From: Alphaproteobacteria bacterium SS10
GTDB lineage: Bacteria > Pseudomonadota > Alphaproteobacteria > TMED2
Assembly: GCA_019192455.1 (NCBI GenBank)
Contig: JAHCML010000003.1
Location: 1,189,848-1,253,847 of the forward strand
Length of the DNA: 64,000 nucleotides
Direction: 5' to 3'
Shown piece by piece: positions 1-64,000 of this stretch. The notes under the pieces are model-generated. The model was not told the origin of the DNA and did not search any database. It saw only the letters and a program-made list of their open reading frames with translations. A program made the position numbers and the translations under genes. Numbering within the stretch: the first letter of the stretch is position 1; each line of letters begins with the position of its first letter.

Positions 1-945
1 AGTGCGATTGCAGCCTTGAGCAGCGCGGTTAGTGCCGGACGCCTGCACCATGCCTGGATGATTACTGGGCCTGCCGGTGTTGGTAAGGCGACGCTGGCAT
101 ATCGTTTTGCCCGGTATCTCTTGGCCGGACAGCGGGATGAGCAAGACCAGACCCTAGCGGTTCCGATGGAAGACCTGGCGGTCCAGCGCGTTATCGCTGG
201 TAGCCACGGCGATTTGCTGACGGTTGAGCGTGGCTTTAACGAGAAGACCGGTAAGGCACGGACAGAGCTTCCGGTTGAGCAGGTAAGGAAGATCGCACCG
301 TTTCTGCAGTCTACTGCTTCCGAGGGCGGCTGGCGGATTGTCATCTTGGACGATGCGGACACAATGAACCGCTCTTCCCAGAACGCACTTCTGAAAGTTT
401 TGGAAGAACCGCCCGCTAAAGCGCTGTTATTGCTAATCTCTGCGCATCCAGAGCGGCTGTTGGCCACAATCCGTTCCCGCTGTCGCCAGCTGCCCCTGGA
501 GCCCTTAGGGGCTGACGCTCTAACCGACGCAGTCTCAAAGCTCAGCAACGGCGAGATCGACAGCGGCACGACAGAGCGTCTTGCATCCTTGGCGGGTTAC
601 GCCCCAGGCCAAGTGCTCAAGCTATGGCAGGCAGAGGTGCCGGCGATGCTGGAGGACTTTGAGGCAGCATTGGCGCCCGAGGCCAGCGATATCCGACAAC
701 GTCTGGCCACCAATCTGGGCCAAGACCCATCCCGATGGGCCTATTTCGAGGCGATTGCAAAAGGCTGGCTGCACAATGCCGCCCAAACCCAGGCTCGCGC
801 CAATGGCGCGCTTGATCCGCTCTTTGCCTTATGGGACAAGACCGGCCAATCCTTGAGCAACGCTGAGATCCGCAGCTTGGATCGCCGCTTGGCGGCTTTA
901 GTACTGCTCGAGACCCTCTCTGGTCATGCCGCCTCCGTCGGTTAA
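1..945 (+). CDS. holB: DNA polymerase III subunit delta' (5' end cut by window edge)
   Basis: Clamp-loader subunit that helps place the beta sliding clamp on DNA at the replication fork. The frame is open from base 1, so the start lies outside the window; the TTG at 16 is internal, because the residues before it continue the family's usual N-terminus. Seen: P-loop GPAGVGKA early in the chain, the run LHHAWMITGPAGVGK, a sensor-like LEEPP, and the SRC motif (TIRSRCRQLPL) that supplies the arginine finger in clamp loaders. The C-terminal half is helical and poorly conserved, as usual for delta'. metG follows after 30 bases, as in many alphaproteobacteria (where tmk often precedes). Family assignment is secure; only the missing N-terminus is uncertain. 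Confidence 0.93.
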   Translation, partial: SAIAALSSAVSAGRLHHAWMITGPAGVGKATLAYRFARYLLAGQRDEQDQTLAVPMEDLAVQRVIAGSHGDLLTVERGFNEKTGKARTELPVEQVRKIAPFLQSTASEGGWRIVILDDADTMNRSSQNALLKVLEEPPAKALLLLISAHPERLLATIRSRCRQLPLEPLGADALTDAVSKLSNGEIDSGTTERLASLAGYAPGQVLKLWQAEVPAMLEDFEAALAPEASDIRQRLATNLGQDPSRWAYFEAIAKGWLHNAAQTQARANGALDPLFALWDKTGQSLSNAEIRSLDRRLAALVLLETLSGHAASVG

Positions 946-975
946 TCTCGAGCAACCTTATCTGGCATTTTCGCA

Positions 976-2535
976 ATGAAACCAAATTACTACATCACGA
1001 CGCCGATCTACTATGTGAATGATAGCCCGCATATTGGCCACGCATACACGACCCTGGCCTGTGATGTGCTGGCGCGGTTTAAGCGTCTCGATGGTTATGA
1101 AGTGAAGTTCCTAACCGGGACCGATGAACACGGTCAGAAGGTGCAGAAATCTGCAGAGGCCGCCGGTATCGCACCGCAAGCCTTCACCGATAAAGTCAGC
1201 CAGAACTTCCGTGATCTAACCGGGCTTCTGAACTTCTCCAATGATGACTTCATCCGCACGACCGAAGAGCGGCATCGCAAGGCGTGTCAGGCACTGTGGC
1301 AAAAGCTGGTGGAGCAGGGGGATATCTACCTTGGCTCCTATGCCGGGTGGTACGCGGTTCGGGATGAGGCGTTCTATCAAGAAGATGAGCTGACGGATGG
1401 GCCCGACGGCACCAAGATTGCGCCCTCAGGCGCGGCTTGTGAATGGGTTGAGGAGGCGAGTTACTTCTTCAAGCTGTCCGCTTGGCAGGATCGGCTGCTC
1501 AAATTCTACGAGGACAACCCTGACTTCATCATGCCAACCGCCCGCAGGAACGAGGTTCTGAGCTTCGTTAAGGGGGGGCTCAAAGACCTGTCGGTGTCTC
1601 GCACCACCTTTGATTGGGGTGTGCCGGTGCCCGGCGATGATGATCACATCATGTATGTATGGCTGGATGCCCTGACCAATTACATCACGGCCATCGGCTA
1701 TCCGGACACGGAAAGCAACGATTATTCAAAGCTTTGGCCTGCTAACCTGCATATGGTTGGCAAGGACATTCTGCGCTTCCACGCGGTCTATTGGCCGGCC
1801 TTCCTGATGGCGGCCGAGTTGGCGCCACCCCAACGGGTTTTTGCCCATGGCTGGTGGACCATTGAAGGCCAGAAGATGTCCAAATCCCTGGGCAATGTGG
1901 TTGCGCCAGCGGAGTTGGTTGAAACCTATGGCCTGGACCAGACCCGCTACTTCCTCCTGCGTGAGGTGCCATTTGGGAATGATGGCGATTTCTCACGTCG
2001 TGCCATGTTTGCCCGAGCTAACGGTGAATTAGCCAATGACATAGGCAACTTAGCGCAGCGTGTTCTGTCCATGATCCATAAGAACTGCGATGGGCAAGTG
2101 CCTGAGCCTGGTACCTTCGACGCCGCCGACCAAACCCTACTGGGTGCGGCTGATGCGATGCTTGGTACGGTACGGGATCATTTGGACGCACAGGCGTTCC
2201 ATAAAGCGCTGGAGGCGATTTGGCAGGTGGTTGGTGACGCCAACCGCTATGTTGATGATCAAGCCCCATGGGGCTTGAAGAAAACCGACCCTGAGCGGAT
2301 GAAGACGGTGCTTTACACCCTGGCAGAGACGATCCGAAGCCTCTTCATCATGTGCCAGCCTTTCATGCCTGATTCTTCCGCGAAGCTATTGATGCAGCTG
2401 GGTTATAGCGATGGCGCGGTAGAGTTTGATGCCTTGGGTGAGGGGGGTCGTTTGAAGCCCGGCACACCAATCGATAAACCGCAGCCAATCTTCCCACGGC
2501 TGGAGCAGCCTGAAGAAGGGGCGGCAGGGGCCTAA
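976..2535 (+). CDS. metG: methionyl-tRNA synthetase
   Basis: Charges tRNA-Met with methionine in the cytosol. The 519-residue protein has the class I signatures: PHIGH at residues 18-22 and KMSKS at 300-304, with the anticodon-binding helical domain after it (WG in QAPWGLKK). The zinc-knuckle insert lacks the usual cysteine pairs; its place holds YAGWYAVRDEAFY, the form known from the zinc-free or short-knuckle MetG branch common in alphaproteobacteria. There is no C-terminal tRNA-binding (OB-fold) extension. The ATG at 976 is 30 bases after holB, and tatD begins 5 bases after the stop, so the genes are probably co-transcribed. Confidence 0.97.
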   Translation: MKPNYYITTPIYYVNDSPHIGHAYTTLACDVLARFKRLDGYEVKFLTGTDEHGQKVQKSAEAAGIAPQAFTDKVSQNFRDLTGLLNFSNDDFIRTTEERHRKACQALWQKLVEQGDIYLGSYAGWYAVRDEAFYQEDELTDGPDGTKIAPSGAACEWVEEASYFFKLSAWQDRLLKFYEDNPDFIMPTARRNEVLSFVKGGLKDLSVSRTTFDWGVPVPGDDDHIMYVWLDALTNYITAIGYPDTESNDYSKLWPANLHMVGKDILRFHAVYWPAFLMAAELAPPQRVFAHGWWTIEGQKMSKSLGNVVAPAELVETYGLDQTRYFLLREVPFGNDGDFSRRAMFARANGELANDIGNLAQRVLSMIHKNCDGQVPEPGTFDAADQTLLGAADAMLGTVRDHLDAQAFHKALEAIWQVVGDANRYVDDQAPWGLKKTDPERMKTVLYTLAETIRSLFIMCQPFMPDSSAKLLMQLGYSDGAVEFDALGEGGRLKPGTPIDKPQPIFPRLEQPEEGAAGA

Positions 2536-2540
2536 CACCG

Positions 2541-3326
2541 ATGTTGATCGATAGTCACTGCCATCTCGACTTCCCCGATTTCGAGACAGATGGGCTGGGC
2601 ACCGTACTAGATCGTGCGCGTGAGGCCGGGGTTGGGCATTTCCTGACCATCTCAACCCGTCTTACGACCGTTGAGAAGCTGGCCGCCATAGCCGCCGCCC
2701 ATGACGATGTCTCACAGACAATCGGCATTCACCCCCATCATGTCGCGGAGCAGGGGGTACCAACGGTTGAGCGGCTGGTTGAGCTAGCCCAGGGCCCTGA
2801 CGTCATCGGTATCGGCGAGAGTGGTCTCGACTATTACTACGATAAGAGCCCGAGAGATCAGCAGGCTGAAAGCTTCCGCGCCCATTGCAAAGCCTGCGTG
2901 GAGGCTGATCTGCCCTTAGTCGTCCATGCCCGGGACGCAGATGAGGATGTGGCGACAATCCTGAAAGAAGAGAGCCAGGGCGGCAAGTTACGCGGAATTC
3001 TTCATTGCTTCTCGAGTGGGCGTGGCCTGGCGGAGGCCGGACTAGATCTCGGCTTTTACATCTCATTCTCTGGCATCTTGACCTTCAAACGCTCTGAAGA
3101 GCTTCGCGATCTCGCGGCTGACATCCCAAAGGATCGGTTATTGGTTGAAACCGATGCACCCTACCTGGCGCCAACACCCTATCGCGGCAAACGTAATGAG
3201 CCCGCCTATGTTGTTGAAACTGCAAAGGTTTTGGCCACCGTCATGGCGATGGAGCCAGAAGATCTAGCAAGGCAGACGACTGAGAACTTCAAACGGCTGT
3301 TCCGGCTGGACGGGGCCGCAGCATGA
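2541..3326 (+). CDS. TatD family metal-dependent hydrolase / DNase
   Basis: Predicted TIM-barrel metal-dependent hydrolase of the TatD/YcfH family; members have 3'-5' exonuclease or DNase activity. Seen: DSHCHLDF at the N-terminus (metal ligands H6 and H8), GESGLDYYY (ligand Glu), LVVHARDADED (His), LHCFSSG (His) and VETDAPYLAP (Asp), that is, the full ligand set, in 261 residues, the normal family size. The start is 5 bases after metG and the stop overlaps the next gene by 4 bases, so it sits inside a tightly coupled holB-metG-tatD-MBL unit that recurs in this class. The exact substrate cannot be read from the sequence. Confidence 0.93.
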   Translation: MLIDSHCHLDFPDFETDGLGTVLDRAREAGVGHFLTISTRLTTVEKLAAIAAAHDDVSQTIGIHPHHVAEQGVPTVERLVELAQGPDVIGIGESGLDYYYDKSPRDQQAESFRAHCKACVEADLPLVVHARDADEDVATILKEESQGGKLRGILHCFSSGRGLAEAGLDLGFYISFSGILTFKRSEELRDLAADIPKDRLLVETDAPYLAPTPYRGKRNEPAYVVETAKVLATVMAMEPEDLARQTTENFKRLFRLDGAAA

Positions 3327-4123
3327 GAGCCAGCCCGCCTGACGGCATGCTTAGGGTCACCGTTTTGGGCTGTGGTGGCTCAACCGGTGTGCCGGTCATT
3401 GGCAATGATTGGGGTGATTGCGATCCCAATGATCCCCGAAATGCCCGTACCCGTGCGTCCCTCCTAATTGAGGGGGCCGGGACTAGCATTCTCATTGATA
3501 CCTCGCCAGACATCCGAACCCAGCTTCTGAGAGAGGAGATCGGGCGGTTTGATGCGATCCTGTTTACCCATCATCACGCCGATCATACCAATGGTCTTGA
3601 CGATCTAAGGCCGGTTTCCTGGCGGAACCGAGGGCCGGTGCCCATGTATGCCTCGGCTGAGACGCTTGAGGATATGGGTAAGCGCTTTCCCTATATTTTT
3701 GCTGAGCAGTCTGGCGCTGCTGGAAAGCTCTATAAGCCGTTTGTTACCGTGAACGAACTGGCACCAAGCCAACAAATCGGTGGCCTTCAGGTGCAAGCAT
3801 TTGAGCAGGATCACCACACCTGCACCTCTATGGGCTTCCGGATCGGTAGCTTTGCGTATTCAACCGACGTTGCCAGGCTAGATGAGGCTGCTTTTGCCGC
3901 GCTTGAGGGGCTTGATACTTGGATTGTGGACTGCACGCGGCGAGAACCGCACCCATCCCACGCCCATATGGACCAGACCCTAGAGTGGATTGAGCAGGTG
4001 AAGCCTAAGCGGGCGATCCTGACCCATATGAACTTCACCATGAACTTCGCCGATATTGATGCGGAAACACCAGCCCATGTGCAGCCAGCCTATGATGGCC
4101 TTAGCATTGATGTGCCGCTTTAG
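3323..4123 (+). CDS. MBL-fold metallo-hydrolase (PhnP-like)
   Basis: Metallo-beta-lactamase fold hydrolase of 266 residues, predicted cytosolic. Metal-binding motif HHHADH at residues 83-88, preceded by a strand and the SPDIRTQLL segment; later His/Asp ligands are in FEQDHHTCTSMGFRIG, STDVARLDE and ILTHMNF. The glycine-rich start (LGCGGSTGVPV) is like that of PhnP and related phosphoribosyl cyclic phosphodiesterases, but the gene sits next to tatD rather than phosphonate genes, so a phosphonate role is not implied. Its ATG overlaps the tatD stop by 4 bases (ATGA), a sign of translational coupling, and recQ begins at the base after its stop. Confidence 0.9.
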   Translation: MRASPPDGMLRVTVLGCGGSTGVPVIGNDWGDCDPNDPRNARTRASLLIEGAGTSILIDTSPDIRTQLLREEIGRFDAILFTHHHADHTNGLDDLRPVSWRNRGPVPMYASAETLEDMGKRFPYIFAEQSGAAGKLYKPFVTVNELAPSQQIGGLQVQAFEQDHHTCTSMGFRIGSFAYSTDVARLDEAAFAALEGLDTWIVDCTRREPHPSHAHMDQTLEWIEQVKPKRAILTHMNFTMNFADIDAETPAHVQPAYDGLSIDVPL

Positions 4124-6199
4124 ATGGACGCTGCAACCCAAGCCCTTAAAGAGGTTTTTGGCTTTGACGGCTTTCGGCCTGGGCAGGCTGATATCGTTTC
4201 AGCCCTGATGTCTGGCGGCGATGTTTTCGCTGTCATGCCAACGGGCGGTGGTAAGTCACTCTGTTATCAGCTGCCCTCCATTGCCCGCCCAGGCCTCACC
4301 GTTGTTATTTCCCCCCTAGTTGCGTTGATGCGAGACCAGGTGGCGGCCCTGCAGTCCGCCGGTGTAGCGGCGGCAGCCCTGTCGTCGGGCAATACGGATG
4401 AAGAGAACTGGCAGGCGCGTCAGGCCTTGGAAGAGGGTGCGCTTAAGCTGATCTATCTAGCCCCAGAACGTTTGGGCAGTGCGTCTGGTCTCCTAAGGCG
4501 TGCCGGTGTCACCATGATCGCGGTTGATGAGGCCCATTGTGTTAGCCAATGGGGCCATGATTTCCGCCCTGACTACCTCCGCATCAGTGAACTTCGCGAT
4601 AGCTTGGGCGAGGGCGGTGATCAACCAGTCCAGATGGCGGCATTTACCGCCACCGCCGACCCGGCAACCCAACAAGAGATCATTGATCGTCTGTTTAAAG
4701 GTGAGCCGAAGACCTTTATCCAGGGCTTTGATCGGCCAAACCTTTCCTTAGCCTTTGAGCCAAAGAACCAGCCCCGTGATCAGCTTCTCAAGTTCATTAA
4801 GGAACGCAAGGGCTTATCCGGCATTGTGTATGCCGGTACTAGAAGCAAGACAGAGGTTCTAGCCAAGGCGCTGAATGATCAGGGAATTCCGGCGATTGCT
4901 TATCATGCGGGCCTAGATCCACATCTGCGGCGGGAGCTGCAGGATCGGTTTCAGCGAGAAGATGGGTTGGTGACCTGCGGCACCATTGCCTTTGGGATGG
5001 GCATCGATAAGCCTGATATTCGGTTTGTCGTCCATGCCGACCTGCCCAAGACCATTGAGGGCTATTATCAAGAGATTGGGCGTGCCGGCCGTGATGGTGC
5101 GCCAGCGGACACCCTGACCCTCTACGGCATCGACGATATCAAGCTGCGCCGCATGCAAATTGATGAGGGCGCGGGCAGTGCTGAGCATAAACGCTTTGAG
5201 CATCAGCGGTTTAACGCCCTGATGGCGTTAGCGGAGGCACCGACATGCCGCCGTCAGGCGCTATTACGATACTTTGGTGAGGTTCTGCCCGAACCTTGCG
5301 GCAACTGCGATATCTGCCTTAACCCACCACAGATGATTGACGGTACAGAGGTGGCGCAGAAGGCTCTTTCCGCCATGTATCGGACCGATCAACGCTTCGG
5401 TGTTGAGTACCTGATCAAGATTTTGCTAGGCGATGCCGATGAACGCATTCGTTCCAATAAACATGATGAATTACAGGTGTTTGGCCTAGGTACTGAATTA
5501 ACCAAGGACCAATGGCGTCAGGTGTTCAGGCAGTTATTAGCGCTGGGGTTTGCACGGATCAGCCGCGAACGCCAAGGTGGCTGGATGATTGAGGATGCAG
5601 CGCGCCCAGTCTTGCGCGGTGAGCAATCTGTTCAGTTTCGCGCAGATGCCATGGCGAAGCGCAAAACCAGCAGCACAGGCCGCGGTAGCGCTAAAGCGCT
5701 GTTGGATGAAGATGATGAACCGTTGTTAAGCGCCTTAAAGGTTGTCCGCCGACGGTTAGCAGAAGCGCAGAACGTGCCAGCCTATGTCATTTTTGCGGAT
5801 CGAACGCTCTTGGACATGGTTCGTATCAAGCCACAGACGCTAGATGATCTGACGCTCTGCCATGGCGTGGGCGCTAAGAAGCTTGAGCGATACGGCGCTG
5901 AGTTTCTGGCCGCACTTAAAGGCGATGAGATTGCGGTTCAGGAACATCCAAGACGGATTAAGGCTGCAGCGGCTGGCGAGGGTGCGTTGTTTGATGCGTT
6001 GATGGATGCGCAGCGAGAGCTGCAATACGGCGATGACGGAACTGGAAAGCCGATGACATGTACCCAAGCCGTGATCGCCAGGATCATTCAACGACGGCCG
6101 GATAGCCTAGAGGCGTTAGCGGCAGTATCTGGCGTAGGGGAAGCCAAGGCGGATCGGTTCGGGGATCGATTTTTGACGATCTTAAGAGAATACTTGTAG
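4124..6199 (+). CDS. recQ: ATP-dependent DNA helicase RecQ
   Basis: 3'-5' superfamily 2 helicase for recombination and fork repair. Order in 691 residues: Walker A PTGGGKS near 39, DEAH at 135-138 with the RecQ aromatic-rich loop (SQWGHDFRPDY), helicase C-terminal lobe ending in GRAGRDG, zinc-binding Cys at about 375, 392, 395 and 398, winged-helix RQC region, and an HRDC domain at about 530-600. A further block at about 622-691 (ending LAAVSGVGEAKADRFGDRFL) looks like a second HRDC-type helical domain, so the protein is longer than the one-HRDC E. coli form. The ATG directly follows the stop of the MBL gene with no spacer. No plus-strand gene follows; the transcript probably ends in the gap before 6366. 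Confidence 0.96.
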   Translation: MDAATQALKEVFGFDGFRPGQADIVSALMSGGDVFAVMPTGGGKSLCYQLPSIARPGLTVVISPLVALMRDQVAALQSAGVAAAALSSGNTDEENWQARQALEEGALKLIYLAPERLGSASGLLRRAGVTMIAVDEAHCVSQWGHDFRPDYLRISELRDSLGEGGDQPVQMAAFTATADPATQQEIIDRLFKGEPKTFIQGFDRPNLSLAFEPKNQPRDQLLKFIKERKGLSGIVYAGTRSKTEVLAKALNDQGIPAIAYHAGLDPHLRRELQDRFQREDGLVTCGTIAFGMGIDKPDIRFVVHADLPKTIEGYYQEIGRAGRDGAPADTLTLYGIDDIKLRRMQIDEGAGSAEHKRFEHQRFNALMALAEAPTCRRQALLRYFGEVLPEPCGNCDICLNPPQMIDGTEVAQKALSAMYRTDQRFGVEYLIKILLGDADERIRSNKHDELQVFGLGTELTKDQWRQVFRQLLALGFARISRERQGGWMIEDAARPVLRGEQSVQFRADAMAKRKTSSTGRGSAKALLDEDDEPLLSALKVVRRRLAEAQNVPAYVIFADRTLLDMVRIKPQTLDDLTLCHGVGAKKLERYGAEFLAALKGDEIAVQEHPRRIKAAAAGEGALFDALMDAQRELQYGDDGTGKPMTCTQAVIARIIQRRPDSLEALAAVSGVGEAKADRFGDRFLTILREYL

Positions 6200-6236
6200 C
6201 TAAGTCATTGCCCTGAAGTCATATATCGTATTTTCC

Positions 6237-6250
6237 ATAATATATATTAT
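6237..6250. repeat. AT-only 14-base palindrome
   Basis: ATAATATATATTAT is a perfect palindrome in the gap between the convergent ends of recQ and the thiamine diphosphokinase gene, within a locally AT-rich stretch (about 6216-6250) in otherwise GC-rich DNA. No role is proved. It could be part of a transcription end or a protein-binding site. Confidence 0.5.
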
Positions 6251-6264
6251 CAGCATTGCCGATG

Positions 6265-6367
6265 AGGTTCAGGGACCCCGACTATGATCAGTCGGATGCT
6301 CAGTAATAACACCTGCCCTCAAAAATCGATAGTTACTGGCTAGCGGTTATCTCAATCCCCTGAACCT
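6265..6367. other. branched inverted-repeat element (possible structured RNA or bidirectional terminator)
   Basis: A perfect 10-base inverted repeat, AGGTTCAGGG at 6265-6274 and CCCTGAACCT at 6358-6367, encloses two further hairpins: CCGACT/AGTCGG at 6278-6283 and 6290-6295 (6-base loop), and CAGTAA/TTACTG at 6301-6306 and 6333-6338. Together they could fold as a three-way junction of about 103 nt. The far arm overlaps the thiN stop codon by 2 bases. There is no clear U-run on either strand, so a normal intrinsic terminator is not shown. Which strand, if either, is transcribed as an RNA is unknown. Confidence 0.35.
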
Positions 6368-7028
6368 AGTTTGTTCTAGCCAATGTCATCGACCAGGACG
6401 GCCCCAGCTTAGCCGGTGCTTGAGCCAGTACAGCTCGGTCTGAGAAACTAAGGGTTATAGGGCTTTGCGAAACCTCGTTTGAGATGCTTACCGCCTTGCC
6501 CATGGCCATTGACCATCCGTTAATCGGCCATCTGAGACCAGCTGAGGTTAAACAGTCTGTCGGCACCAAAGGCATTAATGATATCTGCGTACCGGTTGGC
6601 AGATCGATCTGGGTATCTCCAACGGGCACAATCGTGCTGATGCTGAACTCATCCATTAATGTGACGTGATGTTCTGGATATCTAAGCATCACATCAAGAA
6701 CCGCCAGATAGTGATCTGAACGCCCGCCGGTGAAGCCAACGGCCAGATAGATACCAGCGCCAAAGTGTTTCAGCGCCTTCTCAAAATCTGTTGTGTCCTG
6801 GTCAGTTAAGGTGATTTCCTTAGGGGGTGTGCCAGGCCACATAAGGTCTGGGGGAACGGAATCCATATCACCAAGAATGGTGTTTGGCGTGATGCCGGCT
6901 GTATGAAGATGAGCGGTGCCACCATCTACCCCAACAATCTGTCCAGACAAGGATACAGCCTCTTTGAGGACAGCAGGGTCAACTGGCCCACCGCCAACAA
7001 GAGTGGTTATCTGATCATTAGACGCCAT
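6366..7028 (-). CDS. thiN: thiamine diphosphokinase
   Basis: Transfers pyrophosphate from ATP to thiamine, giving thiamine diphosphate, the cofactor of the pyruvate dehydrogenase E1 encoded further along. Seen: VGVDGGTAHL, the acidic GDMDSVPPD loop, DQDTTDFEKAL, and GGRSDHYLAVL, the ordered signature motifs of thiamine pyrophosphokinases. The C-terminal beta-sandwich part is less conserved. I chose the ATG at 7028, 7 bases after an AGGTG; an in-frame GTG at 7037 directly after the lipoprotein stop would add three residues. About 220 residues, normal length. It follows the lipoprotein gene with almost no gap, so they are probably one transcript. Confidence 0.88.
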   Translation of the reverse strand: MASNDQITTLVGGGPVDPAVLKEAVSLSGQIVGVDGGTAHLHTAGITPNTILGDMDSVPPDLMWPGTPPKEITLTDQDTTDFEKALKHFGAGIYLAVGFTGGRSDHYLAVLDVMLRYPEHHVTLMDEFSISTIVPVGDTQIDLPTGTQISLMPLVPTDCLTSAGLRWPINGWSMAMGKAVSISNEVSQSPITLSFSDRAVLAQAPAKLGPSWSMTLARTN

Positions 7029-7037
7029 TCTCAGCAC

Positions 7038-7436
7038 CTACCGAAGTGGTGGTAGCCGTTCAGGTTCTGGTAAGGCCTCCCCCTGCTCTGCCAATAAGCG
7101 CTCGGTTTCTGGGCGGCTTAGCAAGGGAAGTGTGGGCGGCTGAACCCCGTTGATGTTGGCCCCGGCGCACTGGAACTCTGCATAGCCGATGCCGTTCAGT
7201 GTGTAGACCTGTCCCAAAAGATAAGGCTCAAGGGTTAGCGCGATACTCTGGCAGTACTGTTTGGCAGCGCCCCGCACAAAGCCAAAGGCTGGGCCTTCGA
7301 ACTGCTTATCAAACGCGAAAATGGCACGGCCACGGTCTTCATGAACCTGCTGGATGGCGAGCTTCTGGGCGCATCCAGCAAGGGCGATACCGGCCATAAC
7401 GACCAAACCAGCCTGAAAAGGTGCCCTGAACCCCAT
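7038..7436 (-). CDS. small lipoprotein of unknown function
   Basis: I do not recognise this family. From the ATG at 7436 the protein has about 132 residues, opening with a lipoprotein signal: a short basic start, the hydrophobic run AGLVVMAGIALAGC and a lipobox LAGC with the acceptor Cys at residue 22. The mature part holds two more Cys (QYCQSI and FQCAGA) that could form a disulfide, and a proline-rich, Leu/Glu-rich tail. A frame extension to 7484 exists but would put about 16 charged residues before the signal peptide, so I rejected it. It lies just upstream of thiN on the same strand and is divergent from mazG. Location is probably a lipid-anchored periplasmic protein; function unknown. 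Confidence 0.72.
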   Translation of the reverse strand: MGFRAPFQAGLVVMAGIALAGCAQKLAIQQVHEDRGRAIFAFDKQFEGPAFGFVRGAAKQYCQSIALTLEPYLLGQVYTLNGIGYAEFQCAGANINGVQPPTLPLLSRPETERLLAEQGEALPEPERLPPLR

Positions 7437-7546
7437 ATGCCTGTTCCCTGCCCGCTTTGCCGGGGCGCAATCATCTCTTGCCATTCAGACGCTAGCATGT
7501 GAACTCGGGCCTAGATCATCCCCACCTTGTTTCGGAGTGCTTTCCC

Positions 7547-8395
7547 ATGACTGCTGAGACCCAGCCGCATCAGAACGGTTCGGAAATGAAGGCCGCAAAT
7601 ACGGATCAGCTTCGGCCAATCGATGATCTACTTGAGATTATGCGTCGCCTACGGGCGCCTGGCGGTTGCCCATGGGACCGGGAGCAGGATTTCGCCTCTA
7701 TCGCCCCTTATACGATCGAAGAAGCCTATGAGGTCGCTGACGCGATTGCGCGGGACAATATGGGCGACCTGCAGGATGAGCTGGGCGACCTACTTCTCCA
7801 GGTAGTCTTTCACGCACAAATAGCGGATGAGAAATCATCTTTTAATTTCAATGATGTAGCAGTGCATATTGCAGAAAAGATGCGGCGCCGCCATCCCCAT
7901 GTTTTTGGCAATGTCGATGCGGACAATCCGTCTGCGGTCAAAGATGTCTGGGAGACCGAGAAGGAACGTGAGCGGGCGGCTAAGAATGACACCAGTGTCC
8001 TCGACGGCGTTGCCTTGAACCTTCCTGCTCTATTACGTGCCCAGAAGATTTCAAAGCGGGCCGCCCGAGCCGGGTTTGATTGGGACAACGTCTCACAGAT
8101 CTTCGATAAGCTGTTGGAAGAAAAGCAGGAACTGGAAGAGGTAATCGAAGATGGTGCGGATCAGGCGGCATTAGAGGAAGAGCTGGGCGACATGTTGTTC
8201 GTTATGGTGAACCTCGCCCGCCGTCTGGATATCGAGGCTGAAACCGCACTCCGCAACGCGACAGTGAAGTTTGAGCGCCGGTTCCGGTCGATAGAACAGC
8301 AGCTGGCCGATCAGGGCCAGCCGCTGGGTCAGGCTGATATGAATGCCATGCAGGCTGCCTGGGAAGTAGCCAAACAGGCTGAGAAGAATGGCTAA
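7547..8395 (+). CDS. mazG: nucleoside triphosphate pyrophosphohydrolase MazG
   Basis: Hydrolyses (d)NTPs to monophosphate and PPi, a house-cleaning or stress enzyme. Two tandem MazG domains are visible: GGCPWDREQDF...TIEEAYEVADAI...DELGDLLLQVVFHA in the N-terminal half and LEEELGDMLFVMVNLARRL in the C-terminal half, each with the EExxE/ExxD metal-binding pattern. The ATG at 7547 sits about 10 bases after GGAG and is preferred over a GTG at 7499. The result is about 282 residues, near the family size. In many relatives mazG follows hflX directly; here it is on the opposite strand to hflX with an oxidoreductase gene between. Confidence 0.95.
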   Translation: MTAETQPHQNGSEMKAANTDQLRPIDDLLEIMRRLRAPGGCPWDREQDFASIAPYTIEEAYEVADAIARDNMGDLQDELGDLLLQVVFHAQIADEKSSFNFNDVAVHIAEKMRRRHPHVFGNVDADNPSAVKDVWETEKERERAAKNDTSVLDGVALNLPALLRAQKISKRAARAGFDWDNVSQIFDKLLEEKQELEEVIEDGADQAALEEELGDMLFVMVNLARRLDIEAETALRNATVKFERRFRSIEQQLADQGQPLGQADMNAMQAAWEVAKQAEKNG

Positions 8396-8417
8396 GAAGA
8401 AGCGCTAAACCGCTGGC

Positions 8418-9293
8418 TTAGTCATTGGCGAGCAGCTGGATAAGGCTGCTGGTGTCCCAGCGACCACCCTGCCGTGCCTGAACATGGGCATAGAATTGGT
8501 CCACCAGTGCCGTCACCGGCACACGGGCGCCAACCCGATCGGCCTCTTCAAGGCAGATGGCAAGGTCCTTGCGCATCCAGTCAACGGCGAAGCCGAAATC
8601 AAACTCACCCTGGATCATGGTCTCCGCGCGGTTTTCCATTTGCCAGGACTGCGCTGCGCCTTTCGAGATCGTCTCGATGACCTTGTTCATATCAATGCCG
8701 GCACGCTGGCCGAAATTGATAGCCTCTGACAGGCCTTGGAGGATGCCTGCGATACACATCTGGTTGCACATCTTAGCCATTTGGCCGTGCCCGGCCGGGC
8801 CAATATGGGTGACGTTGCGGGAATAGGCATCCATCACCGGCTCTCCACGGCCAAAGTCAGCATCCGTACCGCCAACCATGACTGTCAGGACACCGTTTTC
8901 GGCGCCTGCTTGGCCACCTGAAACCGGCGCATCAAGGAAGCCAACCCCCTGCCCCTTGGCGACTTCGTCCAACTCGCGGGCGAGCCCTGCTGATGCGGTG
9001 GTGTGATCAACCAGCAAGCCGCCCGATGCTAAGCCGGCCAGGACACCGTTCTCACCATGAACGACGGATCGCACGTCATCGTCATTACCCACACAGGTGA
9101 ACACGATCTCAGCGCCTTCAGCGGCCTCTTTAGGCGTCATGGCAGCACGGCCACCATACTCCTTGGCCCAGGCCTCAGCTTTAGCAGTCGTGCGGTTATA
9201 AACCGCCACATTGTGTCCGGCTTTGGTCAGGTAACCGGCCATTGGATGGCCCATAACGCCCAAGCCGACGAAAGCGACATTCTTTCCGCCCAT
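8418..9293 (-). CDS. NAD(P)-dependent beta-hydroxyacid dehydrogenase (3-hydroxyisobutyrate dehydrogenase family)
   Basis: Cytosolic oxidoreductase of the 6-phosphogluconate/beta-hydroxyacid dehydrogenase superfamily. Seen: GLGVMGHPMAGYL Rossmann motif at the N-terminus, DAPVSGGQAGAENG substrate-binding segment, and GHGQMAKMCNQM containing the catalytic Lys of the G-x-x-x-K-x-x-N pattern. It could reduce succinic semialdehyde, glyoxylate or tartronate semialdehyde as well as 3-hydroxyisobutyrate; the sequence does not decide. The ATG at 9293 has an AAGAGG 6 bases ahead, so I prefer it to the longer frame from 9335. About 291 residues, normal. It follows hflX on the same strand after about 98 bases. 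Confidence 0.9.
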   Translation of the reverse strand: MGGKNVAFVGLGVMGHPMAGYLTKAGHNVAVYNRTTAKAEAWAKEYGGRAAMTPKEAAEGAEIVFTCVGNDDDVRSVVHGENGVLAGLASGGLLVDHTTASAGLARELDEVAKGQGVGFLDAPVSGGQAGAENGVLTVMVGGTDADFGRGEPVMDAYSRNVTHIGPAGHGQMAKMCNQMCIAGILQGLSEAINFGQRAGIDMNKVIETISKGAAQSWQMENRAETMIQGEFDFGFAVDWMRKDLAICLEEADRVGARVPVTALVDQFYAHVQARQGGRWDTSSLIQLLAND

Positions 9294-9317
9294 GAAAAAC
9301 CTCTTACTTTCTGATGG

Positions 9318-9335
9318 TTGAGCCTGCTTGCTCAA
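9318..9335 (-). other. short hairpin between hflX and the oxidoreductase gene
   Basis: TTGAGC/GCTCAA arms of 6 bases with a 6-base loop lie in the 98-base gap between hflX and the reductase gene. No U-run follows, so termination is not shown; it could mark partial transcript separation. Confidence 0.25.
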
Positions 9336-9391
9336 GCTAATGATGCGTCACCGGGAACGGTTGCCGCGAAATCTGGAATGGCATTAGGCCG

Positions 9392-10783
9392 CTATTCAGC
9401 CGCTGTTTCAAGCGTTTCGAGAGCAGGTGCCGGGGCATTCTCAATATCTGGGAAACGGGCCACAAACCGGTCGAAATCTGCATCCGTCAGTGCCACCACC
9501 ATCTGCAAACCAGTATCGGTGTCATCCCGCTCCAAAACCTGGCCACGATCATAGAGCCAGGATTGAACCTCACCCCGCTCGAACGGCACGGTAAACGACA
9601 TGATGCGGTGCTTCTGCCGTTGCAGGGTCGCAAGAAGGCGGATCAGATCATCACACCCCTCCCCGGTCATGGCGGAAACAGAAACGACACGGTCCCGATA
9701 CTCAGTCGCACGACGCCGCTTAGCGGCTGAGGCCGCCGCTTGGCTATCCCCCGCTGCCAATTGATCAGTCTTATTCAAAACCTCAATCAACCGCGGGTCG
9801 TTCGCGGTATCGATGCCGAGATCGGTTAGCACGGCCTCAACATCGGCCCGCTGTGCCTCGGTATCTATATGGGAGACATCGCGGACATGGAGGATCCAGT
9901 CAGCATTGGTGACCTCCTCCAATGTCGCACGGAAGGCGGCGACCAGCGTGGTCGGCAGGTTGGATACGAAACCAACCGTGTCAGACATGATGACCTTGAG
10001 GTCTGGAGCCAGATCAATGGCGCGCATGGTTGGATCAAGGGTGGCGAAGAGTAGATCCTCCGCCATCACATCAGCGCCTGATAAGCGATTGAACAATGTG
10101 GATTTACCGGCATTGGTATAGCCAACCAAAGCAATCACGGGGTAAGGCACCCTCGCCCGTGCATCGCGGTGCAGGCCACGGGTTCGGCGCACCTGCTCCA
10201 AATCCTTCCGGATGCGATCAATGCGGGTATCGATCAGGCGTCGGTCGATCTCGAGTTGGCTCTCACCTGGACCGCCGATAAACCCAAGGCCCCCGCGCTG
10301 TCGTTCAAGGTGGGTCCAGGACCGCACTAGTCTTGAGCGTTGATACTGCAATGCCGCTAGCTCAACCTGCAGCTTGCCCTCCGCCGTCTGCGCTCGGGCG
10401 CCAAAGATCTCCAGGATTAGGCCCGTTCGGTCGATAACCTTCATGGACCAGCGGCGTTCGAGATTGCGCTGCTGAACCGGCGTAAGCGGCCCGTCGACGA
10501 TGACTAGGCCGGCGCCGGTCTCATCGGCCAGCTCATCAATGTCATCGAGAATACGATTGGAAAACAGGGTCGCGGGCTTAGGCGCACGGACGCGCACCAA
10601 TTCAGCCGCGACGACGTCGAGACCAATTGCGGCTGCAAGGCCCACAGCCTCGGCCTGCCTGGCCTCTGGTTCGCGGTCGTTGGTGTCCCCACCGATTAGG
10701 GGGATGAGTACGATGGCGATGCTGGCATCACGACGCTTTTGGTCGTCGCCTGCCTGATCTGGGGTATCGGGTCCTGGTATCAA
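9392..10783 (-). CDS. hflX: GTPase HflX
   Basis: Ribosome-associated GTPase that rescues or splits stalled ribosomes under stress. Seen in 463 residues: N-terminal HflX domain with LFSNRILDD, the family linker GGPGESQLEIDRRLI near 170-184, then the G domain with G1 GYTNAGKST at 221-229, G3 DTVGF (MSDTVGFVSNLP) and G4 NKTD. The first usable codon is a TTG at 10783; no strong ribosome site is visible, so the exact start is uncertain. hfq lies about 36 bases upstream on the same strand, the usual hfq-hflX pair. Confidence 0.95.
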   Translation of the reverse strand: MIPGPDTPDQAGDDQKRRDASIAIVLIPLIGGDTNDREPEARQAEAVGLAAAIGLDVVAAELVRVRAPKPATLFSNRILDDIDELADETGAGLVIVDGPLTPVQQRNLERRWSMKVIDRTGLILEIFGARAQTAEGKLQVELAALQYQRSRLVRSWTHLERQRGGLGFIGGPGESQLEIDRRLIDTRIDRIRKDLEQVRRTRGLHRDARARVPYPVIALVGYTNAGKSTLFNRLSGADVMAEDLLFATLDPTMRAIDLAPDLKVIMSDTVGFVSNLPTTLVAAFRATLEEVTNADWILHVRDVSHIDTEAQRADVEAVLTDLGIDTANDPRLIEVLNKTDQLAAGDSQAAASAAKRRRATEYRDRVVSVSAMTGEGCDDLIRLLATLQRQKHRIMSFTVPFERGEVQSWLYDRGQVLERDDTDTGLQMVVALTDADFDRFVARFPDIENAPAPALETLETAAE

Positions 10784-10819
10784 TCCGGGCTCGTTATTGC
10801 TTTAGGTCAGCAGCCAAGC

Positions 10820-11077
10820 TTATGCCGGCTCAACCTCTGCCTCATCATCCGAGGGCTCGAATAACTGCACTGGCTGGGATGGCATGACGGTTGATATCGC
10901 ATGCTTGTAGACCAGTTGAGAGTGCGCATCGCGGCGGAGTAGCACCGAGAAGTTATCGAACCAGGTCACTATGCCCTGCAACTTCACCCCGTTCACGAGG
11001 AAGATCGTCACTGGCATTCTGCTCTTACGGATGCTGTTTAGAAATACATCCTGCACGTTCTGGCTTCGGTCTGACAT
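10820..11077 (-). CDS. hfq: RNA chaperone Hfq
   Basis: Hexameric Sm-like protein that pairs small RNAs with mRNAs. The 85-residue chain has Sm1 ([20 protein letters not shown]) and Sm2 ([11 protein letters not shown]) motifs and a short acidic tail ([11 protein letters not shown]). I took the ATG at 11077, which has AGGAG 7 bases before it, over a longer frame to 11113. hflX follows 36 bases later. In related bacteria Hfq helps translation of nitrogen regulators, and here it is in the same gene block as ntrBC/ntrYX, though that link is inferred from context only. Confidence 0.97.
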
Positions 11078-11179
11078 CGGAATACTCCTGAGCTTTTGGA
11101 GGGTTAGCCCCAACTCTTAATCGCTCTCTCCTGACAACACGTCGCCCCTTATTTAGTCTGGGGCTAGCCGCTTAAGCGC

Positions 11180-11893
11180 TTACATCGCATCGCCATCACG
11201 CAGATGGGCCTGGAGGGTTGGCAAGTCAAGAACTGCCAGGTCGGTTCCAGGTGGCACCGCGCGATTGAAAAATTGCCCCAAGGATGTCCCATGAATCAAG
11301 ACACCTGCGCAATTGCTGTTTTGTGCGCAGGCCATATCCACATCGGCATCGCCAAGGAACCATACGTTCGTGTTCTGCGCTTCACTGAGCTTTTTGCGAA
11401 CGATTCTTACGGGTGTGGGGTCTGGCTTGTCAGCTTCGGCATCACCGGCACCAAGCGCTGCGACAAAGTGGCTCCCCCACCCCAGATGCTCAATTTCAGC
11501 CCGCAAGAGCCGCCCGGTTTTGTTGCTAACGATCGCCAACGGCATCGCAGCAGCGGCGGCTTCAACAAGGTTCTGGGCCCCGTCGAGCAGAGTTAACTCA
11601 TCGAGGTGAACAGCTTCAAACGCAGCGATGTAGTGGTCCTTAGCGGCCTCCCATTCATCACCAAACAGGATGGGGAAGCTGTCGCGCGCCGACTTTCGGA
11701 CGTTGGCCTTGGATTCTTCAAGGGTCCAGGGCGCCTTCCCGAAGGCCTTGAAGGTATCGACCAGGGCTCGGTGAATGATTCCCCAGCTATCGACCAGGGT
11801 ATTATCCCAATCAAAGATCAGGGCGCTTGGCCTGCCTGCCTTGCCCGTGATGTCGCGAATTGCCGTTTGACTGGTTGCGCTTGCCTCGCTCAC
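11180..11893 (-). CDS. HAD-family hydrolase (phosphoglycolate phosphatase-like)
   Basis: Haloacid dehalogenase superfamily phosphatase of about 237 residues. Motif I FDWDNTLVDSW carries the nucleophile Asp and acid/base Asp; motif II IVSNKTG (Ser) precedes the Lys of motif III (EADKPDPTPV); motif IV is FLGDADVDM. The layout matches Gph-type phosphatases, substrate unknown. The GTG at 11893 overlaps the stop of the transaminase gene as GTGA, a typical coupling overlap, so I prefer it; an earlier GTG at 11902 would add three residues. hfq is about 100 bases downstream. Confidence 0.85.
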   Translation of the reverse strand: MSEASATSQTAIRDITGKAGRPSALIFDWDNTLVDSWGIIHRALVDTFKAFGKAPWTLEESKANVRKSARDSFPILFGDEWEAAKDHYIAAFEAVHLDELTLLDGAQNLVEAAAAAMPLAIVSNKTGRLLRAEIEHLGWGSHFVAALGAGDAEADKPDPTPVRIVRKKLSEAQNTNVWFLGDADVDMACAQNSNCAGVLIHGTSLGQFFNRAVPPGTDLAVLDLPTLQAHLRDGDAM

Positions 11894-12792
11894 GCCACCC
11901 ACCGGCTATCTGGGCCTGCCTCACCATCGGCATATTGCATATAGGCAGAGCGCAGACGTTGGCCCAGGCTGCCAGGGCGGCCATTCCCAACCGCATGGCC
12001 GTCGATCTCCACTACCGGCAGTAGGAAGGTCGTGGCCGACGAGACAAAGGCCTCCACGGCTTGGTAGGCCTCTTCCGGCTTAAACGCGCGCTCCTCGAAC
12101 TCCAGCCCCTCTGCTTCGGCAAACCGGAGTAATGAGGTACGGGTCACACCGCGAAGGATCTTGTTCTCAGCCGCCTGCCGGGTAACGAGCTTACCCTCGC
12201 GGGTCACAATCCATGCATTGCTGGACGATCCCTCGGTGATATAGCCGTCATCATCGACCATCCAGGCCTCAAACGCGCCCTTTTCGCTCGCCGCTTGCTT
12301 GGCAAGAACCTGAGGAAGCAGTGCTACTGATTTGATATCACGACGTTTCCAGCGAATATCTGGAACCGTCACAACCCGTACGCCGTGTTCTAACTGCGCC
12401 GTATGATCCATCTTGGCTGGCCGGACGGTAATGACGATTGAGCTGCCCTGATGGGTCCCTGGCTTGGGTGCACCGCCTGGGAACTTGAAGTCCCGGGCCG
12501 CAACACCGCGTGTAACCTGAATGTAGATCAGGGCATTCGCCATGCGGTTCCGGCGGATCAACTCATCAATCACCAGCTTCATGGCCGTCTCAGACATCGG
12601 CTGGGCAATCTGTAGTTCGCTCATGGAGCGCCATAGGCGGTCGTAATGCCCCTGGGCATCGACCATCCGGCCATGGCGGTAGCCAATCACCTCATAAACG
12701 CCATCGGCGAACTGATAACCGCGATCCTCAACATGGACCGCAGCCTCTTTCAGCGGGCAATAGCTACCATTGACATAAGCAATACGACTCAT
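11890..12792 (-). CDS. dat: D-amino-acid transaminase (PLP fold-type IV)
   Basis: Fold-type IV PLP enzyme that interconverts D-amino acids and 2-oxo acids. In 300 residues: YVNGSYCPLKEA start, VEDRGYQFADGVYEV, the PLP-binding Lys about residue 154 in RRDIKSVALLP, and the phosphate-binding EGSSSNAWIV. The DIKS context favours D-alanine/D-amino-acid transaminase over branched-chain transaminase or aminodeoxychorismate lyase. The ATG at 12792 was chosen because upstream residues in the longer frame overlap trkA and do not resemble the family. trkA ends 26 bases upstream, and the next gene overlaps by 4 bases. Confidence 0.9.
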   Translation of the reverse strand: MSRIAYVNGSYCPLKEAAVHVEDRGYQFADGVYEVIGYRHGRMVDAQGHYDRLWRSMSELQIAQPMSETAMKLVIDELIRRNRMANALIYIQVTRGVAARDFKFPGGAPKPGTHQGSSIVITVRPAKMDHTAQLEHGVRVVTVPDIRWKRRDIKSVALLPQVLAKQAASEKGAFEAWMVDDDGYITEGSSSNAWIVTREGKLVTRQAAENKILRGVTRTSLLRFAEAEGLEFEERAFKPEEAYQAVEAFVSSATTFLLPVVEIDGHAVGNGRPGSLGQRLRSAYMQYADGEAGPDSRWVA

Positions 12793-12817
12793 GGCGTAAC
12801 ACCTTGAAAAGGTTGAC

Positions 12818-14194
12818 TTAGAAGAACTCCAAGCGGACCGAGAACATCTTCTCAACCTGCTTGATTTGGGCAACGACCGATAGGATCACAACGCGATCCA
12901 GTGGCATGATCACGGTTTCCGGTGTCGGCATAATCACCGTGTCTTTGCGCACAATCGCCCCGATGATCAAGCCCGGTGGCAGATTAAGATCGCCGATCGC
13001 TTTGTTCACGATGCTCGACGTTTCTAGTGCCTCAGCATCTATGACTTCAGCGAAACCGTCACAGATACTGTGCGCGGATCGGATGCGACCTCTGCGCACA
13101 TGCTGCAGGATCGTTGATGCCGTAATAGCCCGTGGGCTGACCACCGCATCAATGCCAAGTGATGCAAGCAAAGGTCCGTAAGTGTTTTTGTTAATTAGGG
13201 TAATTGCCCGTTGGCTGCCATAGCGTTTAGCCAATAGTGAGCCGAGGATATTACCCTCATCATCATTGGTCACGCAGACCACAGTCTCGGTCTGGCCGAC
13301 ATTTGCCTCCGCCAGAATATTCGGGTCGAGGCCGTCGCCATTGATAACCGTCGTGCCGGGCAGCTTCTGCGCGATGTAACGGGCGCGCTCTTTGCCATGT
13401 TCGATGATGCGAACACTGGTACCGGGGTAGTTCTCTTCAATCTCTTCAGCCAGGACGAGACCGATATTCCCGCCACCAATCACCAGAATACGCCGTGCCT
13501 CTGGCTCTTCATGGCCAAAGGTGGCCATAGCGCGAGTGATGTGATCCTCATCCACGACAAAGTAGACCTGATCGCCAACCAGCAGCTGATCATCGCCTGT
13601 TGGCAGGAAAAAGCGGTCGTCACGAGAGATCGTGACGATCTTAATCGCTAAATCCGGGAACAATGACGTCAGCTGCCGCAACGGGGTGTTGACGATCGGG
13701 CAGTTCTCTTCACACAGCACGCCAATCAACCGGACCCTGCCATTGACCAGTGGGATCATATTGAAGGCGCCAGGCACTTGTAGGCGTCGCGAGATTGCCC
13801 GTGCCACCTCAATCTCTGGTGAGATGATCACATCTATGGGCATATGATCGCGGGAGAAAAGGTCCTGCCAAATCGGGCGGAGGTAGTCCTGTGCCCTCAC
13901 CCGCGCGATCTTGGTCGTCACATTGAACAGGGAGTGCGCGACCTGGCAGGCGATCATGTTCACCTCGTCCGCATAGGTCACGGCGATCAGCATGTCAGTA
14001 TCGGGTGCGCCGGCGCGTTCCAGCACGCTGGGCTGCGATGCCATCCCTTGAATGGCCTTCACATCCAGCGTTTGGCTTAACTCGCGTACGATATTGGGGT
14101 CGCTGTCGACAATCGTTACATCGTTGCCTTCAGCAGCCAGATAGCGCGCAATGTTGGAGCCGACCTGGCCGGCCCCGCAGATAATGACTTTCAT
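12818..14194 (-). CDS. trkA: Trk system potassium uptake regulator TrkA
   Basis: Peripheral membrane NAD-binding subunit that gates TrkH/TrkG potassium channels. The 458 residues hold two RCK units: ICGAGQVGSNIARYL with IVDSD at the N-terminus and ILVIGGGNIGLVLAEEI with IIEHG near the middle, each followed by a TrkA_C domain. Location directly downstream of ntrX is typical for this bacterial class. The membrane channel partner is not in this window. Confidence 0.96.
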   Translation of the reverse strand: MKVIICGAGQVGSNIARYLAAEGNDVTIVDSDPNIVRELSQTLDVKAIQGMASQPSVLERAGAPDTDMLIAVTYADEVNMIACQVAHSLFNVTTKIARVRAQDYLRPIWQDLFSRDHMPIDVIISPEIEVARAISRRLQVPGAFNMIPLVNGRVRLIGVLCEENCPIVNTPLRQLTSLFPDLAIKIVTISRDDRFFLPTGDDQLLVGDQVYFVVDEDHITRAMATFGHEEPEARRILVIGGGNIGLVLAEEIEENYPGTSVRIIEHGKERARYIAQKLPGTTVINGDGLDPNILAEANVGQTETVVCVTNDDEGNILGSLLAKRYGSQRAITLINKNTYGPLLASLGIDAVVSPRAITASTILQHVRRGRIRSAHSICDGFAEVIDAEALETSSIVNKAIGDLNLPPGLIIGAIVRKDTVIMPTPETVIMPLDRVVILSVVAQIKQVEKMFSVRLEFF

Positions 14195-14221
14195 GCCGAT
14201 AAAGCTACAGCAAGCGGGTTC

Positions 14222-14244
14222 GCCCCACCGATCAACGGCGGGGC
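14222..14244 (-). other. GC-rich hairpin between ntrX and trkA
   Basis: On the minus strand a 9-base stem (one G-U pair) with a 5-base loop: arms 14236-14244 and 14222-14230. It lies about 70 bases past the ntrX stop and 28 bases before the trkA start. No U-run follows, so it may be an attenuating or RNA-stabilising hairpin rather than a full terminator. Confidence 0.4.
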
Positions 14245-14312
14245 CGACGCCCGTATCTGATGCCTCTCAAGCAAAAAACTCAAGTGCAATCGGTCTTTAG
14301 CTGCTTTGTCGC

Positions 14313-15764
14313 TTAATTGACGGTTGGCGAGGTCGCCATATCGTCACTGCCACCGCTAAGCGAGGTACCGGCGGCACCGGCTTTCGCGCGCAGGCGATCC
14401 GAGCTCTGAACCCCAAGGGATTTGAGCTTCCGGTGAAGCGCTGAACGCTCCATGCCCACATAGGATGCGGTCCGGGAAATGTTGCCACCAAAGCGGTTCA
14501 CCTGGGCCATGAGGTACTCACGTTCGAACACTTCACGGGCCTCGCGCAGCGGTAGGCTCATGATTTCGGCACCACGCTCCCACTTCACGACGTCTGGTGC
14601 CTTGGCACCGATCTCACTTGGCAGCATATCGGCGCGGATCGGATCATCGGCTGCCATGATCAGCAGCCAGTCAATGACGTTGCGTAGCTGGCGGACATTG
14701 CCTGGCCAGTCATAGGCCTGAAGTGCAGCCATTGCGTCATCGCCAATCACCCGTGGCGCAAGGCCAGTGGTTTCGGAGGCAACGCTCATGAAATGGCGAA
14801 GCAGCACAGGGATGTCATCACGGCGCTCCATCAAGGCTGGAACTTCCAGCGGCACCACGTTTAGGCGGTAGTAGAGATCCTGGCGCAGCCGCCCTTCCTG
14901 CATTTCTTCCTGCAGATTGCGGTTACTGGCTGCAATCACGCGGACATCGACGGCGATCTTCTCAGCGCCACCAACCCGATGGAAGGTCTGCTCCTGAAGG
15001 ACGCGGACAATCTTACCCTGGGTCTCAAGCGGCAGGTCTGCAATCTCATCAAGGAGCAGCGTGCCACCATGGGCTTGCTCAAGCAGGCCAATCTTATGCT
15101 GCTGACCATCGGCGGTTTGGACCGCACCAAACAGCTCAGCTTCAAAGTTCTCTGGCCGCATAATGGCGCAGTTCAGAACGACAAAGGGGCCGTCCTTCCG
15201 GCGTGACTGCTCATGCAGGACACGGGCGACGACCTCTTTACCGGCACCTGGGGCACCGGTGATCAGCACACGGCTGTTGGTTGGAGCGACCCGCTCAATC
15301 GCTTGGCGAAGTTGGTTCACCTGGGACGACTTGCCGATCAACTCGTTAACCGCATTGGCGCGAACGCGAAGCTCTTTGTTCTCCCGGCGCAGACGGGCAG
15401 CTTCAACAGCGCGCTCAACGGTGAGGATCAGGCGGTCAGTCTTAAACGGCTTCTCGATGAAGTCGTAGGCACCCTTCTTAATGGCAGCGACGGCGGTCTC
15501 AACCGTGCCGTGGCCAGAGATCATCAGCACCGGCAGTGTTGGGTGCTCTTGGCGAAGAACCTCGAGGATGCCGAGGCCATCCATGCGGCTACCCTCAAGC
15601 CAGATATCCAATATCACCAGGTTTGGCTGACGGTTCTTAACCGCTGCGAGCGCTTGGTCGGCATCGGCCGCCTGGCGCGTTTCATAGCCATAATCGGTAA
15701 GGACATCGGCGATCATGCCGCGGATGTCCGCCTCATCATCCACAATCAAAATGTCATGGGCCAT
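14313..15764 (-). CDS. ntrX: response regulator NtrX
   Basis: DNA-binding response regulator partner of NtrY. Receiver domain with phospho-acceptor Asp53 (LVILDIWLEG), AAA+ domain with Walker A GAPGAGKE at 170-177 and Walker B LLLDEIADLP near 237, C-terminal Fis-type helix-turn-helix (MERSALHRKLKSLGV). The sigma-54 contact loop GAFTGA is missing: residues 211-224 read LFGAVQTADGQQHK instead. That loss is known for alphaproteobacterial NtrX and implies it does not activate sigma-54 in the classical way. 483 residues. It begins 96 bases after ntrY. Confidence 0.96.
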   Translation of the reverse strand: MAHDILIVDDEADIRGMIADVLTDYGYETRQAADADQALAAVKNRQPNLVILDIWLEGSRMDGLGILEVLRQEHPTLPVLMISGHGTVETAVAAIKKGAYDFIEKPFKTDRLILTVERAVEAARLRRENKELRVRANAVNELIGKSSQVNQLRQAIERVAPTNSRVLITGAPGAGKEVVARVLHEQSRRKDGPFVVLNCAIMRPENFEAELFGAVQTADGQQHKIGLLEQAHGGTLLLDEIADLPLETQGKIVRVLQEQTFHRVGGAEKIAVDVRVIAASNRNLQEEMQEGRLRQDLYYRLNVVPLEVPALMERRDDIPVLLRHFMSVASETTGLAPRVIGDDAMAALQAYDWPGNVRQLRNVIDWLLIMAADDPIRADMLPSEIGAKAPDVVKWERGAEIMSLPLREAREVFEREYLMAQVNRFGGNISRTASYVGMERSALHRKLKSLGVQSSDRLRAKAGAAGTSLSGGSDDMATSPTVN

Positions 15765-15860
15765 ATCGATTCAACGTTCCTGCGCTTGCCCCAAGGCGTA
15801 CCCGGCCCTCAGCCACTGCAATAAATGGCCAAGTCACTCCGGCGGATCGCCAGGGGTGTT

Positions 15861-18221
15861 TTAAGTTTCCTGTCCAAGCCGGCGTGAACCAGCGGAGAGC
15901 AGCGGGCCTCCCTGCCCGTCACCATCCGCAGCATCGCCAGCGGATACGGTGAGACTTTTTGACAACACTAGTGTTACATATGCGCCACAAGTGGTGTTGT
16001 CTTCAAGTCTTATCGATCCGCCGTGATCTTCCATAATCTTCTTGACGATCGCTAGCCCAAGACCAGTGCCGCCAGCGCGCCTTGTGACGTATGGCTCCGT
16101 CAATCTGTCGCGCCCCAAATCGGGGAAGCCGATTCCATTATCGCGAACAGTGATCTGGCAATCGTCACTATCCTCATGAATTGAAATAATAATTTCGCCA
16201 CCATACTTTTCGTCGTCAGCCGAATCGGCGACTCGAGCGGCCGCTTGTTCCACAGACTCAACGGCATTCTTCAAAATATTTGTCAGTGCTTGGGCAATCT
16301 GGCGTCGGTCGCATACCGTCTCGAGTCGTGTTGGAGTCTCACCCAATTCGATTCGTATTTCTGGTGATGCCTGACGCTGCAAAAACATCACCTGTTTGGT
16401 CAGCTCAACCAGGTCTGACTGTGCCATTTGTGGCTGCGGCATGCGGGCAAAGGACGAAAACTCGTCGACCATGCCGCCAATATCCCCCACCTGCCTGATG
16501 ATCGTGTCGATGCAGGTATCAAAGGTCCCGTCATTGGCAGGTACCAATTCGCCATAGCGACGACGCAGGCGCTCTGCGGCCAGCTGAATGGGCGTAAGCG
16601 GGTTCTTGATCTCATGAGCAATGCGGCGCGCCACATCGGCCCAGGCCGCCGTCCGCTGGGCCGCCACCAGATCCGTGATGTCATCAAAGGTGATGATGAA
16701 GCCGGTGATCTGGCTCTCTTGCAGCTCAGCCGTAATACGCACCAGAAGCGTTGCGCGATCACCGGGCTGCCCAAGCGGGCGTGGGACACTAAGCTCTTCC
16801 TCCACATCCCGCTGCGGCAACTGACGCACGCGATCTGTAAGGCTTGAGAGGCCAGGCAACTGCTCAAAGATGTTGCCGCTGACCGCTTGCTGCGCGTCAC
16901 CGGTTAGGAACTCGGTGGCGCGGCGGTTAGCCAGGCGGACCTGCCCTTCCCCATTAATGGAAATGATCCCGGCCGAGACGCCTGACAGGACGGTTTCAGT
17001 AAACCGTCGCCTGCGATCCATTTTGCGGTTGGCCTCTACCAACTCATCCCGCTGCTCCTCCAACTGGGAGGTCATACGGTTAAAGGTACGGGAGAGGATG
17101 CTGAGTTCATCCATATGGGCGGGTTCTGCCACCCGAACCCCAAAGTCACCACCAGAGACCCGGTCAGAGGCTTGGATAAGCTGTCCAACCGGCACGGCGA
17201 GCCAACTGGCAAACTTCAACGCAAGACCGATAGCGACGAGCAATAACAGCAGCGCGGCACCAATGAAGATCAAGGTCATCACCGCGATCAGGTTACCCCG
17301 GCGCTCTTCAAGGGCGGCATAGCCCTCCACCGCATCTCGGGCGGCATCCATATGGCCCAGCACCGCCGGATCGACGAAGCGGCCCACATATAAATAGGCA
17401 TCAACGAACTGGTTCAGGCGAACCAATGCCCGAACACGATCATCGGTGTTCCTGGTGACCACTGGTGCCTCACCGGCCCTGGCTTGGGCCAGTGCGTCGT
17501 CCGGTACCGTCTCAAACTCCATGGCAAAGGTGAGACCGGATTTAGCAATCACCCGGCCAGTACTGTCAAAGATGACAGCTTCAGTCAGGTTGCGGACCAG
17601 TGTCTGGGTCTGAAGTGCCTGGGCGAGCCGCCTGGTATTGCCCATCAGGGCGGGCGCCTCACGGTTTAAATCATTGGCCATGGCGAGGGCATCTGCACGG
17701 ATCACCTGCTGGTGCTCCTCAAGATACGCCTCGGCGACGTTCAGGCTCTCCTCAACCGAAGTACGGACCCGGTCGTTGAACCAATCCTGAACCCCGAAAT
17801 AGAAGAAGATGGCGGCAAAGCTGGCAACCAGGATCGACGGCACGGCCACAAGGACCGAGAAGAAGACGATCAGGCGCATATAAAGGCGTGAGCCTGCCAC
17901 CCCGCGCCGTCGCCTGATCCACACATCAATAAGGCGATAGAGGAACGCGAGCGCCAACGCGCCGAACAGCGCCAGATTAAGGATCAGCAGCCAAAGAACC
18001 GTGTGAGCCTCGGCGGCAACACCCGTCTCCCGGTTGGTGACGATCATAAAGGTCGTCACAAGCGAGACGGCAATCGCGAGGATCAATGCGGTCGCAATCC
18101 GATTGACGCGAATGGCGCGCGCCACCCAGCCCAGGCTTAGCCGAAGCATGCTGGCCTCTGCCGAGCGCTTATCAGCGGTCGGGGGCTCTTTCGGTAGCTC
18201 TTGATTGGTCAAATCGGCCAA
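15861..18221 (-). CDS. ntrY: membrane sensor histidine kinase NtrY
   Basis: Inner-membrane kinase that senses nitrogen or redox state and phosphorylates NtrX. Order in 786 residues: membrane segments near 41-61, 75-95 and 117-142, a periplasmic region, a fourth segment near 312-335, HAMP (about 335-390), PAS (about 405-515), HisKA with phospho-acceptor His536 (RRIAHEIKNPL), and a HATPase domain with NILKNAVES, DNGIGFPD and GGTGLGLAIV. The longest frame begins at a TTG (18221); an ATG at 18149 with GAGG 5 bases ahead is a strong alternative. The last about 150 codons (15960-16420) use more A/T-ending codons than the rest, hinting at recombination or relaxed selection there. Confidence 0.95.
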   Translation of the reverse strand: MADLTNQELPKEPPTADKRSAEASMLRLSLGWVARAIRVNRIATALILAIAVSLVTTFMIVTNRETGVAAEAHTVLWLLILNLALFGALALAFLYRLIDVWIRRRRGVAGSRLYMRLIVFFSVLVAVPSILVASFAAIFFYFGVQDWFNDRVRTSVEESLNVAEAYLEEHQQVIRADALAMANDLNREAPALMGNTRRLAQALQTQTLVRNLTEAVIFDSTGRVIAKSGLTFAMEFETVPDDALAQARAGEAPVVTRNTDDRVRALVRLNQFVDAYLYVGRFVDPAVLGHMDAARDAVEGYAALEERRGNLIAVMTLIFIGAALLLLLVAIGLALKFASWLAVPVGQLIQASDRVSGGDFGVRVAEPAHMDELSILSRTFNRMTSQLEEQRDELVEANRKMDRRRRFTETVLSGVSAGIISINGEGQVRLANRRATEFLTGDAQQAVSGNIFEQLPGLSSLTDRVRQLPQRDVEEELSVPRPLGQPGDRATLLVRITAELQESQITGFIITFDDITDLVAAQRTAAWADVARRIAHEIKNPLTPIQLAAERLRRRYGELVPANDGTFDTCIDTIIRQVGDIGGMVDEFSSFARMPQPQMAQSDLVELTKQVMFLQRQASPEIRIELGETPTRLETVCDRRQIAQALTNILKNAVESVEQAAARVADSADDEKYGGEIIISIHEDSDDCQITVRDNGIGFPDLGRDRLTEPYVTRRAGGTGLGLAIVKKIMEDHGGSIRLEDNTTCGAYVTLVLSKSLTVSAGDAADGDGQGGPLLSAGSRRLGQET

Positions 18222-18253
18222 GGCAATTCCAAGCGGTGTTGAACCTCTTGGTT

Positions 18254-19702
18254 CTATTTTATCCCGCGGATAACCGGAATGTCTAAATGCCGGATCTTCT
18301 TACGCAAGGTATTGCGGTTGAGACCGAGCAACTCTGCCGCCTTAATCTGGTTGCCACGGGTCGCTTCCAGGCATTGGGCGATCAGTGGCCGCTCAACCTC
18401 CCGAAGGATGCGGTCGTAAAGGCCATTGGCTGGAAGGCCATCACTATGCGCCTGGAAGTAGGTGCTCAAATGACGAGCGACGGCATCTGACAGGCTCTCA
18501 TCTGCTGGCGCGACACCGTTGCTGGCCGCCTGCGGTGTTGGTGCCTCGCTAAGCTCGGTTTCAATGACGTCGATATCGAGTTGCTCATCAACATAGAGGG
18601 CGGCTAAGCGGCGGACCAAGTTCTCAAGCTCACGCACATTACCAGGCCATTCATGGGCCTGGAGGCGCTTCATCGCTGCCGGTGTAAGCTGTTTAGGCCG
18701 CTGATCAGGCATTAGGTCGAGGCCTGAGAAGTGGCTGACCAGATCCGGAATATCGCTCACACGCTCACGCAGGCTTGGGAGGCGCATAGGCACGACGTTG
18801 AGGCGGTAGTACAGATCCTCGCGGAACAGACCTTGGCGGATTAGCGCCCGCAAATCGCGGTGCGTTGCGGCAATGATCCGGACATCGGCGGCCATGGCGG
18901 TACGGCCACCAACGGTGGTGAACTCCCCCTCCTGCAGAACGCGCAGCAGGCGGGTCTGCGCCTCGGGCGGCATATCGCCAATTTCATCAAGGAACAGCGT
19001 GCCACCCTGGGCTTGCTCAAACCGGCCAGTTGCCCGGTTCAAGGCACCGGTGAAGGCGCCCTTCTCATGGCCGAACAGCTCACTTTCAATAAGCTCACGC
19101 GGGATGGCAGCCATATTAACGGCGACAAAGGGGCCGTTCTTACGCTGGCCAAGCTCATGCAGGGCGCGGGCGACCAATTCTTTACCCGTGCCTGACTCAC
19201 CATTGATAAGGACGGTTAGGTCCGTATTCATTAGGCGCGCCATGATCCGGTAGATGTTCTGCATCGCCGGTGAGCGGCCGATCAGGGGCAAGCGTTCAGC
19301 CCCCTGCTCTGCCTGGGGGGCCGTTTCAGCTTCAGCACTCGCTTTTAGGGCCCGGTCGACAACTTGGATCAGCTCAGTCAGATCAAATGGCTTCGGCAGA
19401 TACTCGAAGGCACCACGCTCGGCGGCCTTAACCGCCGTAATCAGTGTGTTCTGGGCACTCATCACCACAACGCGAAGATCTGGGCGGAGGCGCTTCAACC
19501 GTGGCAGCAGCTCCAACCCGTTCTCATCGGGCATGACAACATCAGTGATGACCAGATCCCCATCACCATCAGACACCCAACGCCAAAGCGTAGAGGCATT
19601 GCTTGTGGTGCGGACGTCATAGCCTTCGCGGGCCAGTGCTTGGGTAAGCACCGTGCGGATCGAGCGATCATCATCGGCAACAAGGATAGTGGCAGCGCTC
19701 AT
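18254..19702 (-). CDS. ntrC: nitrogen regulator NtrC (sigma-54 activator)
   Basis: Enhancer-binding activator of nitrogen-starvation genes, phosphorylated by NtrB. Receiver with Asp54 ([13 protein letters not shown]), AAA+ domain with Walker A GESGTGKE at 168-175, an intact GAFTGA loop at 215-220 and [10 protein letters not shown], and a Fis-type helix-turn-helix ([20 protein letters not shown]). 482 residues, normal length. The ATG is 3 bases after the ntrB stop, and ntrY starts 32 bases after the ntrC stop. Confidence 0.97.
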
Positions 19703-19705
19703 AGA

Positions 19706-20884
19706 TCAGCTGGCTTCTGGCTCTGCTGCCGCGCGGTTGGTACCGGCGGCGCGTGGTTTCCAAATCGGTAGCGATACGCGGAACAAGGTGCGGCCCGGCT
19801 CGCTTTCAAAGGTGATGATGCCGCCATGGTCGGCGACGAGCTTCGCGACCAGTGCAAGGCCCAGGCCAGTTCCACCACTCTTTGTTGTCACGAACGGATC
19901 AAACAAATGGGGACGTACATCCTCGGGGATGCCAATGCCGTTATCCTCGATAGTCACTTGTAAAGGCAGGTGAATTCGGCTGCCCTGTCCTGCCAGTGTT
20001 AGGCGAACAGTCGGGTTGTAAGAGGTTGCGATCTTAATCTCACCATCACGGCTTGGCGCCGCCTCTGCCGCATTTTTAAGCAGATTGAGGAAGAGCTGAA
20101 TAAGTTGTTCGCGATTGCCCCGGATCGGCGGCAGTGATGGATCATACGCCTCTTCAATCTCGATCCCCTCACAGAACCCCGCCTGCGCTGAGCGGCGAAC
20201 CTGCTGCAGCACTTCGTGGATATTCACGGGGTCAGCATCCAAGGGACCGGTATCGGTGAAGACTTCCACCCGATCGACAAGGCTCTTAATCCGGCTCGTC
20301 TCTTCGCGGATCAGCTGGGTTAGTTCGCGGTCCTCATCACTGGCCTGCTGCTCCAGCAGCTGTGCCGCGCCACGGATGCTTAAGAGTGGGTTGCGTAATT
20401 CATGCGCCAGCATCGCAGCCATACCGGAGATGGAACGGACCGCATGCCGGTGGTTGTTCCGCTGATCGATCTTTTTAGCGATTGAGCGCTCACCAATTTG
20501 GATCAGCACCTCTTCAGCCGGCACACCAATTGGCGCCACTTGAACCATCACGGTTTGCTGGCCGGTATGGGGTGTGTCCAATTCGATGCCGTATTCCGCA
20601 ACTGAGTTGCCGGTTTTAAAGGCCAAATCGACCAGGGCAAAGATTGGCGAGGCTGTGGGCAGCACATCACCTAGATCCTGTTTCAGGAACGCAGCCTTCG
20701 GCAGGTTGAAGAAGTCTTCAGCCGATAAATTAATGCGGGTGATCTGGCCGTGCTGGTTAGCAACGATCACGGGATCAGGCAGGGCCTCAAAAATAGCGTC
20801 GCCCGTGCTCTTCGCCGAGTTCGGCTCGCGCTGTTTATCCTTTTGTGTGCCGCCAGGATGTCTAAGGATCGGTGCGGTATCCAA
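19706..20884 (-). CDS. ntrB: nitrogen regulation histidine kinase NtrB
   Basis: Soluble kinase/phosphatase acting on NtrC, normally controlled by PII protein. A PAS domain (about 30-140) is followed by HisKA with phospho-acceptor His161 (MLAHELRNPLLSIRGA) and a HATPase domain (LFLNLLKNAAEA, DNGIGIPED, GGTGLGLALVAKL). 392 residues. The start is a TTG at 20884 with weak ribosome-site support. In most relatives dusB (nifR3) sits just upstream; here the divergent ispDF is there instead. Confidence 0.96.
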   Translation of the reverse strand: MDTAPILRHPGGTQKDKQREPNSAKSTGDAIFEALPDPVIVANQHGQITRINLSAEDFFNLPKAAFLKQDLGDVLPTASPIFALVDLAFKTGNSVAEYGIELDTPHTGQQTVMVQVAPIGVPAEEVLIQIGERSIAKKIDQRNNHRHAVRSISGMAAMLAHELRNPLLSIRGAAQLLEQQASDEDRELTQLIREETSRIKSLVDRVEVFTDTGPLDADPVNIHEVLQQVRRSAQAGFCEGIEIEEAYDPSLPPIRGNREQLIQLFLNLLKNAAEAAPSRDGEIKIATSYNPTVRLTLAGQGSRIHLPLQVTIEDNGIGIPEDVRPHLFDPFVTTKSGGTGLGLALVAKLVADHGGIITFESEPGRTLFRVSLPIWKPRAAGTNRAAAEPEAS

Positions 20885-20945
20885 ATGAGGCTCGCTAAAA
20901 ATTTACCTGATTAAATTTTGTGCAAGATAAGCGAGAGCCATTGAC

Positions 20946-20964
20946 GCAACAATAGCCTTGTTGC
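20946..20964. promoter_or_regulatory. inverted repeat in the ntrB/ispDF divergent region
   Basis: GCAACAATAGCCTTGTTGC: perfect 7-base arms with a 5-base centre, 61 bases ahead of ntrB and 79 bases ahead of ispDF in a 159-base divergent gap. The form is that of a dimeric repressor or activator site, but no known consensus is matched and no partner is identified. Confidence 0.4.
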
Positions 20965-21043
20965 ATGCGATGGCTGCCTTGCGGTGAACGAGCCGCTGGC
21001 CATGTGATGTCACCTGGCCATTCCTACACGAACAATTCTGAAG

Positions 21044-22273
21044 ATGCCCGATAGCAAGCCCGGCAGCCATGCCCAGAAATCGATAGCAGCCCTGCTTGTG
21101 GCTGCGGGTCAGGGCATCCGTTTTATGTCCGATCGGCCAAAGCAGTATTTGACCCTGGGCGATGCCCCCGTGCTTCGCCATGCCGTCCTGGCTTTCCTTA
21201 ACCACCCGCAGATTGGTCATGTGCAGGTGGTAATCGGTGATGACCACCGTGAGTTGTATGATCAAGCGGTTGGGGATTTAGGCCTGCCTGAGCCGATCAT
21301 CGGCGGTGCCACCCGTCAGCAATCGGTCGCCCGTGGGCTTGAGAGCCTTGCAAATGCCGCCGACCCAGACCTGGTCCTGATCCATGACGCTGCACGCCCA
21401 CTAATCGGTGAGGAAACCCTGAACAGCCTTATCGACGCACTGGACGAACAGGTGGGCGCAATCGTGGCTGTGCCCGTTGCGGACACGCTTAAACGTGCAG
21501 ATGACGGCGATTGCATCACCGAGACTGTTTCCCGCGATCAGCTGTGGCAGGCCCAAACCCCACAAGGGTTTCGGTTCCGGGATATCTTAAAGGCACACCG
21601 TGACCTGACAGAAGGCGATTTTACTGATGACGCCTCACTTGCTGAAGCGCTCGGCTTACCAGTGAAACTGATCGAGGCAAGTTCCCCCAATTTCAAAATT
21701 ACCCGACGAAATGATCTGACCATGGCTCAAGCATTGATGGCTGGCGCAGCTGACCAAACAACCCCTGTTATGGAGGCCCGAACCGGCTTTGGTTTTGATG
21801 TGCACCGGCTGGTGCCCGGTGATGGCGTCATCCTCTGTAACGTCACCATCCCCAGCGACATGAAGCTGGATGGTCATTCCGATGCAGATGTAGCTTTGCA
21901 CGCCCTAACCGACGCCATTCTGGCCTCGATCAGTGCCGGTGATATTGGCGAGCACTTCCCACCCACGGATCCGAAATGGAAGGGTGCGGAGAGTGTTCAG
22001 TTCCTCGACCACGCCCTGGGCCTCCTCCTCAAGCGGGGTGGTCGTTTGGTCCATGTGGATGTGACCCTGATGTGTGAGAAGCCGAAGATCGGGCCTAACC
22101 GCCCTGCCCTTCGTGAGCGGTTGGCCGAGATCGTGGGCCTCGACCTCGATCGTGTCTCGGTTAAGGCCACCACGACAGAACGGCTGGGCTTCACCGGGCG
22201 CGGTGAAGGTATTGCTTGCCAGGCGGTTGCATCAGTTGAGGTGCCACGCAGCCCGTCATCTGGCGCCGCCTAA
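21044..22273 (+). CDS. ispDF: bifunctional IspD/IspF (MEP pathway)
   Basis: Fused enzyme for two non-successive steps of the non-mevalonate isoprenoid pathway: CDP-methylerythritol synthesis (IspD, residues about 12-235) and MEcPP synthesis (IspF, about 245-405). Seen: AAGQGIRF with PKQYLTLG and IHDAARP for IspD; GFGFDVHRL (metal ligands Asp252 and His254), DGHSDADVALHALTDA and GDIGEHFPP for IspF. The 409-residue fusion is typical of alphaproteobacteria. The stop overlaps the next ATG (TAATG). The later pathway gene dxr is also in this window at the right edge. Confidence 0.97.
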   Translation: MPDSKPGSHAQKSIAALLVAAGQGIRFMSDRPKQYLTLGDAPVLRHAVLAFLNHPQIGHVQVVIGDDHRELYDQAVGDLGLPEPIIGGATRQQSVARGLESLANAADPDLVLIHDAARPLIGEETLNSLIDALDEQVGAIVAVPVADTLKRADDGDCITETVSRDQLWQAQTPQGFRFRDILKAHRDLTEGDFTDDASLAEALGLPVKLIEASSPNFKITRRNDLTMAQALMAGAADQTTPVMEARTGFGFDVHRLVPGDGVILCNVTIPSDMKLDGHSDADVALHALTDAILASISAGDIGEHFPPTDPKWKGAESVQFLDHALGLLLKRGGRLVHVDVTLMCEKPKIGPNRPALRERLAEIVGLDLDRVSVKATTTERLGFTGRGEGIACQAVASVEVPRSPSSGAA

Positions 22274-22779
22274 TGGCTGGTGATGTCGCCGATGGGCTGA
22301 TTGCCCCTGCCAAGCACGTTATCGAATTGGCCACCGATAGCGGCGTTATGATTGCTGCCGCTGAGTCTTGTACCGGCGGGCTTATCACGGCGTCCCTAAC
22401 CAGCATTGCTGGCTCATCCTCCGCCGTGGATCGTGGCTTTGTTACCTACACTAATGAGGCCAAGCACGAGCAGTTGGGTGTGTCCTTATCCACCCTTGAA
22501 CACCATGGCGCGGTAAGTCAGCAAACCGCGAGTGAAATGGTTGCTGGGGTTTTCGGGCAGACAAAAATGGCAGGGGTCGCGGTATCTATAACGGGCGTGG
22601 CCGGCCCCGGTGGCGGCACAGCTGAGAAGCCTGTGGGCCTTGTCTATATCGGCTATGGCAGACGTGGCGCACCGGTGCAGGTTGAGCAATGCCTGTTCGA
22701 TGGTGACCGGGCGAATGTCCGCCACCAGACCGTGCTTAAGGCATTTGAGTTGATTGAGGCGCTGCTAACGAACAGCTAG
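22273..22779 (+). CDS. pncC: CinA-family nicotinamide-nucleotide amidohydrolase
   Basis: Deamidates nicotinamide mononucleotide to nicotinate mononucleotide in NAD recycling. It is the stand-alone CinA C-terminal domain (168 residues), with AAESCTGGLI, the SSSAVDRGFVTYTNEAK segment and ITGVAGPGGGTAEKPVG. The N-terminal competence-damage domain of full CinA is absent, as is common. Start overlaps the ispDF stop by one base; it ends convergently with ratA, sharing CTAG. Confidence 0.92.
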   Translation: MAGDVADGLIAPAKHVIELATDSGVMIAAAESCTGGLITASLTSIAGSSSAVDRGFVTYTNEAKHEQLGVSLSTLEHHGAVSQQTASEMVAGVFGQTKMAGVAVSITGVAGPGGGTAEKPVGLVYIGYGRRGAPVQVEQCLFDGDRANVRHQTVLKAFELIEALLTNS

Positions 22780-23294
22780 GCCGTACTCTCAATCACGATG
22801 GTTCGTGCCTTCTGGCCGGTTCTGGCTTCCGCCTCGGCAAGATCGCCATAGAGCACCTGGGCCTGGTCCTCAAACGCACCGACCATTCTACTCACCACCT
22901 CTGAGAAGAAGAGTGCGGCAACCTTCTGCAGCATCTTTGACCGGAACTCAAAGTCGACAAAGAAATCGACCTCGCACGCATCACCATTGCCGGTTGGCGT
23001 GAACGTCCATTCATTGCGGAGCGACTTGAGGGGGCCGTCCAGATACTCAACCTTGATCGCCGCTGGTGCGCCGACACCCTTCGGTGGTTCGAGCACAACG
23101 CGAGAGGTAAAGCGTTCCCGGATCATGCGGAAGCCAATGATCAAATCGGCTAGAACCACATCCCCTTTGCGGGAGCGTATGCGGGACGCCACGCACCAAG
23201 GTAGAAACTTTGGATAGCTCGCGATATCGGCCACCAGCTCGAACATCTGGTCCGAACGGTATGGGACGATCTTCTTTTCGCAATGGGTGGGCAT
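22776..23294 (-). CDS. ratA: RatA/COQ10-type START-domain protein
   Basis: Small SRPBCC/START-fold protein of the COQ10/RatA family, 172 residues. Seen: YRSDQMFELVADIASYPKFLPWC, ADLIIGFRMIRERFTSRV and the amphipathic C-terminal helix. Eukaryotic members bind ubiquinone; E. coli RatA was reported to hinder ribosome subunit joining. In alphaproteobacteria this gene regularly follows lipA, as here (14-base gap), which favours a link to respiration over a toxin role, but that is inference. Confidence 0.9.
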   Translation of the reverse strand: MPTHCEKKIVPYRSDQMFELVADIASYPKFLPWCVASRIRSRKGDVVLADLIIGFRMIRERFTSRVVLEPPKGVGAPAAIKVEYLDGPLKSLRNEWTFTPTGNGDACEVDFFVDFEFRSKMLQKVAALFFSEVVSRMVGAFEDQAQVLYGDLAEAEARTGQKARTIVIESTA

Positions 23295-23308
23295 GGCGTT
23301 AGACCAAC

Positions 23309-24295
23309 CTACTCCGCGGCTACCACATCAGCTTTTGACTTACCGGTCTTAGCGCTGGCCAGTTTGGCCTCACGCGCTTCACGCAGCTTTACAAAATCAT
23401 CGCCTGCATGGTGCGAAGAGCGGGTTAACGGCGATGCCGAAACCATCAAGAAGCCCTTGGCCCGGGACATCTTGACGTAGGAGTGGAACTCCTTGGGCTC
23501 AACAAAGCGGTCGACGGCGGCATGTTTCGGCGTCGGCTGCAGGTACTGACCAATGGTGATGAAGTCGACATCGGCGGCGCGCATATCATCCATCACTTGG
23601 AAGACTTCCTCACGCCCCTCACCTAGGCCCACCATCATGCCTGACTTGGTAAAGATGGTTGGGTCACCACGCTTAATCCGGTGAAGCAGATCGAGTGAGG
23701 TGAAATACCGCGCACCGGGTCGGATATGCGGATAAAGCCGCGGCACGGTTTCCAGATTGTGGTTAAACACATCCGGCTTATCAGCCAGCAGGATATCAAC
23801 GGCCAGATCGGTCTTGTGTTTGAAATCTGGCGTCAGGATTTCAATCGTGGTGTCGGGTGACATCTCGCGAATGGCGCGGATGGTCCGGGCAAAGTGCATG
23901 GCACCGCCATCATCCAGATCATCCCGATCAACCGAGGTGATGACCACGTGATTTAAGCCTAGTTGGGCGGTTGCCTCGGCAACATTCTCAGGCTCATGGG
24001 GATCAAGCTTGTCCGGCATGCCGGTTGCGACGTTACAAAACGCGCAGGCACGGGTGCAGACCGAACCGAGGATCATGAAGGTCGCGTGCTTCTTGGCCCA
24101 ACACTCTCCAATGTTTGGGCAAGCAGCCTCCTCGCAAACCGTATTAAGGCTTAGCCCCCGCATCAGCTTGCGGGTCTCCTGATACTCTTTCGAGACAGGT
24201 GCCTTCACCCGGATCCAAGATGGTTTCCGCTGGATCGGGTTATCTGGTTTGTGCGCCTTCTCAGGGTGGCGAACGCGATTTGGATCTACTGGCAT
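23309..24295 (-). CDS. lipA: lipoyl synthase
   Basis: Radical-SAM enzyme that inserts two sulfurs into protein-bound octanoyl groups, making the lipoyl cofactor used by the PDH subunits encoded just upstream. Auxiliary-cluster cysteines in [15 protein letters not shown]-cluster CTRACAFC, and the C-terminal [10 protein letters not shown] containing the Ser ligand are all present. 328 residues, normal length. Placement in the pyruvate dehydrogenase gene string makes functional sense. Confidence 0.97.
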
Positions 24296-24409
24296 AACGT
24301 TGTCTTCTTATCCGGCAAGCCCAAGCTTACCTATGGCTAACATAGGGCGGCAGCATGATCGATTAAAGAACGAGCACCTGTCCCGTATTGCCGCATTGAG
24401 CGAGACGCA

Positions 24410-24661
24410 TCAGCCAGCATCCCGCGGTGCCATGATAATCCGGACCCGGCGGGCGGCCTCAACAAACAGGCCAACCGCAAAAACAACCGCCCCGCCGAAC
24501 AGTAACCACCAAAGCCAGGGGCTCTGATCCCCATCGGGGTTGCTGGCAAGTTCATAGAAGCCCTTACCCAGCCGAAAGAACATGGCAATGCCGAAGGCAC
24601 AGGCGAGGATGATCAGAACATGCCATCCCCGTGTCAGCTTATCGGCCAGCCAGCGCAGCAT
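24410..24661 (-). CDS. small two-helix membrane protein
   Basis: Unrecognised 83-residue protein. It has two hydrophobic segments, about residues 13-31 (WHVLIILACAFGIAMFF) and 48-66 (PWLWWLLFGGAVVFAVGLF), a short loop with DGDQSP between, and basic residues at both ends (RWLADKLTRG, ARRVRI), consistent with an inner-membrane hairpin with both ends cytoplasmic. The ATG is 5 bases after the lpdA stop and lipA follows about 114 bases on, so it is probably co-transcribed with the PDH genes. Function unknown. Confidence 0.7.
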   Translation of the reverse strand: MLRWLADKLTRGWHVLIILACAFGIAMFFRLGKGFYELASNPDGDQSPWLWWLLFGGAVVFAVGLFVEAARRVRIIMAPRDAG

Positions 24662-24666
24662 CAGAC

Positions 24667-26067
24667 TTAGTAGTGGATCGCCCGGTCATAGGCGTCCAAC
24701 ACACTCTCATGCATCATTTCTGACAGGGTCGGGTGCGGGAATACGGTGTGCATCAGCTCTGCTTCCGTGGTCTCCAGGGTCTTGGCGATCCCATAACCCT
24801 GGATCAGCTCTGTCACCTCAGCGCCGATCATATGGGCACCGAGTAGCTCGCCGGTCTTGGCATCGAAGATGGTTTTAACCAGCCCCTCGGGCTCACCCAG
24901 GGCGATTGCCTTGCCATTCCCGATATAGGGGAAGCGGCCAACCTTGATCTCATGACCAGCAGCTTTTGCTTTCGCCTCAGACAGGCCAACACTGGCGACC
25001 TGTGGTGTGCAGTAGGTGCAACCTGGAATGCCACTGGTGTCGAGCGGGTGGACATCATTGATGCCGGCAATCTTCTCAACGCAGATGACACCCTCGTGGC
25101 TAGCCTTATGGGCTAACCATGGAGGACCAACCACATCGCCAATGGCGTAGACGCCAGGCTCACCGGTTTCCATCCACTCATTAATCACGATATGGCCGCG
25201 ATCGGTTTGAACCTTGGTGCCTTCCAGACCGATATCTTCGATGTTCCCGGTGATACCGATGGCGAGGACGATGCGGTCAAACTTCTCAGTCTGCTTTTTA
25301 CCGCCAACATCGATCGTCGCTTCGATCTGGCTGGCATTAGCCTTCGTGCCCTCAACCTTGGCATTGGTGAGGATCTTCATCCCCTGCTTCTCAAAGCTCT
25401 TCTTCGCGAAGGCTGAGATCTCCTCATCCTCGGCAGGCAGGATGCGATCGACCATTTCAACCACGGTCACATCGGCACCCATGTTGAGATAGAAGCTCGC
25501 AAACTCAATCCCGATAGCGCCGGAGCCGATAACCAGCAGCTTCTTCGGCATCGCGTCGGGGACCATGGCCTCCTTATAGGTCCAGATGAACTTACCATCT
25601 GGCTTCATGGTCGGTAGGGTTCGCGCGCGGGCGCCGGTCGCAATGATGATGTGCTTAGCGGAAAGGGTTTCATTCCCGCCCTTCTGCAGATCAACAGCGA
25701 CCTTACCCTTACCGGCAAGCTTCGCGGTGCCGTCAAAGACGGTGACTTTGTTCTTCTTCAGCAGGTGCTTCACACCGCCAGAGAGCTGGCCAGCCACACC
25801 ACGTGAACGCTTCACCACCTTATCGAGGTCAAAGCGAATATTGTCCGCGGCAAAGCCATAGGCATCGAGGTTGTGCAGCAGATGATGGATCTCAGCTGAG
25901 CGCAGCAAGGCCTTTGTTGGGATACAGCCCCAGTTCAAGCAGATACCGCCCAGATGCTCACGCTCAACCAGCGCGACCTTCATCTTCAGTTGGGCAGCCC
26001 GAATGGCCGCCACATAGCCGCCAGGGCCACCGCCCATAACAACGAGATCAAAATTGGTGTCCGCCAT
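24667..26067 (-). CDS. lpdA: dihydrolipoyl dehydrogenase (PDH E3)
   Basis: FAD flavoenzyme that reoxidises dihydrolipoyl groups of PDH and passes electrons to NAD. Seen in 466 residues: FAD-binding VVMGGGPGGYVAAIRAAQ, redox disulfide GGICLNWGCIPTKALL, NAD-binding VIGSGAIGIEFASFY, FAD-binding VYAIGDVVGPPWLAHKA, and the C-terminal active-site HPHPTLSEMMHE. It begins 28 bases after pdhC. Confidence 0.97.
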   Translation of the reverse strand: MADTNFDLVVMGGGPGGYVAAIRAAQLKMKVALVEREHLGGICLNWGCIPTKALLRSAEIHHLLHNLDAYGFAADNIRFDLDKVVKRSRGVAGQLSGGVKHLLKKNKVTVFDGTAKLAGKGKVAVDLQKGGNETLSAKHIIIATGARARTLPTMKPDGKFIWTYKEAMVPDAMPKKLLVIGSGAIGIEFASFYLNMGADVTVVEMVDRILPAEDEEISAFAKKSFEKQGMKILTNAKVEGTKANASQIEATIDVGGKKQTEKFDRIVLAIGITGNIEDIGLEGTKVQTDRGHIVINEWMETGEPGVYAIGDVVGPPWLAHKASHEGVICVEKIAGINDVHPLDTSGIPGCTYCTPQVASVGLSEAKAKAAGHEIKVGRFPYIGNGKAIALGEPEGLVKTIFDAKTGELLGAHMIGAEVTELIQGYGIAKTLETTEAELMHTVFPHPTLSEMMHESVLDAYDRAIHY

Positions 26068-26095
26068 GTCTCTCTCCTGCTTGAGCTTGGTTTGC

Positions 26096-27427
26096 TCAGA
26101 GCATCATCGCCATTGGGTCTTCGATTAGTTTCTTAAACTCGGCCAAGTATTCCGCACCAACCGCGCCATCAACCACCCGGTGATCAACGGATAGGGTGCA
26201 GCTCATCACCGTCGCGACGGCGAGTGCCCCATCCTTAACAACTGGTCGTTGCTCCCCTGCCCCAACGGCCAGGATGCAGCCCTGTGGGGGGTTAATGATG
26301 GCAGCAAATTCCTTGATGCCGAACATACCCAGATTGGAGACGGAGAAGGTGCCGCCCTGATACTCTTCCGGCTTCAGTTTGCCGTCGCGGGCGCGACCAG
26401 CCAGGTCCTTCATCTCACGTGAAATGGTGGACAGGCCCTTCTCTTCCGCACGCTTAATGATCGGTGTGATCAGGCCACTTGGCGTTGCCACAGCGACTGA
26501 GATATCCGCATGGTCATACATCAGCATGGCGGCGTCGGTGTAAGAGGCGTTTGCCGCCGGCACCCGCTTCAACGCAATTGCACATGCTTTGATGATGAGA
26601 TCGTTTACGGACAGCTTAAACGCCCCCTCACCCTCTGGTGATTTGGCATTCAACTGCTTGCGCATTGCCAATAGGGCGTCCAGCTCGCATTCCACGGTTA
26701 GGTAGAAATGCGGCACGGTCTGCTTGGACTCTGTCAGACGCTTCGCAATGACTTTGCGCATGCCGGAATTGGGCTGCTCGGTATAGGTCATGCCGTAAGC
26801 ATCGGCGAGTGCCTTGGCGTCTGGGCCGGTCGGCATAGAAGCCGCTGCCGCTGGTGCCTCCGTTGCCTTTGGTGCAGCTGCTGGGGCCGGTGCCGCTGCA
26901 GTGCCACCAGCAGAGGCGGCCTCAACATCAGCCTTAACGATACGGCCATTCGGCCCAGTGCCCTTGATCGCTGAGAGATCCAAACCAGCTTGGGCGGCCA
27001 TACGGCGTGCTAGCGGGCTTGCAAATACGCGATTGCCAGCCTGGCTTGGAGCTGCTGGGGCTGGCGCAGCTGGTGCCGGCGCGGCGGCAGGTGCCTCAGC
27101 TTTTGGCGCTGCCGCGGGTTCTGGTGCCGCGGCGGGTGCAGGGGCTGGCGAGCTATCGGCGCCATCAAGGGCGGAGGCATCCTCCCCCTCTTCCAGCAAC
27201 ATGGCGATCACCTCATTAACGGCGACACCTTCGGTACCTGCCTCAACGAGGATCTTGCCAAGCTTACCTTCATCGACCGCTTCCACTTCCATGGTGGCTT
27301 TGTCGGTCTCGATCTCAGCAATTACGTCACCCGCGCTGACATCGTCGCCTTCGCTTTTCAACCAGCTGGCAAGCGTGCCCTCGGTCATGGTTGGTGACAG
27401 GGCCGGCATCAGAATTTTGATCGGCAT
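26096..27427 (-). CDS. pdhC: dihydrolipoyl acetyltransferase (PDH E2)
   Basis: Core subunit of pyruvate dehydrogenase that moves acetyl groups to CoA. One lipoyl domain (residues about 1-80; lipoyl Lys in [13 protein letters not shown]), an Ala/Pro-rich linker (about 85-130), a peripheral-subunit-binding domain (FASPLARRMAAQAGLDLS, GTGPNGRI) and the catalytic domain ending with DHRVVDGA, which carries the active His and Asp. 443 residues. A second linker of Ala/Pro follows the binding domain. pdhB lies 32 bases upstream. Confidence 0.97.
   Translation of the reverse strand: MPIKILMPALSPTMTEGTLASWLKSEGDDVSAGDVIAEIETDKATMEVEAVDEGKLGKILVEAGTEGVAVNEVIAMLLEEGEDASALDGADSSPAPAPAAAPEPAAAPKAEAPAAAPAPAAPAPAAPSQAGNRVFASPLARRMAAQAGLDLSAIKGTGPNGRIVKADVEAASAGGTAAAPAPAAAPKATEAPAAAASMPTGPDAKALADAYGMTYTEQPNSGMRKVIAKRLTESKQTVPHFYLTVECELDALLAMRKQLNAKSPEGEGAFKLSVNDLIIKACAIALKRVPAANASYTDAAMLMYDHADISVAVATPSGLITPIIKRAEEKGLSTISREMKDLAGRARDGKLKPEEYQGGTFSVSNLGMFGIKEFAAIINPPQGCILAVGAGEQRPVVKDGALAVATVMSCTLSVDHRVVDGAVGAEYLAEFKKLIEDPMAMML
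27188..27427 (-). repeat. lipoyl-domain coding repeat, copy in pdhC
   Basis: Codons 1-80 of pdhC match codons 1-80 of pdhB (28612-28851): about four in five residues are identical by eye, with residues 26-50 the same in both. The pair is an internal duplication, perhaps kept alike by gene conversion. Confidence 0.8.
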
Positions 27428-27459
27428 GGGATGCTCCCCAACTCTCTATAGTCTTTTGG

Positions 27460-28851
27460 TTATCGGTAGCAGACGGACTTGGCCGCCTTAACGATGTCGG
27501 CAGCGCGTGGTAGCGCCAGCTCTTCCAGATTGGCGGCGTAAGGCAACGGCACATCGGCACAGTTCACCCGGGCAACCGGGGCATCCAGATAATCGAACGC
27601 ATGCTCAAACATCCGGGCCGCAATCTCAGAGTTGATGCCGGAATAGGCCCAGCCCTCTTCCACGGCGACGATGCGATTGGTCTTCTTCACACTGTCGACA
27701 ATGGTCGCGGTATCCAGCGGGCGAATGGTGCGAAGGTCGATAACCTCAGCCTCAATGCCCTCAGCGGCGAGCTGGTCAGCAGCCTCAAGCGCATATTTCA
27801 CCATCAGGGAGAACGCGGTGATGGTCACATCACTCCCCTGGCGCAGCACCTTCGCCTTACCGATTGGCACGGTGAAGTCTTCATCCACCGGCACATCAAA
27901 ACTCATCCCGTAGGTGATCTCATTCTCCAGGAAGATGATTGGGTTTGGATCACGGATCGCTGATTTCAGCAGACCCTTACAATCACCCGCTGAGTATGGG
28001 GAGACCACCTTCAAACCAGGTACGTGGCCGTACCAGCTTGCGTAGCATTGGCTGTGTTGTGCTGCGACGCGGGCCGCCGCACCGTTGGGCCCCCGGAACA
28101 CAATCGGGCAACCCATCTGACCACCGGACATGTATAGGGTCTTAGCGGCAGAGTTAATGATCTGATCAATCGCCTGCATGGCGAAGTTGAAGGTCATGAA
28201 CTCAACAATTGGCTTCAAACCACCAAAGGCAGCACCAACACCAAGACCGGTGAAACCATGCTCGGTAATCGGGGTGTCGATGACCCGCTTATCGCCAAAC
28301 TCTTGCAGCAGGTTTTGGGTCACCTTGTAGGCGCCCTGATACTCAGCAACCTCCTCACCCATGACATAGACGGTTTTGTCTGCGCGCATCTCTTCCGCCA
28401 TGGCATCGCGGAGTGCTTCACGGACCGTCAGGGTCTTGGCTTCAGCATAGTACTTATCTTCATCCGAGGGCGGTGATGCTGACAGTGCTGGCTGATCATT
28501 TGCGGCCGGTGCTTTAGCCTCGGCCGGTGCTGGCGCTACGGCCTCTGGTGCTGCTGCAGGCGCTGGTGCTGGGCTTGCACCGCCATCACCGATATCAGCT
28601 GCACTCTCACCATCCTCAAGCAGGACAGCGATAGGTGTGTTTACAGCAACTTCCTCGGCGCCCTCATCGATCAAGATCTTGCCGATCTTACCTTCATCGA
28701 TGGCCTCGACCTCCATGGTCGCCTTATCGGTTTCGATCTCTGCGATCACATCACCGGCGCTGACGTCATCACCCTCTTTAACCAGCCATTTGGCCAGTGT
28801 GCCCTCGGTCATGGTGGGTGACAGGGCCGGCATTAGAACCTGTATCGGCAT
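27460..28851 (-). CDS. pdhB: pyruvate dehydrogenase E1 beta with N-terminal lipoyl domain
   Basis: Beta subunit of the thiamine-diphosphate E1 component. An unusual but class-typical fusion: residues 1-80 form a complete lipoyl domain (Lys in [13 protein letters not shown]), residues about 85-130 are an Ala/Pro linker, and the E1 beta fold follows ([66 protein letters not shown]). 463 residues. E1 beta with its own swinging arm is described for alphaproteobacteria. It begins 55 bases after pdhA. Confidence 0.97.
28612..28851 (-). repeat. lipoyl-domain coding repeat, copy in pdhB
   Basis: Partner of the copy at 27188-27427. The conserved block around the lipoyl Lys is identical in protein sequence; the differences lie at the edges and after residue 50. 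Confidence 0.8.
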
Positions 28852-28906
28852 GGGTCTTCGTCCCTAATAACAAACGTTGTTGTTCTGATTTGATTGGTGC
28901 GTGCGA

Positions 28907-30130
28907 TTAGACTTCAACCAGCACATCGGTCCACAGCTCAGCTGGGTCCGGCTCAGGGCTGGTTTGTGCGAAGTCGGCGGACTCATTCACGATCTCTTTG
29001 ATCTCTTTATCGATCGCCTTGATGTCGTCCTCTTTGACCTTTTGCTTCAGCAGCAAGTCACGCAGACGCTCGATCGGATCGCGCTGTTGGCGATACTCGC
29101 TCACCTCTTCCTTGGTTCGGTACTTCGCCGGATCAGACATCGAGTGACCACGATAGCGATAGGTCTGCGCCTCCAGGATCATCGGCCCGGTTGAGCGGAC
29201 ATGGTCGACACATTTCCGCGCAGCATCCTGCATGGCGAGAACATCCATCCCGTCGGCCTGCATACCCGGGATGCCATAAGCCTCACCACGACGGTAAAGC
29301 TCACCGGCTGAGGCCCGCTCTTGGCTGGTGCCCATGCCGTACTTGTTATTCTCAATAACGATCAGTGCTGGCAGCTTCCAAAGTGCGGCCATGTTCAGGG
29401 TCTCATAAACCTGGCCCTGGTTCACCGCACCATCACCGAGGTAGCAGACGTTGATGCCATCATCCTCGAGATACTTGTGCGCGAAGGCGAGACCGGCACC
29501 GATTGGCACCTGAGCGCCAACGATCCCGTGACCGCCATAGAACTTCTTCTCACGGCTGAACATGTGCATCGAGCCACCCTTACCGCGAGAGTAGCCACCC
29601 TCACGTCCGGTCAGTTCAGCCATCACACCTTTCGGGTCCATGTCGCACGCCAGCATATGGCCGTGGTCACGGTAGCTGGTGATCACGCTGTCGGTATCAT
29701 TCAGCTGTGACTGGATGCCAACCACGACGGCTTCTTGACCGATATACAGGTGGCAGAAACCGCCAATCAAACCCATGCCGTAAAGCTGTCCCGCCTTCTC
29801 TTCAAAGCGGCGAATAAGCAGCATGTCCTTGTAAAGCTTCAGCAGCTCATCATTGCTGCGCTTCCGTGTCGTCGAACGGCTACGTGATGGTGCCTTCTTG
29901 GCGGTCGCTGCTGCATTCTTGCGCGTCGAGCTGGCACGCCGCGTTGTCTTAGCTGCTGGCTTTCTCGCTGCTGCTGACTTTGCGGCCGCAGGCTTCGCCG
30001 CTGCCGATTTCGCAGGTGCCTTACGGGCTGTCGATTTTGCTGCGGTTGATTTTGACGCTGTCGTCTTGGTCGAGCGTGATTTGGTCGTGCTCGCCTTTTT
30101 CGCGGATGCGGTGCTGCTACGCGTTGCCAT
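28907..30130 (-). CDS. pdhA: pyruvate dehydrogenase E1 alpha with long basic N-terminal tail
   Basis: Alpha subunit of the thiamine-diphosphate E1 component. From about residue 92 the fold is canonical: LLIRRFEEKAGQLYGMG, YRDHGHMLACDMDP, GKGGSMHMF, and the ThDP-binding GDGAVNQGQVYETLN...IENN. Residues 1-91 are almost only Ala, Lys, Ser, Thr, Arg and Pro, with AAK/AKS/KPAA repeats like histone H1 tails; short versions occur in other alphaproteobacteria but this one is long. The ATG at 30130 has GGAGG 5 bases ahead, so the tail is translated. The upstream gap holds an FNR-type box and a palindrome, suggesting oxygen-linked control. Confidence 0.96.
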   Translation of the reverse strand: MATRSSTASAKKASTTKSRSTKTTASKSTAAKSTARKAPAKSAAAKPAAAKSAAARKPAAKTTRRASSTRKNAAATAKKAPSRSRSTTRKRSNDELLKLYKDMLLIRRFEEKAGQLYGMGLIGGFCHLYIGQEAVVVGIQSQLNDTDSVITSYRDHGHMLACDMDPKGVMAELTGREGGYSRGKGGSMHMFSREKKFYGGHGIVGAQVPIGAGLAFAHKYLEDDGINVCYLGDGAVNQGQVYETLNMAALWKLPALIVIENNKYGMGTSQERASAGELYRRGEAYGIPGMQADGMDVLAMQDAARKCVDHVRSTGPMILEAQTYRYRGHSMSDPAKYRTKEEVSEYRQQRDPIERLRDLLLKQKVKEDDIKAIDKEIKEIVNESADFAQTSPEPDPAELWTDVLVEV

Positions 30131-30255
30131 GAAGTCCTCCCGAAACGGACTGGCTATTTTGAAGACATGCCGATGAGGTTCGGCTTTAGATTATTGGCGG
30201 TAGAGGTACGTGAAATACCGTTTTAGGGCAAACCGTTTTCACCCCTTAGGCGCTG

Positions 30256-30270
30256 CAACATTGCATGTTG
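30256..30270. promoter_or_regulatory. palindromic operator candidate upstream of pdhA
   Basis: CAACATTGCATGTTG: perfect 6-base arms with a 3-base centre, 126 bases ahead of pdhA and 14 bases from the FNR-type box. It does not match the E. coli PdhR site. A regulator is not identified. Confidence 0.4.
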
Positions 30271-30284
30271 GAACGTAAGAAACA

Positions 30285-30298
30285 TTGATGTGAATCAA
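30285..30298. promoter_or_regulatory. FNR/FixK-type box upstream of pdhA
   Basis: TTGATGTGAATCAA is an exact match to the TTGAT-N4-ATCAA consensus of the Crp/Fnr regulators FNR, Anr and FixK. It lies 155 bases before the pdhA start in the 242-base gap after ftsB. This suggests oxygen or redox control of pyruvate dehydrogenase; whether it activates or represses depends on the unmapped transcription start. Confidence 0.6.
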
Positions 30299-30372
30299 CT
30301 GGTTCTATGATGTTGAGACAGTGCGTAAGGAAATTTCGTCGGCCCGCGCAAAAGCTTGATGCAAGGATGCAA

Positions 30373-30714
30373 TCAATCTGCGCCAACGATAACGCGGTCG
30401 CTTGGCCCGGCATAATGAAGCACGCTTCGAATGCGCTCTTCTAATAGGTCAGGGTCCAAACTCTCATCCCTAAGCAGGGCAGCACGATGGGCTAATGCGG
30501 TGCGTTCAGCGCGCAATTCCTCACGCTCAATATCCAGCGCGGCGACATCCGTTTGTAGGTCCACCATAGCGCTGAAACCACTGTCACCCTGGATGGCGTG
30601 ATAACCGAAATAACCAATCAAGGCGGATCCGATGATCGTCTGCAGCATGACACGCAGACGCCCCCGCCAACGGGTTGGCGGTGCCGGGTCGTGATGGTGT
30701 GGATGCGTGCTCAT
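30373..30714 (-). CDS. ftsB: septum formation initiator FtsB/DivIC-like protein
   Basis: Short bitopic membrane protein of the divisome (FtsQLB). 113 residues: a His-rich cytoplasmic start (THPHHHDP), one membrane segment at about 24-42 (MLQTIIGSALIGYFGYHAI), a coiled coil (LQTDVAALDIEREELRAERTA) and the conserved end LDPDLLEERIRSVLHYA. The place between eno and pdhA is the standard one in this class. Slightly longer N-terminus than E. coli FtsB. Confidence 0.88.
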   Translation of the reverse strand: MSTHPHHHDPAPPTRWRGRLRVMLQTIIGSALIGYFGYHAIQGDSGFSAMVDLQTDVAALDIEREELRAERTALAHRAALLRDESLDPDLLEERIRSVLHYAGPSDRVIVGAD

Positions 30715-30797
30715 GACCCCATGGAATCATGCCATCGGCCAGGCGTCAACGCGCGCGCGAATCAGGCATGCGAATCGGCTTCATTTGGATCGAAATG

Positions 30798-32160
<1,363 letters not shown>

Positions 32161-32213
32161 GCAGCACCGGGGCGATGCTAAACTATTGGTTTGCTATGCA
32201 GTTGGTTTGACCT

Positions 32214-33308
32214 TTGGCCAATCGTACAAGCTTCAGAAATCTCTCAAAGTTCAGGGACCGTGCCGCCACCGTCATCAAAGACGTTGAGCGACCCAGTATG
32301 GGTGCCGGTCTGCGTGAGCTTGGTAAGCGTCTTGGCTATGCCTTTAGCCTTCTATTCACCGAGAAGGAACTTATCGTCTTCGCGCTGGCGCAATGGCTGG
32401 TGATTGCGGGCTTTTACCTGATCTGGGTTCTGGGCGTCGGCTTCATGCCGCAAGAGATGTTTGAGGAGGCAACGAAGGAAGGAACCTCACCAGGTGAGAT
32501 CCTGTTCACCCTCTGGTGCATCTTCTGCATCTTAGCTGCCACGCTGCCACTAGGGATTTTGACTGGCTGCATGGTGGCGGTGCACTTCTTAAGGCGACAT
32601 ACCGGGCGGTCAACAATCCCCCAATGCCTTGGCCTTGTCTGGCGTCGCCCCTTTGCGATCTGGTTCTACAGTTTTGCCGATGGCTATATCACCGCTGGTC
32701 GGATCCTGGATCGTTTGCCGAAAAGTGATGATGACACCACCCCTGCTCAGCGGGCGATTGCTGAAATAGCCTACTATGCCTGGAAGGTTGCCTCCGCTGG
32801 CATGATGCCGAGCCTGGTTCTTGGTAACTCCCTACTCGCTAGCTTTAAGCACTCACTCCGCCTCATCCGGGACAATGGTTATGAGGTGATGGCCCTTCGC
32901 GCTGGATACTCTGCTCTGTGTTGGATCGTCGGCATTTTGGCCTATGGGGGTGCGCTTGTGATCTTTCTTTACGCTGATCCGATTGCCGGTGAATTGGATG
33001 ACGTCAGTGAATTTGTGCATGCGTTAGTGATTGCCGGGGTGCCGTTGATCATTGCCGCGGGCATCGTTCAGGTATTCATCCGCCCGTTCTATTTGATCGC
33101 GCTTTGCGATGTGTATTCCGACTATCTTGAGAAGAATGACCTGAAGCCAAGGCTGGAGCGTAAGCCGCTCGGCATCGCAGAAACTCTCGTGGCGGGTCTG
33201 ACCATTGGTGCCCTATTCGGTGGCATCGTGATCTTCGCTGATCAGCTGGGCCTAGAGATCATCACAACGACCATCCGGGATACCGTCGGCAGCCTACAGG
33301 ATAGGTAG
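32214..33308 (+). CDS. multi-pass inner-membrane protein, unknown function
   Basis: I do not recognise a named family with certainty; the pattern of a basic N-terminus, then a 'tekelivfalaqw' style first helix, recalls DUF6159-like or EI24-like membrane proteins, which is only a hint. About six hydrophobic segments are visible: near 55-75, 98-122, 200-215, 235-260, 275-298 and 328-350. A charged loop with DDDTTPAQRAIAEIAYYAWK lies between. The longest frame starts with TTG at 32214; an ATG at 32298 is an alternative, and neither has a strong ribosome site. With the next gene it forms a two-gene plus-strand unit set between eno and kdsA, which are usually close together. Confidence 0.75.
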   Translation: MANRTSFRNLSKFRDRAATVIKDVERPSMGAGLRELGKRLGYAFSLLFTEKELIVFALAQWLVIAGFYLIWVLGVGFMPQEMFEEATKEGTSPGEILFTLWCIFCILAATLPLGILTGCMVAVHFLRRHTGRSTIPQCLGLVWRRPFAIWFYSFADGYITAGRILDRLPKSDDDTTPAQRAIAEIAYYAWKVASAGMMPSLVLGNSLLASFKHSLRLIRDNGYEVMALRAGYSALCWIVGILAYGGALVIFLYADPIAGELDDVSEFVHALVIAGVPLIIAAGIVQVFIRPFYLIALCDVYSDYLEKNDLKPRLERKPLGIAETLVAGLTIGALFGGIVIFADQLGLEIITTTIRDTVGSLQDR

Positions 33309-33388
33309 TCGAAATCACCCATTTGGGCTTTCAAAAGTTGGGCGCAGGGTACCGCTTACACGTCAGCTCGCTTTTCTCCCAACCCGCT

Positions 33389-34651
33389 ATGACACAGCCG
33401 CCCCGAACATCGGAAACTGCCGCCCTGCTGGGCGAACTCCGCCGTGATGGCTATGGGCAAAGCGCCCATGACGCCACGATTGCGAGTGTCGCGAGTGCGC
33501 CTGCTGGTCTGTCGCTTCGTGGTGTTATCAGCCATGCTAGCTGGACCAATCCAAATGGCGAGCCCATCACCCTGAGCGCCAAAGATAGCTATTTACACGA
33601 CCTGCCCCGGGCCCAAGCGCGGGCCATTGTGGCGGTTCAGGATGTGGTGGCCAAACGCCCCCTGGGTCGAGCGCTTTTGAAGACGGCCCGCAGCGGCGGC
33701 GTAGACTTTGACTTTGCCCGCCTGCAGGCCGATGCCATCGCTAGCTATGATCACGGCATCCGACGGCAATCATTTAACAGCAGCGATCCCCTGCCCGCTG
33801 ACCCCGATGTGTTCATTGGTGCCGCGGCAAACTCTACCGCGCATGAACTGACCCATTGCCAGCAGCTAGCCAAACTGGGCGAACAGCTGCGTCAGCTTCC
33901 AGACAGTGTTGATGACCTAACCATCCAATTGGACCATCGCATTTTGGCCAATCGCCATTTGGAAGCTGCTGCCAATGCGGTCGCGATCCAGATTGCGTTT
34001 GATAATAAGCAAGCCGGTGATGATCGGATGTGGTCGGCGATGGAACGGTCCGGCGGTGACCAGCATCAGAAGATCGCCTTCGAAGCGGCTGTGATGGCCG
34101 ACCCCGCTGCGGCCCATGACGGCCGGGCTCGACGCGCTGCCCATGACGCGTTCTTCGACCTTACTGGCTATATCGGCCAATACGATGATCAGCTGATCAA
34201 GATGACAGCCGAGGCTCTGATTAGGATCGCTGAGCGACAGTTTATTCCGCAGGACGATATGGGTGATCGGATGCGGGTTCGATCCCTAAGTCGTTGGGAA
34301 CATTCGGTTGATGAGTTGGCGATGCTAGGTGATATGCCCGACGGGGTTAATCACCTGACCCTGCCAGGCCAACTCACTTTGAATGATGAGAAATATGCGG
34401 GCCCAACAACGGAGCAGCGGGCCGGTCAGGTTATGTATCTCATCGGCCTGACTGAGCAGATGCGCATTCAAGAGATCGTCACACCCGACGCGCTAGAGCG
34501 ATTTCAGAATGTTGAAAGCCGCACGGAAGCCGCAGACTTACTGTCAAAGTTCGCGCCGGTCAGGCACTCAAGCGTCGATCTGAAGCGGTGGCGGAGCAAG
34601 GCTGAGCCGGAAGCACCAGAACCGGCAATGGTGCCAGCACCAGCTGCCTGA
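33389..34651 (+). CDS. putative zinc metallopeptidase (HELTH motif), unknown family
   Basis: About 420 residues, not confidently named; it may belong to a DUF of putative metallopeptidases (DUF6782-like). The key feature is STAHELTHCQQ at about residues 148-158, an HExxH zinc signature, followed about 50 residues later by RHLEAAANAVAIQIAFD, where a Glu could be the third zinc ligand. No signal peptide or membrane segment is visible, so it is probably cytosolic. The tail is Pro/Ala/Glu-rich (AEPEAPEPAMVPAPA). I chose the ATG at 33389; the frame runs to a TTG at 33323. It follows the membrane protein gene by about 80 bases on the same strand and converges with kdsA (2-base gap). Confidence 0.75.
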   Translation: MTQPPRTSETAALLGELRRDGYGQSAHDATIASVASAPAGLSLRGVISHASWTNPNGEPITLSAKDSYLHDLPRAQARAIVAVQDVVAKRPLGRALLKTARSGGVDFDFARLQADAIASYDHGIRRQSFNSSDPLPADPDVFIGAAANSTAHELTHCQQLAKLGEQLRQLPDSVDDLTIQLDHRILANRHLEAAANAVAIQIAFDNKQAGDDRMWSAMERSGGDQHQKIAFEAAVMADPAAAHDGRARRAAHDAFFDLTGYIGQYDDQLIKMTAEALIRIAERQFIPQDDMGDRMRVRSLSRWEHSVDELAMLGDMPDGVNHLTLPGQLTLNDEKYAGPTTEQRAGQVMYLIGLTEQMRIQEIVTPDALERFQNVESRTEAADLLSKFAPVRHSSVDLKRWRSKAEPEAPEPAMVPAPAA

Positions 34652-34653
34652 GC

Positions 34654-35486
34654 TTACGCTGCTTTAACGACGCGATCCAAATCTTGAAGCTTTGAGAGCA
34701 ACGGCTCCATTTCATCCAATGGCACCATATTAGGCCCATCGGATGGTGCATTATCGGGATCCTGGTGCGTCTCAACAAACAGCGCACCAACACCAACAGC
34801 CACCGCCGCACGGGACAGCACCGGTACAAACTCACGTTGGCCGCCAGAGGACGTGCCTTTACCACCTGGCTGCTGAACCGAATGGGTTGCGTCAAAGACA
34901 ACCGGGTAGCCCGTTTCAGCCATGGTTGGGAGCGAGCGCATATCCGAGACTAGGGTATTGTAGCCAAAGCTGGCGCCCCGCTCGGTCAGCAGGATGTTGT
35001 GGTTGCCGGTGGCTGCGATTTTGGCAGCCACATTGCCCATATCCCAAGGGGCCAGAAACTGCCCCTTCTTCACATTGATCACGGCACCGGTCTCACCAGC
35101 TGCGAGCAACAGGTCGGTCTGCCGGCACAGGAAGGCTGGGATTTGCATCACATCAACAACAGCAGCGACAGGCTCACATTGCTCTGGCCCGTGAATGTCA
35201 GTCAGCACCGGCACCTCAAGCTCTTTACGAAGCTCTGCGAGGATCGGTAGGCCTTTATCAAGGCCAACACCACGCTTACCCGACACCGAGGTGCGGTTCG
35301 CCTTATCGAAGGACGTCTTATAGATGAACGGAATGCCGAGACGCGCCGTTAGCTCTTTCAGCGCGCCCGCCATGTCGAAGGCATGATCCCGGCTCTCAAG
35401 CTGGCATGGGCCAGCAATAAGCGTAAATGGACGATCATTGGCGATCTCAATATCGCCGACTTTAACAACGCGTTGCTGTACGGGCA

Positions 35487-35487
<1 letters not shown>
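34654..35487 (-). CDS. kdsA: 3-deoxy-8-phosphooctulonate synthase
   Basis: Joins phosphoenolpyruvate and arabinose 5-phosphate to make KDO 8-phosphate for the lipopolysaccharide inner core. Seen: [55 protein letters not shown]-type segment and [12 protein letters not shown]. 277 residues. Start overlaps the pyrG stop by one base (TAATG). It fits with the lpx genes farther along as LPS supply. Confidence 0.97.
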
Positions 35488-37133
<1,646 letters not shown>

Positions 37134-37163
37134 CTACGGGGCGTTCGGGCTTAAATCTGGTAC

Positions 37164-37550
37164 TTACTCTGAGAGTGGGACTTCAGGGCCGGCATCGACC
37201 GCTGGTTCAGTGTCCTCTGGAGGCTCGATGGCTGCTGGGTCATCGGTGCGAATGTCATTGAACACCTCCGCACCTTCAATTTGGTCCAGGAAGTCGGTGT
37301 CCTGACCATCAGAGGCGATGATCGCGAGCAGTAGGCTGGTTGCCATAAAGGAGGCCGCGAGAATTGCGGTCGTGCGGGTCAGGAAGTTGGCTGTGCCGCG
37401 TGCGGACATCATGCCGCCAAAACCTGCACCGGCCGAGCTACCACCGCCGCCGCCGATACCAAGGCCGCCACCTTCTGAGCGCTGCAACAGGATGACCCCG
37501 ATGAGGGCCACGGCGAGCAGCAAATGAACGACAAGCAATACGGTTTCCAT
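37164..37550 (-). CDS. secG: preprotein translocase subunit SecG
   Basis: Small membrane subunit of the SecYEG channel. 128 residues: first helix METVLLVVHLLLAVALIGVIL, a glycine-rich loop (GGGLGIGGGGGSSAGAGFGG), conserved RGTANFLTRTTAILA leading into the second helix, and an acidic Pro/Glu-rich tail longer than in E. coli, which is usual in alphaproteobacteria. A GC hairpin (37565-37582) lies just ahead of its ribosome site; its effect is unknown. Confidence 0.93.
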   Translation of the reverse strand: METVLLVVHLLLAVALIGVILLQRSEGGGLGIGGGGGSSAGAGFGGMMSARGTANFLTRTTAILAASFMATSLLLAIIASDGQDTDFLDQIEGAEVFNDIRTDDPAAIEPPEDTEPAVDAGPEVPLSE

Positions 37551-37696
37551 AACAACACCTGACGGGCCCTTCTTCGTGGGCCGTTTTACATAGAGACGCT
37601 TTGTAAGGCTGAACCGACAAAATAGTGATTTCGTCGACAGACGCCAGCGATGTTTTTGCCCTGCATCAAATCAGCTCAAAAACACCGCGCGATTAG

Positions 37697-38464
37697 CTAG
37701 CTGGAAGCAACCCCAGCCGCCGCTGTGAGGATGCCCAAAAAGTCCTCTGCCTTCAGGCTGGCACCACCAACCAAGGCACCACCAACACCATTTAGCGGCA
37801 GGATTTCAGAAGCATTCCCAGGCTTAACCGACCCACCATAAAGAATGCGTGGCGCAGCTTTATCGCTGGTCGCACCCGCAGCGGCCTGAGCAATCACAGT
37901 GTGGATCGCTTCGATGTCATCATTTGATGGCGTGCGACCGGTGCCGATGGCCCAAACCGGCTCATAAGCAAGGATCACATCAGCCGATGTCAGGTCGGTT
38001 GGCATCGAACCCGCGATTTGTTTCTTCACAACAGCCTCGGCCTCACCGGCATCCCGTTCCGCTTCTGTCTCACCAATGCAGATGATTGGGGTTAGACCAG
38101 CAGCCAATGCGGCCTCAGCCTGCGCGCACACCATTTCATCAGTTTCGCCATGATCGGTTCTGCGCTCTGAGTGGCCAACGATTGCGTAGCTGGCACCGGC
38201 ATCCGCAATCATGGCCGCCGCAACATCGCCGGTGTGCGCGCCCGTTTCAGCCGTATGGCAGGTCTGGGACCCAACGCCGATACCGCTGCCAGCGGCTGCC
38301 TTCACGACCGTGGTTAGATGCAGGCTGGTTGGGCACAGCACGACCTTCACCTGATCGTGATTAAAGCCATGCTGAATAGCCTGGGTCAGCTGGTCGGCCA
38401 TGGCCATCGTGCCATGCATCTTCCAGTTACCGGCGATAAGAAAAGCGGGGTTGGCGGACGCCAT
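37697..38464 (-). CDS. tpiA: triose-phosphate isomerase
   Basis: Interconverts glyceraldehyde 3-phosphate and dihydroxyacetone phosphate. Seen in 255 residues: AGNWKMHG (catalytic Lys), VGHSERR (catalytic His), AYEPVWAIGTG (catalytic Glu), ILYGGSVKPGNA phosphate loop and VGGASLK. The ATG at 38464 has GAGG 8 bases before it, so I preferred it to the longer frame up to 38548. Divergent from ppiD. Confidence 0.97.
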   Translation of the reverse strand: MASANPAFLIAGNWKMHGTMAMADQLTQAIQHGFNHDQVKVVLCPTSLHLTTVVKAAAGSGIGVGSQTCHTAETGAHTGDVAAAMIADAGASYAIVGHSERRTDHGETDEMVCAQAEAALAAGLTPIICIGETEAERDAGEAEAVVKKQIAGSMPTDLTSADVILAYEPVWAIGTGRTPSNDDIEAIHTVIAQAAAGATSDKAAPRILYGGSVKPGNASEILPLNGVGGALVGGASLKAEDFLGILTAAAGVASS

Positions 38465-38669
38465 TTGAACTACCTCTAACGAACGTGCATCGGCACGGGA
38501 TGAAAAAAGTCGAAAACTCGCTGATTCCGGCAGGCTGAGCCGTTGCAAGCGTGGATATGCGCCCCTATTATCAGGTCAGCCGCATCGGGTCCAGGGGGAG
38601 CCGAGTGAGCGGCGGATTTTTCGAGCCCAATCGAGCCCACTTTTAGCCAGAGTTTGAGACCAAGACGCC

Positions 38670-40595
38670 ATGCGTAAGTTGATGGAAAATCGGATCGGCC
38701 GAATCTTTGTGATCGTGCTGTTCAGCCTTATGGGTCTCAGCATGCTCAGCTTCGGTGTCACCGATTTCAGTATGGTTGGTAACAGCAATGCGGCGTTGGT
38801 GGGCGATTACAAGATCACGGCAGCAGAGCTTGATCAGACCTTCAACTTCGATTTGGCGGAAGAGCAGCGGAACACCGGTCAGTTTGTAAATCGGGTTCAA
38901 GCGCTGACTGAAGGCCGATTGGAAGAGACCCTCGCCCGCCTCATTCTTCGCCGCCAAATGCAGCAGGCTGCCACCGACTCGGAAGTGCTGATAACTGAAG
39001 AGGCCTTGGCCACCATCATCCGTAACAATGACGGTTTCCAGGATGAGGAAGGCAACTTTGATCGTGAGCGTTTTAACTTCATCGTCTACCAGGCGGGCCT
39101 AACGCCCGAAGCCTATGCCCAGCAGGTTAAGGCCAACATGACCCGTGGCCAGATGAGCCAGGCTGTCATCAGCGGTGTTCAAGCACCCAACCTGATGCTG
39201 GACGTGCTCACCGAATTTCAGGGCCGTACCCGGGATGTAAGCTACGTCACCCTGGGTGAGGCTGATGTACCGGTCGAGGGTGAGCCAACCGAAGAAGAGT
39301 TAAATGTTCTGTATGAACAGAACCTGGATGCGTTCCGCACGCCAGAGCGTCGGACCGTCAGCATCCTCAACTTTGGTCCCGCTGATGTTGCTGACCGTGT
39401 GACCGTCACGGATGAGCAGTTGCAGGCCGAATACAATCGCCAGATCGATAGCTTCCGCGTCGATGAACGGCGCCGGTTTGAACAAGCCCTGCTCGACAGT
39501 GCTGAACAGGCTGAACTTCTGCTAGCCGCCGCCACTGAGGGCAGCAGCCTTAGCGATATTGTCGCCGCCGCCTTCCCTGAGAATGCGCCCTTTGTCTCCG
39601 ATGTCGATTGGGCAGAGCGCGAAACGCTGCTGCCAGAGATGGCTGATGTCATCTTTGAAATGCAGGTTGGTGAAATCTCAGAACCGATCGAAACGGATCT
39701 GGGCCTCCACATTGTTCGCCTTACCGGCAGTCAAGAAGCAGGCACCCGCCCCCTGGATGATGTTCGTGAGGCGTTGACCGAGCAGGTTCAGCGGCGCAAT
39801 GCAGCAGACGCCCTCTTCGACTTCTCCGCTGAGGTTGATCAGGCGCTCATTGACGAGCAGCCCTTTGAAGAGATTGCGGAGACCCTAAAGATCAATCTGA
39901 TCACTTTAGATGGCCTCGCCGAGGACGCGACCCTGCCGGTGGGCACCGCAACCCCAGCCTTTGGCCTGTCCATTGTTGCTGAGGAAGCATTCTACCTTGA
40001 GCCTGGGGAAGTTAGCCCACTGTTTGAGAGCAGTAATGGTGGCTACCTCGCCGTTCGCCTCGACAGCGTTACACCGGCCAATACACAGCCAAAGGAAGAG
40101 GTTCAGACCCAACTGACCGGCCTTTGGGAGCTGATTGAGCGCCGCCGTGTGGCTGCTGATCTGGCCGCCAAACTTGATGAAGCAGCGCGTGACGGCGCCG
40201 AATGGAATGATGCGCTGACTGAGCTTGGCCTCGACCCAGAGCAGGTCACCGTGCAACAGGTCCAACAGTTGAGCCGAGCCGACCGCAACACCGCTATTGC
40301 CCCGGCCATTTTGCGTGGGATCTTTGACCTGACTGAACCGGGTGACACTGACCGTCTTCGAATTGGTGACCGCTGGGTGGTTATCCGCATCGAGGGCGTG
40401 GCCAGTGAGGCTGTTGATCCAGTGCAGATTCAGGAGATGCGGGTTGATCTCGCAGAAACCCTGTCACTTGACCTGCTATCCCAATATCAGCGGGTTTTGG
40501 ATCAGCGCTATCCGGCACGGATCAATTACAATGTGCTGAACAGCTTCCACACGCCAGAGTCCGGTGGCTCGATCCCTGCCCATGGCGGTTATTGA
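38670..40595 (+). CDS. ppiD: peptidyl-prolyl isomerase PpiD-like (SurA_N / parvulin)
   Basis: Membrane-anchored periplasmic folding factor. 641 residues: an N-terminal membrane helix (GRIFVIVLFSLMGLSMLSFGV), a SurA-N-like chaperone region, a central parvulin-type domain (about 220-370, with MQVGEISEPIETDLGLHIVRL) and a C-terminal chaperone region. The isomerase signature is recognisable though the catalytic set was not checked residue by residue. trpE follows on the same strand. The ppiD-trpE neighbourhood is common in this class. Confidence 0.9.
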   Translation: MRKLMENRIGRIFVIVLFSLMGLSMLSFGVTDFSMVGNSNAALVGDYKITAAELDQTFNFDLAEEQRNTGQFVNRVQALTEGRLEETLARLILRRQMQQAATDSEVLITEEALATIIRNNDGFQDEEGNFDRERFNFIVYQAGLTPEAYAQQVKANMTRGQMSQAVISGVQAPNLMLDVLTEFQGRTRDVSYVTLGEADVPVEGEPTEEELNVLYEQNLDAFRTPERRTVSILNFGPADVADRVTVTDEQLQAEYNRQIDSFRVDERRRFEQALLDSAEQAELLLAAATEGSSLSDIVAAAFPENAPFVSDVDWAERETLLPEMADVIFEMQVGEISEPIETDLGLHIVRLTGSQEAGTRPLDDVREALTEQVQRRNAADALFDFSAEVDQALIDEQPFEEIAETLKINLITLDGLAEDATLPVGTATPAFGLSIVAEEAFYLEPGEVSPLFESSNGGYLAVRLDSVTPANTQPKEEVQTQLTGLWELIERRRVAADLAAKLDEAARDGAEWNDALTELGLDPEQVTVQQVQQLSRADRNTAIAPAILRGIFDLTEPGDTDRLRIGDRWVVIRIEGVASEAVDPVQIQEMRVDLAETLSLDLLSQYQRVLDQRYPARINYNVLNSFHTPESGGSIPAHGGY

Positions 40596-40696
40596 TCGCA
40601 ATCTGATCCGAATTGGCGTTTAACAACGCGCGCTGGGTTGGCGGCTATGCTGCCTACCCGTCATTTTTCTCTGCCTTAGGCTGGAAGCCCCATCTC

Positions 40697-42208
40697 GTGT
40701 CGATCCAACCAGACTTTGATACCGTCGCCTCGCAATATCAGCCTGATGGGCCTGCGACGCTGCTCTGGACCAGGATGATTGCCGATCTCGAGACACCGGT
40801 ATCTGCGTTCCTGAAACTGGCCGATGGCGAGCCCCATTGCTGTCTCTTTGAGTCTGTTGAGGGCGGGGCCAATATTGGCCGCTACTCAATCATTGCGCTG
40901 CGCCCCGATCTGATCTGGCGTGCCCGGGATCTAAAGCCAGAGATCAATCGCGGCCCCCATCTCGGTGAGACGAAGTTTGACGCCGATGAACGGCCCGCGC
41001 TTGAGAGCTTGCGTGTCATCCTGGCCGAAAGCCGGATTGAGCCACCGCCAGGCCTGCCGCCGATGACCGCTGGCGGTCTGTTTGGCTATCTTGGCTATGA
41101 CATGGTGCGGGTGGTTGAGGATATTCCGAATGATAATCCCGACCCGCTGAACCTGGATGACGCGGTGATGATGCGGCCAACGCTGATTGCTGTGTTCGAC
41201 AATATCGATCGCACCATCACTATCGCGACACCCTTGCGGCCATCCACCGATGTGCCCGCCCGCGCCGCCTATGATGCCGCTGCCGAGCGACTGCAAACAG
41301 CACTGAAACTGCTGCGCCGATCACCACCGGCGCCCAACCCAATCATGGGTAACGAAACCGGCGAAGTGGAGCCTGTCTCAAATACCGGGCAGGACGCTTA
41401 CAAGGCCGCCGTTGATAAGGCGAAGGAATACATCCTGGCCGGTGATGCCTTCCAGATCGTGCCATCTCAACGGTTCTCTGCCCCCTTCCCACTCCCGCCC
41501 TTTGATCTGTACCGCGCACTCCGCCGGTTAAACCCATCACCGTTTCTATTCTATGTACGGTTGGGTGAGCTAAGCATTGTTGGATCAAGCCCTGAGATCT
41601 TGGTTCGGGTTCGTGATGGCAAGGTCACGATCCGCCCACTAGCAGGCACACGCCCACGGGGTGGGACACCGAAAGAGGACAAGGCCCTGGCCGATGACCT
41701 CCTGGCGGATCCGAAGGAGCTATCGGAGCATCTGATGCTGCTTGATCTTGGGCGCAACGACGTTGGCAGGGTTGCCGAAATCGGCAGTGTTCAGGTCACC
41801 GAGCAGATGGTGATTGAGTACTACTCTCACGTCATGCACATCGTCTCGAATGTTGAGGGCACGCTGCGTAGTGACCTCGATCCGTTCGATGCCCTAATGG
41901 CCGGCTTCCCAGCCGGTACGGTTAGCGGTGCCCCAAAGGTTCGAGCGATGGAGATCATCGACGAACTTGAGGTTGCCCGGCGCGGTATCTATGCCGGATG
42001 CGTTGGCTATTTCGGTGCCGATGGCAGCATGGATAATTGTATCGCCCTCCGCACCGCTGTGCTGAAGAATGGCATGATGCACGTCCAGGCTGGCGCTGGT
42101 GTGGTTGCGGATAGCGATCCGCAGAAAGAGTATGATGAGACGGTGAACAAGGCCCGCGCCCTGTTCCGGGCCGCTGATGAAGCGCTCTCCATCGCTCGTA
42201 ACGCTTAA
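40697..42208 (+). CDS. trpE: anthranilate synthase component I
   Basis: First committed enzyme of tryptophan synthesis, converting chorismate to anthranilate with TrpG. In about 503 residues: ADLETPVSAFLKL (tryptophan feedback-site region), SIIALRPDLIWRA, ILAGDAFQIVPSQRF, GSSPEILVRV, IRPLAGTRPRG, DLGRNDVGRVA and GAPKVRAMEIIDELE. I chose the GTG at 40697 (GGAAG 9 bases ahead); upstream codons to the TTG at 40613 do not resemble the family. No tryptophan-rich leader peptide is visible. The gene is separated from trpG by a minus-strand deacetylase gene. Confidence 0.95.
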   Translation: MSIQPDFDTVASQYQPDGPATLLWTRMIADLETPVSAFLKLADGEPHCCLFESVEGGANIGRYSIIALRPDLIWRARDLKPEINRGPHLGETKFDADERPALESLRVILAESRIEPPPGLPPMTAGGLFGYLGYDMVRVVEDIPNDNPDPLNLDDAVMMRPTLIAVFDNIDRTITIATPLRPSTDVPARAAYDAAAERLQTALKLLRRSPPAPNPIMGNETGEVEPVSNTGQDAYKAAVDKAKEYILAGDAFQIVPSQRFSAPFPLPPFDLYRALRRLNPSPFLFYVRLGELSIVGSSPEILVRVRDGKVTIRPLAGTRPRGGTPKEDKALADDLLADPKELSEHLMLLDLGRNDVGRVAEIGSVQVTEQMVIEYYSHVMHIVSNVEGTLRSDLDPFDALMAGFPAGTVSGAPKVRAMEIIDELEVARRGIYAGCVGYFGADGSMDNCIALRTAVLKNGMMHVQAGAGVVADSDPQKEYDETVNKARALFRAADEALSIARNA

Positions 42209-42216
42209 CGCGTCAG

Positions 42217-43392
42217 CTATTCGGCCCGCGCCGCAACCTGTTCTTCAGTCTTAGCTGAACGCATCGCCGCGATTGTTGAGATCGGTACCAATTGGAAACC
42301 ACGCTCTTCCAGTGTCGGCAGCCACTCATCCAGGGCTTCCAAGGTTTCCCGGTGCGGATGACCAATACCGACCGCTGTACCCACATGGCGGGCAACCGCT
42401 TCTAACTGGCGAAGGCTACGTCGGATGGCTGCGGGCTCGATCTCATGATCTAGAAATACACTGCGGCGCGCTGCTGGCATGCCGAGGCTTTCGGCAAGAT
42501 CGCCAGCCACACTCTTGGGCGAGGTTTGGCTATCGAGGAACATCAGCCCCCGGCGCTTCAGCTCGGTAAGCACCGTCATCATCGATTGGGTATCACTCGT
42601 GAAGCGGCTACCCATATGGTTATTGATCCCGACATAACCGTCGAACTTGCCGAGCGCCTGGCGCAACCGGCGAAGCACCTCATCCTTAGGCAAATCAACG
42701 GTAAGGGCCCGTGGGCCAGGATCCTGTTTGGCATCCAGGGGCTGCATCGGTACATGGACTAACAGCTCATGGCCCAGGCGTCGGGCCCGGTTGGTTTGCT
42801 GCTCCAGATTGCCGGCATATGGCAGGAACGCGAGCGTCATCGGCGCTGGCAGCTCCATGGTCCGCTCGGTCCTGGTTCTACTCAAGCCCAGATCATCGAT
42901 GACAATCGCAATTTTGGGGCGATTACTATCAAGGGCGACCGGCACTGCATATCGCTGCCAGGCAGGTGTCAGCTCAACCGCCGGCGGCGTAATCACCGCA
43001 ACATCTAGCTTCTCAGCAGGGACAGCGGCTGCTGGCTTGGCCTCAACCGGCGCCGGGATCACCGGTTGAACCGATGGTGCCTCAACTGTCGCCACTGACA
43101 ATGGCTCTGGCTTAGCAGCCGGAGGTTCGGGATCCACTGCTAACGCAACCTCTTCGGGTGAGCTGCTAGGTGTTTCAACCGGTGCTGCGGTAACAGAAAG
43201 TGGGCGGAGGTCGATGATCGGTACAACGACACGTTTAGCGTCCCGGTCGCTGGCGATATCCCGTGCCTGACTGCCGTTGCCCATAACCAATGCACCGGTT
43301 GCCACAACGGCAACGCCAACCATCAGCATCAACGTCAAACGACGCCAGGACAGGTTGATGGATGTTGCCTCAGGCAGGTGCAAGGGGGCCAT
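42217..43392 (-). CDS. divergent polysaccharide deacetylase (YibQ/DUF610)
   Basis: Predicted periplasmic NodB-fold protein. The start region has one membrane segment (SWRRLTLMLMVGVAVVATGALVMG), then a Pro/Ala/Glu-rich spacer of about 100 residues, then the YibQ domain: KIAIVIDDLGLS, LAFLPYA, ELLVHVPMQPLD, YVGINNHMGSRFTSD, LMFLDSQTS and VGIGHPHRETLEAL. The ATG at 43392 has GAAGAG ahead; an ATG at 43416 is also in frame. About 391 residues. It lies on the minus strand between trpE and trpG, so it interrupts the trp genes. Confidence 0.88.
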   Translation of the reverse strand: MAPLHLPEATSINLSWRRLTLMLMVGVAVVATGALVMGNGSQARDIASDRDAKRVVVPIIDLRPLSVTAAPVETPSSSPEEVALAVDPEPPAAKPEPLSVATVEAPSVQPVIPAPVEAKPAAAVPAEKLDVAVITPPAVELTPAWQRYAVPVALDSNRPKIAIVIDDLGLSRTRTERTMELPAPMTLAFLPYAGNLEQQTNRARRLGHELLVHVPMQPLDAKQDPGPRALTVDLPKDEVLRRLRQALGKFDGYVGINNHMGSRFTSDTQSMMTVLTELKRRGLMFLDSQTSPKSVAGDLAESLGMPAARRSVFLDHEIEPAAIRRSLRQLEAVARHVGTAVGIGHPHRETLEALDEWLPTLEERGFQLVPISTIAAMRSAKTEEQVAARAE

Positions 43393-43535
43393 AGCGGGCT
43401 CTTCAGCCAAATACATACAGATATGTGAGGGTCTTACGGGATCAGAGGCCGGTCAAGCCTGACTCGCCACGACTCGATCCAGGGGCACCAACGCGATTTC
43501 GCATGTCTGCCCCAGCTTTTGGTCAACAGCTTCCC

Positions 43536-43564
43536 TTGTCGTCCCATGGCGGTTTTATGTTATA
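43536..43564 (+). promoter_or_regulatory. weak sigma-70-like promoter candidate for trpG
   Basis: TTGTCG at 43536-43541, 17 bases, then GTTATA at 43559-43564, about 60 bases before the trpG ATG. Only a partial match, listed because trpG starts a new plus-strand unit. Confidence 0.25.
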
Positions 43565-43625
43565 GCTCTGATATGCCGGATTTCTGCGGTCCAGCGCCCC
43601 AATAAGCCCAAGCCCGAGAAGCCAA

Positions 43626-44234
43626 ATGCGCGTCCTGCTCATCGATAACTATGACAGCTTCACCTACAACCTGGTTCAGGTGATGGGGACCGTAGGGCTC
43701 GAATCAATCGTACATCGGAACGACAAGATTTCGGTCGCTGACGCCATGGCGATCGAGGCTGAAGCCATCGTAATTTCACCGGGCCCTTGCGACCCCGATC
43801 GTGCGGGTATTTGCTTGGACCTGATTGCGGCGGCAGCAGATGCCAAACGGCCATTATTGGGTGTGTGCTTAGGCCATCAGGCACTCGGCCAGGCCTTTGG
43901 CGGCAAGGTGGTTCGTGCCGGACGCCCCATGCATGGCAAAACCAGCCCAATCAGCCATAACAATGACGGTATCTTCGCTGGTCTACCCAACCCGTTTTCC
44001 GTGACGCGCTACCACTCTCTCGTGGTTGATAGTGCTACCTCTCCCAACCAGCTGGAGATTACGGCCCGCAGTACCGATGATGACCTAATCATGGGTTATC
44101 AGCATGCCGAACTGCCGCTATATGGTGTGCAGTTCCACCCAGAGAGCATCGCGACCGAACACGGTGCACAGATGCTGCAAAACTTCAAAACCATGGCCCT
44201 ACAGGCGCAGCAGAAACAGGCCGTTCCAGCCTAA
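43626..44234 (+). CDS. trpG: anthranilate synthase component II (glutamine amidotransferase)
   Basis: Supplies ammonia to TrpE; the same protein may also serve folate synthesis as PabA. 202 residues with the DNYDSFTYNLVQ start, nucleophile Cys in LLGVCLGHQALGQAFGG, and the catalytic His/Glu in YGVQFHPESIATEHG. trpD begins 47 bases later and trpC follows, giving a trpGDC unit that runs into moaC and moeA. Confidence 0.96.
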   Translation: MRVLLIDNYDSFTYNLVQVMGTVGLESIVHRNDKISVADAMAIEAEAIVISPGPCDPDRAGICLDLIAAAADAKRPLLGVCLGHQALGQAFGGKVVRAGRPMHGKTSPISHNNDGIFAGLPNPFSVTRYHSLVVDSATSPNQLEITARSTDDDLIMGYQHAELPLYGVQFHPESIATEHGAQMLQNFKTMALQAQQKQAVPA

Positions 44235-44281
44235 GCACCTCAGCGCCGTTTAGCCCAAACACTTCAGACCGACGAGATCCC

Positions 44282-45322
44282 GTGAGCACTGACGAACAGG
44301 CAATGAAGCCATTCCTGGCAAAACTCGGCACTGGCGCGAGCCTGACCGAGGCCGAAGCCGTTGAAGCCTTTGACATCGTCATGTCAGGCTCTGCCACCCC
44401 TGCCCAGCTGGGCGCCTTCCTGATGGGCATGCGGGTACGTGGTGAAACGGTTGATGAGATTACAGGCGGCGCCAGGGTCTTGCGCAGCAATGCCGCCATG
44501 GTGCAGGCACCAGCCGATGCCATTGATACCTGCGGCACCGGCGGTGACGGCAAGGGCACCCTGAATGTCTCAACTGCTGTCGCCTTTGTGGTTGCAGCCT
44601 GCGGTGTGCCGGTGGCCAAGCATGGCAACCGTGCTGCCTCCTCCAAATCTGGTGCGGCTGATGTCCTCGAGGCGCTTGGCGTCAATGTCATGGCCGATAT
44701 TGAGCAGGTTGAAGGCAGTCTGAAACAGCATGGCGTCTGTTTCCTTATGGCACCAAAGCATCATGCCGCCATGCGCCACGTGGTCCCTGCCCGTAAAGAA
44801 ATGGGGCTTCGCACCATCTTCAACCTTCTGGGCCCCTTGGCTAACCCTGCCGGTGTGCGTCGACAGTTGTTGGGCGTCTTTAGCCCGGACTGGCTGGACC
44901 CAATGGCAACCGTGCTTGGTAGGCTGGGCAGCGAGGTCGCCTGGGTCGTCCACGGCCATGACGGCCTGGATGAACTGACCATCACCGGCCCAAGTGAGGT
45001 CGCCGAGCTACGCAATGGTGTTGTCCAACACTTCACCATTGAACCGGGCGATGCTGGTCTCTCCGTTTCAGATGAGAAGTCGATCCGTGGCGGCACACCC
45101 GAGCAGAACGCCGCCGCATTGTTGGCTCTGCTTGATGGCAAGAAATCCGGCTATCGGGACATTGTTGTATTGAACGCGGCTGCCGCACTGCTCGTGTCAG
45201 GCAAGGCCGCAGATCTTAAAACCGGTGCCGCCCAGGCTAAAGAGGCCATCGACAAGGGCCTCGCCAAAGCTAAGTTGGAAGAACTGATCGGCGCGGCCCC
45301 ACTTGCCGCCGCCGCTAGCTGA
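44282..45322 (+). CDS. trpD: anthranilate phosphoribosyltransferase
   Basis: Adds phosphoribose to anthranilate. 346 residues with DTCGTGGDGKGTLNVST (PRPP site), VAKHGNRAASSKSG, GVCFLMAPKHHAAMRHV and LGPLANPAGVRRQLLGV. Starts with GTG at 44282. trpC follows after 15 bases. Confidence 0.97.
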   Translation: MSTDEQAMKPFLAKLGTGASLTEAEAVEAFDIVMSGSATPAQLGAFLMGMRVRGETVDEITGGARVLRSNAAMVQAPADAIDTCGTGGDGKGTLNVSTAVAFVVAACGVPVAKHGNRAASSKSGAADVLEALGVNVMADIEQVEGSLKQHGVCFLMAPKHHAAMRHVVPARKEMGLRTIFNLLGPLANPAGVRRQLLGVFSPDWLDPMATVLGRLGSEVAWVVHGHDGLDELTITGPSEVAELRNGVVQHFTIEPGDAGLSVSDEKSIRGGTPEQNAAALLALLDGKKSGYRDIVVLNAAAALLVSGKAADLKTGAAQAKEAIDKGLAKAKLEELIGAAPLAAAAS

Positions 45323-45337
45323 TTGGACCTATAAGCA

Positions 45338-46144
45338 ATGTCTAGCGTTCTCGCTGAAATCTGCCGCCGCAAGCGGGAACATGTCGCCGATTGTAAGGCG
45401 CACCGATCAGAGGCCGATCTGATCGCTGATTTGGATCGTGTTAGCGCGCCACGGGGGTTCGCCGCCGCCCTGGCCAAAGACGCTGCTGATAAGGGCTTCG
45501 GCCTTATCTGTGAGGTGAAGAAGGCCTCACCCAGCAAGGGCCTAATCCGCGCTGATTTTGACCCTGCGACCCTTGCAAAGGCTTATCAGGCCGGCGGTGC
45601 ATCCTGTCTCTCGGTCCTGACCGATACGCCGTACTTCCAAGGGCAAGATCCAGACCTTGTCGCCGCACGCGGTGCCGTTGACCTGCCGGCCCTCCGGAAG
45701 GATTTCATGCTGGACCCTTACCAGATACTGGAGGCCAGAGCGCTTGGGGCAGATTGTATCCTGCTGATCATGGCTGCATTGACGGATGAGGAGGCATCAA
45801 CACTCCATGACAAAGCTATAGAGCTTGGCATGGATGTTCTGGTTGAGGTTCACGATGGTGATGAGCTTGATCGCGCGCTTGCCTTGGACACCCCGCTCAT
45901 CGGCATAAATAACAGGAACCTCAAGACGTTAGAGGTTAGCCTTGCCACCACTGAAGAGTTAGCACCACGCGTGCCGGATGACCGGATGCTGATCTGTGAG
46001 AGTGGATTACGCGATCGCGCCGATTTGGACCGCATGATTGATGTGGGCGCAAAGGGTTTCCTGATCGGTGAGTCACTGATGCGCCAGGCCGATGTTGAGC
46101 AGGCGACAAAAGCGCTTCGCGAACCGCAAGCAGCGCTCAACTGA
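45338..46144 (+). CDS. trpC: indole-3-glycerol-phosphate synthase
   Basis: Closes the indole ring in tryptophan synthesis. 268-residue TIM barrel with [13 protein letters not shown] (catalytic Lys and PxxG), [21 protein letters not shown] (catalytic Lys), GINNRNLKT and LICESGL. Stand-alone form, not fused to TrpF. moaC starts 3 bases after the stop. Confidence 0.97.
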
Positions 46145-46147
46145 CCC

Positions 46148-46648
46148 ATGGGCAACGATAACCTCACCCATCTCGATCACGATGGCGCCGCCCGCATGGT
46201 CAATGTCGGTGACAAACCCCATACCGCCCGTAAAGCAATCGCCAGGGGCGAGGTGGTGATGAGCGCCGACACCTTAGCCAAGATTGAACAGGCAGCACTC
46301 AATAAGGGCGATGTCATCGGTACCGCCCGATTGGCAGGGGTTATGGCCGCCAAACGAACTGGCGACCTGATCCCACTATGTCACCCACTCCCACTCCACC
46401 ATGCCGATGTTGAGATCGTGGCCGACCACGCTCTTCCAGGCCTGCAAATTACCGGCACGGCCAGTGTAACCGGGCCAACGGGTGTTGAGATGGAAGCGCT
46501 AGCCGCCGTCTCCGTCGCCGCGCTGACGATCTATGACATGGCAAAGGCAATAGATAAGGCCATGACAATCCAGAATATTCGCCTGGTTCATAAATCCGGT
46601 GGCCGCTCTGGCACCTATAACGCGCCGGGTGAGCCAGACCATGGCTGA
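46148..46648 (+). CDS. moaC: cyclic pyranopterin monophosphate synthase
   Basis: Second enzyme of molybdenum cofactor synthesis, turning the MoaA product into cPMP. 166 residues with [18 protein letters not shown], the active-site [13 protein letters not shown], the [18 protein letters not shown] helix and AIDKAM, which carries the catalytic Lys/Asp pair. Its stop overlaps moeA by 8 bases. The trpC-moaC-moeA order is frequent in alphaproteobacteria. Confidence 0.97.
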
Positions 46649-47864
46649 GATGCTGAGCGTTGATGCCGCCCGGGAACAAATCCTCGCAAAACTCACCGCC
46701 GTTGATATTGAGCCGGTCTCACTTGCCCAGGCTTCCGGGCGAGTGCTGGCTGAAAGTCCCAGGGCCTTACTGACCCAGCCACCTGCCTCCATGTCCGCGA
46801 TGGATGGCTATGCGGTACGGTCAGACGACGTGATCCCCGGTACGCCCCTGAAACTGGGTGGCGAGGCCAGTGCCGGACACCCATTTGATGGGGAGGTTAA
46901 ACCCGGGCACGCCGTGCGCATCTTTACTGGCGCCGTGGTTCCAAAGGGCGCCGACGCCATCCTGATCCAGGAAGATACGGAACCTGGTGTAGACGGTGAG
47001 GTAGTGCCAACCGCCAACATAGCCGCCGGCCGAAACATTCGGTTGGCTGGCATTGATTTCAGTGAAGGCGATCAACCACTTAAGCCTGGATGCTTATTGA
47101 CAGCCCGACACATTGGTTTGGTCGCCGCAATGAACGTTACCACCATAGCGGCCTACCGGAAGCCGGTTGTCGCCGTGCTCTCAACCGGGGATGAGGTGAA
47201 GTTGCCGGGCAGCAATCTGGGTCCGGGTGATATTGTGAGCTCAAGCGGCCCAGCCCTTCAGGCCATGTTGGAAAGCTGGGGCTGCGAGGTCCGCAACCTC
47301 GGCGTTGCCCGGGACGACCAGGCTGCCTTAACCGCCGCGTTCCAATCTGCCCTGGGTGCCGATCTTCTTCTCACCACTGGCGGTGTCAGTGTTGGCGCCC
47401 ATGATTTGGTGCGCGATGTGCTCGAAGGTGCTGGCGATGGTGAGCTTGCCTTCTGGCGCATCGCCATGCGGCCAGGCAAGCCACTGATGTTCGGCCATGT
47501 GGGTCAGCTACCGGTACTGGGCTTGCCGGGTAACCCGGTTTCCAGCCTCGTCTGCGCCCTACTCTTTGTTTGGCCCGCTGTTCAAAAACTTCGCGGCATG
47601 ACGCCGGAACCGATGCCGTTCTTGCCCGCCATACTCAATGCACCCCTCTCAAAGAATGGGCCGAGAGATCATTATCAACGTGCCTCAATCGAGGTTGATG
47701 AGGCCGGCGGTCTTCATGCGCGTGCCGCGGATAGCCAAGATAGTTCGTTGATGACGGTACTCGCTAACGCCGATGGCCTAATTTTCCAGCCCGCCCATAG
47801 TTCAGCCCTTGAGGCAGGTAGTTCTGTGAAGGTCCTGCGCTTGAAAGATTTTCCTGGTTTTTAG
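46641..47864 (+). CDS. moeA: molybdopterin molybdenumtransferase
   Basis: Inserts molybdate into adenylated molybdopterin. About 407 residues with [70 protein letters not shown] and a C-terminal beta domain. The ATG at 46641 lies inside the moaC end, so the genes are translationally coupled; the frame extends farther but those residues do not fit the family. Confidence 0.96.
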
Positions 47865-47880
47865 CCGCGGACAACCGCGT

Positions 47881-48048
47881 TCAACGGGAAAATTTGGCAG
47901 GATCACAGCCTTGGCCAGCCAGGTACTTCACGATAGAGTGGCGATCTTGCAACAAAGCGACGTCGAGTCCTTCGGCGTTGATAGCCAGGCAGATTTTGGG
48001 ACCCTCCCGGCTAGACAGCTTATAAGAACCAATGTAGAACGAATGATG
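47881..48048 (-). pseudogene. short protein-like reading frame without a normal start, overlapping the lexA operator
   Basis: Minus-strand frame open from just after a TAA (48051-48049) to a TGA at 47883-47881, 55 codons. It reads like real protein: SFYIGSYKLSS, then PKICLAINAEGLDVALLQDR, then HSIVKYLAGQGCDPAKF, a beta-beta-alpha-like pattern with codon use like that of neighbours. No ATG, GTG or TTG opens it; only ATT (48033) or CTG (48018) could. The SOS operator of lexA falls inside its first codons. It could be the 3' remnant of a decayed gene, a frame with a rare start, or chance. I recognise no family. Confidence 0.3.
48026..48040. promoter_or_regulatory. SOS box (LexA operator) of lexA
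   Basis: GAACCAATGTAGAAC is an exact match to GAAC-N7-GAAC, the LexA site of alphaproteobacteria, 43 bases before the lexA ATG. It indicates self-repression of lexA, lifted by RecA-driven LexA cleavage. Confidence 0.85.
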
Positions 48049-48083
48049 TTAGTCGTTTGTTCTTAAGACAATGAGTTGGCAGC

Positions 48084-48776
48084 ATGTTGACCCGCAAGCA
48101 AGCTGAATTGCTGAAGTTTATCTGCACACGCATGGATGCGGATGGCGTTGCGCCGTCATTTGATGAAATGAAGGTCGCCATCGGCCTGAAATCTAAATCT
48201 GGCATTCACCGGCTCATTTCAGCGTTGGAAGAGCGCGGCTTTATCCGCCGCCTGCCCCACCGCGCCCGTGCCCTTGAGATTTTACGTCGCCCGGACACCA
48301 TGGCGACGCCTGCCCAGCCCGCACCAGCGGTCCCCACGATTGCCGCATCTACGGCTCCAGCCAATGATCATCCCCAAGGTGCGGGTGATGCGCTCGATGT
48401 TCCCATGATGGGCCGCATTGCCGCCGGGACGCCGATTGAGGCGATCCGCCAGCCAGATAACTTTGTTCAAGTGCCAGAGGCGCTTATTGGCGCCAAAGCA
48501 GCGGATATCTACGCGCTGGAAGTGGCCGGTGACAGCATGATTGAGGCCGGGATCCTCGACGGAGATACCGTCCTCATCGAACGTTGCGACCAGGCTTCCA
48601 ACGGCGTGATCGTTGTCGCCCTCGTCGATGGCGAAGAAGTGACCCTAAAGCGGTTGCGTAAAAATGGCAGCGCTGTCGCCCTGGAGCCCGCCAATCGCGA
48701 CTATGAGATCCAGTTGTTCAATGCAGATCAGGTGCAGGTTCAGGGCCGCCTCATCGGCCTAATGCGCCAATACTGA
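48084..48776 (+). CDS. lexA: LexA repressor
   Basis: SOS-response repressor and self-cleaving protease. 230 residues: N-terminal winged helix ([40 protein letters not shown]), a linker rich in Ala/Pro, the Ala-Gly cleavage site in [10 protein letters not shown], the catalytic Ser in [13 protein letters not shown] and catalytic Lys in VTLKRLRK. An operator of the GAAC-N7-GAAC type is just upstream. comEC converges from the other side with 7 bases between. Confidence 0.97.
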
Positions 48777-48783
48777 TTGCGGG

Positions 48784-51096
48784 CTACTGTGGCTGCAGGC
48801 CATGGCCAGACCAGGGTCGGCTACCTAGCTTTTCTGCAATGTTTTCAATTGAATAACGCCCTGTCTTTTCATCCAGAAAGATAGCCAATCCGCCGCTGTC
48901 GCGGAGATCCCAACGGTCTATGACGGTTGAGGCGGCACAGCTTGATCTATGGCTGTGGAACGGCAACAGGATGACCTCAGCACGACCGCAATCCTCTGCC
49001 AACCCGCCTGGCGTTAGGGCAACGCTCAAGCCCTGGGCGACCAGACAGCCATCCCCATCACACTGAAAGCCATCCATGTCTTCGCTGTCGCGCCACGCTT
49101 GAACTTCCGGCCCTGCCAAATGCCGACGCCACTGGTCGGCGGTGAAACGATCCCGTCTGGTTCGGGACAAGAGGAGATAACGCCCCTCCCCAGCCTGGTT
49201 CACATGAACCCCAATAAGATCACCATCCGACCGCGCCAATAGCACCGGATGCGGCTCCCAGGCGCCAAATCCGATGGTAAGCGTGATCACCCCAGCGGCC
49301 AGCCATACCCACGGCAACAACCTAGCAAGGCACATGATTACCCCAATTGCCATGACCCCAAACAACCACGGGGTCAGCGCGGGGGTGTCCAATGCCGCGT
49401 AAGGCAGTGCGGCAATGTCGGCGGCCATAACCAACATCAGGTCAATGCCACTGCCCATAGCCAGCAATGGCCAGTCGGCCACCCCAAATGGCATGGCGAT
49501 CAGAGAAACCAGGCCTAGCGGGATGATCCACATCGAGGCCAAGGGCACCCCGACCAAATTCCCGATCAGACCAAAGGTAGCAGCATGTTGGAAATGCCAG
49601 ATAGCAAAGGGTGCCGTCGCTGCGCTCGCAATGATGGTGGTTAGCATCAAGCCCAATAGAAATCGGGAAACTCTGGTGCGGAGCCGACGGTCGGCACCGG
49701 TGGGTGAGAACAGCCCCCGCCTTTTCAACGCCTGGTAGGTTGCGATCAAGCCAACCACGGCCGCGAATGACATCTGAAAGCTGGGCCCCATGACCAACTC
49801 CGGACGCAGCAGAATGATGATGATGGCGGCCAACCCCACCAGGCGCAGGCTAAACGGGTCACGATCAAGCCAGATCGCCCCAATGCCCATGGCAACCATG
49901 AGAAACGCCCGGATCGTTGGGGTAGGCATACCCGCAATGACCAGATAAACACCTGCGCCAAGAAGGGCAGCTAAAGTACTGATTTTCTTGAGTGGAAGGC
50001 GAAGAACAATCGGCGGGATGGCAGCTAAGGGCGCCCGAATACAGAAGAACAACCAGGCAGCGACGACCCCGAGATGAAGCCCAGAGATGGCGAGCAAATG
50101 CGAAATGCCGGCATCCCTGATGTTCTGCAGCGTTTCCTCACCAATGCCCCCGCGTTGCCCCGTTACCAGCGCGGCGGCAACTGCCCCGGTTTCACCTGGC
50201 AGGACGTCGAAGATCTCGGTGGTGATACTGAACCGAAGGCTAGCGACCTGTTCGTGCCAGCCGAGACCTGACGGCGCCTCAACCAGGATGGTTGGATCGC
50301 CGATGGCAAATCCAACCGCGCCGATCTGCTGGAAGAACAAATCGCGCCTGAAGGCATAGCCGCCGGGATAGCTGGGCCCGGGAGGTGCGCGGAGGATGGC
50401 CCGTATCTCAAGGCCACTTCCGACCTCTGGCACGGTGTAGCTACCCGGCATGCTGATCCGTATTCGTTTAATGCCCTCTAGTTCGGCCAGATCCCGCGCT
50501 GAACCTTGAAACTCTGTGATCTCGAGAACCAGCCTGTGCCGACCATCACGGGGCTCTGCCGATATCAGTTCGGCCCGAACTGTAACCGGTCCCACCTCTT
50601 CCGGGCCTATCAACTGCAGCATTGGTGCCGCAACTGAATGGGTTCTGAGTTGGATCACCGAAAATCCAGCAATAACAATCAGTAAACCGACTAAACTAAG
50701 CCTCAACTTCACCAGCCATGAGGCTTCATCTGGTTGTCCTATGGCAGTGATGCAGATGAGAGTTGCGATGCCGAGCGTGGACCCTGCCCAGACTGGTAGC
50801 TCAATAGGCAGGGCGAAGTAGGCGGCAATGCCGACGATCATCAGGATTGGCACGGAGAGGTACCAATGACCTGCAATGTCATTGGTGTTGGTGAGAAGCC
50901 CAGGTTTCAGCCATTTCCAAAGGCTATGGCCATAGCGGAATAACGTTCGCCCGCTATACATGAGCCGCAGATTTCGCAGCCGATCAACAACTCGACCTAA
51001 ACCGCGCTCCGATGCGCTTGATAGCGGTTCATCTAGTGGCACAGCCCGCCCCGGTGACTGATGTCCAGACGCGCAGAGGTTTGCGACTGACAGCAA
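48784..51096 (-). CDS. comEC: ComEC/Rec2-family DNA-uptake membrane protein
   Basis: Channel-like inner-membrane protein for entry of single-stranded DNA in competent bacteria; many non-competent alphaproteobacteria also carry it. About 770 residues in the longest frame: N-terminal helices and a DUF4131-type soluble region, then the competence domain with ISHLLAISGLHLGVVAAWLF and many membrane helices (about 350-600). The C-terminal metallo-beta-lactamase domain of Bacillus ComEC is absent; a short domain ending near FLDEKTGRYSIENIAEKLG replaces it. The longest frame begins at TTG (51096); an ATG at 50958 is possible, so the start is uncertain. Divergent from gltX. Confidence 0.9.
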   Translation of the reverse strand: MLSVANLCASGHQSPGRAVPLDEPLSSASERGLGRVVDRLRNLRLMYSGRTLFRYGHSLWKWLKPGLLTNTNDIAGHWYLSVPILMIVGIAAYFALPIELPVWAGSTLGIATLICITAIGQPDEASWLVKLRLSLVGLLIVIAGFSVIQLRTHSVAAPMLQLIGPEEVGPVTVRAELISAEPRDGRHRLVLEITEFQGSARDLAELEGIKRIRISMPGSYTVPEVGSGLEIRAILRAPPGPSYPGGYAFRRDLFFQQIGAVGFAIGDPTILVEAPSGLGWHEQVASLRFSITTEIFDVLPGETGAVAAALVTGQRGGIGEETLQNIRDAGISHLLAISGLHLGVVAAWLFFCIRAPLAAIPPIVLRLPLKKISTLAALLGAGVYLVIAGMPTPTIRAFLMVAMGIGAIWLDRDPFSLRLVGLAAIIIILLRPELVMGPSFQMSFAAVVGLIATYQALKRRGLFSPTGADRRLRTRVSRFLLGLMLTTIIASAATAPFAIWHFQHAATFGLIGNLVGVPLASMWIIPLGLVSLIAMPFGVADWPLLAMGSGIDLMLVMAADIAALPYAALDTPALTPWLFGVMAIGVIMCLARLLPWVWLAAGVITLTIGFGAWEPHPVLLARSDGDLIGVHVNQAGEGRYLLLSRTRRDRFTADQWRRHLAGPEVQAWRDSEDMDGFQCDGDGCLVAQGLSVALTPGGLAEDCGRAEVILLPFHSHRSSCAASTVIDRWDLRDSGGLAIFLDEKTGRYSIENIAEKLGSRPWSGHGLQPQ

Positions 51097-51207
51097 TGGA
51101 TCGCCATGCTACATCGCCGGTCTAATCCCGGCGAGGCTTGCATTAAGAAATGCTAATTCTTGCTGTCGCACGGTTTCCGTTCCCGCCGCATTATTAAGTC
51201 CCCGATT

Positions 51208-52626
51208 ATGAGTGTCGTTACCCGCTTTGCCCCTTCCCCAACCGGTTTCCTCCATATTGGTGGGGCCCGTACCGCGCTGTTTAACTGGCTGTTCGCCAAG
51301 CATCACGGTGGTACTTGCCTCTTACGGATTGAGGACACCGACCGTGCCCGGTCCACTAAGGCCGCGATTGGCGCGATTATTGAAGGATTAGAATGGTTTG
51401 GCCTCGATTTTGATGGCGACCCGATCTTCCAATATGCCCGCCGTGACCGCCATGTTGAGGTTGTTGAAGAGCTGTTGGCCAAGGGCGGCGCCTATCGCTG
51501 CTACGCCAGCCAGGAAGAACTCGATGAGATGCGCGCCGCCGCCAAGGCCGCTGGCAAGCCAATGCGCTATGATGGCCGCTGGCGCGATCGTGATGCCTCG
51601 GAAGCGCCAGACGGCGTTGATCCTGTCATCCGACTGAAGGCACCCCTGGATGGCGATACGGTGATCAATGACGCGGTTCAGGGTAAAGTAACCATCGCCA
51701 ACGCCCAACTGGACGATATGGTCCTCCTCCGCTCTGACGGTAGCCCGACCTACATGCTGTCCGTCGTGGTGGATGACCATGATATGGGAATTACCCATGT
51801 TATTCGCGGTGATGACCACCTGACTAACGCATTCCGTCAGCACCAGCTTTACCAGGCAATGGGTTGGGATGTGCCAACCTTCGCCCATATCCCGTTGATC
51901 CACGGCCCCGACGGCGCCAAGCTGTCTAAACGCCATGGTGCCCTTGGCCTGCAGGATTATCGTGAGATGGGCTTCCTGCCGGAAGCGATGCAGAACTATC
52001 TGCTGCGGTTGGGTTGGTCCCATGGCGATGATGAGATCATTAACACCCAGCAAGCCATTGAATGGTTTGATCTTAATGGTGTTGGCCGCGCGCCTTCCCG
52101 CCTCGATGCTGATAAGCTGGCCCATGTGAACAGTGTTTATCTGCGTGATGCAGACCCGGACCGCATTACCGATCTGATCCTCGCTCGCCGGGCAACCGAG
52201 GGTGTTCAGCTCTCCAACACCCAACGCGGTTGGTTGAAGACGCTTTTGCCGATGCTGATCGAGCGGCACAGCAATATCAATGAACTTGCTGATAACATTG
52301 CCTATTTGGAAGCCAATGGCAGTGTGACCCGGGATGAGAAGACGAGCGGCATGCTAACGCCAGAGCAAGATGAGCTGGTGGCCGCCATGGCGCGGAGTCT
52401 GGCTGATTTGTCAGATTTCACCGAAGAGGGCGTCTCAGGCGCCATCAAAACGCTCGCAACGGATCACGGTTTGAAGATGGGTAAAGTGGCCCCCCTGCTC
52501 CGTGCGGCGCTCTGTGGAACCATGCAAGCCCCGTCAATCTTTGCAATTGCAGGGGTTCTAGGCCGGGATGAGTGTCTGGCTCGGATTGGGGATGCCAGGC
52601 AGCAAATTACCGCCTCGGTTACTTAA
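51208..52626 (+). CDS. gltX: glutamyl-tRNA synthetase
   Basis: Charges tRNA with glutamate. 472 residues with class I motifs: RFAPSPTGFLHIGGARTAL at the N-terminus and KLSKRHG in the middle, then the helical anticodon-binding part. I used the ATG at 51208 where the family's usual start MSVVTRFAPSPTG lies; the open frame before it has no family match. Alphaproteobacteria often hold two gltX copies, one of which mischarges tRNA-Gln for GatCAB; which one this is cannot be told here. Confidence 0.96.
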   Translation: MSVVTRFAPSPTGFLHIGGARTALFNWLFAKHHGGTCLLRIEDTDRARSTKAAIGAIIEGLEWFGLDFDGDPIFQYARRDRHVEVVEELLAKGGAYRCYASQEELDEMRAAAKAAGKPMRYDGRWRDRDASEAPDGVDPVIRLKAPLDGDTVINDAVQGKVTIANAQLDDMVLLRSDGSPTYMLSVVVDDHDMGITHVIRGDDHLTNAFRQHQLYQAMGWDVPTFAHIPLIHGPDGAKLSKRHGALGLQDYREMGFLPEAMQNYLLRLGWSHGDDEIINTQQAIEWFDLNGVGRAPSRLDADKLAHVNSVYLRDADPDRITDLILARRATEGVQLSNTQRGWLKTLLPMLIERHSNINELADNIAYLEANGSVTRDEKTSGMLTPEQDELVAAMARSLADLSDFTEEGVSGAIKTLATDHGLKMGKVAPLLRAALCGTMQAPSIFAIAGVLGRDECLARIGDARQQITASVT

Positions 52627-52805
52627 ACACGCTTAGGCTGGCGCTGTGATGTTTTGAGCTTTATGGTGCAGAGCAACATTTCGGTGAACCAACACCGATT
52701 AAGGAATAAGAGGCGTGAAGCCTTCTGGGCGCCTGGTCCTGGGAAAGACCAACGGCGAACCATACCTTAAGAGAGAGACGCCCCGACTTTTGGAAGGATC
52801 CAACG

Positions 52806-54158
52806 ATGAGCCAAGCCGCCGCCAACCCCGAGGCAAATGGCAGCGCCGATGCCGGCCAACCAGCCAAAGACACAACCCGCATAATCAACGGTAACAACGG
52901 GCAAAACTACGACTGCGCGATGCGCCACCCCACCCTGGGGCCGAGCGTGGTCGATATTCGTAAGCTCTATGGTGACATGGACCTGTTCACCTTTGACCCG
53001 GGTTTCACCTCCACAGCCTCCTGTGAGTCCAAAATCACCTTCATCGATGGTGATAAGGGCGTCCTGCTTCATGCCGGTTACCCGATTGAGCAACTGGCCG
53101 ATAACTCAGACTTCTTAGAGGTTTGCTACCTATTGCTCGAAGGTGAACTGCCGAATGCGCAGCAGAAGGCGCAGTTCACCAATGACATCACCTATCACAC
53201 GATGGTGCATGAGCAGATTGGCTACTTCTTCCGTGGTTTCCGCCGTGATGCGCACCCAATGGCCATTATGTGCGGTGTCGTCGGCGCCCTTTCCGCCTTC
53301 TATCACGACAGCCTGGATATCCGTGACGAACAGCAACGGATGATCTCAGCCCACCGGTTGATCGCAAAGATCCCGACCCTGGCGGCGATGACCTACAAAT
53401 ACAGCATGGGTCAGCCCTTCGTGTATCCACGTAATGACATGGATTACTCGGAGAACTTCCTCCACATGATGTTCTCGGTCCCGGCTGAGGAGTACAAGGT
53501 AAACCCTGTTCTGGCCCGTGCCATGAACAAGATCCTGATCCTTCACGCAGATCACGAGCAGAATGCCTCCACCTCCACGGTGCGCTTGGCTGGTTCCTCA
53601 GGTGCCAACCCATTTGCCGTGATTGCAGCGGGTATCGCTTCCCTCTGGGGGCCTGCCCATGGCGGCGCCAATGAGGCCGTGTTGAAGATGCTGCAAGAGA
53701 TCGGCAGCAAAGACCGCATTCCAGAGTTTATCGAGCGTGCGAAGGATAAGGATGATCCATTCCGCCTGATGGGCTTCGGTCACCGCGTCTATAAGAACTT
53801 CGACCCACGCGCCAAGGTGATGCGTGAGTCCTGCCACGAGGTTCTGGACGAACTCGGCATCCGTGATGAGCCGCTGCTTGAGCTTGCTATGGAGCTGGAG
53901 CGGATTGCCCTTGAGGACGAGTATTTCGTCGCTAAGAAGCTCTATCCAAACGTCGATTTCTATTCCGGCATCATCCTCAAGGCCATGGGCATACCGGTCA
54001 GCATGTTTACTGTGCTGTTCGCCGTTGCACGCACCGTCGGCTGGGTTGCCCAGTGGAAAGAGATGATTGAAGATCCAGGCCAACGCATTGGCCGCCCGCG
54101 CCAGCTCTATACGGGCTATGGTGAGCGGGATTACGTTCCGGTTGAAAAGCGCGGCTAA
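52806..54158 (+). CDS. gltA: citrate synthase
   Basis: Condenses oxaloacetate and acetyl-CoA at the entry of the TCA cycle. 450 residues, hexameric Gram-negative type II form: [37 protein letters not shown] (active-site His), [16 protein letters not shown] (His), [17 protein letters not shown] and the catalytic Asp in [10 protein letters not shown]. The ATG has GGAAGGA 7 bases ahead. A 179-base gap separates it from gltX, so it may have its own promoter. The product of the PDH genes in this window feeds this step. Confidence 0.97.
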
Positions 54159-54171
54159 GCAGGCCCCGCAG

Positions 54172-54213
54172 CCAATGACTGGCTTTATCAACCCAATGAC
54201 TGGCTTTATCAAC
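54172..54213. repeat. two perfect 21-base tandem repeats after gltA
   Basis: Two exact 21-base copies at 54172-54192 and 54193-54213 (core TGACTGGCTTTATC), followed by a partial third copy from 54214. They begin 14 bases after the gltA stop. Origin is probably slippage; a role in mRNA ends is possible but not shown. Confidence 0.75.
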
Positions 54214-54236
54214 CCAAAGACTGAACGACTTGACCT

Positions 54237-54260
54237 GCGGGGGCCAACAAAAGCCCCCGC
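54237..54260. terminator. GC-rich hairpin after gltA (possible terminator)
   Basis: GCGGGGGC / GCCCCCGC: perfect 8-base stem with an 8-base loop (CAACAAAA), 79 bases after the gltA stop and between convergent gltA and lpxB. No U-run follows on either strand, so it may act as a bidirectional or Rho-aided terminator. Confidence 0.45.
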
Positions 54261-54372
54261 CGTTCAACCCCCTCGGCTGATCGCTTGGCCGATCAGCTTT
54301 GAGCAACGCATGCGGGGCAAGGCGATCAACGACAATCGCTCACCCTGGCGCTTCTTACTGCTTCAATGGATG

Positions 54373-55578
54373 TCAAACCGGCTCGGGTTTTGACGCTGCC
54401 AGCTTTAGCAGCGTCTTAGCGGCCATGGTCGCCGGGTCCAACTGACCCGCACCTAGTTTCTCAGCGACCTGTTTGTAGCCGTCCAAGACCGAATCCCGCC
54501 GCTTTTCAAACTTGCACATTGCCTCAAGCTCATCGGCTAACCGATTGGGCGTGCAGTCTTCTTGCAGACATTCAGGGATCAGTGGCCGCTGTAGAATGAT
54601 GTTCGGCAGGGACACATATTGCGTCAGGGCTAGGCGCCGGAAGATAGCGGCTGAGATTGGATTGGCCCGGTAAGCAATGACGCCTGGCAAACCAGTCAGG
54701 GCCAACTCTAGGGCCACGGTGCCGGATGCAGCGAGCCCGGCCTTAGACGCGGCCATGGCCCCATACTTGTCCTCGATACCCTGAACGACCACATGATCAA
54801 CCGGCCAATCTTCAGTATTGGCTCTCACCAGATCGGCCACAGGGCCAACGGTCGGGATAACAGCGGTGAAGGACCCAATTCGTTGTCGGAGGAGACCAAG
54901 CGCCTCCCCAAATACGCCGGACAGCTTTTCAACCTCACCCCTACGGCTTCCGGGCAGGACGGTGATCAGGCGTTGATCGCTTGGAATACCGTGACGTTGG
55001 CGAAACTCGTCGCCATCTGCCGACATGGCGGGTCCAGTCACCAATGGATGGCCGATAAAGCTGGCCGCCATCCCTTCAGCCTCAAAATAGGGTGGCTCAA
55101 ACGGAAACAGGCAAAGCAGATGGTCATAGAGTTTGGCGACTTTAGCCGCTCGTTTAGGCCGCCAGGCCCAAACTGTCGGGGCAACCAGATGCATCTTCGG
55201 CATCGAAAGGTTGCGTAACTTTTTCGCCAATCGGAAGCTATGATCCGGTCCATCAATGGTCAGGAGCAGTGACGGCTTCATCAACCTGATTGCCTGCTCT
55301 GTCTCCTTCAATCGGCGAAGGATGGTGGGGATACGCGGCAGGACCTCTGCCAGGCCAAAGGCAGTGATGTCGGCCATAGGGAAGATAGGCTCAAGCCCCG
55401 CCTCAATCATCTGCTCCCCGCCAATGCCGACATAACGATACCGGCCCGGGGCAAGGTCACTTAGGGCATCAAGGATCGGCGCGCCAAGCGCATCACCGGA
55501 TGGCTCAGCGGCCACAACAAAAATGATGGGGCGGCGATCAGATACCGCCTGGCTCTTTTGAACAGGCGTATCGATCAT
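54373..55578 (-). CDS. lpxB: lipid-A-disaccharide synthase
   Basis: Membrane-associated GT-B glycosyltransferase that joins UDP-diacylglucosamine and lipid X in lipid A synthesis. 401 residues with FVVAAEPSGDALGAPIL, YVGIGGEQM, LTIDGPDHSFRLAKKLR, HLVAPTVWAWRPKRA, LLCLFPFEPPYF, FIGHPLV, LPGSRRGEV and ASGTVALELAL. Start overlaps the lpxI stop by one base. Last gene of the lipid A string. Confidence 0.97.
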   Translation of the reverse strand: MIDTPVQKSQAVSDRRPIIFVVAAEPSGDALGAPILDALSDLAPGRYRYVGIGGEQMIEAGLEPIFPMADITAFGLAEVLPRIPTILRRLKETEQAIRLMKPSLLLTIDGPDHSFRLAKKLRNLSMPKMHLVAPTVWAWRPKRAAKVAKLYDHLLCLFPFEPPYFEAEGMAASFIGHPLVTGPAMSADGDEFRQRHGIPSDQRLITVLPGSRRGEVEKLSGVFGEALGLLRQRIGSFTAVIPTVGPVADLVRANTEDWPVDHVVVQGIEDKYGAMAASKAGLAASGTVALELALTGLPGVIAYRANPISAAIFRRLALTQYVSLPNIILQRPLIPECLQEDCTPNRLADELEAMCKFEKRRDSVLDGYKQVAEKLGAGQLDPATMAAKTLLKLAASKPEPV

Positions 55579-56411
55579 TAGGCTGGCGCCTCAACGCCGA
55601 TCAGGAATAGGCCAGCTGCTTCAACATCGCTTTTGACCGCTTCGGCCTCAACGATTTGGCAGGCACCGGCACTAACGGCAATCCCGCGCAGACCGGCGGC
55701 GATTGCGCCCTTAACCGTCTGCCGTCCAATCGTAGGCAAATCCAAGCGGCGATCTTGCCCTGGCTTAACCAGCTTAACCAGCACCCCGCCCTCACCCTCA
55801 CGGCGGAGATCGCCAGCGCGGGCTAACATGGCATCGGTGCCCTCAATCGCCTCTACCGCCAACACAATGCCCTGCTGAACGATGGCGGCCTGTCCAATGT
55901 CAGCGGCGCCTAAGGCCGTTACGACCTCAATGCCCCGATCGATGTCACTAACAGCCTGTTCATCCGGTGCATTGCCGGCAATCAAACCGGGTCGGGCCAA
56001 AAGGTCAGGAAGGATGTCCGCAATACCAAGTAGCCGAAAGCCCTCAGCCTCGATACCATCGCGAACCATTCCTAATAGGCCATCATCGCCGAGGCCCTTG
56101 AGGCTGGCCTTAGTTAGTACCTTAACGGTCTTCCAATCTGGCTTTAGGTCGCGAAGGCCGGGACGCCTCACCGGGCCGACCAAGACAATGTCGGCCACTG
56201 CCTCCGCACGGAATAGATCAATCATCCGACCACCGGCGCCTAGAGGCATCGGTGTCTGCGGAACATCAGCGGGAAGAAGATCGGGTTCTGCGAACCCTTC
56301 GAGCGCAACGATATGGACGTTGCGGCCTTGGGCTATGGCCTCACGGGCCACCAAGCCCGGCAGCGAACCGCCACCTGCAACGATGCCGAGTTTTCGCGGC
56401 GCTTCCGTCAA
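55578..56411 (-). CDS. lpxI: UDP-2,3-diacylglucosamine pyrophosphatase LpxI
   Basis: Hydrolyses UDP-2,3-diacylglucosamine to lipid X and UMP; the alphaproteobacterial substitute for LpxH. 277 residues with LGIVAGGGSLPGLVAREA at the N-terminus and VLVKLVKPGQDRRLDLPTIG and GIAVSAGACQIV in the DUF1009 domain. Starts with TTG (56411), overlapping the lpxA stop as TTGA. Its place between lpxA and lpxB matches its step in the pathway. Confidence 0.94.
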   Translation of the reverse strand: MTEAPRKLGIVAGGGSLPGLVAREAIAQGRNVHIVALEGFAEPDLLPADVPQTPMPLGAGGRMIDLFRAEAVADIVLVGPVRRPGLRDLKPDWKTVKVLTKASLKGLGDDGLLGMVRDGIEAEGFRLLGIADILPDLLARPGLIAGNAPDEQAVSDIDRGIEVVTALGAADIGQAAIVQQGIVLAVEAIEGTDAMLARAGDLRREGEGGVLVKLVKPGQDRRLDLPTIGRQTVKGAIAAGLRGIAVSAGACQIVEAEAVKSDVEAAGLFLIGVEAPA

Positions 56412-57205
56412 TTGCCGGCCTTGGGCTGGCAGATGGATCGTGAGCTTTCAGCAGTGACAAAGCTGATCACGTCCTGAACGAGGTCGCTATCAGCGTATTC
56501 GGCTTTCGCAGCCGCCACGCGGTCGGCGAAGGTCCCCTCGCCCATGAAGATCTGCTTGAAGGCCTGGCGCAGTTGATTGACCTCACTACGCTCAAAACCA
56601 CGACGGTCTAGGCCAACGAGGTTCAGACCGGCCAGGTTCGCACGCTCACCAAGGACGAGGCCGTAGGGAATGACATCATTCTCAACACCAGACATGCCGC
56701 CAATCATGGCATGGGGACCGATACGCACAAACTGGTGAACGGCACTCAATCCACCAAGGATGGCGTGATCACCAACCACCACATGGCCAGCCAGGGTCGC
56801 ATTATTGGCAAAGATCACCTGATTACCGACGATGCAATCATGGGCCATATGGGCGCCAACCATCAGTAGGCAATCATCGCCGAGCCGGGTTTCCATACCC
56901 CCACCCTCGGTGCCTGTATTGATGGTCACATGCTCGCGAATACGGTTCCGCTTACCAATCACGAGACGCGACTTCTCACCACCATATTTCAAATCCTGCG
57001 GAGGGGAACCGATGCTGGTGAAGGGATAGATCTCAGTCTCTTCACCAATCTCGGTGATGCCATCGACCACAACGTGGCTCTTTAAATGCACCTTGGACGC
57101 CAAGGTCACATCGGGGCCGATATGACAGAACGGCCCAATGATCACATCATCAGCCAGTTCAGCTTTAGGATCGACAACGGCCGATGGGTGGATTTGCGCG
57201 CTCAT
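56408..57205 (-). CDS. lpxA: UDP-N-acetylglucosamine acyltransferase
   Basis: First enzyme of lipid A synthesis, adding a hydroxyacyl chain from ACP to UDP-GlcNAc. 265 residues of left-handed beta-helix hexapeptide repeats (IHPSAVVDPKAELADDVIIG), with the catalytic His region in VGAHMAHDCIVGN and a C-terminal helical domain (LRQAFKQIFM). fabZ is 52 bases upstream. Confidence 0.97.
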   Translation of the reverse strand: MSAQIHPSAVVDPKAELADDVIIGPFCHIGPDVTLASKVHLKSHVVVDGITEIGEETEIYPFTSIGSPPQDLKYGGEKSRLVIGKRNRIREHVTINTGTEGGGMETRLGDDCLLMVGAHMAHDCIVGNQVIFANNATLAGHVVVGDHAILGGLSAVHQFVRIGPHAMIGGMSGVENDVIPYGLVLGERANLAGLNLVGLDRRGFERSEVNQLRQAFKQIFMGEGTFADRVAAAKAEYADSDLVQDVISFVTAESSRSICQPKAGN

Positions 57206-57257
57206 GGGCGGGCTTTCTGAGCTTCGGGAGGGTCGAAGGGTTCAAGTAATGGCTGGC

Positions 57258-57752
57258 TTAGCTGTCCATCACCATAGCGGCGAATTCAGCCTCAGCGCAG
57301 AGGGTGTCATCCACCTTCACCTGCCCTTTGAACTTAAAGACGTTACGGCGACCCTGGATCAGGTCGACATGGATCATGGCCTGATCACCAGGCACAACCG
57401 GCCGACGGAAGCGGGCGCCATCCACTGACATCAGATAGACCACCTTACCCGCTGACTCATTGCTCAATGAGCGAACAACGAAGACGGCAGCAGTTTGGGC
57501 CATGGCTTCAATCAGCAGGACGCCGGGCACAACCGGCCGCTGTGGGAAGTGACCGGCAAAGAAATGCTCGTTAATCGAGACATTCTTTAGGCCAACCGCA
57601 CGTTCGCCGGGCACCAGCTCGGTAATCCGGTCCAGCATCAGCATCGGGAAGCGATGTGGGATCATCTGCATGATCTGATTGACATCAAATGGCGGTTCTA
57701 ACGCATTGATATCAAGTGCTTCATCAGTGTTTGTCATGGTTGAATCGGGCAT
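57258..57752 (-). CDS. fabZ: (3R)-hydroxyacyl-ACP dehydratase FabZ
   Basis: Dehydrates hydroxyacyl-ACP in fatty acid synthesis and competes with LpxA/LpxD for the same substrates, which explains its place in the cluster. 164 residues; hot-dog fold with catalytic HFPQRPVVPGVLLIEAMAQ (His and Glu). The ATG at 57752 has GAGG 7 bases ahead. It begins 22 bases after lpxD. Confidence 0.97.
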   Translation of the reverse strand: MPDSTMTNTDEALDINALEPPFDVNQIMQMIPHRFPMLMLDRITELVPGERAVGLKNVSINEHFFAGHFPQRPVVPGVLLIEAMAQTAAVFVVRSLSNESAGKVVYLMSVDGARFRRPVVPGDQAMIHVDLIQGRRNVFKFKGQVKVDDTLCAEAEFAAMVMDS

Positions 57753-57774
57753 CTTTTCGCCTCGTTAATCCGTC

Positions 57775-58794
57775 TTAACCGCGGCCTTCGGCCATCTTTT
57801 TCAGAGTGGAAACCTGGCGGAAGAATTGTTTGATCGGCACCGCTGGGCTGCCGATTACCTTTTCACCCGCCTCAACATCACGCATCACGCCGGCCTGGGC
57901 GCCAATTTGGGCACCGGCACCAATCTTAAGGTGACCAGCAATACCGGCTTGCGCTGCCAGGACTGAGAATGGGCCCATCTCACTGCTGCCGGAAATCCCA
58001 CATTGTGCCACCAGGACGACGCCTGGGCCGATCTTGGCGTTATGGCCAATCTGGACCAAGTTATCGATCCGCACGCCGCGTCCGATCACCGTGTCGGGCC
58101 CTGCCCCGCGATCAATCGTGGCGTTGGCACCGATCTCCACATCATCCTCAACGATGACACGGCCCAGCTGTGGGATACGCAAATGCCCCTCAGCGCTCAT
58201 ATCAAAGCCGAAGCCATCCTGACCGATACGCACGCCAGGATAGACCTTCACCTCATTACCGATGATCGCATGGCTGATGCTGGCATTGGCGCCGATCCGC
58301 GACCGCTCACCAATCTCAACATTCTCACCAATGACGGCATTTGGACCGACAACTGTTCCAGCCCCAATCGAAGCGCCTGCCCCGATCACGGCGTTCGGTC
58401 CAATCTCGGCACCTGCATCGACAGTCGCGCTTGGGTCCACGAACGCCCCTGCACCCACACCGGGTTTGATTGCCGGCTCTGGATAGAAGGCTTGTGCCAC
58501 CTTGCCATAGGCACGGTAAGGTTTATCGGTGACAAGGCAGACAACGCCGTCCGGTGCCTGATCTGCCAGGTCTGGGTGCACTAGGCATGCAGCAGCCTTG
58601 GTGGCGCGGAATGCCGCTACATACTTCCGGTTGTCGAGGAATGTAATCTGACCCTCACCGGCATCACTCAGCGGTGCCACATCCTCAACACTAAGGCTGG
58701 CGGCATTGCTGTCGCTCAGCTCAGCCCCCGTTAGCTCAGCGAGATCGCCAAGAGTGAACGGGCCAGCACGGTGATGGAAACGTTGGTCAGGCAA
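57775..58794 (-). CDS. lpxD: UDP-3-O-(3-hydroxyacyl)glucosamine N-acyltransferase
   Basis: Third acyl-transfer step of lipid A synthesis. 339 residues: an N-terminal uridine-binding domain ([25 protein letters not shown]), a long left-handed beta helix of hexapeptide repeats, [21 protein letters not shown], and the catalytic His in [11 protein letters not shown] start at 58794, 10 bases after skp. Confidence 0.96.
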
Positions 58795-58804
58795 GGTCTA
58801 GCGC

Positions 58805-59416
58805 CTATTCCTCTGGAATGTCCGGCATGTTGATGGTGGCGCTTGGCACCTTCTCATCAAGCAGTGTCAGGACCTTCTCAGTCACGTCGAGGGCGGTATC
58901 AACCAGAACGATCTGTTGGTTGGAGAGGACGAGGTTTGCTTCCTCTTCCTTTGCCACCTCAGCGACAACAGCGACGACAGCCTTCCGCAGCTCGTTCATC
59001 GACTTACCGAAGGCGGTCTCTAGGACGGCCTTACGCTGCTGAACACCACGCTGAACCTCAGCGAGTTGGGTCCGGAATTCTTCGGCGCGGGTTTGGAACG
59101 CTTCGTTTGAGAGGATCGTGCGCTGCTTCTCAAGCTCTTGTTGAGCGTTGCGAAGCTCTTCCTCGCGCTCGGCAATCTGCTCTTGATACTCAGCGCGGCG
59201 CTCTTCCAGCTGACGCTTAATGTCTTGCGCCGCCTTTGCACGGGCCAGGATGGCTGGGACATCAACGACCAGGATAACCGGCACGATGTCTTTAGGCGCA
59301 CGGTTGTCCTCTTCGGCGTCCTGTGCGGTAGCCATGGAAGGGGCAACGGTCAAGGCAAATGCCATGACGATCAGGGCAGCAAGAAAACGGGTTAGCAGGG
59401 AGCGTTGGGCTAACAT
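58805..59416 (-). CDS. skp: OmpH/Skp-family periplasmic chaperone
   Basis: Periplasmic holdase that carries unfolded outer-membrane proteins towards BamA. 203 residues: signal peptide (RFLAALIVMAFALTVAPSMATA), a short acidic segment, a VPVILVVDVPAIL-type strand, and a long Glu/Arg/Gln-rich coiled coil (KRQLEERRAEYQEQIAEREE) forming the tentacles. About 90 bases after bamA and 10 before lpxD, the usual place. Confidence 0.92.
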   Translation of the reverse strand: MLAQRSLLTRFLAALIVMAFALTVAPSMATAQDAEEDNRAPKDIVPVILVVDVPAILARAKAAQDIKRQLEERRAEYQEQIAEREEELRNAQQELEKQRTILSNEAFQTRAEEFRTQLAEVQRGVQQRKAVLETAFGKSMNELRKAVVAVVAEVAKEEEANLVLSNQQIVLVDTALDVTEKVLTLLDEKVPSATINMPDIPEE

Positions 59417-59506
59417 GGTTTGGCCGTTCCTTTTACGGGCGCGTGCGGCTGACTGCCGTCGCTAATACGGGACGGGTCATCACGTTGGTGTCGGTGGATT
59501 TGGCGA

Positions 59507-61828
59507 TTAGAAGCTGGTGCCGAAACTGAAACGAATGGTCTCAGTATCGTCGAAGTCTTCTTTCATCACAGGGAATGCCGCATCAAGCCGGATCGGCCCG
59601 AATGGCGACTGCCAAGAAATACCGGCACCCACGGAAACCCGGGGTGAGGCTTCATCTACAATACCTGGGCCTTCCGCATCAATATCGGTGAGCGTTCCAA
59701 TGTCAGTAAATACGTGACCAAGGAAGCCCAGATCCTCTGGCAGCCCCAGTGGCAAGGAGACTTCGAGCGCCGTACGGGCAAACAAATTACCGCCCAGGGC
59801 ATCATCAGTCTCGATATCGCGCGGGCCAATACCAGAGATTGCAAAGCCACGCAGGTTATCACCGCCGATGAAGAAGCGATCCTGAATGCCGACATCATCA
59901 TCGAGACCATAGATTGCCCCAACCTCACCGGTTGCGCTGAATACGATCTGATTGGCGATTGGGTAGTAGTAGGACGCACTCGCGCGGCCACGAATGAACC
60001 GGGTGTCACCGCCCAGACCAGCCAAATCAGTGCTCAACCGTAGGACATAGCCATCAGTTGGGTTGAGGCGGCTGTTCCGCTTGTCATAGGTCAGGTCCTG
60101 ACCGATCAGGGAGACGACACGGGTGCCCTCTTGCTCACGAATGAAGCGGGAGGCGTCGTCATCAACATTGGTGATCTCACTATCTTCAAACCGATAGCGC
60201 AGGCCCTGACGTAGATCGATCCCCAGGTTGTAGCCAAAACGGAAGCCAAAACCGGTGGTCCGCTCATCAAATGAGGACTCATCCTGGAAGTCGGTGGTGA
60301 TGTGGAACAGATCGACGCCCGCTGCCAAATCACGGCCCAGGAAGTATGGCTCGGTAAAGCTCAGATCGAATTCCTGCCGGCGGCCGGACAGCTGTGCGGC
60401 CAGGCGAACATCTTGGCCCTTACCAAGGAAGTTCCGCTCACGAATGGCGAAGTCAGCCAAAGGACCATCAAAGGACGAGAAACCAGCACCCAGTGAGATC
60501 TCACCGGTGGATTGCTCAACGACCTCAACATCGATGACGGTCTGATCCGGGGCACTGCCTGGCAATGCCTGGATGTTTACGGTCTCAAAGTAGTTGAGGT
60601 TGTTAATCGAACGCTCAGAGCGCTGCAGCAGCGTCTGGTTGAATGGATCCTGCTCAGCGAGGTCAATCTCACGCCGAATAACCTCATCCAGGGTCCGTAC
60701 GTTGCCGCTGATGTCAATCCGCTCAACAAAGACGCGCTGGCCCTCATCGACGGTGAAGGTCAGGTCGACAACCGTCTCTTCCTCATTACGCGAGGTGCGC
60801 GGTGAGATATCGGCGAAGGCGAATTGTTGGTCACGCAGCTCTGCCAGCATCAGATCGATTGAGTTATCGACCTCTTGGCTGTTGTACCACTCACCGGTTT
60901 CGAAGGTCAGCTTGCTGCGCAGGGTCTCAACATCAAGCTCATCGACATCACTCTCGATGATGATGTCACCAACACGGTAGCGCGGCCCCTCTTCCACCGT
61001 GAAAGTGATGAAGAATTCCTCCCGGTTCGGGCTCAACTCAGCAACTGCCGAGATGGTCGCGAAATCAACGTAGCCGTTCCGCAGATAGAAGCGACGCAGC
61101 AGCTCTTTATCGAAATCCACCCGGTCCGGATCGTATTGGTCACCAGAGGTCAGGAAACGCCACCAGGCAGACTCTTGCGTGGAGAGCTCACCGCGCAGGT
61201 CACTGTCTGAGAAGACCTCATTACCGATGAAGTTGATCTGGGTGACGCGGGTGGTTGGCCCCTCACTGATCTCAAAGACCAGATCGACACGGTTTTGCTC
61301 TAGCTGGATAACCTTTGGCTCGATGGTCGCGGCAAAGCGGCCAGAGCGGCGATACAGCTCCAACAGGCGCGAAACATCGTTTTGAACCTTGGTGCGGGTG
61401 AACACGATCCGCGGGCGCAGCTGGACCTCAATCTCAAGCTCATCATCCTCAATCGAGCTATTACCCTCGAAAGCGATCCGGTTGATGATTGGGTTCTCAA
61501 CGACCTGAACGATCAGGACATCGCCATCACGGCGCAGCACCACATCGGCGAACAGGCCGGTGCCGAAAAGGGATTTCAGGCTCTCTTCAATCTTAACCGC
61601 ATCGAACTCATCACCGATCTCAAGCTCCAGATAGGAGAGGACGGTGGTTGGCTGAATACGCTGCACACCCTCAACATCGATACGACTGATCGTGCGCCCC
61701 TCGGCCTGGGCAACATTAATGCTGCCACGCAAAGAACCGTCCTGCGCAGCAACGGGCGGCGCAGCCAGGAGGGTTATAGCGAAGGGAATCGCCAGCAACA
61801 GGTGCCGCGACAGGTGATTATGTAACAC
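59507..61828 (-). CDS. bamA: outer membrane protein assembly factor BamA
   Basis: Outer-membrane insertase of the BAM complex. 773 residues: signal peptide (LLLAIPFAITLLAAPPVAAQ), five POTRA domains (about 48-430; for example ISRIDVEGVQRIQPTTVLSYL, INRIAFEGNSSIEDDEL), then a 16-strand barrel with RGFAISGIGPRD and GFSSFDGPL, ending in Phe (FGTSF) as expected for an outer-membrane protein. GTG start at 61828. rseP ends 37 bases upstream. Confidence 0.97.
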   Translation of the reverse strand: MLHNHLSRHLLLAIPFAITLLAAPPVAAQDGSLRGSINVAQAEGRTISRIDVEGVQRIQPTTVLSYLELEIGDEFDAVKIEESLKSLFGTGLFADVVLRRDGDVLIVQVVENPIINRIAFEGNSSIEDDELEIEVQLRPRIVFTRTKVQNDVSRLLELYRRSGRFAATIEPKVIQLEQNRVDLVFEISEGPTTRVTQINFIGNEVFSDSDLRGELSTQESAWWRFLTSGDQYDPDRVDFDKELLRRFYLRNGYVDFATISAVAELSPNREEFFITFTVEEGPRYRVGDIIIESDVDELDVETLRSKLTFETGEWYNSQEVDNSIDLMLAELRDQQFAFADISPRTSRNEEETVVDLTFTVDEGQRVFVERIDISGNVRTLDEVIRREIDLAEQDPFNQTLLQRSERSINNLNYFETVNIQALPGSAPDQTVIDVEVVEQSTGEISLGAGFSSFDGPLADFAIRERNFLGKGQDVRLAAQLSGRRQEFDLSFTEPYFLGRDLAAGVDLFHITTDFQDESSFDERTTGFGFRFGYNLGIDLRQGLRYRFEDSEITNVDDDASRFIREQEGTRVVSLIGQDLTYDKRNSRLNPTDGYVLRLSTDLAGLGGDTRFIRGRASASYYYPIANQIVFSATGEVGAIYGLDDDVGIQDRFFIGGDNLRGFAISGIGPRDIETDDALGGNLFARTALEVSLPLGLPEDLGFLGHVFTDIGTLTDIDAEGPGIVDEASPRVSVGAGISWQSPFGPIRLDAAFPVMKEDFDDTETIRFSFGTSF

Positions 61829-61865
61829 GTGAGAGCCCGAATTACCGCTGTAGCCTGGAACGAAA

Positions 61866-63383
61866 TTACGCGTTGTTTACAAACATTTGCATCACGTCGT
61901 TCCACGTGGCGAATATCATAAGGCAAAGAATGAGGGCAAGACCGACACGAAAGCAGTATTCCTGCGCCTTAAGGCCCACCGGCTTACCTCGAAGTGCCTC
62001 TATCGCATAGAAAACAAGGTGTCCACCGTCCAAAACTGGAACGGGAAGCAGGTTAATCAACCCCAGATTGATCGATAACAACACCATGAAGTGTAGCAAA
62101 GCCATCACATTTTGCTGCGCAACATCCCCGGAAATCCGGGCAATTTTCAAGGGTCCGCCGAGCTCTTTAACGCTCCGCTGACCACTCACCAACTGCCAGA
62201 GTGCCGTCAGGGTATTGGCCCCCATCTCATAGGATGAGACGGATGCCCGATACACGGCATGGAATGGGTTGCTGTACACACGGGTAGTATTCGGCAGTGG
62301 GGTCCAGCTGATACCGGGCAAGCTGCCAACGATATTTTCGCTGTTTTCAGCAACATCGGCACCCTGTTCAGGCGCAGAATCGTCACTCGATTCGCCCTCA
62401 CCCTCCGCTGGCGCGTTCAGGTCAAAGGCGGTTGGCGCAATCTCAATCGACAGGGTTAGGGAGTCTGCCGGCGCTTCATTTGGCCCGATGATCGCGGAAT
62501 CAACGCCGCGCAATACGGTGAGCGTGACCGTCTGCTCAGCTTTATCTTCGATCTGGTTGATAACCTCACGGGCGTTTTGAACCAGCTGACCATCAACCTC
62601 GACGATCATGTCGCCAGGCTCGAGGCCAGCAGCCTCCGCACGGCTGTCTGGTTCTAACTCCCCAATGCGCGCAGGTGCGGTTGGGCCATAGACGCCCATG
62701 ACGCCGATCTGCCCTTTACCGCCAAAGCCATCATCGATGACCCGAACAGCCGGGGTAAGCGGCATGGAGATCTCTTCACCATTACGCTCAACAACCAGTT
62801 GGATCTCATGGCCCGCATTGATGCGGATAACCTGCTGCAAGGTCTCAAACCGGTCGATACGACGGCCATCAACAGACACAACGGTATCACCAGCCTGAAG
62901 GCCAGCAGCGGCCGCTGGGGTGTCATCGACAACGCCGGAGATGCGCGCTGGCGTGAAGGTTTCACCGGCAACCATGAACATGCCGGTGAACACGATAATG
63001 GCGAAGATGAAGTTCGCAGCCGGACCGGCGAATACAATCGCAGAGCGTTGGCCGACGGTTTTGTGGAAGAAGCTCCCTTCCCGGTCCTCTTCCGTCATCT
63101 TGGCGGCAGCCTCGGTCGGCATGCTGGCAGGGTCGGCATCGCCGAACATCTTCACATAGCCACCAAGCGGAATAATGCTGAACCGCCAGCGGGTGCCAGC
63201 CTTATCGGTAAAGCCGAAGATCTCAGGACCAAAGCCAATTGAGAAGCTCTCAATCTTCACACCACAGCGGCGCGCCACGAAGTAGTGGCCCCATTCATGG
63301 ATAAACACCAGAACGCTGAGGACGAGGACAAAGGCCACGCCATATTCGACAACGGACAACGCGCCGCCAAAAAACTGTTCCAC
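61866..63383 (-). CDS. rseP: site-2 zinc metalloprotease RseP
   Basis: Intramembrane protease that cuts anti-sigma factors and leftover signal peptides. 505 residues, longer than E. coli RseP because of an Asp/Glu/Ser-rich insert near 325-350. Zinc motif HEWGH at 29-33, two PDZ regions (about 130-230 and 232-320), and the membrane motif NLLPVPVLDGGHLVF with the Asp ligand. GTG start at 63383 with AAGGAAGG ahead. A strong hairpin lies between dxr and this gene. Confidence 0.95.
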   Translation of the reverse strand: MEQFFGGALSVVEYGVAFVLVLSVLVFIHEWGHYFVARRCGVKIESFSIGFGPEIFGFTDKAGTRWRFSIIPLGGYVKMFGDADPASMPTEAAAKMTEEDREGSFFHKTVGQRSAIVFAGPAANFIFAIIVFTGMFMVAGETFTPARISGVVDDTPAAAAGLQAGDTVVSVDGRRIDRFETLQQVIRINAGHEIQLVVERNGEEISMPLTPAVRVIDDGFGGKGQIGVMGVYGPTAPARIGELEPDSRAEAAGLEPGDMIVEVDGQLVQNAREVINQIEDKAEQTVTLTVLRGVDSAIIGPNEAPADSLTLSIEIAPTAFDLNAPAEGEGESSDDSAPEQGADVAENSENIVGSLPGISWTPLPNTTRVYSNPFHAVYRASVSSYEMGANTLTALWQLVSGQRSVKELGGPLKIARISGDVAQQNVMALLHFMVLLSINLGLINLLPVPVLDGGHLVFYAIEALRGKPVGLKAQEYCFRVGLALILCLMIFATWNDVMQMFVNNA

Positions 63384-63502
63384 TGGAAGCCTTCCTTAAT
63401 TCAGGCGAGTGAGATCAGAGAACTCAATAGCTGCAGCTATATCTAGGGACGAACCTGTGCGCTGCAAAACCGTAGCGGACAATATAGAAGAAATCTGGAG
63501 AT

Positions 63503-63537
63503 CGAAACCGCTGGAACGTCCAGACATGGCGGTTTCG
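63503..63537 (-). other. strong hairpin between dxr and rseP
   Basis: Perfect 9-base arms (CGAAACCGC at 63503-63511 and GCGGTTTCG at 63529-63537) around a 17-base centre that holds a smaller TGGA/TCCA stem. It lies 48 bases past the dxr stop and 119 bases before the rseP start. The minus strand downstream is pyrimidine-rich but has no long U-run. It could be a terminator, attenuator or mRNA processing site. Confidence 0.5.
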
Positions 63538-63585
63538 TGTCGCGGATTTACCCAGCTTATTCACAAGCTTGCGATAATCCGGGGA

Positions 63586-64000
63586 TTAGATCGATTGCCC
63601 CCTCGCCCAGGCATCAGCGGCAAAGACATCATCCAAGGTGCTAACCGGCTTGATATCCGCCAGATTCAGCACTGTCTCGACATGTTCTGCGATCCGGGTG
63701 AAGCCAATCTCACCAGCCAAGAAGGCAGCCACCGCGACCTCATTGGCGGCGTTCAACACCGTTGGTGCAGTCCCGCCGGTTTCCAGTGACTGACGCGCCA
63801 AACGAAGGGCTGGAAAACGCAACTCATCCGCTTGTTCGAATGTCAGGGCACCGATGGTGGCGAAATCCAACCGGTCGCCTGGCTTCTCCAGACGGTCTGG
63901 CCAGGCCAAGCAATGCGCAATCGGCGTGCGCATATCCGGCGTTCCCATCTGTGCCAAGACGGAGCCATCGGCATACTCAACCATTGAATGAATAACGGAT
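63586..64000 (-). CDS. dxr: 1-deoxy-D-xylulose-5-phosphate reductoisomerase (5' end cut by window edge)
   Basis: MEP-pathway enzyme making methylerythritol phosphate, the precursor used later by IspDF. Only the C-terminal 137 codons are present; the frame runs off the edge. SVIHSMVEYADGSVLAQMG at the edge is the conserved catalytic-loop signature, followed by PDMRTPIAHCLAWPDR and the C-terminal helical bundle (LNAANEVAVAAFLAGEIGF). The ATG at 63984 is internal. Order dxr-rseP-bamA is standard. Confidence 0.95.
   Translation of the reverse strand, partial: SVIHSMVEYADGSVLAQMGTPDMRTPIAHCLAWPDRLEKPGDRLDFATIGALTFEQADELRFPALRLARQSLETGGTAPTVLNAANEVAVAAFLAGEIGFTRIAEHVETVLNLADIKPVSTLDDVFAADAWARGQSI

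Follow-up and report, generated by a model that had tools for sequence, protein, structure and literature searches.

Gene B of this locus adds a new and divergent member to DUF6782, an uncharacterised though already known family of protease-like proteins, and stands beside an orphan gene, A, in the window, by which we mean the whole stretch of 64,000 nucleotides that was analysed. The reading that we favour, with a probability of about 0.68, is that B is a divergent, probably cytoplasmic DUF6782 paralogue of the gluzincin type without the small upstream gene (here called P) found next to many of its relatives, that A is a rare and unrelated gene, and that the two do not make up a conserved module. 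The features of the locus are the following.

32072, minus strand: start codon of eno, one flank of the A/B pair.
32214-33308, plus strand: gene A, open reading frame of 364 aa with a TTG start; orphan multi-pass membrane protein.
33392-34651, plus strand: gene B, 419 aa when read from its ATG (33392); DUF6782 putative metallopeptidase.
33593-34396, plus strand: region 68-335 of B, predicted by AlphaFold2 on alignment A5 as a zincin-like core (pLDDT 83.6, pTM 0.86).
33842-33856, plus strand: HELTH motif of B, with His151, Glu152 and His155 (419-aa form); predicted active-site helix 138-165.
33962-33964, plus strand: Glu191 of RHLEAAANAVAIQ, probable third metal ligand; predicted helix 173-207.
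34181-34183, plus strand: Tyr264, invariant in alignments A1, A3 and A5; possible catalytic Tyr.
34654-35487, minus strand: kdsA, the other flank of the A/B pair.

An earlier note on this DNA, made from the letters, had described two plus-strand genes set between kdsA and eno, and both open reading frames were found as claimed; the cluster of pyrG, kdsA, eno, ftsB and pdhA to which it referred lies together here, with all of its genes on the minus strand. The frame of B is open from a TTG at 33323 (33323-34651, plus strand, 442 aa), and 83 bases separate the stop of A from the ATG of B at 33392. The G+C content is 0.55 in A and 0.59 in B, against 0.58 in eno and 0.57 in kdsA; given this resemblance to the neighbouring genes, a recent acquisition of A and B was rejected. 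The assembly also includes a separate contig, C16 (13,653 bp), that repeats window positions 29821-43444 with 100% identity. It is probably an assembly redundancy, and because it was treated as such it was left out of all counts; that it reflects a true duplication of this part of the window is possible.

The family assignment of B comes from the Pfam model PF20573 (DUF6782, "putative metallopeptidase"), which it matches with an E value of 8.4e-15 and 55.1 bits against a gathering cut-off of 27, in line with the putative peptidase proposed from its HELTH motif; no NCBIfam model matches it. We compared 14 members of the family in one alignment (A1) and, in another (A3, 23 sequences), B and 22 of its relatives, all from named metagenome bins. 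Invariance extends to H, E, H, Q, E, A, A and Y in A1, and to His151, Glu152, His155, Gln158, Glu191, Ala192, Ala194, Gly209 and Tyr264, in the numbering of B, in A3. The features of DUF6782, namely HExxH, an invariant Gln, a later Glu and a Tyr, are all present in B, as is, by sequence only, the gluzincin signature of HExxH and a third Glu. The glutamate of RHLEAAANAVAIQ that had been picked out as a plausible third ligand is this conserved Glu191, invariant in both A1 and A3. Because B lies over the Pfam cut-off and these residues are invariant, the combination of HELTH and a later Glu is more than chance. Around the third ligand the family usually reads EADA, with the Asp in at least 90% of the rows of A3; B has Ala there (EAAA), as does its closest relative in the genome (C5:14869, see below), and the Glu itself is kept in B. 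Since the Asp is common yet not invariant, it does not define DUF6782.

In the mechanism that we propose, His151, His155 and Glu191 of B would bind zinc, Glu152 would activate a water molecule that cuts the peptide bond, and Tyr264 might assist catalysis; zinc binding and catalysis by B are what we infer from these positions. By eye, B has no apparent signal peptide, in agreement with the description of a protein without a secretion signal, and it is probably cytoplasmic. All that a phmmer search with B alone brought up were LRR proteins with E values from 0.008 upwards, which were taken as noise. In a profile search of PDB sequences, the matches at E up to 1 were limited to IrrE (0.0048), an orthologue of it (0.014) and a single protease from snake venom (0.9), and no Pfam model of the M78 family (IrrE/ImmA) matches B at E<=1. 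Literature searches under DUF6782, PF20573 or wider terms, in which subscription papers are poorly covered, found no paper.

Structure prediction is consistent with this picture. Gluzincins have a fold of two helices and three strands, followed by the HExxH helix and then the Glu helix. The model of full-length B (AlphaFold2, 23 sequences) has a mean pLDDT of 70.3 with a confident core, and in the core model two helices come first, followed by three strands, the long helix that carries HELTH and the long helix of Glu191, by which the fold of B is predicted to be zincin-like. The structure prediction that the earlier note had suggested as a check thus places HELTH and Glu191 on two helices of a zincin-like core. 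Foldseek gave no significant match for B among solved structures (best E 0.45, to selecase; none below 0.001) or in a viral structure library. With VIA-align the solved structures nearest to the domain model were metalloproteases of zincin type, with selecase first (Z 6.2, 75 residues, 2.6 A), and then anthrax lethal factor (6.2), 3c37 (5.6), Wss1 (5.3) and IrrE (4.8); Z is below 8 throughout, hence no match of the domain model is significant.

The full-length model produced a different first row in VIA-align, the HExxH oxygenase domain of ChlB (8s5f; Z 8.2, 170 residues, 3.6 A), followed by zincins at Z 6.0 and below. B might accordingly be read as an iron enzyme akin to the alpha-ketoglutarate-dependent HExxH oxygenases of RiPP biosynthesis, and this lead of 8s5f over the next row (8.2 against 6.0) is joined by a precedent: such HExxH enzymes were originally annotated as metallopeptidases (PMC12636437). 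The identity to 8s5f is, however, 9%, and there is no sequence-level match to its chain at E<=1. Moreover, no NCBIfam model of HExxH oxygenases matches B or six other members of the family, and 8s5f is not listed for the better domain model, an absence from the VIA lists that is no counter-evidence in itself. We therefore regard an oxygenase as very improbable, and retain the putative peptidase of DUF6782 as our reading of B.

The genome that carries the window is rich in members of this family. PF20573 is matched over its cut-off at 14 places, or 13 when the redundant C16 is set aside, and nine of these 13 genes lie in one array (C5:14869-34040, corresponding to L055:14869 to L056:14040), interspersed with other genes; several members of the array have an apparent signal peptide, as judged by eye. 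Four related-looking genes of 315-339 aa (L056:9814-15142) are interleaved with the DUF6782 genes of the array, and perhaps encode beta-solenoid surface proteins, one of them having weak Bactofilin/FapA matches. In a maximum likelihood tree of 36 domains, with 12 of the 13 members from this genome (the truncated C5:25324 was omitted), B is sister to the first gene of the array with a support of 100/99 and on a long stem, and an unusual amino-acid composition is flagged for B.

C5:14869-16170: sister of B by tree and BLASTP, first gene of the nine-gene DUF6782 array.

The two proteins are 32-35% identical, and the BLASTP alignment (32% over 349 columns) extends beyond the Pfam domain. Tree and alignment together mark B as an old in-genome paralogue of the gene that opens the array.

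In four of the 13 paralogues of this genome the first His of HExxH is replaced by Glu, so members of DUF6782 need not be enzymes; these four copies, which lie in the array, are apparent pseudo-enzymes, to judge from their residues. Such copies, and the change of EADA to EAAA in B, could be taken to mean that B too is non-catalytic, and acts as a decoy, an inhibitor or a binding protein. Yet B retains every one of the invariant positions H, E, H, Q, E, A, A and Y, and we consider this unlikely; the catalytic reading is the one that we carry forward.

The family is large and has been little studied. In our sample of the class, a DUF6782 match at E<=1e-3 was found in 27 of 385 genomes (that of the window included), 19 of which exceed the PF20573 cut-off, and a few families show expansions; in the phylum sample the number is 7 of 398. 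Named relatives belong to bins of Alphaproteobacteria from the rumen and elsewhere, and to Rhodospirillales bacterium SZUA-500.

Many DUF6782 genes are directly preceded by a gene of family P, of about 200 aa, for which Pfam gave no convincing model match. Each of the three P genes of the genome lies just ahead of a DUF6782 gene, the coordinates differing by 10, 116 and -3, and a search of the same genome with alignment A6 found no P genes besides these three.

L055:14161-14859, L058:8684-9319 and L059:10761-11402: the P genes of this genome, each upstream of a DUF6782 gene.

P upstream of DUF6782 was also observed at L103, L107, L097, L100, L098, L079, L040, L033 and L034, and the two genes are often spaced by 10-20 bases or overlap slightly. 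Of 267 genomes of the class, 19 gave a match to P. A DUF6782 gene is adjacent in 10 of the 30 P loci listed, with other neighbours in the rest; among these 10, P is downstream in one and two share a stretch of one contig. P is therefore a recurrent and not an exclusive neighbour, and the idea of P as a strict partner of DUF6782 was rejected, as P is also found away from it. The sister of B has P upstream, whereas B is without it, and no P was detected among the 98 open reading frames of the window even at E<=10.

One may speculate that DUF6782 and P constitute an undescribed two-gene system, in which P would guide or restrain a DUF6782 protease, and which would have been duplicated repeatedly in several alphaproteobacterial lineages. 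The array in the window's genome, into which the system would have spread, would then include probable decoys in its histidine-less copies, and B would have left P to come under A. Taken as a whole, this scheme is doubtful. In the preferred reading, B is an old paralogue of the gene that heads the array, lacks P at its own locus, and lies downstream of A in the same direction, perhaps as part of one transcript.

Gene A is a rare membrane protein unrelated to B. It has about five strong hydrophobic segments, in line with its description as a multi-pass membrane protein, and belongs to no Pfam or NCBIfam family; searched together with three of its relatives against Pfam, it came close to no cut-off. 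The relatives of A are 31-35% identical to it and align from its residue 1, and the alignment of five sequences has many invariant positions, so A represents a genuine protein family. Matches at E<=0.01 occur in 11 of the 385 class genomes; full-length A is present only in the window's genome and in G090 (E 6.9e-69, 35% identity), the matches in the other nine (short stretches, E 5e-4 to 1e-2) being rejected as noise. In the phylum sample A was found in one genome of 398, that of the window, and within the order of G090 in 5 of 43. In G090 the relative of A lies divergent from a gene of 407 aa of no known family (L073:9718-10941).

A and B had been proposed to work as a membrane/protease pair, in which A would anchor B, supply it with substrate or control it. 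The two genes are on the same strand, 83 bases apart, and a terminator-like site is absent from the gap, so that co-transcription, and hence some functional link, is possible; A and B may thus be co-transcribed. Furthermore, each of the five genomes in the order of G090 that carry A gives a DUF6782 match as well. At the base rate of that order (30 of 43 genomes at E<=0.01), however, five of five is expected by chance with a probability of 0.148, or about 0.15, and 25 of the 30 genomes with DUF6782 are without A, so the co-occurrence check proposed for the pair shows the two occurring independently. Four of the five A loci of this order are readable (12.0, 12.1, 17.0 and 5.3 kb), the fifth being at a contig end. 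No DUF6782 gene lies beside A in any of the four, and tblastn found no eno, kdsA, ftsB or pyrG there. Independent occurrence elsewhere was the circumstance that the earlier note had itself set against its pair, and since A lies away from DUF6782 in 4/4 readable loci, the pair fails by that rule. In addition, it is P, not A, that stands beside the sister of B. A functional pair is, in our estimate, quite unlikely. Among the genomes examined, in which the order of the window is represented by the window's genome alone, A and B are neighbours in this one only, and they do not form a conserved module.

The proposed comparison of the eno-kdsA junction in relatives gave a mixed answer. In ten genomes chosen for having DUF6782, kdsA abuts eno in 5/10; in 3/10 one or two other small genes lie between them, and in 2/10 kdsA is not within the 1.5-kb flank. 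With a direct junction in only five of ten relatives, an insert at this place is unremarkable.

An origin of A and B from phages, plasmids or defence systems was rejected on database searches. Neither gene matches plasmids or PHROG, A has no match in viral contigs, and PADLOC assigned no family to the four proteins searched. The paralogue at L009 has no match in phages and plasmids; in PHROG, the same paralogue (E 8e-9) and a rumen member (E 9e-8) match phrog_87, a "metallo-protease", thus a distant phage relation of the DUF6782 family is possible. Viral contigs encode short HELRH proteins (L110:1467-1853 and L111:4983-5318), whose genes neighbour genes resembling phage structural or packaging genes.

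These results remove a tempting, unsupported membrane/protease module from the window, and direct attention to a family that is strongly expanded in a few alphaproteobacterial lineages (metagenome bins from the rumen and elsewhere), that includes tandem copies of inactive appearance and that has a recurrent partner gene. If a function were worked out for the pair of P and DUF6782, many genes could be annotated together in genomes of about 2 Mb.

Compared with the rest of DUF6782, B shares the profile match, HExxH, the later Glu and the invariant Tyr, and differs in its low identity (13-23% to members in A3 and A5), a C-terminal extension, EAAA in place of EADA and the lack of an upstream P gene. 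With IrrE/PprI and ImmA (M78) it shares a weak profile match around HExxH (that to IrrE, E 0.0048), unaccompanied by a match to an M78 Pfam model. Relative to the ChlB HExxH oxygenases, the top structural row of the full-length model (Z 8.2) is set against proteases retrieved by the domain model and the want of a family-model match. Finally, the minigluzincins (selecase/jannalysin; Wss1) have a core order like that of B, with a best domain match of Z 6.2 and no significant sequence or Foldseek match, a core to which B adds several C-terminal helices.
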